This document shows positions 1-52,066 of a stretch of 52,066 bases of DNA, piece after piece (the stretch's first letter is position 1; each line of letters opens with the position of its first letter). The translations under genes and the position numbers were made by a program. The DNA comes from Heterostelium multicystogenum (Eukaryota > Evosea > Eumycetozoa > Acytosteliales > Acytosteliaceae). The notes below the pieces were generated by a model. It was not told the DNA's origin. It worked only from the letters and a program-made list of their open reading frames with translations, and did no database searches. Location: positions 1 to 52,066 of the forward strand of contig RCNN01000519.1 in the NCBI GenBank assembly GCA_003667245.1, given 5' to 3'.

Positions 1-1326
1 GTCATCGAGATGGAAGTAGGATCGATTAGGATATTGAAGTCCTAGATTGTATTAAAACGATCTCCAACACATCGACCCAGTTCTTTGCGAATCTTTCAAA
101 TGATTCCCGACCTTTTGTACAAACAGAGCAACTGAAACGATATACCCAGTCACCGACAATCTGATCTGAGCCATCTAGCAACTTGACACAATTGAAGTGA
201 AACAACTGTAGACATAGATCGCACCTGACCATCTTTTCTTTTCTTGTGATTTTCCACAGTAGCAATAGATACCTTCTTCATTCGAAAGATGATCTAGATC
301 CCAATGCAATCCATTTCAGCTACAAGTGATAATAGTATTGAGTAAGTATTAATTATATGATTGCCAAGAATAGTAGTATCATTCTTACATCATAAGGTAG
401 TTTAAGAAATTGTAACTGGTACAGGAGCTGCGGGTGGCTGTTGCTGCTGATCGGTGCTGATTGTAGATGATATTGCATTTGTATCTAATGTAGGAGAAGT
501 AACTGTCACCGCTGCTGTGGCTGATTCTAGTGTTGGTGATTTCTTTGCATTGGAGGGTTTGCTTTGCTTTTTCTTATTAGTCGTTGATTTTGATGTGATG
601 TCTTGACTGAAGGACATAGATGTGTTGGGTGGAGGTGATGGCGATGAGTATAGCTCATCTCTGTGGTGTGGTCTTGACTTGACGACTGTAAACTCTTCTT
701 CTTCATACTCTTCGATCTTTGTTTGTGTCTGTGATGATGGTTGCTGTAGTTGGTGTTTGTGGAATTGAATTCAAGCTGCTGTCAACTGAGTAGATGGAAG
801 AAGTCTCCGTGGTGGTCGCACTGTACTGGTGGAATATAGTGGTGTCGATGTTGTTGTCGGAATACAGCATTCTGTACCTGCCATCGCCACTTTGATTGAC
901 GCCAGATTCGCTTGTGTTGCTGTCGTTGGTGCTTATGCTATCGTTGCTGTTGCTCACGCCGCCGTTGGCAACTAGGCCGCCATTGGCGCTGCTGTTGATG
1001 TTCAAACTCGCATTCATATTGCTGCCGCTGTTTATGATGTCGGTGTTGGATATGCTGGGAGAGTAGTAGATCTCATTCTTGTAGCTGTTTAGGATGGAGG
1101 GCGTGTTGCTTGTGCTGCTGAACGACATGGTCGAATACGGGTTATTCTCCTCGGAGTCGTCCTGCATAGTGCTTTGTTGCTGCTGTTGTGCAGCAGCGGC
1201 AGCCAACACATAGTCATCGTCTTCGATATTGACATCGGGGTCGTCATCGTCCATCTGCATCACATCGTCATCTTCATGCTGGGTGACACTATCACTACTG
1301 TACAGTAGATTCTCATTGCCACTCAT
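1..1326 (-). CDS. PHD-finger protein, partial at left edge
   Basis: The gene runs right to left off the window edge. The start at 1326 opens an acidic Asn/Ser-rich tail of about 310 residues with poly-Ala and poly-Gln runs. An intron is placed at 320-388 (GTAAGA donor, TTGTAG acceptor). The second exon encodes a PHD zinc finger: CYCGK, then RCDLCLQLFHFNC, then FSCSVC, followed by FERFAKNWVDVLE, a segment like the one that trails PHD fingers in Ash2/Polycomblike-type proteins. Established: such fingers bind histone tails in nuclear chromatin complexes. The exact complex is not determined. The frame is broken near 50, 245, 400 and 715 by one-base slips, and the coding sense resumes cleanly each time, so the gene is probably intact in the organism. 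The initial open frame of the PHD exon lacks an ATG and is not a separate gene. Confidence 0.75.
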
Positions 1327-2318
1327 TGCTATTGCTATGCTATTGACAGATAAATATATATAGTATTGCTAGCATACAACACACAACAGTAACTAACTAA
1401 TTTTCAATTAGCGATATTAATATATTTATATTACAGTTTGGCAATCTATGCAGAGCGCGCCTCTCAAATTGACTGGCTTCCCCCACCCTTATTGAAATTT
1501 TGCAAACTGCAATAACAATATTAAGATCCAACCAAAAGTTGTTTTCAAACAAAGATATAACTCTCGATTAAAGTGTTCTAACTAATCTAACTCAATATGC
1601 AATCAATCAAATCAATCAAATCAAATAAACCAAAGGTTTTATCAATCAATTGCTTTAATCTATTATTATAAGGATCTATTTTTTGAGTCAATAAATAAGA
1701 AAATATTAACTAACGAATGTTCATGAACTCACTAGGCAAGGCTTGAGAATGATCGATGAACAGATAATCAATGATTCGCTTACAAGTAGTTCATTTTAAA
1801 GGCAAACAAATAAATGAGAAAAACAAAGTATTGATAAATAAATTATTAACTGCATGAAAAATAAATAATTTGAAATTTTCTTGATTTTTTATTAAATTTT
1901 GAAAAATGCAAATTGTTGGTTACTGTTTTAAATAGATGGATGTTGATGATGGTGGAAATTAATAAAACATAGATTGATACAACTACCACGCATATATTAG
2001 ATAGATTACTACTAATAATAAAGGTTATTAAACTTACATTTTTTAAAAAGAGTTTAAAGCCTATTACCCTTAATAATAATGTATGTTATTACTGTTAATA
2101 TCTTTTCTTTGATTCTGTTGGACATCAGAGATATTTTTAACATGTGTACTTGAATCACTAACATCTTTGTTACAAAAAAAGATTTATATAATATCTTTGA
2201 ATTTGTATTGTAATATAATAATATAATCATATATAATAATATAATATAATAACATTAATTAATAGTTTGAATAAAAAAGACCAAGAATAAGCGAATATTG
2301 AACAAATTACATAAAATA
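1327..2318. other. Divergent intergenic region, no gene seen
   Basis: About 1 kb of AT-rich DNA between the divergent PHD and exoribonuclease genes, with oligo-A/T tracts and no supported ORF or RNA. It presumably holds both promoters. No specific element was identified. Confidence 0.6.
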
Positions 2319-5300
2319 ATGTCGACATCAACAACAACAACAACAACATCATCATCATCAACAGACGAAAAGACACAACCACCACCACTGTATGATGCAA
2401 ATAAACATGTAGATAAACATGTAAAACATAATGCTATTGCGCAATCCTTACCAAAGGCACCTAAAAACAATATTGTACCAAAGAAAGAATCAATGTCTCA
2501 AAGAGAACCCAAGCAACCAAAAGAACCAAAACCAGCAAAAACACCAATCAAACCTAGAGAACCAAAAGAGTCCAAACATCCAACTGAGCCAAAAGAATCG
2601 AAAGATATCAAACACCCAATCCCACATGAATCAAAGCAACCAAAGCAACCAAAGCAACCTAAACAACCAAAACAACCAAAAGATCAAAAGCAACCATCTG
2701 TTAACATAGTTTCTGCTGCTGCCCGAAGATATTCAATTACATTCAGTTCAGCCCCAACAATCACAACAACCAAAGGATCAAAAACAACCCAAACATCCTA
2801 AAGAACCAAAATTACCAAAGCAAGCAAAACAAGCAAAAACAACCCAAACAACCTAAGCAACCGAAACAACCTAAAGAATCTAAGGAGCAAAATCAATCTC
2901 AACCACAACCAATCGTAATCGGTCAATTAAATATTGACCCAATTGTTGTAGTCCAAAAAGATTTTACACAGGTTCATCTTCCACCACTTCCAATGCCAGT
3001 TGTCCAAACTCCGAAATCAGCTAAGCCAACTAAAGAAAAAGAAACCAAAGGAGAAGAAGCCAAAGAGAGATGTATCGAAGACTTCAGGTGAATTGCAGGT
3101 ACATATTGAAAATGATACATTCGATAAACATGTTAAAGTTCAATCCCAACCACAACAGGCTAAGAAACCCAAGGAGAAAAAGCCTAAAGAGAAGAAGCCA
3201 AAGAAGGAGAAAGATGAAACAAAGAAACAACCTCAAAAGAAAAAAAACAGTGTTAAAGGAGAAGTCAGTGATGGAGCTGTGCAAGCTAAAGAGAAGAAAG
3301 AAAAAAGAGAAAGCCAAGATTCCCAGCACATGTTACTATTGAAGAGGTTGAGAAAGGATTGGCTGCCTCAAAATACTTCTATGGACAGTTGAGAGTAAAT
3401 CCAAAGAAGTACAACGATGCCTATATAACAGTGGATGGAGTGAACAACGATGCATTCTGTGATGGATTGAAGATGAGAAATCGTGGTTTCCACTCGGACA
3501 TCGTTGTATTCGAGATACTTCCTGAGGAGGATTGGAAGAACAGATCTTCGTGCAAAGATGATGAAGAAGATGTTCCCACAAAGAAACCTGATGAATTTGT
3601 TGACTCAGATAACGACGACAGCGACATTGAGTTGGCCGCTGTCAAGGATACCACAGATATGGGAGGTGAAGATGAGGGTACCATCGTATTGAAATCTTCG
3701 CTCTCAAAGTTGAGTATTGAACAACGTGATAAAGCAGAGTTTAGCGCACTTGGATCTCCAACCAGCGACAATTCTTCTGACGATGAAGAGATCATTGTTG
3801 GTGCTGATGTTGTAATGAAAACAAACAACGAGTTATATGAAGAGGACTTCGTTGTTATCCAACCTGCAACTACGACGACTACTACTACATCGACACCAAA
3901 GAAAACTATTGCAAGCGAAAAGATATCATCAAGAATTGAAATTGTCAAGGGAATGAAGCAAAATATTAAATTCCTTCAATCAGTTGTTGACAAAGCAAAC
4001 AAGAAAAATCAATTCATTACATGCAAGGTCGTCCACATTCTCGATACTCGTCACACCAAGACTCACATTGGTTTGATTTCAGTAAGTAAAATACATCAAA
4101 CCTGAAAGTAATTCCCCATTCTTACCACATTCACTAGAATGATCCAAATAATTCGACATTTGCCAACTTCACACCGATGGACACTTGTCTACCAAGATGT
4201 TTGATTTTCAAGGAATCAATTCCAGAGTTTAGATCGAATCCAGACAAGTACAAGACACTGTTGGTCTCAGTGGTGTACAGTGCCTGGAAGGATTCATCCA
4301 TTCTCCCAATTGGTCACTTCCATTCAATCTTTGGAGAGTGCGGTGAAATCGAACCCGAAACAAGAGCTCTTCTAAAGGAGTATGGAGTTGATACCAATCC
4401 ATTCTCCAAGGAAGTCATGGACTGCCTTCCAAAGATAAACAATGCAAGTCAATGGAAGATTACCCCAGAAGATCTAGCCCAACGTCGTGATCTTCGTAAC
4501 GAAATCATTGTTTCTATTGATCCAGACACCGCCAAGGATCTTGATGATGCTTTGTCCTGCGTATGCTTGCCTGATGGTAACTTCCAAGTTGGTGTTCATA
4601 TTGCAGATGTATCACACTTTGTCAAGGCAGGAACTGCACTCGACGCTTCCGCTCAAAAGCGTGCAACCACCGTATACCTGGTTCAAAAAGCAATTCCAAT
4701 GTTGCCATCACTTCTCTCCGAGGAACTTTGCTCATTGAACTATGGAGTTGAGAGATTTGCATTCTCGGTTATCTGGACTCTTTCTCCAGAAGGAAAGGTA
4801 CTTGATGAGTGGTTTGGTAGATCTGTCATCAAGTCTGCCTCAAGACTGACATATGGTATTGCACAGACAATCATTGATGGAAAGATTAAGACTTCTTGGA
4901 AGGACGGCTTATTACCATCTCAGATCAAGCCAATCTTGGGTCCAGACACCCCAGAGCATGTTCAAAAAGTAGTTAGTTCTGTTATGAATCTCCGTGAGAT
5001 TGCAAAGCGACTAAGACAATCTCGTATGGACAACGGTGCGTTCAACATCCATCCCACCAAGCTTGCATTCGAGTTGGATGCAAAGGGAAATCCAATTTCT
5101 ACCAAGATCTACCAGATCTATGAGTCAAATCATTTGGTCGAGGAATTTATGTTGCTCGCCAACATGCAGGTTGCTACCCGTATCGCCAAGTACTTCCCTG
5201 AGAACGCATTGCTTCGTCGTCACCCAAATCCAAATCCAAGAAAGCTTGACCAGTTTATTAACTTCTGTACCCAACATGGTTGGGAGATTGATCCATCCGA

Positions 5301-6033
5301 CGTAAGCAGTTTTGGTACATCTGTTAAGGCACTTCGCGAGCAACTCAAAGACAAACCCGACGTCTTTGCTGCCATCCAGCTCATGTCAATCAGATCAATG
5401 AGATTGGCAGAATATTTCTGCACAGGAAGTGAAGAAGAGGATCAGTGGCACCACTATGCCCTCAACGTTGACCACTATACTCACTTCACCTCGCCCATCC
5501 GTAGATATGCTGATATTATTGTTCACCGTCTTCTTGAGCTCTCGATTCAGGTTGAACGTGCCAAGGCAACCAATCCCGATGGTAACTATCACGTCGAAGG
5601 AATTCCATCAACTGAGCAAGTCGATCTTGTCTCCAAGAACTGCAACGAAAAGAAGCTCAACTCACGTAAAGCACAAGAGCGTAGTGACAAGGTATTCCTC
5701 TGTGTCTTGCTCCAGAATTCACTGACTATCACCGACGCAGTGGTGCTCAATGGTGGACCACAGTTCCTCTCTGTCATCGTACCAATGTTTGGAACAGAGC
5801 AACGTATCTACTTGGATGACCTCCAGGCTGAGGGACAAATCATCTCACACAGCTACAACAAAGAAGTGGATACTAACTATGTTGTATGGCCTGGAACCAG
5901 CACCGATGATAAGATCACCCAAGAATACAAACAGCTCTCAACCGTTAAGGTCAAGATCACTGTCGACAAATCAAAGTTCCCAATTGACACCCGTTGTATT
6001 CTTATGCACCCACTATACACTGGTGAGAAATAA
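2319..6033 (+). CDS. dis3l2: DIS3L2-type 3'-5' exoribonuclease (RNB domain)
   Basis: RNase II/RNB family enzyme that degrades RNA 3' to 5' in the cytoplasm, as known for DIS3L2. The start is ATG 2319 (AAAATAATG context); the upstream TTG is not used. The first 330 or so residues are low complexity, rich in Lys, Pro, Gln and Glu, with KQP repeats. A cold-shock domain begins near 3325 (IEEVEKGLAASKYFYGQLRV). An intron lies at 4082-4137 (56 nt, phase 0). The RNB core follows with the catalytic aspartate cluster SIDPDTAKDLDDAL (about 4515) and the substrate-clamping HFTSPIRRYADIIVHRLL (about 5485), then an S1-like C-terminus. No PIN domain is visible, which favours DIS3L2 over DIS3. Frame slips occur near 2740, 2850, 3050 and 3330, all in the repetitive N-terminal half. 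Candidate poly(A) signals AATAAA lie at 6090 and 6108. Confidence 0.9.
2620..2885 (+). repeat. Degenerate minisatellite coding KQP/KEP repeats
   Basis: Short direct repeats of the form CAACCAAARC, within the N-terminal part of the exoribonuclease gene, encode runs such as KQPKQPKQPKQPK. At least two frame slips fall inside this tract. It is low-complexity coding sequence, not a mobile element. Confidence 0.7.
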
Positions 6034-7933
6034 ACCTACTCAAACACTGACCCATGATCTTTCAAAGAGATCTAATTGTTGGTAAAAAAAATAAAATAAA
6101 AAAAACCAATAAAATATATTAACAATGTTTTATTTCTTTAATTTTAAAATAATACTAAAAATAATTAAAGAAATTGAACGTAATTTAACTCTACGTTTAA
6201 CGAAAACGCATCTATACTTGTTTTATATAAATATATTTCTCAATAATGCTTGTTATGGAAACTATATGCTGACTCTTAATTTCAATGGGTTCCGATGATT
6301 ACCTTTTGATTATATTTTTATCAGATAATTTGTGGTCCATGATCATGAACGACCCAGGAAATAAAATAGGGGTTTAATTTTAAAAGAATTTTTGCTTTTT
6401 TTTTTCCTAAAATGGAAAAAGTTTAAACTTAAACAAAAATTGGGTCATTATAATTAGTATGAAGTTCATTCATATACCCACATTACCATTATAACAATAT
6501 ATTTATATTATTCAATTCAATAGTAATAATAATAGTAAAAATAATAATAATAAAAATAATAATAATAATAATATAATATCATTGATTATCTTTAATAAAG
6601 TGTAAATTCTATTGAATTGGTTTGGTTTTAAAGGCAACTTGACTGAAAACAAACAATAACAACAGAACGTTAAATTAATAACATAGTGGGGTAATGATAC
6701 ATAACAAATGAACACACCAACAAGCTTAATATATAAATTTAAATAAATGTAAAACGATAAAAGTAAAGCAATTCACCAGCATTAAATCACCTCCTATTTA
6801 ACCACAACACACCAACCACAATACAACAATAACAACACAGCAACATTCCTAATAATAACAAAAAACAATAACAATAACATCTATAAACAACATTGTATGT
6901 CAATACACACACACTACTATACTACAGTACCACACTGTAGATGCTGCACTCACTCTAAACATCATACTAAACACATCAAGAAAAGAACAACAAACAATTC
7001 AACTAAACTCTATAATATTATATTATATTATGAATTAATTAAAATTTAACTCAAATGGTTTGTTTTGTTTGTTTGTCTGATTGCTTTCATGTTTAGTCTA
7101 CTGTTTTTGTGTTGTTGTTTGGATTTAGTTTAGTTTAGTTTGTCTAATTAAGGTTTGTTACTCCCTTGTTTAATTTTTAGTTTGGTGTTTCACTACATGT
7201 CAGATGGTGGAGACACTCTCCAATCCATTTTATAATTTAATCTAATGATTCACCCAGACATACAGACAGATCAGATAGACAGATAGACTAACAACAGACA
7301 GACAAATAATAATAATATTAATAATAATAATAAATCACAACAAGAAACACTCATATCTTATCACTCCGCACTCATTCAGCAAAATTAACAGAAGAAGAAG
7401 CTAATCTTTGCATGCATTTTTATTCAATTAAACAAAAACTAATTAATTTTTAATTGATTGAATTTTAATATATAGATACCTAAGATAAAGATAAGATTAA
7501 GATAGAAGATAAAACATAGAAAATACTGCAATTGATTAATTAGTAGTACTACTAAGTAGGAGTCGTCTTGTGAGATTGATAAAGATTTAGATAATAATAA
7601 TAATTATTACTTTAATTAAAACTAAATTAATAATAATAGTTTTAATTAAATTAATAATAATAGCTAATAATAGTTATAACTATTAGAATATTAGTAATTA
7701 ATTATAGTTTGTTATATATTATAATTGTTATTAATATTTACATTATTATAGTATTTTATAAATAGAAAAATTAAAAATTAAATACTGTTAATATTTAAAT
7801 TTCATTTAATTTTCATAAACTATAATATTAATAGTATTTATAATAATAATAATAATAATAATAATAGTAACAAGAATCACCAATAATAATATTAATAATA
7901 AAAAAGGTAGATAACATATAAAAATATTTTATT
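6034..7933. other. Long AT-rich intergenic region upstream of regA
   Basis: About 1.9 kb with no supported gene. It carries (AAT)n tracts near 6520-6575 and 7840-7865, oligo-T runs near 6395, and many short TAAT repeats. The proximal part is expected to be the regA promoter. Small ORFs here are low complexity. Confidence 0.6.
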
Positions 7934-10740
7934 ATGATGAATAATATGAAAGAAGAATGTGATAGAGCTTCTTCACATGCAACACGTAGTAGTAGTAATG
8001 GAGCAATTTTGAAGGATACTTCAGATTCAAAGAATACAGGCGATTGTATGGTGGAGAACAATTGTGGTGTCTATGCGGAAATAGAAAAGCAATGTCATTG
8101 TCACATGGTTGGAAAGGTTGGCGATAATCAAAAATCTCCACAGCAACAGCAGTCCAATGGACATGACCATGTTCCATCATTACCGATCAAGCAAAAAGAC
8201 ACCCAAGAATCAACGGAAATATCTAGTCCACACGAACATTCACCAAAATCCCCCAATAGTAATAATAACAATAGTAACAATAATAGTATGAGTGGTCAAT
8301 CCACAAACTCCAAGAGCTCCACTTCTAAAGAAGTAACAGTTCACTCTCCACCCACTAGAAGTCCAACTTCCAACGGATTGGAGTTATCCGATCAATTACC
8401 TGCTGAGTACTCACCATCAAAAGTTCATATTTTAGTGGTAGACGATGATATAGTTCAGCGATCTCTACTGAATAACATGTTAAAAAAATTTAATTTCAAT
8501 GGTAATGTCGCAGTAACACGAGCAGATTGTACAAGTAGATTGTTTCACTAATCGAATTTATGATTATGTAGTTACACTAGTCACAAATGGTGAAGAAGCA
8601 TGGGATACTTTGTTGAATGGAAAAGTTATGTATGACTTGGTACTTACCGATGTAATGATGCCAATGGTAACTGGATTCGACTTGCTACAAAGAATTAATG
8701 AGCATATGGAAATTAAACATATACCGGTTATCCGTAAGTTAAATTTCGAAAGTGATTATTAATAATTCCAAAACTAACATAGTAATGTATCTATGAAATA
8801 CATAGTAATGTCTGGCACAGCTGTAGATTATAAATATGCAAATGATACAATTAAAATAGGAGGACAGGATTTCTTAACGAAACCAATTGCAAAAGAATTG
8901 TTGAAAAAGAAAATTGATACTGTTTTGACAAGTATATGGCAAAAGAAGAAGGAAGCAGAGTATAAGTATGTTTCGCAAATTGCATTGATTGAGGATCACC
9001 ATTTAACAATCAATCATTTGTATTTTAGGTCGTTTTTGGCAAGAGAAAGAGAAAATAGAAGTATTTTGGCAAAACAGATGGAAGCCAAAGAACATGAGAT
9101 AGAAGAGTTAACAAAAAAGATTTCAGAAATGGCGTCAATCTCAAGAGAAGCAATGGAATCACCACTTGTTTCAGTAACTAGGACCATCGAAGAACTAATG
9201 CAACAATCAAACTGGACCGACCATGAGAATGATATAAAATATAAGCTAACCATGATTCTAAAGGAATTAGGGTATGTTGTTATTAAGATCCTTTCATAAG
9301 CAGAATTATTAATACCTTCAAAAACACAGTTCATCGAATATCTACCGACCTTCGTTTGAAAAGTTGATAAAGAATGAATCGGTTGATCCTGTTACAAAGA
9401 GTTTTTTGGTTACAGAGTTCTCCTCGGTGACAGGTGCTCGAAGAAATTCAATTCCAACATTCCCCAAACTGTTTCCAGTATCGATACAAAAGAGGGAATC
9501 AAGGGTTGGAATTTCGATGTGTTTAAATATTCAGAGGACGATTTGATGCCAATGTTGGTGGACATGTTTGAGAATTTCCAACTTCTCGAAACCTTTAAGA
9601 TTCCAATTGAAAAACTTCAAAGATTTATTATGGCAGTTCATTCTTTGTACAGAAAGAGCAACAGGTATGTATGTCGACATTTTAAGGATGTCCAGTATCT
9701 AACATTTTCTTGAAGATATCACAACTTTTTACATGCATTCGATGTCACACAAACATGTTATACATTTTTTAACAACCTTTAAAGCGGCCCAATACCTGAC
9801 ACATTTGGATATTCTGTCACTGTTGATCGCAGCTATGTGCCATGACCTCAATCATCCTGGTTTCAATAACACTTTCCAGGTTAATGCTCAAACAGATTTA
9901 ACTTTACAATATAATGACAATTCAGTTTTTAGAGGTAAGATTTTTATTATTAGTGACATAAATGAAATCTATCTAATTCATTTCTTTAATAGAATCATCA
10001 TGCTACATTGACATTTAAAATACTAAAAAATAGTGACTGCAATATTCTTGAAGGTCTAAATGAAGACCAATATAAAGAATTGAGAAGATCTGTAATTCAA
10101 TTGATTCTAGCAACAGATATGGCATTCCATTTCGAATATATCAACAAATTCCAACACCACTTAAATAATCAACCATTCGACAGAAACAAGAAGGAAGACA
10201 GACAAATGATTTTAAACTTTTTGATAAAGGTAGGTAATCGAAATCTTCGAAGATATAATATCAAGCTCGGTATTAATATTATAATAATAGTGTGGAGATA
10301 TCTCTAATGTTGCAAGACCATGGCATTTGAATTTAGAATGGTCAAATCGTGTTTCAGACGAGTTTTTCCAACAGTCACAGTTTGAAAAAGTTTGTGGCTA
10401 TCCTGTAACTCCTTTCATGGACAAAACAAAGACCAATCGACCAAGAATAGCTGCTGATTTCATTGATTATGTAGCTCTTCCACTCTATCAGGGTTTGGCA
10501 AGATTCCTTTCGGATACAAAGAATCTGATGGAGATCATGTCTACCAACAGACAGAAATGGCAAATTGAATTGCTCAGACTTGATGGCAGATCTGAAGAAG
10601 AAGTGGAAAAAGAGAAATTACACAACTCTGAAAAGTCTGGAGCCAATATCAGCTCACCCAGTGATTCACCTTCTTCACAATCTTCCTCATCAACAAGTTC
10701 TTCTACAAAACAACTTCCAAAGATTGACGAAGAAAATTAA
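7934..10740 (+). CDS. regA: RegA: response regulator fused to cAMP phosphodiesterase
   Basis: Intracellular cAMP-specific phosphodiesterase controlled by a His-Asp phosphorelay. In Dictyostelium it sets cAMP for PKA during development and osmotic response. Eight exons: 7934-8501, 8572-8733, 8806-8965, 9029-9271, 9330-9664, 9716-9934, 9993-10229, 10291-10740; introns are 51-72 nt. The first 165 or so residues are Asn/Ser-rich. The receiver domain shows [12 protein letters not shown], the phosphoacceptor Asp in [10 protein letters not shown] (about residue 216, matching Asp212 of D. discoideum) and DFLTKPI. A linker helix follows. The HD-type catalytic domain has [19 protein letters not shown], a DNSV..ENHH motif and CGDISN metal-binding motifs. 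Length is about 790 residues, close to the known protein. One-base slips near 9455 (C run) and 9927 (T run) break the frame. Poly(A) signal AATAAA is at 10753. Confidence 0.95.
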
Positions 10741-11126
10741 AACCAATAGCACAATAAATAACTCAAAACCATTTGTATCTACGTTCATTTAAATTTACTT
10801 TTGTGGAACTTTGACCAAAATGAATAGAAACAGTAGAAAGAATTTATCCACACTCCCAACCTCTTCAATTGACTCATCAATGTTTAAACTATTTTACATG
10901 TTTTTAATTTGTATTAGTAAATAAGTTTATATGAAGAACTACATAAAATGAATAATAAACCATATGCCAACATCCAGGTGTTGAAGGCCTCAACATAAAG
11001 TACTCATGTCTCATAGATGTTGAGAGTCGGTCACTATTCTTTGTTGCTTGACAAGATTAGACGCAATGATATAACCTGTTCAATCCACATGCACAAGACA
11101 TTTTTTATTGTGTTCGGTATAATAGG
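10741..11126. other. Intergenic, no gene seen
   Basis: About 390 bases after regA, containing its poly(A) signal at 10753. No ORF, tRNA or clear repeat is seen. Confidence 0.5.
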
Positions 11127-11406
11127 ATGGATCTGTTGGATATGCTAATTGCAAAGAATGAAAGATTAAACGAGAATCAAGAGATTGATATTTTGTTAGA
11201 AAAATACTGAGGAATCATTGGTTTGGTGTTTTCTAAAAATAGTTATGAATCATTTTTCCAATAAAATTGAAATCGAGATTTACAAAAAAAAAGGAATTTC
11301 TGCTAAATTTTTTAATTTGTCAGTTGAGGAGATATTTATGCTCTCTCATGAGGCTTTAGTTTTTCATTTTAACATTCACCTTAACATTAATAATTCATTA
11401 CTCTAA
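11127..11406 (+). pseudogene. Possible small or decayed gene
   Basis: ATG 11127 opens 27 codons (MDLLDMLIAKNERLNENQEI...) to TGA 11210. The same frame stays codon-like to a TAA near 11260, and a second frame is open to 11404 (VEEIFMLSHEALVF). The pieces could form one protein of about 90 residues with a stop and a slip, or a relic. I recognise no family. It lies only about 35 bases upstream of the next gene's start, so it could also be unrelated leader sequence. Confidence 0.3.
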
Positions 11407-11439
11407 CTTGTTCTTCTTTAAAGAATTAATATATACACC

Positions 11440-14400
11440 ATGGATGCAATTCCACAGCCTAGCTTAGATTCAATCCTCTTTGATTACATATTGAATATCA
11501 ACTCAATCGATGGATTGAAGGATATGGCAAGCAAGTTCAACGCCAGAAAAGAACCAAACTATGCAATCAAACTCACACAACAAGCCATCAAATTGCTCAA
11601 ACACAAAAATTGCTGAGCACGATAAAGTTTTAGTTGTCTTTGACCAAGATACACAGACAGCCAAGGATATTGAATTGAAAAAGGAAAAAGTATAATCTCA
11701 AGGAAACCAGTCCAGGTATGTACAATAACCCTAGTCAAGAAAACTTATACCTTTTTCACCAGCTCAGAACGAATATTAATGGATGAATAATTTATTCCCT
11801 CATGAACTATAGAGGATCAACAAATATTGGATGAAATCAAAAAGAAGAAAAGATATCTATTATCAGTTGGATTCCTCCATCAAGTTGAAATTTGTTGAAC
11901 AACAAAATCAATTGGCAGCTTTGGCCACTTTGTTGGTTACATCTGCATTGCAAGAGTACCGTTCAGAGTGCCAAGCCAAAAAGGCAGCTTTGGCTGATGG
12001 AATGCAACTCGATTCCGCTGAGAGTGGCGAACAAGAATATGAGGAGCCTTTGTACAATAAGTTGGTAGAATACATTGACAATGCCGTCAATGTCCTCATC
12101 CTTCCAGAGATGGTTATCAAGGTTGCAAATCTTTTGGCAAAAGAGAATCTTGGTGTACTCTGCTTGCGTGTTTGCAAAGTTGCTGCACAAAAGCTCCAAG
12201 TCCAAAGAGAGCGAGAGTTGAAGTTGTTGCAGAAAGGAAAATCCGACTTGACTGCGATCAGCTTGGAAATTGTAGAAACATCAATCAACGCCATTTTTGA
12301 AACCATCAAAACACTCCAAGCCAAGGTTAACGCAAAGCAAGACCTGACAACTGTAAGTATATTATTGTTTGTTTCACTTGGCTTAGGTTCTAATTCAAAC
12401 TAAACTTTAACCAGCGAGAACTATTTGATCTTACATTGTTGCAAACTGACACATTGAAAGAGTTAATTGAATTCTACATTCCAACTTATCTTACTCATCC
12501 AGAGGGTATTTTGAAGATTGGAAAGATGTTATTAGGATTGTAAGTAATGAGAAAAGAAGCATCAATTGTATTGGTTGGTTTCTAATCGTTTTGACATTGT
12601 AGGAAACAATTCAATTATGTTGTATTAGTAACTGAACGTGCCAGAATCAGAATGGATGAATTGAAGAAGGCACAGGAAGAGAGAAATAAAGTTGAGAAGC
12701 GTATCAAGGAATTGACTCAAGATATCTCTGCCATCAAAGGTGTTGGAATCGAAGAGCCAACTGCACAAAAGGCAGAGCTAGACAAATTGGAAATGATTGC
12801 AAAGACCTACAGCATTCTCCCAAGTCACTGCTTTGTCTCTACAACAACTCACAACGATCTCCTTCTTCAAAATGCAGAGCTTCGTGTATCTTGTATCATT
12901 GAGATGAAGACTGCCTCAAAGACACCAATGAACATTGACAAGGAGTTGAACGATGCTCTCGATACTCTCCAAGATCCAACTCACATCTTCAAGCTTGCCC
13001 AAACCGTATTTAAGCATGGTGAGAATGATGCCACCATCCGTTATGGTGAGAGATGCCAACAACATATTGCTCAACTTGAGAAGTTGCGTGAGGTTCGTCT
13101 CCCATTGCAGACTTCTTTGGACGCTCTTTTGGCAGAGGAAAAGAAACTCCGTCAAGTTGGAAAGAAGTTGCTCCCAGCTCAACAAGAAGAATTGGAAAAA
13201 CTTGAGGCTAAAATCGCCACTTTACCAGAATGGCCATCTTTCGGTATCCTTACTGCCCGTAACCAATATGACAATCTTCACCTTGAGGTTGCACAGGTTA
13301 TGATTTCATCTGTTCTCCTCTCCAAGAAGAATTTGGAGAACTCCAAGGATGTCGAAAAGAAGAATATGGTCAACCAACAATTCAACCAACTTGTCGAATT
13401 GTGCCTCGAGAAATTCAGCGATCCAACCTATCTCATGAAGTTTGCCAAGCATATGAAGGACAGTCGTGAAGATCAAGTAATGACTCGTATCATTACACAA
13501 ATCTTTAAGCGTACCAATGAGATTGAATCCGCCAGACAAGTTCGTCTTGCTTTGCAAGCCAACTTGGAAACTGCCACAAACAATGTCAAGAGAGACAACT
13601 CCCCAGAGTCATTGGCAAACAAGAAAAAGATTGAAGCTGAAATTGAAGCATTGCCAGTCTGGCCACACTATGCCAAACTTAACGAATCCAGACAATACGA
13701 CGACATCAAGTACCAAGCATCAACCACACTCTTGGAGTCTCTCATTGATTGTCTCAACTTTGTCGAAGAGAAGATGCGCAAGAGAAAGATGTTTGACTTG
13801 AAGACTTTGAATGAAGATGATTTACTCAAAGAACAAGAGACCTTACAAAAGCTTACTCAAGACGCATTGATGTTGTGTCTTTCAAATCTTGAGAGCATAA
13901 ACTCTATAATCCAACTGGCCACCCAGCTTGGTCCAAAGAACGATGCTCTCTTTATTGAAATTGCCAAGATTTTCCATCCCAAACTCCGTGAGTTTTACCA
14001 ACATGCTATCAATGCAAAGAGCAAGCAAATCATGGTTCAGATGTTAGAAGAGGAACTCGCCGAGTTGACTCGTATGAAGAAGGATATGTCTGATGAGGAT
14101 TTGGCACTTTTGGAGAACACTCGTAGTGAGATGAATGCTATTGTACTTCCATACATGGACGACTATTTGAAAGAGCAATCACACCACACTAAGATGGTTT
14201 TGGAAGGAATCAAGTACGTCTTTGACGCACGTCAAGCTATTTTGGTAAAGATTGCCAACTCTGAAATCAAGGCCTCCGAGTCTGATATTGCATTGAAGGC
14301 TTCAAAGGAACGTATCAATTTGATTATGCAGATTGTCCAAACTTACATCCAAGATCCAAGTACCCATCTCAAATTGACAAACTACCTAATCGAGAAGAAG

Positions 14401-16025
14401 GAGTTTGCACTTGTTGAGCAAGTTTGTAATTTTGCTTTTGAAAAGTTGATTATCTTTAGAGAGGAACAAGCCAAGAGAGAAAACCTTCTCAAAGAAAAAA
14501 CACAAATCCTTGAGGAAAAAGAGGCTCTTGACAAACAACGTAGAAGATTGTCTGTTGAGAAACAAAAGAGACTTCGTGAAATCTTGTTCAGCGAGAAACT
14601 TCACTCCCTTCTCCCAGATTTCCATAACGAGGAAGTCGACAGCAACGCATTGTCTATCAGCAAAGCTCTCATCGGAAGCGTAGCAAAGGAAAAGATGAAC
14701 TTTGAGTCCAATATTACCACCCTAAATGAAGATAGTCTCCGTCAAGTTGCCACTGACCGTAAGAAGTTCACTGAAAAGATCGCCACCACTGTCAAGAAAT
14801 GTATTGAGCAAATCAAGTCACTCGAGACTATGATGAAGTTTGCAAATGAGTTGTATGAAAAGAAGGAGTACCTCATGGTAATCCAAGTCGGTACTATTAT
14901 TGAAAGTACACTCAATCAACACAGTAAAGTTTTGGATGACAAGGAAAACATGGAAAAAGAAATCAAGGCCAACCAACAAAAGTTCCTTCACGTTCAAGAT
15001 CTTGCACAACGTCCACCAATCCAAGACGCCATTGATCGTCTTACCGCTCAACTTCGTGATATTAAGCCAAAATACTCCTATGAGGAGATCAAGAATTTCA
15101 CTCTCCAGATCACCCAACTCATGATCCAATCTGCCAACTTTGAAGATCTTGGTGAGGTCATTCGTGATCAAACCATCATTTCCTTCAAGATTGACACAAC
15201 CGCAGAGAAATGGGATCAAAATTAGAAACTTGTCTTCAGAAGAAGAGTGGGCTACTATCAAGGAGGAGCTTGTAGTGTTTGTCATGAAACGTGACGAGAA
15301 CATCAACAGCAAGATTGAGTTACTTATGAAAGATGGATTGTTCAAACAATGCATTGAAATCTTCCCACACCCTGCCGAGAGTGATGCTGAGCTTGCACAG
15401 CAAATGGTTCTTCTCGAATCTCTTTATGATGCTGTCGACGAATATGACTTCAAGTTATGCGCTTCAATTCTCCCATTAATTCAACGTTATGCCAAGCGTT
15501 GCTACCAGAATGGCTTACGAGAAACTTGACCCACTGTACGACTCACTTCAAAAGCGTTTCCCAGAGAAGATCAAAGAAATGTTCATCACTGCCACCGACT
15601 ATATGTTGGTCACCATTCTTCCAAGCCAATACCCAACATTCTTGCAGATGCTCAAGAGCTTCAAGAAGAGAATGTGCTCCACACTAGGAAGAGACGAATA
15701 TTGGAGAAGCTTTGTTGAGGAATTCAAGAAGAAACAAAAAGGAAAGAAGAAATTATTGCAAATGCTTGGTTTGATCAACGACTCTGTTTGGAATATCGAA
15801 GCATCCAACCAATCATCCCTCCAGAAATCAAATGCTGCTGGCAATAGAAGTACCAAAAACAAACACGATTCATCCAGTGCCACTCCAATTAAAAAGATCA
15901 GAGTAACCGGACTTTCATCAGCCTCAACAGTCTCAGCAATCTCACATGCCAACAACAATGATGACAACGAAGAGATGTTAGATGACACCCCAGCTACACC
16001 AGTCCAAGAAGAAGACGATGAATAA
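11440..16025 (+). CDS. Giant helical-repeat/coiled-coil protein, dictyostelid
   Basis: A protein of about 1,450 residues, starting at ATG 11440 in context CACCATGG. Introns: 11716-11812, 12353-12414 and 12540-12602. The sequence is almost wholly helical and Lys/Glu/Leu-rich. It contains at least seven copies of a loose unit of 40-50 residues: DP...LLKLA..L..KE...V.QV...A..KL..RE. Examples start near 11480 (SIDGLKDMASKFNARKE), 12100, 12505, 12976, 13410, 14350 and 14815. Two copies of LP.WP......YD lie near 13225 and 13650. The C-terminal block (SSEEEWATIKEELV, then SQYPTFLQMLKSFKKRM and LGRDEYWRSFVEEF) ends in a Lys-rich, then acidic low-complexity tail, perhaps nuclear. No catalytic motif was seen and I name no function. 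Frame slips occur near 11613, 11692, 11860, 15225 and 15512. Confidence 0.8.
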
Positions 16026-16226
16026 ATAACTTAAGAAAAATCAAAATAAATAAATTATGTACATATAATTTTAAAATACATCTTGCCGAATATGGGATCT
16101 GATTAATCAGATTATCAATTTTGATATTTTTGATCACACCCGTCGATTGATTGAAATGTATTCTTGTCGTCTTTTTTTTCCAAACAAGATCTGTAATATA
16201 CATAATCATCAGTAATAAACATACAT

Positions 16227-17115
16227 ATGATACCATTTCATTTACTTAAATTAAAGAACTTCTCGATTTTTAAGCAACTTCAGATTGAAGAAGCATTGTT
16301 TAGATGTAGAAGTGCTGGAAACTGGGTGATTATCAATCAAGGTACACCCGACCCAATGGTTGTAATGGGTATCTCTGGCAAACCAGATCGTTTAGTCAAC
16401 CTTGATAAAGCAACAGAAATGAATATACCAATCATAAAGAGATTTACTGGGGGTGGCACTGTTATTGTTGACCAACAAACTCTCTTTGCATCACTCATCA
16501 TGGACTTTGAATGGTTGAATAAACACACTGGACTCAAGTCGATGTTTCCTCGCGATATTATGAAGTGGTCAGAAGGATTCTATCGACAGGTGTTTGCCGA
16601 CTACGCTGACTTCTCATTGATGGAGCACGACTACTCTTTTGGAACTAAAAAGTTTGGAGGAAACGCTCAGTCGGTATCAAGGAATCGTTTTGTACACCAT
16701 ACATCTTTCTTGTTCGACTTTTTGGATGAACGAATGGGTGTTACTCAAACATCCAGAGAGCACACCAAAATACAGAGAAGGCCGAGACCATCTTAACTTC
16801 CTCTGTAAGCTGAAGGAGCGTTATGAAAATACCGATACCATTGTACATAACATAGAAAATACCATTAAATCAATACATAAGCTAAAGCACACAGACAGTA
16901 AACCACCGACAACAAGCACAAGCAATGAGGATATAAATAGAATTCTAATTGATATTGACAGTACAGATGATGCTATTGATATACAGCCTCAACAGGTGAT
17001 CGAAGTAACATTAGAGGATGCATTAAAGTATCTAGAGTTTGAACATAATAAAACGAATATAATGATGGATCCCAGAGAATTACAAAGCAAACAAGTATTC
17101 AACAACAAACAATAA
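16227..17115 (+). CDS. Lipoate-protein ligase A family protein
   Basis: BPL/LplA/LipB-fold enzyme expected to attach lipoate to E2 subunits or GCS-H in mitochondria. Seen: an N-terminal FKQLQIEEALFR helix; the strand GNWVIINQGTPDPMVVMG; the lipoyl-adenylate loop RFTGGGTVIVD (matching RRxGGGxVYxD); KKFGGNAQSVSRNRFVHHTS carrying the catalytic lysine region; and LKHPESTPKYREGRDH (matching LkhPekqPeYRkgRsH). The C-terminal 90 residues are less conserved. The frame changes once near 16735, between the ORF starting 16227 and the one ending 17115; a one-base slip explains it. No clear presequence is visible from ATG 16227, so an upstream start or exon is possible. Confidence 0.85.
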
Positions 17116-17179
17116 AAGAATAATTGCAACTAAAATATATATACCTCTTGCTTGATTAGTTTGTATGATAAACTTAATT

Positions 17180-17614
17180 TTAGTTTATTGTAATCTGAAC
17201 ATTGTTGATCCAATTCTTTTTTCTTCTTGCTAGTCTTGCTTCCTCTGTTTCGTCGGTAAGAGTAACCGGTATCTCTGTGATCAAAGTTGGGTCTACATTT
17301 TCAAAAGAATTTACATTGACCACCGCATAGATATTACCATCAATGGTGCTGCAAACCAGCGGAACAATTCCGCACTCCTTACATACATAAAAGTCAGCTG
17401 TTTTGGTACCAAAGTTATACAACTTGAGTGATTGCTTATCTTTTACAATGACACTAAGCTTGCCAGTTGTGCTTGATGTCCACACACCACCATGCTTAAA
17501 ACAAAAAGTACAACTGCATGCTCTTGCAGGAATATAATCAACATCCGAATTCCATTCGAATTCAAATGCGATATTCTTACAATGGCAACAACCTTTGATA
17601 ACGGGAATCACCAT
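17180..17614 (-). CDS. GFA/CENP-V family zinc-binding protein
   Basis: An intact 144-residue ORF. Seen: GCCHCKNIAFEFEW, then RACSCTFCFKHGGVWTSS, FGTKTADFYVCKECG and a final NVNSFE. The paired cysteines (CxC, CxxC, CxxC) match the beta-tent zinc fold of glutathione-dependent formaldehyde-activating (GFA) and CENP-V proteins. Many members are probable carbon-sulphur lyases; the substrate here is unknown. It converges on the lipoate ligase gene, with only 64 bases between the stop codons. No frame problem is visible. Confidence 0.85.
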   Translation of the reverse strand: MVIPVIKGCCHCKNIAFEFEWNSDVDYIPARACSCTFCFKHGGVWTSSTTGKLSVIVKDKQSLKLYNFGTKTADFYVCKECGIVPLVCSTIDGNIYAVVNVNSFENVDPTLITEIPVTLTDETEEARLARRKKNWINNVQITIN

Positions 17615-17716
17615 TTATAACTTCAAAGCAAGTAAAGAGAGTTGAAGAGGAGGAATAGAATAGTATAGCGTACTATTAAAAAACAAAAATGAATCATTTA
17701 CAAAATTATTTAGTAT

Positions 17717-19256
17717 TTAGTCAATAAAGTTGTAGAATGACTCGAAAAAGATTGGATAGCTTCGATGGTATTTTCTGTGTTGAAGGAATTTGGGACAGAC
17801 TCCATAGTTGCATACGTTGACGAATCTCGTCACTGCTCTGAGGTGATATGGTTGTAGCTGTTGTCTGTCATAGATGCGCTTGAATGTATCAAAAATTTCG
17901 TCGGCATATTCGAAGGTAATGAAAAGTGGAATGAATCCAATGGTGGTAATGATTCCATAAATTGAAGCACTCTTTCTCTTTTTGATTCACAATCCGAAAG
18001 CAAGTGAATGTTTTCGAAGCTGTGGGTATTTAGCATGGTTGTCCAATAGAAATTCAATGATTTCATCGGGTAGGTCTTCCACAAAGAGTTTAAAGGTTGT
18101 GATACTTTGATTTGAAAAAAACAGATTGAATTGTCTTCTGTAGCCGGTGGTTGCTTACCAAACAAAGATCATATATAAACACTGTCTTTAGGCGCTTCAT
18201 ATTGGTCAACATATTGAGGAAAGGCTGAACCAAACTGTCTATCACAGCTACTTTTGGGCCTTCATTTGCTTCTAGCGCTGACAAAAATGAAGTGCTATCT
18301 GATAGGTCATAGATAGTTAGCGAACTGAGTGTCGGATGTGTCGCCAACTGGTTCATAAGGCCTATCCAATGTCTCATTTGATTAGACACGCTTTCTGGGT
18401 CGGTATTATTGATTTCTTCTGAGAGTTGACTCAGGAGAAGATTGTGGAATGTAAAAACTATTGAGAGTGTGCGTAGTGATTCTAATCTATGAAGATCACT
18501 AAGATGCTGAGGCTCAAGGACATCATCAGTGAGTGTTAGGTACTTAATGGAATTTGGTGCTGTTGATCTCAGTATATCAATATACTCATAACTGGGATTA
18601 ATTTGAGCCCTTTGGAATCTAACGCTGGGTACATTCAGAGCAACTAATCTTTTGAACAGAGATAATGAGTTGGTGAAGTTTGAGTCAATAAACAGCAGAC
18701 CTTGAATGGTAACTCTTGTTCTCACATTATAGCTATTGTTTTCCCAGTATTCTAATAGAGTACTTGTAGATGGGAGAGTAATGTTATATATTGCAAACTC
18801 CACAATAGTTAAGTCGATCGTAGTGTCATTTTGTTCGATGAACTCTAGCAAGCTTTGACCGTCCTCAGCATCTCTGAAATACGGTATCACCAAATGAGTG
18901 TAGTTTGGATAGAGTAATTGCAAGCTACGACTGAATTGCGTTGAATTTGCTTCGATCGTAGTGATAGTTTCGTTCTTGACCAATCGATAAACTGTAGATG
19001 TTGAATTGCATTGATGAGAATATGAGCCATTACGAATGTATTTGGTTCCAGTTAGATTTTCCTGCATAGGAATGTTACTTGGTTCGAACCATCTTCTGAC
19101 TACACTTGAAACTATTTTGTAAAAGTCATGATTGACCAAAGCAATATCCAACAGTTTACTACACCATAATGCATGTAAAAAAGAACATTGAATATCGTTT
19201 ACTAGATCCAAGACAATATATTTTTTGATCGTTAAAGGTAGGATCATCCAATTCAT
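17717..19256 (-). CDS. F-box/LRR-like dictyostelid family protein
   Basis: A start at 19256 opens a 388-residue frame: MNWMILPLTIKKYIVLDLV, then a CSKLLDIALVNHDFYKIVSS segment that reads like a degenerate F-box, then irregular leucine-rich stretches (IKYLTLTDDVLEPQHLSDL, HPTLSSLTIYDLSD). The frame slips near 18115 into ENIHLLSDCESKRERVL and again near 17835 into VTRFVNVCNYGVCPKF, ending at TAA 17717. Dictyostelid genomes carry many such proteins. An E3-ligase adaptor role is only an inference from the F-box-like start. Alternatively the gene is decaying, but both slips restore sensible sequence. Confidence 0.65.
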
Positions 19257-19761
19257 TCTCTAGTTTGATCTTTCCTAAGATCAGAAGAAACAAACCAACA
19301 CTATAAGCTTAATCTACCTCAACCAATAAATACCACATCAAAACAATAAAACGACTTTCAAATTATCATCTTTGAGAAAATTTTCCTTCACCAACTTGCC
19401 AAACTGTGGCACCCTAAATATATTCCACTATGATAAAAAGTGGTGATATTAAAATGTTTTTGTTGTTGATGTTGTTGTCGAAAAAGGACAATATAAACTA
19501 TGAGATAGTAAACTACATCTTTAATAAGATATCATGGAAAGACAACTTTTAAATTTAATTAATTAGTTCTCAGCAGTTTATTTCAGCCGATACATTGAAA
19601 TAACTGTTTTGCCATGTCATCAAAAAAACTCCACTATAAAATTTTAAAAAAAGAGTGACTCATCATCATTCACCCAATTTTTTACTCTACTTGCACATAT
19701 CCATTTCATTGTTTATGATCGACAGAAAATTAAACATAGATTAATATAAATAGAAAAGAAA
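19257..19761. other. Divergent promoter region
   Basis: About 500 bases between divergent starts, AT-rich with T tracts. No ORF is supported. The closest 80 bases to the SDF2-like start contain ACCCAATTTTTTA and a C/T-rich stretch. No known element is assigned. Confidence 0.5.
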
Positions 19762-20557
19762 ATGAGATTATCAGTAGTACTAGTATTATTGTTATCATGT
19801 ATTTTTATTAACTTGGCCATTGCTGACTATGAAGACCATGCAAGTATGTTCAAATACTACAATCTGATTTGTTTGGAACTACAGATACTAATTAACATTA
19901 TTATTATTGATCATCAGTTACCAAAGTTACATATGGAAGTATTATAAAGTTGGGTCATGTACCAACCAAATACAGACTACATTCACATAAAGTATCATAC
20001 GGTAGCACCGGTGGTGGAAGTGGACAACAATCAGTTACTGCTTTCCCTGAAAACGATGATACAAACAGTCTTTGGACAATCAAAGCTGCTCATGGTGAGT
20101 CTAAGCCACAGGGAACCATCGTAAAGAGCGGTGATATCATTCGTTTGGTACATTTGAACACAAAGAAGAATTTGCACAGTCATCTTGCAGTCTCACCATT
20201 GACAAAGAACAATGAAGTCAGCTGCTTCGGTGAGAATGGTGAAGGTGACACTGGTGACAACTGGAAAGTAGAAGTCATCGACTCTAAAGAATGGACTCGT
20301 TCATCTGTCGTCAGATTGCAACACGTCGACACCAAGGCATTCATGGTTGCCAACGCAAATGCCAAATACCAGCACCCAATTCCAGGTCAATTGGAGGTTT
20401 CATGTATTAACAAGAAGAATGATGATGGAAAGTGGAAAGTAGAAGTAAGTTCAAAGCCAATGACTTGGAATAGAAGAATGACACAATCTAACCAACATTA
20501 TTAATTTTCTATTTATTGCAGGAAGGAATCTATTTCGAAGAAAGAGAAGACATATAA
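19762..20557 (+). CDS. SDF2-like secretory-pathway protein with MIR domain
   Basis: Three exons (19762-19843, 19918-20444, 20522-20557) give an intact 214-residue protein with both splice phases consistent. A signal peptide (MRLSVVLVLLLSCIFINLA) is followed by MIR repeats: TYGSIIKLGHVPTKYRLHSH, LWTIKAAHGES, GDIIRLVHLNTKKNLHSH and VVRLQHVDTKAFM. This is the layout of stromal cell-derived factor 2 proteins, ER factors that share the MIR fold with protein O-mannosyltransferases and assist folding quality control. Length matches the roughly 210 residues of animal and plant SDF2. The C-terminus ends EEREDI with no HDEL/KDEL, so it may be secreted or held by partners. Confidence 0.92.
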
Positions 20558-20826
20558 ATAATATTAATAAATCTTTTATAAATTACGACAATCATGATAA
20601 CTTTACAAATGCTGCATGTAAACTCCATTGCTCAAAGACCACCTAATGCTTGAACTCTGTCACCCCAACTCACAGCTAAAAGTTAGTATGGTGCACCTCA
20701 AACTCTTTCTCACAGTAGGAGTCAGCAATGGATAATGTTGGTTTTGTATACAATTTTATTTAACTAGCTTTTAAAAGCTCCAGAAGGAGTCAATATTATT
20801 ATATTGGTACTATATGTTTGTTTTGT

Positions 20827-23800
20827 TTATTTCTTGGGCAATGCTTGAATGGCCTTGTTGAGTGATTCAATCCATTGTTGCTTTTCAGATGGTGATGAGC
20901 ATGAGAACATCCACCATTGAGCTGCCTTAACGATGAAACCGTTGTTGATTCTTGCGAAATCTTCAACGACTGTGGAATGTGTCAACATGACGCTGTAACG
21001 GAATTTGTATTCGTTTGGTTTGTTTGGATGCTTAACAGTCATCATCAACATGTCGGAGAAGAGGAATACTACTGGATCCTTATCCTTGAAGGAACCAGAT
21101 GACGATCCAAACTGGATGTTACCTTCTTTGACAAACTTACGATGTGGTGCCAAGAAGTTGGATGGAATCTTTCCACGAAGATTTTGGTGGATGGAAACCA
21201 TAGTCATGGCATCTTCAGCATCACGCTTACGCTCGTTGACATAGGAGGTGACAGCACGAATCTTCTCGAGAGCGGCGACAAGTGATTTGTGATCTGGATG
21301 GTCCTCATTGGTGTTTTTGATCAAGTCTGCCAACAACATAACATAACGTGGCAATTGTTGAACTGGATTGATCAAGAGATTCTCCAACTCTTGGTCGTTC
21401 ATTTCTGGGTCGTTTTCGACCTTCTTGATAAATTGAGCAAAAGCGGGGTTGGTCTTCTTGCATTCATTCAAAGTCTTGATGGCGTTGTTGTAATTGTTGA
21501 TGTAGGTACTGTACACTGTCATAAAGTCGGTTGTCTTGATAAAGATGTCACCAATAATCAAAGCATCCTTCTTGTTGTCGGCCAACCAACGCTTGACACG
21601 CGATTGGAGACCATCGGACAACATTGAATTGAAGTTGTGGATAATTTCAACAATGGAGAAGATGGCCTTAATCTTGTCTTGTGTAATAATTGGACGCTTC
21701 GATGCAGCTGCTGAAACGAGTGGATTCAAGAACTTCTTTACAATCAATCCCAAGTTACGAACATAGTTTGCTTCGACGTGCATGATCTCCTGTACAATGT
21801 GAGTACGCTTGTTGGCACGAGCAGCTTCTTGGCAGCTTTGGCAGCCTCTTGTGAGCCTTGTCTTGAGCCTCTTGAGCACGCTTGGCCTCCTCCTCACGAC
21901 GACGTCTGGCCTCCTCTTCTTCTTTCTTACGCTTGATCTCTTCCTCACGATCCTTAATTTCTTGCTCCATACGCTTCAAGAACTCTTCTTCTTCTCTACG
22001 GCAACGAGCTTCCTCCTCTTCTTGCTCCTTACGTCTACGCTCTTCTTCAGCCAAACGGAGTCTCTCTGCCTCAGCTTCAGCTGCACGTCTCTTACGCTCC
22101 TCTTCTTCTCTGCGAATACGCTCTTCCTCCTCACGCTTCTTCTTCTCCTCCTCCTCTTTGGCGAGCTTGGCTGCGAGCTCAGCAGCGGCAGCAGCTGCCT
22201 TGGCTCTTCTTGCTCTGCTTGTTCTTTTGAGAGCTTCTCCAATCTTTCTGCTTCAGCGGCTGCTTCGGCACGTCTCTTCTCCTCTGCCTGCTTTCTCTGC
22301 TTCTCTTCTTCCTCCAAACGCAAAACGCTCCATCTCCTCTGCCAATTTCTTAGCACGCTCTGCTTCTTCCTTTTGCTTGCGCTTTCTCCTCTTCTTCAAG
22401 CTTACGCTTCTCTTCTTCCTGCTTTCTTCTCAACTCGATTCTCTTCATCTCCTCCTCCATAATTCTCTTACGCTCATTGATTTCATTCTCAGCAGCCAAT
22501 CTCAACTCTTCCTCTTCGATAGCACGTGCCTTTTGTGCCTCTTCCTTGTCCTCATCTTCATCATCATCCTCATGTTCGTATTGTGATTGGGTCAAGAGTG
22601 TTGGGAATTGCTCTTCTAAACCAAAGTCCAAACCTTCGTAAGACTTTTCGTATGGGAAAGACATGTTGTTGATGCAACATCGGCCTGAGTCTTGATTTCA
22701 TTGGAGCTAGAGGTGAGCAAAGCCTTGACGGTGTCGATCAATCCTGGTACATTCTCGTTCATCAGCTTACGGTTTCTACCACTGATGGCAAGATTGGTGA
22801 TAATCTTTGTACCTTGGAGTTGTAACTCTTTGATCTGGCGAAGTCAACAATTGGAGGACAATGCTGAGTCCACCCTTCTGGCAGAAGGAAATTCTTGCCT
22901 TTTCGTTCAATGATAAATTAACCAACAACTTTGTACCCAACATCTTCAAATCCTTTTCTGAATTGTTAATTAAACGAATTGAATGCTCAATACCTTTTTG
23001 CCTCGTAAATCTTTTCTTCGTTGTAGGCTACCAGTAGCAAAGAACCATTTGGTAAGTTGGATATTCATTAAAGAATGGTGGCGACTTGTTACTTACTGTT
23101 ACGAGCAAGATTAACCAATGATCTGGCAGCTTGCTTGACTACTTCTTTGTCACTTGATAATAAGAGATCCAATGCCAACTCTACACCACCAAGCTTACCG
23201 ACTTCACCTCTTACATCATCATAATATGGTGTTGCATTAGCCAATGAACGTGCAGCTTCCTTTCTAATATCTGTCGATTGGTACTTGAGCAAATCGATCA
23301 AAATATCGACAATACCATTCTCAACTGCACTTTGTTGTACGTCCTCTAAAAGCATTGAAATAAGTCAGTTAGAATACCCTAACTAAGTGACTTTCATGAT
23401 GATAATACTTACCAATTGTGACCAAAGCAGAGATGATACATGATGATTTGATGAGAATAGATTGCTGTGAAGTGTTTTGAAGTGGCATTCCCTTGATAGA
23501 TGGGATGATCTTTTCTATAATACCATTCTTTGATACCTCCTCAATGAGATTGTCCTCGGATACGAGATTTTGGATGACTGTAAGAACTTGGTCGAATACT
23601 TGTTCGTTGTTTTTGAGTGGGAACAAATCTAAGATTGGTTTCAAGACAGCGTCTTTGTGTTGGATAACATATTCAATGGTTTGACGGTCGACTGCCATGT
23701 TAGAGAGTGCCTTCAATACAATGAGCTTGATGGCATCTTGTTGGTTGAGAATGTTGACCAATGCTTCAAGACCACCGCAACGACGCAAGGCCTCACGATT

Positions 23801-24561
23801 GGCATCGACAATAGTCATATTGTAAATCATTCTCACGGCACTGTCAACCAAAGTGGCCTTCTTTGATTGGAAAAGCTTGATGACTGCCTCAATGGTACCG
23901 GCAACACGTGCATTGTCCTTGTTTTCCTTGTGCATGCAGATGTTGTTGACGGCGGAGAGTGCCTTCTCTTGGATGGAAAGTTGCGACTCCAAGTTGGCAG
24001 CATCCTCATAGGAGATAAGACTGTTGAGAACAAGGAAGTTGGCAACAGTACCCATCTTCTCACGGATTGGTGCTGATGAAGCCAAAATAATGAGGAGGTT
24101 GAGAGAGTGTGAGAGTGCCTGTTGGATGTCGTCACGCTTTGCTCCTGCTGGTGGGTTGGAAAGTGCTGGCAAAAGCTCACGCACCAACTCGAAAACATTG
24201 TTGAATCCACCAACAGCGGCAATGGCTTCCTTGTTGGCGTCGGAGTGGTTGGCAAGGAACATCAAACCCATGACGGCGTGTTTTGCCATTGAGGCAGCAG
24301 TTGCGACAGTCGATGGACTGATGAAATCAATGAATATTGGATGAGCCCAGCCTCACGTGATGCATCCTTGTTGGCTGGAGCTTGATTGGCAAAAGCCAAG
24401 AAAGCCAAGGCATTCTCACGCACTGGACGCTCTTCGGACTTCAACAAGCTGATCAACTTTTCAGCTGGCGAACCTGTCTTCACTGTCAAAAGGTCCTCTA
24501 CATCGCCAAGAAATTGATTTACCTGACCACCTAAATTTGGATCAAATACAATCGATGCCAT
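20827..24561 (-). CDS. Armadillo-repeat, coiled-coil RhoGEF-PH protein
   Basis: Minus-strand gene starting at 24561 (MASIVFDPNLGGQVNQFLG). Order: about 12 armadillo-like repeats (for example DSAVRMIYNMTIVDANREAL, EAARSLANATPYYDDV, VVKQAARSLVNLARN) to about 22,700; an acidic linker MSFPYEKSYEGLDFGLEEQF; an ERM-like Glu/Arg/Lys coiled coil from 22,550 to 21,800; a DH domain beginning IVQEIMHVEANYVRNL; and a PH domain ending at the stop. DH-PH proteins activate Rho/Rac GTPases at membranes. Introns: 23346-23412 and 23028-23096. At least eight frame slips interrupt it, many in A or G runs, and open frame resumes each time. I call one gene because no intergenic DNA separates the ARM and RhoGEF halves, but two adjacent genes with a boundary near 22,670 cannot be excluded. 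Confidence 0.8.
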
Positions 24562-25653
24562 CTCTTCTACAACTAGTATACAACTAAACTAATATTACAA
24601 AAAAAAAAAAAAAATTTATAGGTTTTGGAATGAACTGATGGATTGAAATTGTACTGTTATTGTTGTTGTTGGACTTCAATTGATTTCAAAATCAGTGCTA
24701 AATTTGATTAGATTAGATTGATTTGATAATACAACACTAGTATCAAAACAGTGTTGGTTTAAGATTTACAGAGGTGAATAAATAAGATTGATGATGTTGA
24801 TAGATTAAGATATATCTATATTTTTATATGTATATATCTTAGCTAAATTATCTTTATGTATGTAACAATTGATTTGGTTGTTTGAGTTGACTGATTTGTA
24901 TTGTTGTTGTTGGATAAAAATGTGTGTTTTTGTTTGAATTTACCTTCCTCTTACAGCTTTTTTAAAATATTTTTTTTGCAAAACCATTTATTGGCAAATT
25001 ATTGTTAAGGTTTTGTTTTGGTGGTGTTACAGCCTCATAAAAAAAATGAATGAACCATTAATAGCAACCTTTTATTATCATAATTCAAAACCCACACTCT
25101 TTTGAATTTATTTTTTTTTCAGATTTTATTGTTTTTGTTTAGTTATTATTATTATTAATCATCAAAGTCTAGACTTTTAATTACATTTATTTGATAGCCT
25201 ATTATTAATGGATCAAATATATAAAAGATCTGATCTATGATCTGGTATATTCAAAATTCAATTCATTGATATTTGTTATTGGTCATTAATAAATCAGATG
25301 AAGGATATCACTTCTCCATTATATAATATATATATTAGTTACTTTTGAGTTATTAGAAAATAATAACGTAGTATATTATTATTATTATCATTATTATTAT
25401 TATTATTTTGAAATAGAACATTTCAGAAAAATTGAAATTGAATGACACTGTGAACTCACAAAGAAAAAAAAATGCAGTTGTTGTTTAAAACAAACACCGA
25501 ATCAAATAGTGATGATATTTTTAAAGTTTTTTTGTTTTAAATATTTTTTTGGTGTGTTGATCAACACTAAAAGACAATAAGTGAGTTTGATCATTAATTT
25601 TAATAATCATTTATATTTATATTTATTTATATTAGATAGATAATATTTAAAAC
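24562..25653. other. Divergent intergenic region
   Basis: About 1.1 kb between the RhoGEF and succinyl-CoA ligase starts. A 15-base A run lies at 24600 and several oligo-T and (ATT)n tracts lie near 25140 and 25380. No gene is seen. Confidence 0.6.
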
Positions 25654-27269
25654 ATGTCATTGCTAAACAGAGCTCGTCTTCCAATTTCCCAAACATCTGT
25701 ATGATCGATCATCTCCATTAAGATCAACACCAACAGCAGTTGTTCATCATCATCATCATCATCATCAGTACACATAGTCAACTACCATCATCTCAGTCAG
25801 ACATAGTGTGTAGAATCATTAGGAATAAAGGTGGATGGATATTTGTCAGGTTTTAAAAAGATATGGGGTGTTGTGTATTTTGCACACCACTCATGACTGC
25901 TTCCCGATGATGATTTTTGTTTGATGATGAAATTGATATAGTAGCTCGTTATTATATATAATAATACTAATATGGATGATGATATATAGGCTTTGTTGAG
26001 ATTCAATCCAGGTCAACAACAGGTACGTCATTTGAATCTCCATGAATATCAATCAAAGATGTTGATGGACAAGTATGGTGTCAACACTCAAAAATGGAGA
26101 GTCATTTTCCAATGCATCAGAGGCACAAAAGGCTGCCAAGGAATTGAATGCCAAGGAGTTGGTTATCAAGGCACAAGTCCATGCTGGTGGTCGTGGAAAA
26201 GGAACATTTATTGAGACTGGATTCAAGGGTGGGTGTCCAATTGTGCACCACTCCACAAGAGGCTGAAAGATTGTCTGCCGAAATGTTGGGTAAGCACTTG
26301 GTTACCAAGCAAAACCACCAAAGAGGGTACCCTCGTACAAAAGGTCATGATTGCTGAGTCTGTCGACCCATCACGTGAGCTCTACTTTGCCATTTTGATG
26401 GATCGTGCCTCTGGTGGTCCAGTTTTGGTCGCTTTCACCAAAGGGTGGTGTTGACATTGAGGCCGTTGCTGAGGAGACTCCAGAGTTGATCTTCAAGGAG
26501 CCAGTCGACATCATTGAAGGGTGTTCAACCAGAACAAACTCTCCGTCTTGCCCAAAAGCTCGGATTCAAGGGTGAAAAGGTTGCTATTGCTCAACAACAA
26601 ATGAAGAACCTCTATGAGCTCTTCATCCAATCTGATGCCACTCAAGTAGAAGTCAACCCATTCGCTGAGACCACCAACGGTGAGATCTACGCCATGGACG
26701 CCAAGATCAACTTTGATGACAACGCATCATTCCGTCAAAAGGCTATCTTTGACATGCGTGATGTTGCTGAGGAAGACCCACGTGAGGTCGCTGCCAGCAA
26801 ATTTGGTTTGAACTATATCGGTATGGATGGTAACATTGGTTGTTTGGTCAATGGTGCTGGTCTTGCTATGGCCACTATGGACATTATTAAATTACATAAA
26901 GGTACTCCAGCCAACTTCTTGGACGTCGGTGGTGGTGCAACTGCTGAACAAGTCAAGGAGGCTTTCAAAATCATCACACAAGACCCACAAGTCAAGGCTA
27001 TCTTGGTCAACATTTTCGGTGGTATCATGAAGTGTGACATCATTGCTCAAGGTGTCGTCTCTGCATGCCAACAAATTGGTTTGAAGATCCCATTGGTTGT
27101 CCGTTTGGCCGGAACCAACGTCGAAATTGGTCAAAAGATTTTACAAGATAGTGGTTTCAACATCATCACCGCCATTGATTTGGATGACGCCGCAATTAAA
27201 GCCGTTGCTGCCATGGAACAAATAAACCTTTACAAAACGATAGTATCAATTCATTTTTCCACTCCCTAA
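25654..27269 (+). CDS. scsC: Succinyl-CoA ligase beta subunit, mitochondrial
   Basis: TCA-cycle enzyme subunit that couples succinyl-CoA cleavage to ADP or GDP phosphorylation in mitochondria. Exon 1 (25654-25698) encodes [15 protein letters not shown], a mitochondrial presequence. A 291-nt intron (25699-25989, longest confident one here, with a CAT repeat) follows. Exon 2 begins [10 protein letters not shown]; the mature protein begins about [20 protein letters not shown]-grasp features are [41 protein letters not shown] and NFLDVGGGA. Wording in the C-terminal half is closer to ADP-forming (SUCLA2-like) than GDP-forming subunits, hence scsC; specificity is inferred. Five frame slips cluster at 26090, 26231, 26311, 26443 and 26519, each consistent with one extra A or G. 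The last 15 or so residues look unusual and may include another slip. Confidence 0.92.
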
Positions 27270-27411
27270 GCACTAGCAATCAAGCAAGAAATAATAACTA
27301 TTATATTTATCATATGGTTGGTTTAAAAATTACAACCCATTATCGTTTATTAATTTTGATTTCTGGAAAAAAGCTGGATTGTTATTGTTTTAATTTATTA
27401 ATTTTGTTGGT

Positions 27412-29921
27412 TTACTTCTTCAACTTCAAGGTGGCAGCTTCAGCAGATTTTATAATATTGATAACTGCAGATGATAAACCTTTAGCGCAAGTAACTAATT
27501 GTTCTTCTGAGGTGGAGTCGTCGTCTGTTGAGGATTTGACGGCACATAGAATCTTGAGTTGGGTTGAGAAGTTGCTACCACAGTCGAGGTAGGTGTATAC
27601 AGCTTGTTTCAAACGTGGATCGGCACAGGAGTCTGCAATACCCTTGGCATTGAGTTGAAACGGCTTTGATAGAGTCTGCAATCTTTCTGGCGGCTCCAAT
27701 CATACCCTTAACATCACCCTTGGCGGCGTATGAGGAAAGCAAAAGCCATTTGTGCGGCAATGTCATCACCAAACGATACCAATTGTCCAAGTGGTGTGTT
27801 GTCTCTGACCTTCTTTTCGAGTGCGTTGGCGACTTCTTCTGCGGCCACGTAGACGGCCTTGTTGACTGGACCCTCGATCTTGAATTTTGGTGCTGGTTTG
27901 ACTTCGACTGGTGCTGGCTTTGGTTGTTCAATCTTGGCCATAGACATCTCACGATTGATACGTTGCATCTTGAGCTCCTCCGCAGTTGGTTGAGTGGCAA
28001 CTGCCAAGTTGGTGCTGGCTTCCTTAACTTGATTAATCAAGTCGTCGAGACGTTTACGGGCGGCCTTGTTGGTTGGATCAGCTAAAACATCCTTGATTGC
28101 CTCCAACAAGAGTGGTGTCAAGTATTTCAAACGATCGACGGCATCTTGAATTTGTTTCTTGTGTACTGGATCGGTGATTGATGCAGCGTATGCCTCAGCC
28201 TCTTCAATTTTGTTTCTTGATATCTGCTGCAATGTCTTTAGCATGTTGAACACCTTTATATTGCATATCTGGTCCACCGGCATCGATACACTTGGTCAAT
28301 GCGTCGAGATCGTTGTGCAGCTTGGTGTTGAGGGCAGCAACAACTTCGTATGGCTGTGAAATTGCAGAAATTGCAGACTTGGCTTCTTTGACCAATTGGG
28401 CGAGTTGACGCTTGGCCTCTTCATCTCTTGGGTTTCTAATACATTTGTTTGCAGATTCGAGAATCTTTGGTTTCAAAGCGATCAATTTCTCAATTGCCTT
28501 TTGTACTTGGTGACGCAAATGATGGGTCTTGAATAGAGTCTAACAAAGCAGTTGCCATCTCAATGTGACGGTCAATGGAAGCACCCAAGTTGGCGGTAAT
28601 TGCTTCGGCACGCTTAATATCTCCGCGGTTGATAGCATCCTCAAGTGACTCAAACTCACGAGTCAAAGAAGCACCGCTGGCTGCAACAATTTCTTGTGGT
28701 GTTGAGATGACGGCAGATGCCAAATTCTCTGATGCCTTTTGGGTGGCATAAATCAAGTTGTCCAAGTGTTGCTTGGCCTTCAAGTCATTTGGATTCTCAA
28801 GAACTGGCTTCATAGCTGCAATAAGCTGTGGAGTAAGTTTCTTGAGCTCTTCAATGTTCTTCAAGATCATCTTCTTCTTGACTGGGTCTTCACAACGATT
28901 TGCAACTACAATAGCGTTGGAAATCTGTAAGTTGGCGGCATTGACGATCTCACGTGCAGCGGCTGGACCGTTTCCGGCTTCGATTTGTTTTGGAAGTGCA
29001 TGGAGATGATCTACCAAGATGGCTGAGGCGTTGGTAACTTCATCCTCAGCAATAGTTCTGACTGGTTTCCACTTGAATGCCAAATCAACAAACTTGGTGT
29101 TCGATGCGAAAATCTGCTTAATTGTGTAAATCAAGTCGTCAATTGCAGCAAGGAGCTTTTGGCTGAGATCGGCACGACGAGCACGTGCATTGTGGTCTCC
29201 AGTATTTTGGCAAACTTGTCTTGCGGCTTGTTGATGTTGTTGACTGAGGCTAGAGACGGTTGCGGGAAAGCTCCTCAAGACGACGTTGACGGAATTCAGG
29301 GTTGTTTGAACCCTCAGAACGACGTTGTGAACGCTTGACCAACTTCCTCTTCGAGTTGAGGCAACGTCACTGACCATGATATTCAATTGGTTCAAATTTT
29401 CAATCTCGTCGATACGCTTGACACCTTCGGCAACCTTCTTTGCAATTCCGACTAGAACCCTTGATGTTTGATTGTTCTTCGATCAAATACCAACAAAACT
29501 ACCTTTTGAAGAATCATTCTGGCCGATTTGATTGCGTCCTTTTGTGGGACACGATTCCATGGATCATCACGTGCTCTAATGGCATTTGAATGTAAATCGT
29601 TGGCAGCATTCTTTAGCTGCTGGGAGGTGTTCACTCAAAATTGGTTTGAACTCTTCATCGATTCAAACCCATAGTCTCCTCAGCAGCTTCACTCATTCCT
29701 ACAACAGCTTGTTGAATGAGTTCAACACCTGGAACCATATCCTAAATATTCGAATATTAATACATTTTATTTGGCTCTAAAAATTTGCAAACCTGGAAAA
29801 TCCAGCCCGCCTCAAGTCCAATATACATACACCAAATAAGGTATTCTTTTCCTCAGAGTCTGTAATTGCAACAACCAACGATGACACAGCATCGGCAATT
29901 CATATCTAATACTTCATCCAT
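27412..29921 (-). CDS. Alpha-catenin/vinculin family actin-binding protein
   Basis: About 800 residues starting at 29921 (MDEVLDM). Exon 1 is 29831-29921, intron 29742-29830, then a long exon to TAA 27412. It is helical-bundle rich. Repeated blocks such as EDPVKKKMILKNIEELKKLT, DPVHKKQIQDAVDRLKYLT and LLEAIKDVLADP recur about every 160 residues. A proline linker (KIEQPKPAPVEVKPAPKF) precedes the tail, which has FGDDIAAQMA, RKIADSI and STQLKILCAVKSS followed by IIKSAEAATLKLKK, matching vinculin and alpha-catenin tails. Established: these proteins link actin to adhesion or junction complexes; D. discoideum has ctnnA and vinculin relatives. I do not decide which ortholog this is. Many one-base slips occur (for example near 29900, 29660, 29470, 29270, 28510, 28220, 27735 and 27650). 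Confidence 0.85.
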
Positions 29922-30995
29922 TTTATAATATTGTTGTTGTTGTTATATTGGTATATATATAATAATAAAAATAAAAAAGTGTTCTAATAAAGTTTATCTA
30001 GATGTAATTGAAGATAAAATAAATTGGTTAATTAAATAATTCTGAATATTAAACATATGCTATAGCATGAAATTAATGTTCAAATAATTGGATAATGTAT
30101 AAGTAATTTATATATTATATTTTCCAATCTAACTAAGCCAAAGCCAATTTTGGATGGATTTATTGGATTAAATTCATAATATAAAAATAAATATAATTTA
30201 TAGAGCTGTGATGTACTGTGCTTACTTGTGTGTTGTTGGTGTTTTATAAATATTATTTATTTGATGTGTGATTTCAGCGAGTGTGTGTGAGTGTCAAGAG
30301 TAGGTGTTTATTTGTTTTTTGGTGTGTTAAAGTTATTGTCATCATGCTATCAATACTCTTGTTTTATGTTATCTCAATTTTATTTTTATTTACACACTTA
30401 CATTTGTTTGTGTTGTTCTTGTTGTTGTATTGACTGGCCTTTAAGAGGAGGGGTAATACAAATATTAAAGTTTAATTTTAAGGAGTTGTAAAAAGTAGTA
30501 GTAGGGTGAATATTTTAGGGGTTGGTGAGTTCTGTATTTCTATATATAATGCAGATTTTAAAATTGATCTTATCAAAGGTAAGCTTGGAGATGATGGTTT
30601 GTTTAAATATATAATAATATTAGTTTGACTTCTACAACTGTTTGTTAATATTTGGAAGAAGAGAAGTTCAGCAAGTTTGCCTTGACTATTGACTATTACT
30701 TGGGTAATAAAATACAAGATAAATAAAATAAATAGAATAAATAAATAAATAATTGATTGTTTGATTGATTGATTGATTGATAGTATAATTAATTATCTTA
30801 CAAAAAAAGTGAATGTTTTAAAGACTCACTTCTATCGATTAAAATAAAATAAATAAATAAATAATAAATAGAATAAATAGTGATTAGATTATTTGTTAAA
30901 AATAGCAAAGGTTATTCAATGACATTAACCAATTCAATTGAAAATGGATTTGTTTGAATAAAGCACTGCAACCTAAAGCATAACCATCAATCAAA
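29922..30995. other. Intergenic, AT-rich
   Basis: About 1.1 kb with TTGA tetranucleotide repeats at about 30757-30781 and (AAAT)n near 30840. ORFs of 60-80 codons here (for example on plus near 30300) are Leu/Cys/Phe-rich translations of T-rich DNA and are not supported. Confidence 0.5.
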
Positions 30996-31139
30996 TCACA
31001 GTTTATTAATTTTTTTTGTTTTTCTATTTTGGTTAATTTGTAGACGCTGATCCTCATTACCATACAGTCCTGCCAGTTAAGTCTTCTGCAGCAAATGGTG
31101 ATTGGGAGGAGGTGAACAAATCCAATCAAACAATTTCAT
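30996..31139 (-). CDS. Possible very small protein gene, one in-frame stop
   Basis: ATG 31139 opens MKLFDWICSPPPNHHLLQKT, then TAA. The same frame continues LAGLYGNEDQRLQINQNRK to TGA 30996, 48 codons in all. The composition after the stop looks coding. Either two compensating sequence errors create the stop or this is a relic. No family is recognised. Confidence 0.25.
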
Positions 31140-31489
31140 AATTAAAACACACAACCAAATGTGGTGCTTGATCCATCAAAATTAAAACAAAAAAACTAGC
31201 CATATGGCTTTCAAGAATTTGTGAAAATAGCCATTTTTCATTTTCAAAATATTTGATAGGGCATGGGTTTCAATAACTTAAAAATTTTATCAGAATCTAG
31301 TGCATGGACTAATTGTGACTAACACCAAAACAAAAAAACAAAAAAATAAAAATACAACAAATTCTCAATTTAAAGAGAACTGTTTTCAAGCTCTCTCTTC
31401 CATTTATTTGAAAAATAACTTAAAAAGAGTTTGTCTTATTGTAACTGTAAAAAGGTTAATTTTTATTTAAAACTATTAGTTTTTTGGGA

Positions 31490-31892
31490 TCAACTTGAAG
31501 TTTCGTTGTTGCTGTTGTTGTTTTCCCTAAAATCGTAACTAATATTATTATTATTATTATTATTATTACTTTCAATATCAAAATGATAACTATTATTGTT
31601 ACTGTCGTCGTAGCTATTGTTGCTATTATAATATTCAATTGTAATAGTAATTGATTTCTAATAATAATAAAATAGCAGTTTAGATAGCTTGAAAACAACT
31701 AAAGATATTTATAATATAATTTAAAAGTGAACATACCGGCTCTTCAATGATAACTGCTTTTTTAATTTTTTGTGTAGCCCTACATTGAGTTGAAGACAGG
31801 TACATCAGGTAGATTGAAAATGCCATCATACACATGCCAAGCAGACTTCCAATTATAATATATAGATTTACAAAAAATCCTGAAGATGCCAT
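31490..31892 (-). CDS. Small single-pass membrane protein, Asn-rich tail
   Basis: Two exons, 31737-31892 and 31490-31657, joined by a 79-nt intron (donor GTATGT after CCG, acceptor TTATTAG, phase 0), give an intact 107-residue protein. It starts MASSGFFVNLYIIIGSLLG, with one hydrophobic segment of about 25 residues, then a basic stop-transfer stretch (CRATQKIKKA). Exon 2 encodes a polar tail rich in Asn, Ser and Tyr with a run of seven Asn and an acidic flavour. The topology is probably N-terminus out, tail cytosolic. No family is recognised. The clean splice and the conserved open frame argue for a real gene. Confidence 0.6.
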
Positions 31893-32584
31893 GAAATAAA
31901 TATTTATTGAGTATTGGTGAAAATTTGTCGATAATAGGATTATATTAAGAAGTTATATAAATACTAAAACTGTTTACAGAGATAGGATTTATTAAAATGT
32001 TTAATTAATTGATTAGATTAATAATAATATTATTACATGAAACTTTTAAAATTAAATGTATAAAATAGTTTCTATTTAATAGTTAGTAATATCATAATAG
32101 AATATATTATTGAATAGCAAATTCGTAAATAAAATGATAAAATATATTCTTAATACCTAATGGATTTGATATATATAATTTGTCCGATCTATCTTCATTA
32201 AATATTTTTAAATATTAAAAATTATATCATTCATATCTTGTGCATTACTATTGTTATTGTTGTTGTGTTGCTGTTGATATTTTTATTGTTGTGAGTGGAA
32301 ATCTATTTTATAGTTTACATTCACTATACTAGTTTTCAGGTTTTCAGGGTGATTTTGAATCAACCACTCCAATGATTGTATTCCCTATTATACTACTATG
32401 TAGGAATTACCATATATATTAATAAATTAATTAATTTCAAAACAATTGAGTTGATTGTTGCGATATTTGTATTTCTAATTTACCTCTAGTTTAGTATATA
32501 AGGAAATAAATACTCAAATCAATTCATTAGTTTTGCTTATGATTGGATAGATGATATCACATTACCACATAGTGATAATAATGA
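31893..32584. other. Intergenic, nothing recognised
   Basis: About 700 bases of AT-rich DNA, presumably the promoter of the small membrane protein at its left end. No RNA gene or repeat is recognised. Confidence 0.5.
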
Positions 32585-32791
32585 TCATTTTAATAATGAT
32601 ACAACATGACTTGAGATGTTCTGTTCCATCAATCTATCCAGCTTGTTTAAATATTGTTTCAAAACAACACCACTTTTGTATGATTCGTTTTTTTCATCCC
32701 ATATAATCTGGTGGATAGTGTGGAGTTTGAAATTAGAAAACCCAATTGTGTCGATTGGTTGTTGTGGGAGGAAATAACAATAACACAACAA
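32585..32791 (-). CDS. Hypothetical short ORF or terminal exon
   Basis: An open frame of 68 codons without an ATG at its start (only a TTG) reads QQPIDTIGFSNFKLHTIHQI and ends MEQNISSHVVSLLK. Composition is balanced, unlike the T-rich noise ORFs nearby, so it may be the last exon of a gene whose first exon I cannot place before the ALAD stop at 32959. No family is recognised. Confidence 0.35.
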   Translation of the reverse strand: MLCYCYFLPQQPIDTIGFSNFKLHTIHQIIWDEKNESYKSGVVLKQYLNKLDRLMEQNISSHVVSLLK

Positions 32792-32876
32792 TTAACACAT
32801 CATCAGAATGTAATAAAATTACATTAAATTTATAATACTGTTTTGCATGCATAACTAGTTATCTTGTTGCTTTGTT

Positions 32877-32902
32877 TGATTGATTGATTGATTGATTGAT
32901 TG
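32877..32902. repeat. (TTGA)n microsatellite
   Basis: Tetranucleotide TTGA/GATT repeated about six times, 55 bases downstream of the ALAD stop on its strand. A second tract of the same unit lies at 30757-30781. Ordinary for this AT-rich genome. Confidence 0.8.
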
Positions 32903-32958
32903 TTTATTTGTTTTTTGTTTACAAAATGAGAGAAGAGTGGTTCGCTTAGTTGTTGTTA

Positions 32959-34046
32959 TTACAAAACCAACCAATCTAGAAGTTGTGGTGTGAAATAGGT
33001 TATGAAAATATCGCATCCAGCTCTCTTTAAGCAGAGGAGTGACTCCATGACACCGGTCTTCAAATCGAATGCACCGGCTTGGGCAGAGTGGTAGAGCATG
33101 GCAAACTCACCACTGACTTGGTAGCAGCACATTGGTAGGTTGATTGCATTCTTTACTTCTCTGATGATGTCCATATAGGGTCCTGCTGGTTTGACCATGA
33201 GGAAATCTGCTCCTTCATCGGCGTCACGTTGTGCAGCACGCAAAGCAAGTGATCTTGAAGGTGGTGGTAACTGGTATGCTGATCTGTCTCCATATTTGGC
33301 ACCTGACGATGCGGCGTCTCTGAATGGACCGTAAAAAGATGATGCAAACTTGGATGCGTACGACATGACAGCTACTTTAGATCCATAGCCAGCAGCAAAT
33401 AATTGCTTTTTGATTTCACCGATACGGCAGTCCATCATATCGGATGGTGCAATGATATCTGCACCTGCCTTGGCAAACTCCACTGAAAAGCTGTGCCAAA
33501 CGCTCAATACTTGGCTGATTGTTAATTGATCCATCCTCGTGAGTGATACCGCAGTGTCCATGTGAGGTATATGCACACAAACATACATCGCATGCAATAC
33601 ACAGCTGAGGGAACTGCTTCTTTAGTAACTTCAAAGCCTTGATGACTGGTGAGTTGTTACGATCGGTGGCCATTGATCCAGTCAAGTCTTTTGATTGGTT
33701 GTTCAACAGCACACCAAACAAAATGATAGTCTTCAAACCTTTATTTACAAGTGGCTCCAAGAATTCAGTGAGCACCGAATCAACAGAGAACTGATAGTTA
33801 CCTGGCAAAGCTGTTTATCGATTAGCCATCAACAAATAACTAACTAACGCTCAAATAATAGACAGGCAATATATGTATGTATTTACATTTGATTTCATTT
33901 TTTGTGTTCACTTGGTCGGTAACAAAGATAGGATAGATAAGCTGTGACTTCAAGATAGTAGAGTCACCCTGCCATGATCTAGTAACAGGATTAGCATATC
34001 CACTGTGTAAATAATGCTTAAAAGGGTATGATGTTTGCTCTGTCAT
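32959..34046 (-). CDS. alad: Delta-aminolevulinic acid dehydratase (porphobilinogen synthase)
   Basis: Condenses two 5-aminolevulinate molecules to porphobilinogen in haem synthesis. Exons 33887-34046 and 32959-33810, intron 33811-33886 (GTAAAT donor). Seen: an N-terminal [12 protein letters not shown]; the zinc-binding cysteines in [30 protein letters not shown]; the first active-site lysine in [20 protein letters not shown]; the Schiff-base lysine in [15 protein letters not shown]; and [10 protein letters not shown]. Length is about 335 residues, normal for the family, and the cysteine cluster makes this the zinc-dependent type. One frame slip near 33490 lies between ERLAQ and [12 protein letters not shown]. 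The start lies 105 bases downstream of the stop of the next gene, with the same orientation. Confidence 0.95.
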
Positions 34047-34151
34047 TGTTGTTGTAATTTAATATATGTCACTGATGAGAAAAATGAAATTGCATAACAC
34101 AGACCAATCTGTCTGATCTTGATTTTTCGGTTTTTCCAATTAATATTAAAT

Positions 34152-35875
34152 TTATAACATCTTTTGAATTCTTTTATTGTTGTTGTGTAATCTTTCGTTG
34201 GCATGGTCGACACGATCGGTGACACGATCGAGTTGGTTCGATTGACGGTCTGCCTCGTTACCAATGGTTTTGGCAATACCATGAATGTCACCAAGAATTG
34301 CACTGATTTCGTCGAGATCTTTGTCTTGCTCCATGAGGTCTTTCTTGATTTCCTCTGGTGCATTCTTGATGACATTAGATACACCAAGTGTTGAGGTACG
34401 GCCAAACATTGGACCTTGGTTTTGACGGCCAATAGTTGGTGTAAATCTGATAGTTGGGTTACCATAGGCAAACTCCTTGGTTCCAGGTTCAAAAATTACT
34501 TTAGCAGACTTTCCAATTTTTACCATTGGATCTCAAAACAAATTCATTTACGATGTTCTGGATGTATGACGAGCACAAACGGAATCTAGACTTGTTCAAA
34601 AAATCTGAAATCCAAGTGGAAATGTCTAGCTCTGGCAACCATAAACTCAACCTGGTCGTATGTATAGGTACCAGTAGGAGTAGGCTTTTTGTTGCTGTCC
34701 AAAATAACAAATTTATCTGCTTGGAATGATATATATCCAGGTTGCACTATCGGATAATAAAGTTAGTAATGTCCAAACATTACAGTCTAGCAGTATCAGA
34801 ATACATACACATGTCATTTTGTAATTTCTCTAAAATGTCAATATCAACAGAGGGCTCTTCTCTTTGCCTGACTTTAAGTGATCGATCCATTGGTTTGTGT
34901 GGTTCACGGTCTGGTGATTTATCTTTGGAAAATGAGTTGGCTATTTGACCACCGAATGATTCGATACCTTTGAGCAATTTATCACCCTTGTCGAGGTTGT
35001 TATGTATGTTTTCTACGTTGTTTTCAATCTGATCGATCAACTCTGCTTGATATTGAAGCTCATTCATTGTTGCAATACCAGTTTCTCTGGTTTCATAAGC
35101 AATTCTCAAAGCTTGCTTTGTACTTTCTGTGTCAACTTTTGTATATTGACGTTGTTGCTGTCCCTGTTGTTGTCCTGGACCACCTGATCTTCCTGAATCA
35201 CCATAGCTTCCACTGCCGTGACCACTGTAACCATTTCCATTTGAACCATTATTTCCAAAAAGATTATTGCTGCTTCCACTATTTCCGCCACCAACAGTAA
35301 CAGAACCGTATTTTCCGCTACCGCTATCTCTATTGTTTCCAGGTGCACCATTAATCTGTTGCTTAAACTGTCTCATCTCTTCATCTTCCTCCGCATTTGG
35401 ATCGTAGAAAAGAGGTGGATTCTTCCACAAATGATAAATTAAATTATAAGTTTCGTCTCTATGCACAAACGATCCAAACGATATCTAAATATTTCAATCA
35501 CAGTATTATTAATATCAACCCAACAACACTGACTATTGCTTGTAAATCTCCTAAATCAAAACACATTACATTTTGAGAGCCAGTATTGAATGTAATAGCA
35601 TTGCTAAAGAATATGGTGCTGTCTTTCTTCATCTCGACAATCTTTCTAAAGGAGATCGACTCGTTCGAATCACCGAGCATTGGAATGAATGAAATAAAGT
35701 TAGCGGTGATGTACAATTTACCTGGCACCAACAATGTTCTCTTTGCCGAACAAGAGTAATCCTGTATAACATTCTCAGTGTCTGGATAATTGAAAGTTCT
35801 TCTAACCAACTCTGTCTTTGCCTTAAGGGCATTTGCTTTCTCATCTGGCGATGCCTTCATAAATAGAATAGACAT
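34152..35875 (-). CDS. GRAM-domain SNAP-25-like (Qbc) SNARE
   Basis: Three exons: 35534-35875, 34809-35484, 34152-34746. Exon 1 and the start of exon 2 encode a GRAM domain (AKRTLLVPGKLYITANFISF, then ISFGSFVHRDETYNLIYHLW), a lipid-binding PH-like fold. A Gly/Asn/Ser/Gln-rich spacer follows. Next is a Qb SNARE motif (RIAYETRETGIATMNEL, IDQIENNVENIHNNLDKGD), a middle region (YISFQADKFVILDS) that may be a second lipid-binding fold, and a C-terminal Qc SNARE motif (QDKDLDEISAILGDIHGIA, then EADRQSNQLDRVTDRVDHA). SNAP-25 proteins supply two helices to fusion SNARE bundles. No palmitoylation-type cysteine cluster is seen, so the GRAM domain may provide membrane contact. Frame slips lie between 34500 and 34650. 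Confidence 0.85.
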
Positions 35876-37541
35876 TATTAATTAATTAAATGTAAATAAT
35901 TATATTAATACTACAAACAATATAACAACATTGTTTAGTAAAAAATATATATATATATATATATATAGAAGTTAATTAAAACTGCAATTGCAATTATCAC
36001 ACACATACCATTTCTTTTTGATATTATTATAATTGTTGTTGCAATTATCTATCTATTTAAAAGGTGTGGTCTAGGGGTAGAGGTGTTGTGTTGTTTGTGG
36101 AAAGCTAAACAAAAGGCAAATTGTTTTTTTTGAAGAAACCCTATGAGTTTAAAAGGTAAGGTATATTGTAATATAGTATAATAAAGGTAAGTGTACTTGA
36201 AAGTTCTATTGATTGGTACCTTTGGTGTGTTACTGTTTGATAGGTAAAATTGGTTTTGAGGAACAATTAGATTTATAAATTTAACAAAAAACAAACAAAA
36301 ATATCGATTCTTGAAATATCAGTGTTTGATTTTGTTTTTAAGTTTAAATCGTTGTTTGAAGCCCATTATTTGCCATTGGTTACATCACTACACAGGTCAG
36401 TCAAATGATAATATTGTGAAAAATAAATGTTGAAATTCTGAAAAACACTACTATACACATGTATTATGATGTTTTTTTTAGTATTTCTTGAGATTTGATA
36501 AATTTTAGGAGTAAAGCATCGGTTGTAATTGACACTTTTTAAACTAGTTGTGAAATATTAGATTTCCAGAATCAATAAGTTGCCATAACTCAACCCAAAC
36601 TTCGTAAGGTTTTAGATAATCACAATTGAAATAATATTTTTATCATGGTAGTTGCAACCCAGGGATGCTAGAACCCTAATATTCTAATGGAGATTCATAT
36701 AGTCCAAAATGAAGTCGATAACACTTTAAATCAAATAGAATCATTCAGTTCTGATCTTCAATGGCACAGTCGACAGTCAGGAAAGAGGATGATATTAACA
36801 AGTTTTCATTATAAAGATATATAATTTTGGATTAGACAACAAACTCATATTTGATTATCAATAATCAAGGTCATTTACATAAGTGAAATTAGTTTGTTTA
36901 ATCAATTAAATGTAAGGGTCTTCAATATTCACAGTCTACACTCAGCAAAGAGGATGATATTAACAAGAATTCATTTTGTCGATAATTTAATATTAGACAA
37001 CATACAAACGGTTATTTCAGTTAATCAAAGCTTTTTAGAAATGAATATTGGAAAAACCATTAATGTCTCCAGAACTAAGAATATCAAATTTAACAATAAT
37101 CAGAAGCTTTTTTTGTCAGAGTAAGTCTTGATTTCTAATTAAATATGATCATTTACAAATTACACTTCAATACAATATAAAGATCCACACATATGCACTT
37201 AAAATTCTTTAAGTTTCTCCACTCTTTAAAGTTGGAATATATTGGGAATGGTTGTATTTATATTGTTGCAGTGATGGTAAAATTATCATTTGTAAAATTG
37301 GTAATATCACATGTTGTGCTTCCAACTCGGAATGTTTGAGGTTTAGTAATTCTCTTTCCATAAACAAAAAACACCTGAATGATCTACATTATACGTCATA
37401 ATTACATCAATGCCTAGAGATATAAGAGAGATATAAATTACACATTGCATTTATTGAATTTTAATAAATGATTTCATCCACTTTGAGTTATTGATAACCC
37501 GTTTATTTAATTATAATTAATGATATCAGAATTCCTGGAGG
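35876..37541. other. Transition to subtelomeric DNA, no intact gene
   Basis: About 1.7 kb. It holds an (AT)n run at 35945-35966, oligo-T tracts, and a degenerate direct repeat: a block around 36775-36830 and again around 36945-37010 sharing AAAGAGGATGATATTAACAAG (shown in two parts by its first 10 bases AAAGAGGATG and its last 11 ATATTAACAAG) and TTAGACAACA. No housekeeping gene lies from here to the right end. Confidence 0.5.
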
Positions 37542-37931
37542 TTATTTCAAGACATGGATGATCTTAACATTGGGATATGTGGGCATGTACTCTTTTGTTT
37601 CTGGATCTATACCCTATGCTTCGTCCTATAGAGTGTAGTAAGTAGATGTTCTGTATACATGCTCAATGACACTTTCTTTGGAATTTGCACCAACTTCATG
37701 AGAAACTATTTCAAGATTGTATATCCAGTTAGATGTCCTATCTTGCAAGTGGGATTGCTTTGAATCAGTAAAGTGGTTGTATACTTGACTTTGGTGAACA
37801 GTTGTGTGGGAACTTCTCTTTTCTTCCGTTAAGAAATGATTGAATATAGTTCTTGGTGATATGGCCGAAAATGGAACCTTATAGGTGTGTTGCTTTGTGA
37901 GCAGGGCAGGACTATGATGGATATCACCGCT
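37542..37931 (-). pseudogene. Decayed protein-coding fragment
   Basis: A 130-codon minus-strand frame lacking an ATG reads sensibly (HTYKVPFSAISPRTIFNHF, NWIYNLEIVSHEVGANSKE) but contains two TAG stops near its end (after YRTSTYYTL and four codons later) before PETKEYMPTYPNVKIIHVLK and TAA 37542. Both TAGs could be single C-to-T changes of CAG, so this looks like a gene in decay. No family is recognised. Confidence 0.45.
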
Positions 37932-38164
37932 TCAATATTTATGAGTCATGAAATATTATATATATGTAAATTGGTAATATTATTATGTAGAGAGAGTTCA
38001 AATAAATAGTTTTTTGAAATATCTATAACAATAAATAATAATATAATTTCACAAAGAACTTACCAAGTGGCAATAAAAACAATAAAAGTATTGGTAAAAA
38101 GGTTTAAAAGTTTATTAGGATAAAATGGTGCAGTATATTATTTCAAGTAATCATAATACCATTT

Positions 38165-38497
38165 TCAGACTTCAATTAAATCGATATCAAATTCCTTTGC
38201 AGCTTTGGAACCTCTTTCCTTAAGTTCATTAGTTTATCTGAAGCTATTTGACTTTGTTTATCTGCATCAGTAAACTGAATATTTTTGTTTCCTGTTTTTA
38301 CTTCTTAAAGCAAGCATAGTGTACAATATAGGGTCTTTGTTCTCCTCTTTGCACATATTTTCTAGGAGAGAATCAACAGTTTTGTATTCCTTGGCCAATG
38401 CTATTAAACGTTGTTCGTATTTAGTCCTCGCAGCTATTAAGTTTTTTTGTAAGATTTTCTTCCTTTGTACCTTTAAAGTAGTTTTATTATTTGGCAT
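38165..38497 (-). CDS. Small Lys/Glu-rich coiled-coil protein
   Basis: ATG 38497 opens MPNNKTTLKVQRKKILQKNL, a basic helical protein. After about 65 codons the frame slips near 38300 into NIQFTDADKQSQIASDKLMN and near 38205 into AAKEFDIDLIEV, ending TGA 38165. Total about 110 residues. Both slips are in A-rich runs and may be errors. No family is recognised. The helical, charged composition suggests a small structural or scaffold protein, but that is only inference. Confidence 0.5.
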
Positions 38498-38621
38498 TTT
38501 TATTAGTTTAAATTGTATTAAAATGAGAAATATATTATTTTTATTCCCTTTTTATCGTATCGGTGCCATTTTGAGGAAGTTGAATTATAGAAGTCTCCAA
38601 AAGTCATTGTTTATCAAATAA

Positions 38622-38825
38622 TGTTCCAGAGCACAATGCATTGATGATGCAGTATCACTTCGTAACTTCGTGAAAACTAGATGGATCATATATGCAGAAA
38701 ATAAAGTTCACGTATCGAAATTGGAAACAGAACCCGCTCTTCTCGCTGTTTACCCATTGGATGATGATGACAGCGAGAAGAAGAAGAAAAATCCTAATAT
38801 TAATGAATTAGCTATTAATGATTGA
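38622..38825 (+). CDS. Uncertain short coding frame
   Basis: An open frame of 67 codons without ATG reads IDDAVSLRNFVKTRW then YAENKVHVSKLETEPALLA, followed by an acidic-to-basic tail and TGA 38825. Composition is protein-like. It might be the last exon of a gene beginning near 38524, but that start would lie only 26 bases from the divergent ATG at 38497, which is implausible for two functional genes. Possibly a fragment. Confidence 0.3.
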   Translation, partial: CSRAQCIDDAVSLRNFVKTRWIIYAENKVHVSKLETEPALLAVYPLDDDDSEKKKKNPNINELAIND

Positions 38826-39039
38826 ATTATTGACAATTATTCCTCATAATTTCAAGAGCTCTTAAAATAAACCAATCATTGTAATTATTTATATATGTAA
38901 TTAACAAAAAAAATATTATTTCTTCTTTCTCTTTCTAGAACCTATTGGAAATTGTGATAAGTGTTAAATTTATATTCTTTTTAAAAGTATTTATATTTAG
39001 TCAATTATTTTCATTTGTATTTTTTTATTTGTCAATATT

Positions 39040-40841
39040 ATGAACACAATCAACATTACATTCAAAGACTCCACCAAACAAGTGAAGTGGTTTGGTGAGG
39101 TGTTGTCGGATGACATAGAGAATACCATTCGCAAGACTTTCAACATTCCAAACTGCAATGCCCTAATCCTTAAACATGAAGGAGCCGATGTTGCCATCAC
39201 ATCCACCCTGCCCAATGGCTTCAGCTTCTTGCTTACTGTTTGTGAATCAGTCCAAGCAGGTAAGTAAAAACAACATCTTGTTAATTTCGTTTCAATACTG
39301 ACAATTCTTTTTTTCTAAATCTTCTTACCTTCTTTTCTTTGACAATGACTTCTTTCAATATCATTAACTCTGTATTCTTTGATTTCACCTCACATTCCGT
39401 ATTACAAATAATTCTATAACATTCATACAATGGACACCATACGACCCACGCACTTGTTATTTCTTTCATTAAATACTTTAGAACCTCAGAATCTCGATGA
39501 TTGGGTCAAGAAAACAAATTATCCACTCCATCCTGCTAACAAACCATCATTTGATAATACACCATTCCAAAAAACTATATGGAAGAGAAAATACAAGGGA
39601 AGAACTTTTCGACATTGCAATGCTCAACATATAGTCTTTTCTCGAGAGATCTACGATCAAACAGAGATACACATTGCCGACTATCATTGGCGGCATGGGA
39701 ATTGGCAAAACAAGAGTTAGTGAGGAATATTATCATATAGTCAAGAGTTTTCAGCAAAATAAACCAATCTTTAGAGTAATTCAATCCTCAACTAAAACTA
39801 CAACAACCACCACAAATAATGTTGTGTTCCAAAATTTCAACACTATCTTTGGAAACAACATCTGGTATATCAAGATTGATTGTGCCAAGGAAGACTTTCT
39901 GGCTGCATCGGAACCCTATAGCAAGTACCTCACTTTATGCCTCGCTTCACATTTCCTTATCAATACTAGTTACCGTAGTGTGATTAGTGTACCATTTCCA
40001 TTTAATATCAGTGATATCCTTCAATACATTAACAAATTATACATCAACGAGACTAATCCCAAAGCAATACTCATTCTCCACATTGATGAATATTTCAAGC
40101 TCAGCACTGACCATCTAAATATACTCATCTCTAATTTGGCTGGTCTGCTCACTAATCAACATAACAATAATCTTTGTTTTCTCCCCATTCTTACTGGAAC
40201 TGATCTTAACAGAGCCAGAGAATCAATCAACTACTCTAAACTTGGGAACAGGACTATACTCCTTGGAGCTATACCCATAGATCTTACTTCTCAGATGTTG
40301 CAGCAGTACTGTTATAATTGGTCAATGATTTCTAAATCGAACTACAGTCCATTATCTATTCAATTAATTCTTGAAAGTTTGGGAGGAGTTCCAAGATTCC
40401 TCCAACTTTTCCTTCAACAAGTTGAAAAACTTACTTTGGATCTTAAACTCCAACATTTGTCTTTCACTACAAAAATATCTTTTTGAGACCACTAAAGACA
40501 TCATTAGAGTCTATTCAGTTAAAACATGGCAAGAGGTATTTAATGGTTCACTGGCTGGACTCCGTCAAATGATTATCTATTCTCTCTCTGGAAGGATTGT
40601 TTGTAGAGACACAATATTGAATGGAGTCACAATTGGTCAAATTGAATCAACTGGAATACTATTTCTGAAGCAAATCGAAAGCAATTCATGTAAGTTCACA
40701 ATCTATATGCCTTTATGTTTGATCAGAGCAATCAACTTGGTTCTCAATGACGTTAATGACTCTTTACTTGACATTTGTTCGACGAATGAAGAACATAAAT
40801 TTGATCTAACAATGAGTAAAATTCGAAGAGTTTGGAACTAA
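39040..40841 (+). CDS. Subtelomeric P-loop NTPase with ubiquitin-like header (CR-like), truncated
   Basis: Exon 1 (39040-39259) encodes a domain of about 73 residues (MNTINITFKDSTKQVKWFG, ... LPNGFSFLLTV) with a beta-grasp/ubiquitin-like pattern. A 222-nt intron (39260-39481, phase 1) leads to exon 2: linker EPQNLDDWVKKTNYPLHP; Walker A GGMGIGKTR (about 39690); Walker B AILILHIDEYF (about 40060); and C-terminal IMPL-type helices. This resembles NTPases of the STAND/Crinkler-RHS group. The protein ends about where its neighbour at 43.1-45.4 kb continues into a nuclease-like segment, so the effector-like end is missing. An in-frame TAG (39632-39634) and frame changes near 39590 and 40480 mean it is either error-laden or a pseudogene. 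Function unknown. Confidence 0.55.
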
Positions 40842-41131
40842 AACTATCTTTTGTTTCATTATGACTTTCTCCAACAAAGGTGTCAACGATATCGTTTTTT
40901 GTTCACAAAGAAATTAAATTCAAAATGATTATCTCAAACATAATCAGAATTCACAAGTTTTAAGGGAACCACAGTCATTATTAATGGAAGCTAATTTTTC
41001 TATTAATATCAATAACATTAATTTTCGACACAATTATTTTAACAGAGTTAATTTATTAATCTGTTTAACAAGAGACTAAGGAGTTAATTATTAACAGTCC
41101 AGATTCTGAGTATTGACTACGCAGTTTTCTT

Positions 41132-41750
41132 GGGATGATCTCAATCACAATGTAGAAAGTAGAGTATTAATTAAAATTAAATTGATTATACTGTATCAAT
41201 GACCAAGGTATCAGAGTAACTATGGAGAATCTTCTCGGATCTGGAGCTGTGTGTATTGGTGGAGCTGTTTAAACTAGTATTTGATGATCATTGAAAGGTG
41301 CTGTTGGTCAATGCAAAAGCTATCTTGTTCACCGGTGAGGTGAATGTAGTAATGAAATGGCACAAATGGCATTTGCTAAGGTAACTATTATAAGATCTTA
41401 AGGTATTCTCAATGATGATGCTAATTTTTCTATTTATTAAATCAGTTTTAACATTGATTATCGATGCGATACAGTGAAAGCCTAACGCTCTCGATCATCT
41501 CTGTAGTACACAGCATCAGAGTCAAGCAATTATCAACATGATATAGTTTATCTACATTCGTTGGCCAATGTTCCAATATAGCAATGGCAAATTCGTTCAA
41601 ATAGTGACAACACAACTTGACTCGTGAGTGGTTTATAACTCTTCGTAAAGTTGATCAAGGACTTAGTCAATATCATTCGGTATGTTACTCCTTACATTGC
41701 TCGAGTTTTACTGTCCCTTACCAATTATAACTATATGTTTAAGTCGAATA
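41132..41750. repeat. Degenerate direct repeat, copy 1
   Basis: About 620 bases matching 49330-49950 in the same orientation. Shared landmarks, in order: GTAGAAAGTAGAGTATTAAT, TATCAGAGTAACTATGGA, AGGTGAATGTAG, CAATGATGATGCTAATTTTT, TTTATTAAATCAGTTTTAA, AAAGTTGATCAAGGAC, GTTTTACTGTCCCTTAC. No protein is recognised. Unit type (transposon relic or segmental duplication) is unknown. Confidence 0.75.
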
Positions 41751-42144
41751 AACATAACAACAGCTCGTTAATAAAGACTCTGACTCAATCATTGTTCCCA
41801 ATTTTCCACGCATTCAATTAAGCCAACTATCGAGGAACTTATTAGACTTGTCTCGAAATACATTGTCAAGACTCTAAATATAGGGTTTGCATCTCGTGTT
41901 TTAGTTTTTAACTCATTGATATTTATTTAAACTTAAAGTCCTTTGTCCTAGGAGCTCTAACATTATGTCCCCTATTATTTTTTATTCTAATTTTGAAAAC
42001 TTCCCTGCTTAATATGATAGATGTTTATTCCTGATATTCACCAATAAATAATAGGTGACAAATCAAAACATTTTTCTTAACTGGGGACATTCATAGCAAT
42101 AAAATCTAATTATCGATGTTAATATTGAAGATTCTCATCATCAG

Positions 42145-42351
42145 ATGGATGAATTCATTATTAAAAAGCTTATAGAGACAGATTTAAGAAGTTTAGGTAT
42201 CCATGAGGAACTTAAAGATTCATGTCTAGAATTTTTATGGACCAAGATAACTAACAAATGGTATTAAAAACATTTGAAATTTCAGAAAGAAAGCATTGAA
42301 ATTGGTTGTGATAATCTTGAAAAGAGTGAGGGACAAGATAGAATTCTATAA
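42145..42351 (+). pseudogene. Short ORF relic with one stop
   Basis: ATG 42145 opens MDEFIIKKLIETDLRSLGI and continues to TAA 42265; the same frame then reads KHLKFQKESIEIGCDNLEK to TAA 42349. The composition is coding-like on both sides, so this is probably a fragment of a repeated subtelomeric gene. No family is recognised. The rest of 40842-43147 holds the direct repeat and a palindrome but no other supported gene. Confidence 0.4.
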
Positions 42352-42664
42352 AGTTTTATTGGGATTGTTTGTACTTCTATGTATAGGTTCTATTACCAAT
42401 TGAGTTTATTCAGTAAGAGGTTACGTACTTATGGAATATAGAAAATACAATCTGAATTTAGATGGGACTTTGTTGCTCAATTAGGTGTTGCAACCAATTT
42501 GAATCATCAAACTACAGTTGTTTGTAAGAGAAAGTTGGTTATTACCCAAATGAATTAGTCTTGTTTAATAAAATTTATAAATAGTGGTATTAAATATAGA
42601 TGGTATTGACAATTAAGACTTAAGTGATCATTATTTAGAAATAATGTGGTGTATACTTCTTGCG

Positions 42665-42690
42665 ACTTTTGAATTTATAAATTCAAAAGT
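42665..42690. repeat. Perfect 26-base palindrome
   Basis: Arms ACTTTTGAATTTA and TAAATTCAAAAGT abut with no loop. Flanks TGGTGTATA and TATATACCA extend it imperfectly. It lies in gene-poor subtelomeric DNA between an ORF relic and the next NTPase gene. Confidence 0.85.
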
Positions 42691-43147
42691 GGATATATAC
42701 CAATACAAGATGTGTATCACCACCATAAAGAAGATAAATCAAGTCATTGTGAACTATCTTGGATTGTTAAACCAATATATGATTGAAGTTACCACAAATT
42801 TAATTAATAAAAATGGTTAAACCAGACAAATTTGGGGTGTAACTATAAAACAAGAACCTAAATAGTTATTTAATAACAAGTGTCATTATTTCTAGTAAAT
42901 ATCGATCTCAAAGTAAAGAATGAAAACTATATAAATTTAATTTTGCACTAGTGACTATCATTCTTTCAATTCATTTTTTTTATTTATAATTATTATTTTA
43001 GTTTTTATTACTATAATATTTTATTTAATTTCTTTTATTATATCTATCATTGTTTATTATCAAACTCTTTCTCAATCATTGAATTTCATTTATTTATATT
43101 TATTTTGTTAAAAATTTATCCATCATTATTATATATTTTCTTTGAAA

Positions 43148-45421
43148 ATGTCATCGACTGAAGAAGAAACTGAAGTAACTCTTGCTGAGGTGCTCACCAA
43201 AGCTGGTTGTACATCAATCACAGCAGATTCTTTGTTGAAAGCCGGCCTTAATACTCGGAAATCTATCTATGAAGCTCTCAATGACACAAAATTCCATCCT
43301 CATCTGATGCAAATAGGATTCAACTTTGGAGACATCGTGAAGCTCAGTAGTTACCTCAAACAAGAACAATCAAATGGCTTCTCTGGTAAGTTTCACAAAG
43401 CAATGTCAAAGATTAGAATTCACTACTAACATGTACTCTTGCAATTTAGCGATGGAATCAGTGTTGCAATGGATTACGAATAGGAATCCAACAGTTCAGT
43501 ATCCTGCCCCAACGGTAACTATCTATTCAACATGTATCAAACAAAGGGTTAACTAACTCTGCTCCACAGATGGCCAACAGAGATCTTCCATTTCGAGGGA
43601 GGACGACAGAGATCAACCATTTTGTCGGCCTTGTTTCAAGTCGTTTGAACAAGCGTACCAGCCAGGACCGTACAGATCATCCACTGACCGTGATTGCGAG
43701 TGCTCCTGGCATTGGTAAAACAAGATTGCTCGAGGAAACATCACAGGCTCTTTTACAGCATGAGAGTCTCAAGAACTACTTTGTTGTACAGATCAACATC
43801 ACCTTTGGCAATGGATCAAGTGTCACACTCAAGGATGCGAAGTATGGAGGTATGCACGCTGTCAGCAGCCGTATCCTCTTTCGATTTTTCGAATCTCACT
43901 CAACATATGAACTCTTTATCGATAATTTCGAGAAGCAATTTGGAATCGGCTCATTTTCGTCCATCACTCCCACAATCTGTTTCAGCATCATCGAGAAATA
44001 CATGAGGCAATCTGTTCAATTCCAAGAACAGGTGAAAAACAAGACAATCTTCTTTAATATTGGTATTGATGAGTTCTCATTGCTATTTGTCAAAAACAGC
44101 ATCCTCAAGGAGAGGTACCAACAAGATATCGACACATACTTCAAGATACATCAACAATCGTTTGGCTTACTGCTCGATCAAGAGTCCAATCAAATCAATC
44201 GTTCCTTCTTGAAGGAGGTCATCCTTGCAGTCGTCCCTCTCCTCATTCCGAAACCCGTAGGTACCTTTTTTCATGTCACTATGGTTGGGACAATCATCAC
44301 ACCGATTAAAGATGTGATCCATGTCGACTCTTCACACCCATACAAGAGAGTACCCATTGGTCTCCTCAGCTTCAATGATACGTATTGGATCGCCCAACAG
44401 TATCTCTCAAACTCAGTGCTCTCTGACATCCAAGAAGCCAAACTCAGGAAAGTTCTGGCCTTCATTGGAGGATGGGCACGACCATTGTTCAAGTTCCTCG
44501 AGGCCTATCACTCTGACCCATCCAATCGTGACAATACACTCATCGGACTACTGAAATTTGTCCCCACACCTGGACTGGATTCAATGCTTCCGAATAAAAC
44601 AATTGCAAGGCTCGTGGCGATGTCACTGACAGCAGTTTCAGACAACAAAACTCGATTGGAGACGAACGCATTATGTATCGGAAGAATCGCTCGAGTCTCT
44701 AGAGAGCAAAGGAACAATCAGTTCGCTCGTATTGCCGGACAGCTCCCGTGTGGTGACTCTTCCTCTCATTCTTCTTCGCAATTACTGCGAGTCGAACCCC
44801 TTCCTCGTGCCCATCAAGCTCATGGTTGAGCATCTCATTGTCTGTGACGATCCGAGCTCATGGGAGGAATTCTGCTGTCGATATCTCCTGGCACGTAGGC
44901 ACTCCTTTGTGCTGCTTGGAAAGACATCAATTACCATAGGGGAGTACTTTGGTGATGCACAACGCACCAAAATAGTGAATCCAGAAACATCATTCACTCT
45001 TTCCTGTTCAGCTGAGCCAAAGCTCATCAAGCTTCAGAAACAATACCCGAAAACGTTAAACTCTATTGCTCCCGAGAATGTCTATCTCAATGCTGCTGGG
45101 GCCCCTTTCGACTGGCTCCAGTGTTTCCAAACATCGAGCCAAAGCAAGATCTACTTCTTGTGCGATGGAAAACATACTATTGTCAATGCTGCTCTGCCTC
45201 TTTCTGAAGTCAAAGAAAACATCAAAGCATGCACAACATCAATTGCTTCGATATTGGGCAAGCAGGACTCCTATATTCATTGCTTCATCACCAATCGAGA
45301 CTCAATCTCCAATGACATCATCTCGAACGTACAGAACTCGATGCTTCCCCTGTTGCTCATCAACAAACGAGGAAGCTTCTATCCTCTGTCCATACGCTCC
45401 TATATAGACAGCCAACTCTGA
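43148..45421 (+). CDS. Subtelomeric P-loop NTPase with helical header and nuclease-like C-terminus (CR-like)
   Basis: Start ATG 43148. Exons 43148-43385, 43450-43514 and 43570-45421; introns are 64 and 55 nt. About 717 residues. Domains: an N-terminal helical, SAM-like header (TLAEVLTKAGCTSITADSLL); linker ESVLQWITNRNPTVQYP; PFRGRTTEINHF leading to Walker A SAPGIGKTRLLEE (about residue 155); Walker B TIFFNIGIDEF; helical sensor-like segments; and a C-terminal block beginning SSWEEFCCRYL that carries GAPFDWLQCF and KIYFLCDGKH. The spacing of that Asp and the DxK resembles a restriction-endonuclease fold active site. Header, NTPase and nuclease order matches Crinkler/RHS-type (CR) proteins, which include effectors acting in nuclei; role here unknown. 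One frame slip lies near 44670. Poly(A) signal AATAAA at 45521. It looks expressed rather than decayed. Confidence 0.7.
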
Positions 45422-45598
45422 TCTCGTTTAGCTCACGCAGTTCAGTCTATCAGCATCTAAACCAGCCATACAATATATCCCAACTTCAAAGCCATCCCTT
45501 TATTATATATTTATTCATTCAATAAAATATATCTTTCACAAAAAAAAACTATCAATTTTGAGAAATACTTGTTAGTAAAAAAAAGTTGAAAAGTTGTG

Positions 45599-45900
45599 TT
45601 CCTCGACATACACCACCAATACTACGACATTAACAACAAGACCAATTCACCAAGTTGTTTGGCAGGCTTGACATTGGCAAGAATCTGACTGATATGGAAC
45701 AACTATATATGATGACAAGTTCATGGTACCTCATCTTGACTTCTCTGGCTTGAAAACCAACTTCACCTTTGAGGTAAGACAACACAAAATGAAACAAGGC
45801 TATCACCATTTCTTACTAAAAATGAAACAAGTATTTGAGACAGACTCCAACAGCAAGGTCAATGGTTCTGTCAAGCGTTTCATTGAGGACTACCAGTAAT
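45599..45900 (+). pseudogene. Partial copy of AAA-ATPase-like gene
   Basis: About 300 bases matching 50319-50600 in the same orientation (shared CAATGGTTCTGTCAAGCG and CATCTTGACTTCTCTGG). The copy is frame-disrupted and lacks both ends. It is a remnant of the same family as the decayed gene at 50.3-51.6 kb. Confidence 0.7.
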
Positions 45901-46183
45901 CTTCGCACATCCAAGAGGACAGAGGAGAGGATCTAGATCTAGATTTGTGAGTTTGATGAAATGTGAAGTATCAAAGATTATTGATAAAAAATAAATAATA
46001 GTTTATTTATAAAGAAAGAAACCGACAACATTATCATTCATTGTTTACTCAAAAATGTTTGTTTATGCTTGTCATAGCTTCGTTAGCATAATTCAATATG
46101 TCAGCGATGTGCTGATGAATGGTTTGAAGAGAACAATCTTGTTAAATGACGACTCTAAAACTCAGAAGTTTGATAACCATTTT

Positions 46184-46718
46184 TTAATCAATACTTGTGA
46201 GGGCATCTGAGTTTTTGTTGATTAAATCAACAAGAAGATTTATTGTTTCCAAAATCTTAATGTTGTCATTCTTTACCACATAACTCAATAGCTTGTTGAG
46301 TAACTCCACCAATTGTATTTCAATTTTGAGGAAAGGAAGTTGAACATCAAAAGAAACTGATATGTGGTTGAATTTTACTTGGGTGTCCGCTGGGAGTTTA
46401 TAAAATCAGTTCTTCAGAGTACTTAATTTGGTCCTGGATGTTGTTTTTAAGTTCTTCGATGAACTCGTTGGCTTGATCTCTAATGGGTTGTTTGTTTTTG
46501 ATCTCAATTTTACCAGTGAAGAAGTCTTCGAAATAACCTTTGATAGCTATGAGTGTAAATGATGTCTTACTTATGACTTGACGATATTGTTGAATGATCT
46601 TTATAAAGTCTATGTTCCCCACATCTCTCGACAACTCTCTGAGTTGGAGATAAATTGGTTGTGGGTCGATTGGAGGAATGATTTCAGGACTTTGTGGAAG
46701 ATTAGTATTCTTGAACAT
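46184..46718 (-). CDS. Hypothetical helical protein, about 178 residues
   Basis: ATG 46718 opens MFKNTNLPQSPEIIPPIDPQ, then helices (IYLQLRELSRDVGNIDFIK, FIEELKNNIQDQIKYSEEL). A one-base slip near 46398 moves to a frame reading QVKFNHISVSFDVQLPFL and IKILETINLLVDLINKNSD, ending TAA 46184. The part after the slip is strongly coding-like, so I join them as one gene. No signal, membrane segment or known motif is seen, and the family is unknown. It is flanked by repeats and relics typical of this subtelomere. Confidence 0.5.
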
Positions 46719-47077
46719 TTCTTTGTTATGATTTGAAATATGATTTTATTGTAATAAAATACCAATGTTCTCAGATTGGAATATGTTCCAAATATAACAA
46801 TGCTAAAACTGTTACCGAATTCAACAACAACTTCATCATGATAAAATATACTTGATGTTTAAATATTATAACGGTTATCCAATTTGAATTTGAATTTGAA
46901 TTAAAAATTACAAGGTTCTTTGATATATAAACTCTAAACTATTCTCATTTTAGTTTTAAGATAGAATTAAAACAATTATTTAATAATATCTTTTATTATC
47001 TACAGTTAATAAATTAATTTTAGATTATTATTATATACACATTTAAATTATCAATCATTGTTACAAGAGTTATAAAT
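46719..47077. other. Intergenic, AT-rich
   Basis: About 360 bases between divergent starts at 46718 and 47078; TTTGAATTTGAATTTGAAT triplet-of-six repeat near 46885. No gene is seen. Confidence 0.5.
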
Positions 47078-48342
47078 ATGAATAATTATTCAAATATACA
47101 CAAATATTATAGCAAAAGCATGGGACTTCAAGAGTCATGATACAACTCTAGTATTACAAAAGTAGAGAATGTTGATTTTTCACAAGTAGAGAGAGTGAAT
47201 CAACCTCAACAACAGCCACTTCAACAAAAGGATAGACATTTCATGATGCCAACCATATCTTTAATGTCAAAGAATAGTAATAATAGTACACCAATTGCTC
47301 CAGTCAAGTTGCCAAATGTCATTAGAAGAAAGATATATGCTCCAAACATTATGGAACATTATATAAATCCAACAGTTTCATCATTGGTATGTTAAATGAA
47401 AATACTATTTTATTAATTTAAATTATTAATTAATATTTAAAGGCCAAACAGATTCCAAATAAAGGTTTGGATCAAGGAAATAAACCTCTGGAAAGAGTTG
47501 CCAATAGAGAATTAGCTGTACCAAGCATCAACAAAAGATATATGAATCCTATAGTTTCATCAAACGTATGTAGATTATTATTATCAAAATTATTTATTAA
47601 TTAGATAAATACAGGCCAAGCAGATTCCAAGTGAAGATTTGGATCAAGAAAATAAACCTCTGGAAAGAGTGACTAAAAGAAGGTTAGAGGTACCATCCAT
47701 CAACAATAGATTCATAAATCATACAATTTCATCTGGTGTATGTATATTATAATACAATACTTAAATAATATAATTGGAAGTTAAAAAGGCCAAGAAACAA
47801 CCTAGGATTAAATCTGTGGATCAAGAAAAGAAGCATCTGGAAAGAGTGACCAAAAGAACGTTAAGTGTACCTAGCATCAATAACAGATTTGTCCAAGACA
47901 CCATATCATCAATGGTAATAGCGAGTTTTACAATAATTCTAAATTGTTAATTAATATATCTGTTATTTGTATAGGGCAAGAAACCTATTCCTAGTTTACC
48001 AATAGATAGTTTACCTGAATAGATTAGAAACTTCTTTGGCAAGAGTCAACAAAAGAATATTAGATGTACCAACCATCAACAATAGATTTGTCCAAGACAC
48101 CATTTCATCAAGAGTATTATAAATTTAAATAACAAATCTATATAATATAAATATTAATTAATCTTTTATGAATATAGGCCAAACAGCAGTTTAAAAGTCA
48201 TAGAGTAAGATCGGAGTCCAACAGAGTTACACAGGAGTCTACAGAGGTCAAAGATTGTGAGAATCTTATTGTTGAAAGTGGCTTTTTAATACAATTTTGT
48301 ATTATTATCAGTATAATTGTAAGTATCTGTAAGTATCTGTAA
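47078..48342 (+). CDS. Tandem-exon repeat protein with C-terminal membrane anchor
   Basis: Six exons: 47078-47386, 47443-47565, 47615-47737, 47789-47914, 47975-48113 and 48178-48342; all five introns (49-64 nt) are phase 0. Exons 2-5 are diverged copies of one unit of 41-46 codons: start AKQIP or GKKPIP, centre LERVTKRRLEVPSINNRF, end TISS; the end of exon 1 (PNVIRRKIYAPNIMEHYINP) is another copy. The last exon is charged, then ends in a hydrophobic segment FLIQFCIIISIIVSICKYL, a tail-anchor arrangement. ATG 47078 is followed by an in-frame TGA at 47138, so the true start may be ATG 47243 or the stop may be an error. Exon 5 has one extra base (139 nt). No family is recognised; the basic repeats could bind nucleic acid or acidic lipid (inference). 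Confidence 0.6.
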
Positions 48343-48348
48343 GTATGT
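48319..48348 (+). repeat. Triple tandem GTAAGTATCT
   Basis: Three 10-base units, each containing a consensus donor-like GTAAGTAT (the third unit ends GTAAGTATGT), span the stop codon of the tandem-exon gene. It could offer alternative splice donors that change the C-terminus. Confidence 0.7.
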
Positions 48349-48448
48349 ATAGAAGTATATTAAAATTGAATAGTGGTTGGTTGGACGGTTTCGGTAGGTA
48401 TCTATTAATAAATTTTTCTTTTCTTCTTCTCTTTCTCAAAAATTAACT

Positions 48449-48715
48449 CCAAGGGAAATCGGTCCAGCAGATTGAGCAACATTGGTTCCGACAGCTGTGA
48501 CTAAGGAATAATGTTGCTCAAATGAGATAGTCAATAGAGTTGGGAACTTGAGACTATCTCATTTTCTCGAAAGAGAAACTACTGGCCGTCGTGGCTAAGG
48601 TCAACAATCTATTTTGAATGGAGGCGAGCTGTTCAAATTGATTGTGGATGTAGAGTCACATGATGATTGATTCTAAATCAATCGATCATGTCTCGGCGTA
48701 GGAGGATCAGGATCC
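48449..48715. ncRNA. Hairpin-dense block, candidate structured RNA
   Basis: Four consecutive inverted repeats: TTGAGCAACATT (48472) with its complement at 48510-48521 (12 bp); ATGAGATAGTC (48522) with 48552-48562 (11 bp); TTTCTC-GAAA-GAGAAA (48563-48578, GNRA-type loop); CATGATGATTGATT (48659) with 48676-48690 (14 bp, one bulge). Smaller pairs nest in the first two loops (TTCC/GGAA, CAGCTG, AGTT/AACT). GC content is higher than the flanks and no ORF spans it. Strand, ends and family are unknown; a transposon end or assembly artefact cannot be excluded. Confidence 0.45.
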
Positions 48716-49329
48716 TGGCAAAATACTATTCATACTTGTTTGTGCCAACTTCATTTTTCATTTTTTTAATTTTCACACACTCCACTCCCTTTGTTGTTTT
48801 TACCAACAAGTATTGCTATTATCAAGTAACATAAGTTAATCAGTTATTACTTGATGATATCAATACTTGTGTAGATTCAAGCTTCAATTATTTTTAATTT
48901 CATTTAACTACAATACCAAGCTACAATGTCACCGGTTAAAGATTGTATTTGTTTTAATTATATTCGTATAGTTGTATCAACAGTTTGAGCGAGAGACTCA
49001 TAGTATACTTGTTAGTCAAAGTGACTGTGTCACTCTCATCACGGACAAGATAAATGATCATAGATTTGATATTATGAATTCAAGTCTGGAGCATCACTAA
49101 GACAAGGCTACTATTCGGCCCTTGCACTACTTGTCAGAGTTAACAATAGATTACCATAAGATACGAGTAATAATGGACACAAGTAAAAGAACAAGTTATA
49201 CATTAGACCTCGATTTGAATGCGTGATGATATTAAAGCTATATTCCATGTTCATGACAAAATATTGGTATGATAAGAGGTGTAAAGTTTATTAATGGATA
49301 AGCACTCCACTTCAAGTATGTCATCAAAT
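48716..49329. other. Subtelomeric spacer, nothing recognised
   Basis: About 610 bases with no supported ORF or RNA. It is less AT-rich near 48960-49140 than typical intergenic DNA here, which may indicate an old insertion. Confidence 0.4.
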
Positions 49330-49950
49330 GATGATCTCAATCAATCATCACGTAGAAAGTAGAGTATTAATTAAAATTAATTTAATTATAGCGTTTCTTA
49401 ATGTTCTTGTACTGTTCATGACAAAAATTATCAGAGTAACTATGGAAGAATCTTCTCAAGATGCTTCCCATTCTGCAGAAGATGGGAGAGCTTGACCAAC
49501 ACAGCTCCACCAATACACATTCTACGAGAATGAAATCATCTTATGCAGCTAGGTGAATGTAGGATGAAATGGACAACTGGCATTTGTTAAGGTAACTATT
49601 ATATAAGATTAAGCTATTTTCAATGATGATGCTAATTTTTCTATTTATTAAATCAGTTTTAAAATTGATTTCGATACTATTGTGTAAGAATCAATAGAGT
49701 AAAGCTCTCGATAATCGAGGTAGCACACAAGCATCACTCTCATCATCTATGATATACCTTATTCAACAATCACTCTATATTCGTTTGCCAATATTCCAAT
49801 ACATCTCTTCGTGACAACACAGCGTGATTCCTGAGAAGTTTACAACTCTTCTTAAAGTTGATCAAGGACCTGGTCAATAAAATTAGGTTTGTTATTCTTA
49901 ACATCACGAGAGTTTTACTGTCCCTTACTAACTATATATTGCAGGTCGAA
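49330..49950. repeat. Degenerate direct repeat, copy 2
   Basis: Matches 41132-41750 about 8.2 kb to the left, same orientation. A short inner stretch (CTCCACCAATACACA near 49510) is the reverse complement of the matching stretch in copy 1 (TGTGTATTGGTGGAG near 41250), so a local inversion separates the copies. Confidence 0.75.
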
Positions 49951-50289
49951 GCTCAGGTTATATGAAGATTTGGAGAGACAACAATTCATCAATCTATATG
50001 GAGATGTGTGCTTCTGTCATTCTTGTTTTCAGACCAATATTGTAAAATATTTGTGCTTGTTGTTAGATCTATTATTTAATTCACTCGTTTCCAACAACAG
50101 ATAATCTCTATCGCAACCATGCTGTCTAAACAACTCACTAGACTCCTGCTTCTATGTCAGTATGCTTCAATCGCATCAAACATACAGCAGTTCCTTTTCT
50201 TTGGTCTAACCAAGCTCATGTTCGTTTCTACATTCTCCATCTGACAAGAACAGTATGTATATTCTGATAGATTCATGTGGTCTCACAAC

Positions 50290-51640
50290 TGACATTCAAT
50301 TCAGAGCAACAACCTCAGTTCCTCGACATGCTCCACCAGTACTACGACATCAACAACAAAGACCAATTCACAGAGTTGATTGGCAGGCTTGAGATCTGCA
50401 AGAACCCGACCGATATGAGGAACAAGTTCATGGTACTTCATCTTGACTTCTCTGGTTAGAAAACCAACTCCACCTTTGAGATAAGACTACATAAAATGAA
50501 ACAAGTCGAGCATCATTTCTCACTAAAAATCAAACAGGTATTTGAGACTTCAACATCAAGGTCAATGGTTCTGTCAAGCGTTTCATTGAGGACCACCAGC
50601 ATTCTCAACAATTCAATTTGTGTCAACCAATCTCTTGCCACATCCCTCTCGACTCAACAATGCGACAAGACCAACACTAGAGCATTAATCACTGGTGTCG
50701 AGCTATGGCTTCACAGACTCCCATGTCAGGGCTTCAGCTGTATAGATCTCGAGCTGAGGATGTAGGTTATGATGTTATTCATCAATCTACTCCTTACCAA
50801 CACCTTCTTAGGATCCCATTGGACTTCTCTAGGAGATATCAGATCTCATCACTCTACCAGCTCTCGACACTCGACTTAGTTACCAAACATCATCTTAGTC
50901 GCTCGGTTGTCAACGAGGTACTCATCTCGAACAATATCAAATGCGATGGAGGACACACAGATTAAACAATTTGGTTAAGATCCCAAGCTTTTAGTCTCTC
51001 TCACTTACTACACTGGTGAACTGACATTCCTCGACAAAGAAGGAACTCATCTTTGCATTCCAAATTAGTTGGCCAGGAAGGAGTACCTCTTCTCGGTCAA
51101 AGACTCTTCAACTGGAAGTCATTCGACATTGGGGAGCTCAGATCAGCAATCGTACAATTCATCAAGGACGACGACATTTAATCCACTCTGTGAAATCAAT
51201 CTTAGATAACTGTCAGTCAACAATGTCATTCATCACGATGATAAAACTTGTCTGAATGCTTCAACTCAAGCATTCGCATTTGGAAAGCTGGACAACATTC
51301 AACAAGAGTTCAAAATGGTCAAGATGAAAGGCGAGAGCACTCACAGCAGAACAAACGACATCTTTGTCTCCAAGTCTTCATGATGATAACTGATTTATGT
51401 GCTTTTTAATCGAACGACGATGTATCCTGACATATCTATCTCGCTAATAGGATGATATGTGTCTCACATCAGCATCGATTTCGGAAGAAGACGCAGTTTC
51501 TACTCATCGATATTTCGGAACAGTGGATGGTTGTCTTCAGAATGGTATTAAACAAGCTGTTGGATATGCACTTGCACTCGGCAAGAAGTATCCAAGCTCT
51601 GAAGTGACTTGTTAGGTCATGATTCGTATTGGATTGACAA
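50290..51640 (+). pseudogene. AAA-ATPase-like / PDDEXK_9 protein, decayed
   Basis: Disrupted remains of one gene. Near 50310: PQFLDMLHQYYDINNKDQF and FMVLHLDFSG then a TAG; near 51005: SLTYYTGELTFLDKEGTHLC followed by a stop; near 51520: NGIKQAVGYALALGKKYP followed by TAG. This order is that of AAA-ATPase_like (PF09820) with a C-terminal PDDEXK_9 nuclease (PF08011), a family expanded in some protists. The N-terminal P-loop part is missing or unrecognisable. At least four stops and several frame changes make function unlikely. A partial second copy lies at 45599-45900. Confidence 0.65.
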
Positions 51641-52020
51641 GATTGATCATCATTCAGCTCTAGGCTCTTTATGGTTCAGCACATTCAGTCAGTCGTCTTA
51701 ATTCAGGATTCAGGTGGACTCATTGATTGGTTTTTGCTCACAGGTGAATTAGATTGGTGGATGGATACTTGGATGGTTTAGTTTTGTACATCAAACAGAC
51801 CTGACAAGTAGTGGAACTCAATTCAATTTAGTTACAGTTTATCAATTATTTGATGAAGGATTTAATACAGAATTCGATTAGCATGATTTGGATCAGTGTC
51901 TTCATTAATGGATATATATATATATATATCATTAGGTCAACAGGTTGTTTTAGTTTAAATAAAGTGGATTTAGTTAAACTATTAATACGTATGTAAAAGC
52001 TTTTACCCGGATGCGGACCT
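51641..52020. other. Telomere-adjacent spacer
   Basis: About 380 bases with a GGATATATATATATATAT run at about 51909-51930 and G/T-rich short words on the right. No gene is seen. Confidence 0.5.
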
Positions 52021-52066
52021 GAGGGTAGAGGTAGAGGGTAGAGGGTAGAGGGTAGAGGGTTAGAGG
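52021..52066 (+). repeat. Probable telomere repeat (TAGAGGG)n
   Basis: The window ends in tandem TAGAGGG units with slight variants (one TAGAGG, last TTAGAGG). The G-rich strand runs 5' to 3' toward the end, as expected for a right-hand chromosome end. It is one base longer than, and related to, TTAGGG-type repeats by G/A composition. Only six units are seen, so an internal interstitial tract is possible if the contig is cut here. Confidence 0.75.

What the first reader, a model, noticed from the sequence alone, without database searches (positions are those of the whole stretch)
43148..45421. Header-NTPase-nuclease-like protein of Crinkler/RHS type in a free-living amoeba subtelomere
A helical header, a P-loop NTPase (SAPGIGKTR, IGIDEF) and a C-terminal block with PFD and CDGK in restriction-endonuclease-like spacing are seen in one spliced gene. 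CR proteins are best known as pathogen effectors; a predatory amoeba copy could act in genome conflict, defence or cell killing. Its location at a telomere, beside a paralog with a different header, suggests modular rapid evolution.
Basis: partly seen in the sequence, partly recalled or inferred. Interest (0 to 1): 0.8.

Follow-up and report, generated by a model that had tools for sequence, protein, structure and literature searches.

The report
Amoeba nuclease genes reshuffled at an intron
Near a chromosome end of a social amoeba lies a gene that joins a small helical front part to a molecular switch and a tail that resembles DNA- or RNA-cutting enzymes, and it belongs to a family whose front and back halves appear to have been swapped repeatedly at one and the same intron.

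Summary
The motifs are real. The gene has exon 1 (helical header, 43148-43385), two short introns and a large third exon with a P-loop NTPase (SAPGIGKTR, IGIDEF) and a C-terminal block PFD...CDGK. As assembled, NTPase and nuclease parts lie in different frames. Two Acytostelium subglobosum orthologs are open through this place, and HSP70 genes of this assembly look frame-broken too, so assembly error is likely. The C-terminus folded alone (pLDDT 67) resembles PD-(D/E)xK nucleases; scores are weak but consistent. The NTPase is AAA+/STAND-like. The new finding is the family. The same header exon is joined to several unrelated bodies, and the same body to different headers. In all eight compared pairs that share one side, DNA identity switches at intron 1, whose donor, branch site and pyrimidine tract recur in genes otherwise unlike. 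At all eight loci where I saw a telomere, the gene points toward it; the body copies at C471/C472 match the window at 99.4-99.5% from the intron outward. Best reading: a Crinkler-RHS-like, header-gated nuclease family in a dictyostelid, diversified by recombination through a conserved phase-1 intron. Cleavage, trigger and biological role are inferred. New variant of a known kind.

The parts
43148..43385 (+). exon 1: helical header (header 1), 79 codons + 1 base (phase-1 end)
   Evidence: header homologs on 12 other contigs; alignment A4
43386..43449 (+). intron 1, the conserved seam: GTAAGTTTCACAAAGC donor, ACTAAC branch site ending at 43430
43450..43514 (+). exon 2 (65 nt)
43515..43569 (+). 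intron 2
43570..44634 (+). exon 3, first frame: P-loop NTPase (Walker A 43699-43725, Walker-B-like 44059-44076, GGWARP 44467-44484)
44630..45421 (+). exon 3, second frame: end of NTPase module and C-terminal nuclease-like domain, stop at 45419-45421
44810..45418 (+). C-terminal domain folded alone; PD-(D/E)xK-like, Asp codon 45110-45112, DxK codons 45164-45172
39040..39259 (+). neighbouring gene, exon 1: ubiquitin-like header (by eye), phase-1 end
39260..39411 (+). neighbouring gene: seam-type intron begins at donor 39260 (3' end not fixed; it lies before or within the next reading frame)
39412..40841 (+). neighbouring gene: NTPase body in broken frames, GGMGIGKTR at 39689, HIDEY at 40079; same body as C15 (L060)
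52021..52066 (+). telomere-proximal repeat array (TAGAGGG units), right end of the contig

Best explanation
This is one member of a Crinkler-RHS-like gene family, in part subtelomeric, in a dictyostelid amoeba. Exon 1 encodes an exchangeable header. The rest encodes a body: an AAA+/STAND-like NTPase and a PD-(D/E)xK-type nuclease. Between them lies a conserved phase-1 intron. Shown: header and body modules occur in several combinations, and the DNA identity of every compared pair that shares one side switches in or at the edge of that intron. Inferred: homologous recombination within the intron (or a copy of the telomere-side arm starting there) deals new bodies to headers without breaking the frame; in the cell the header senses or localises, nucleotide binding by the NTPase switches the protein, and the nuclease cuts nucleic acid of an intruder, a rival or the cell itself. 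With no visible signal peptide in the header (by eye), I favour an intracellular switch-type nuclease over a secreted effector.
Confidence: 0.72

Rival explanations
1. The junctions are assembly chimeras: the repeated intron made the assembler join the wrong halves.
For: C376 and C68 share an exact word of 62 bases in the intron, long enough to mislead short-read assembly; the assembly seems to have many frame breaks.
Against: The junction header 1-body A occurs at two loci (C488, C495) that differ on both sides of it (305 identical, 15 mismatched, 20 gapped upstream; 507, 50 and 6 downstream). Header 1 with the coiled-coil nuclease body occurs at five contigs. In the other pairs of genes unlike in header and body the longest exact intron word is 36 bases, and for C15, C287, C49, C74 and C2 with such genes at most 28. 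C6 and C488 headers are only 89% alike. Two A. subglobosum proteins with the same body differ at the N-terminus.
Confidence: 0.07
2. The intron is conserved for a function of its own (splicing control, an enhancer or a non-coding RNA) in an old gene family; recombination there is incidental.
For: Donor, ACTAAC branch site and pyrimidine tract are what is conserved; seam starts are doubled in C376 and C450a.
Against: Identity of 89-99.5% on one side that drops within the intron needs recent exchange whatever keeps the intron. Both may be true.
Confidence: 0.15
3. A decaying subtelomeric repeat family: bodies are mostly pseudogenes copied along with chromosome ends, without present function.
For: Frame changes in C488, C471, C472, C197, C495; dN/dS 0.6-0.84; C371 keeps only fragments.
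Against: HSP70 genes of the assembly look broken in the same way; A. subglobosum keeps two open copies at 70-81% identity; catalytic-type residues are kept down to 24-36% identity.
Confidence: 0.2
4. A secreted effector used against other cells (prey, rivals, hosts), like oomycete Crinklers.
For: Same architecture as Crinklers as described in PMC5289972 sections 5 and 11.
Against: No signal peptide by eye and no LXLFLAK motif in header 1; a STAND/AAA+-type NTPase suits an intracellular switch. The review reports that CR proteins occur in free-living eukaryotes too.
Confidence: 0.2

Closest known systems
CR (Crinkler-RHS-type) proteins, NTPase + nuclease class (Zhang et al. 2016, known to me here through PMC5289972; the original was not held)
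   Same: Header joined to P-loop NTPase and restriction-endonuclease-like C-terminus; ubiquitin-like or unrelated helical headers; presence in free-living eukaryotes
   Different: No profile match to a Crinkler or RHS model was reported; header 1 is not ubiquitin-like by eye; the exchange point is an intron
Phytophthora CRN effectors, N/C-terminal recombination at HVLVVVP (PMC5289972 section 5; PMC3726527 passages)
   Same: N-terminal and C-terminal modules reshuffled at one fixed place; similar N with unrelated C and the reverse
   Different: There a coding motif is the hot spot; here a non-coding phase-1 intron and, at the telomeric loci, genes that point to the telomere. The word intron does not occur in the main text of either paper
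Trypanosome retrotransposon hot spot (RHS) proteins
   Same: Named in PMC5289972 as relatives of CRN proteins; bodies at C6, C319, C49, C74 resemble them by eye (recalled)
   Different: No Pfam RHS match here; retrotransposons at the seam were not searched for
Bacterial polymorphic toxins (Rhs, CdiA)
   Different: Eukaryotic, intron-based, with an NTPase between header and nuclease

Membership tests
CR (Crinkler-RHS-type) proteins | Exchangeable N-terminal header on unrelated C-terminal enzymatic bodies | tested here: met
CR (Crinkler-RHS-type) proteins | P-loop NTPase followed by restriction-endonuclease-superfamily domain | tested here: met
   Motifs in sequence and in open orthologs; nuclease fold by model, weak but consistent; NTPase
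CR (Crinkler-RHS-type) proteins | Match to a curated Crinkler or RHS profile | tested here: inconclusive
   None reported by Pfam for the window pieces, header 1, the ubiquitin-like headers or the orthologs; whether the copy holds such models was not checked
CR (Crinkler-RHS-type) proteins | Ubiquitin-like header | tested here: inconclusive
   Not header 1 by eye; neighbour, C36, C450a and C2 headers look ubiquitin-like by eye, without a profile match for the three scanned or a solved ubiquitin-like structure
Oomycete CRN effectors | LXLFLAK motif in the N-terminus | tested here: not met
   Absent from the exon 1 translation
Oomycete CRN effectors | HVLVXXP motif at the header end | tested here: not met
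   Absent; exon 1 ends ...QSNGFS at a donor site
CR (Crinkler-RHS-type) proteins | Nucleic acid cleavage or binding | not testable with these tools
   needs protein
PD-(D/E)xK nucleases | alpha-beta core with Asp before one strand and (D/E)xK at the end of the next | tested here: met
   Asp 101 before strand 102-108, D119-x-K121 at the end of strand 113-119 of the model; fold rows. Shared pocket not measured
STAND NTPases | Profile match above cut-off | tested here: not met
   nSTAND hits only in relatives and below cut-off; fold matches are AAA+ in general
SAM-like header | Pfam SAM match | tested here: inconclusive
   No family for any of 4 headers scanned

The most novel reading that the evidence does not exclude
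A dictyostelid runs a combinatorial nuclease repertoire: at chromosome ends, exchange of telomere-side arms through one conserved phase-1 intron deals nuclease bodies to sensor headers, in effect a eukaryotic polymorphic-toxin or NLR-like system whose joining site is an intron. It may serve defence or self/non-self recognition among amoebae.
Probability: 0.4. Interest if true: 0.86.

Novelty: new variant of a known kind. Interest (0 to 1): 0.72.

Why it matters
Crinkler-like proteins are best known as pathogen effectors, and the exchange of their modules is described, in what I read, for a coding hot spot in Phytophthora. A free-living social amoeba with the same architecture, and a conserved intron as the joining site, would give a non-pathogenic system in which both the exchange mechanism (recombination through an intron at chromosome ends) and the original function (defence, self-recognition or killing) can be tested. 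The seam is also a sequence tag: a 16-base search found further members with unrelated headers and bodies.

Tried and rejected
Housekeeping NTPase: no family above its cut-off. SAM domain for header 1: suggested by eye, no Pfam hit in 4 headers; profile hits to TALE-like BurrH (header 1) and designed repeat proteins (ubiquitin-like headers) rest on short words repeated in the target (for judged from the table alone). Header in the protein collection: 28 candidates, none at E up to 10; only proteins of 0.55-1.75 times the query length can be found, so this is no proof of absence. More distant body relatives: an alignment search returned only the same 3 proteins, with 7,995 candidates scored. 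Solved structures by sequence: nothing credible. Viral fold library: no match at E up to 0.001. Full-length model of P0001: too poor to interpret beyond the NTPase core. TTAGGG telomere repeat: three units in a row not found; the repeat is TAGAGGG followed by TAAGGG. dN/dS: values with C471 (nuclease) and C495 are artefacts of frame errors. A shuffle test that kept only the donor overstates intron sharing because loci were chosen by their first 12-16 bases (even 15 of 17 PCNA pairs passed), so I repeated it without those bases. C180 is a chance seam match in a PCNA-like gene (by eye). Five of the 19 seam sites were not looked at (C135, C144, C467, C481:8098, C482:8018). The switch point of the neighbour/C15 pair was not mapped; only their body and header scores were taken.

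Full report
What is there. The window is contig C488 (52,066 bases) of a 29.7-Mb, 528-contig assembly. Its closest protein matches are from the dictyostelid Acytostelium subglobosum LB1 (taxonomy); the species itself is not named to me. The right end is a telomere: TAGAGGG units at 52021-52066. The same array was found 196 times in the genome; the 100 sites listed lie on the - strand at positions 2-143 of contigs or on the + strand at high positions of four contigs whose lengths I did not check. In C495, C482, C464, C47 and C481 it is followed outward by TAAGGG.

The gene. ATG 43148; exon 1 43148-43385; GT-AG intron 43386-43449; exon 2 43450-43514; GT-AG intron 43515-43569; exon 3 from 43570; stop ends at 45421. 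Walker A SAPGIGKTR 43699-43725, Walker-B-like IGIDEF 44059-44076, Asp of PFD at 45110, DxK at 45164-45172. The frame changes near 44.64 kb. P0001 and P0002 read through the corresponding place as single proteins. C471, C472 and C197 also change frame, partly elsewhere, and HSP70 genes at C209, C480, C307 and C511 appear as abutting pieces in different frames, though introns could explain part of that. I take the break as probable assembly error and have mended nothing.

The family. The body occurs at C471, C472, C197, C495, C371 and, at 24-35% identity, C103. The header exon occurs at C6, C495, C376, C319, C482, C464, C47, C481, C69, C337, C410 and C194 (12 contigs). C495 joins it to body A as the window does. 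Elsewhere the bodies differ: P-loop NTPases that resemble RHS/CRN types by eye at C6 and C319; a coiled-coil (by eye) plus TTDLIL...CFELKK nuclease-like body at C482, C464, C47, C410 and, cut by a frame change, C481; another nuclease-like body at C69; a body of unknown kind at C376; C337 and C194 not resolved. Copies C471 and C472 carry another header (header 2), which is also at C68 on a SAP plus TTDIVIA...FIEMKTP nuclease-like body and at C10 on another P-loop NTPase (SAP 19.5 bits, below cut-off 23.9).

The seam. The first 16 bases of intron 1 occur 19 times in the genome with up to 1 mismatch, against 1 for the reversed pattern; the donor with reversed tail occurs 0 times, its own reversed control 4. 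I looked at 14 of the 19 sites: 10 lead into P-loop or nuclease-like frames (by eye), C502 into a frame that I can only liken to RHS C-termini, 2 (both in C376) into a body of unknown kind, and for C2 only the header was seen. A pattern with donor and branch site finds 14 places, 0 in the reversed control; 13 lie in such genes or in C376/C450a, 1 (C180) in a PCNA-like gene. New headers came with it: ubiquitin-like (by eye) at C36, C450a and C2, another helical one at C15. Four bodies exist with two headers each: A (C488 / C471, C472), SAP-nuclease (C68 / C36), the unknown body (C376 / C450a) and the neighbour's body (window 39040 / C15; body score 1478, header score 26).

Where the switch happens. 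Relative to the donor (11 pairs run): body identity starts for C488/C471 at 0 (99.4%), C488/C472 at 0 (99.5%), C68/C36 at -5 (97.6%), C376/C450a at 0 (90.1%); header identity ends for C488/C6 at +25 (89%), C488/C376 at +45 (94%), C471/C68 at +45 (92%), C36/C450a at +72 (92%). That is 8 of 8 pairs with one shared side, about 7 independent, as C471 and C472 are near-copies. Of the other three, C471/C472 and C488/C495 share both sides, and C376/C68, unlike in header and body, share 0..+92 at 93.5% with short pieces elsewhere. C488 and C471 also share a 72.7% stretch at -638 to -516, upstream of their different headers. With the first 16 bases removed, 78 of 116 pairs unlike on both sides exceed the best of 100 shuffles in intron 1, and 0 of 17 with PCNA. 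The 38 failures centre on C6, C502 and the short introns of body A; for the window's own intron 4 of 11 pass. Introns are phase 1 in 12 of 14 headers scored; exceptions C471 and C2; C495 and C376 were counted from an internal ATG, and C481, C49, C74, C287 and C502 gave no open header.

Chimera check. C488 and C495 differ on both sides of their common junction (upstream 305 identical, 15 mismatched, 20 gapped; downstream 507, 50, 6). The longest exact intron word between genes with unlike header and body is 62 bases (C68/C376), then 36; for C15, C287, C49, C74 and C2 at most 28 with such genes.

Telomere side. C472 matches the window at 99.5% from the seam (43386) to 49354, where C472 begins. 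At eight loci I saw a telomere on the contig (C488, C495, C482, C464, C47, C481, C68, C74) and all eight genes point to it; four of them are near-copies. I checked contig tips for part of the loci only (the listing stops at C402), and C287, C288 and C502 near other contig ends point away from them. A single exchange in the intron would replace the body together with the chromosome end. This mechanism is inferred.

How it probably works. Shown: modular joining. Modelled: nuclease and NTPase folds. Inferred: nucleotide-gated nuclease, header as trigger or address, role in conflict.

Literature. PMC5289972 (abstract, sections 4, 5, 11 and passages read) describes CR proteins as header plus NTPase/nuclease and other bodies, helical and ubiquitin-like headers, presence in free-living eukaryotes, and HVLVXXP as recombination hot spot. 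PMC3726527 (passages) describes N/C recombination in P. sojae CRNs. PMC4334915, the A. subglobosum genome paper, has none of six terms searched. Zhang et al. 2016 is not held, so I cannot say whether it lists dictyostelids. No held paper has all of crinkler, Dictyostelium, NTPase and nuclease, of Acytostelium, genome and crinkler, or of dictyostelid and crinkler; a search for CRN effector, header, intron, recombination and exon shuffling (4 of 5 terms) listed 4 papers, none on an intron seam by title. The library is partial.

Verdict. The finding is real and goes further than described; its most surprising part is the intron seam.

Noticed in passing
52021-52066; C495, C482, C464, C47, C481 contig starts: Chromosome ends carry TAGAGGG units followed outward by TAAGGG units; three TTAGGG units in a row were not found.
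   Followed up: partly
L038 (C376) and L067 (C450a): The seam intron start is present twice, 139-142 bases apart, in both copies of the unknown body.
   Followed up: no
47423-48744: Subtelomeric repeats of about 172 bases, in a stretch shared at about 91-93% with C471, C472 and C371.
   Followed up: no
45693-45899; L042:1296-1790; L025:1168-1548: Remnant reading frames just downstream of the gene resemble by eye a longer frame at C47 (FKEYFSQLKSACYKTNTIAFITGV), perhaps another NTPase relic.
   Followed up: no
L055 (C68) and L066 (C36): Nuclease-like body with a sub-threshold SAP domain and TTDIVIA...FIEMKTP under two different headers.
   Followed up: partly
G000 HSP70 loci C209, C480, C307, C511: HSP70 genes appear in abutting pieces of different frames, which suggests indel errors in the assembly.
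   Followed up: partly
C472:271521, C40:38637, C194 start: Further seam-like intron parts that were not followed.
   Followed up: no
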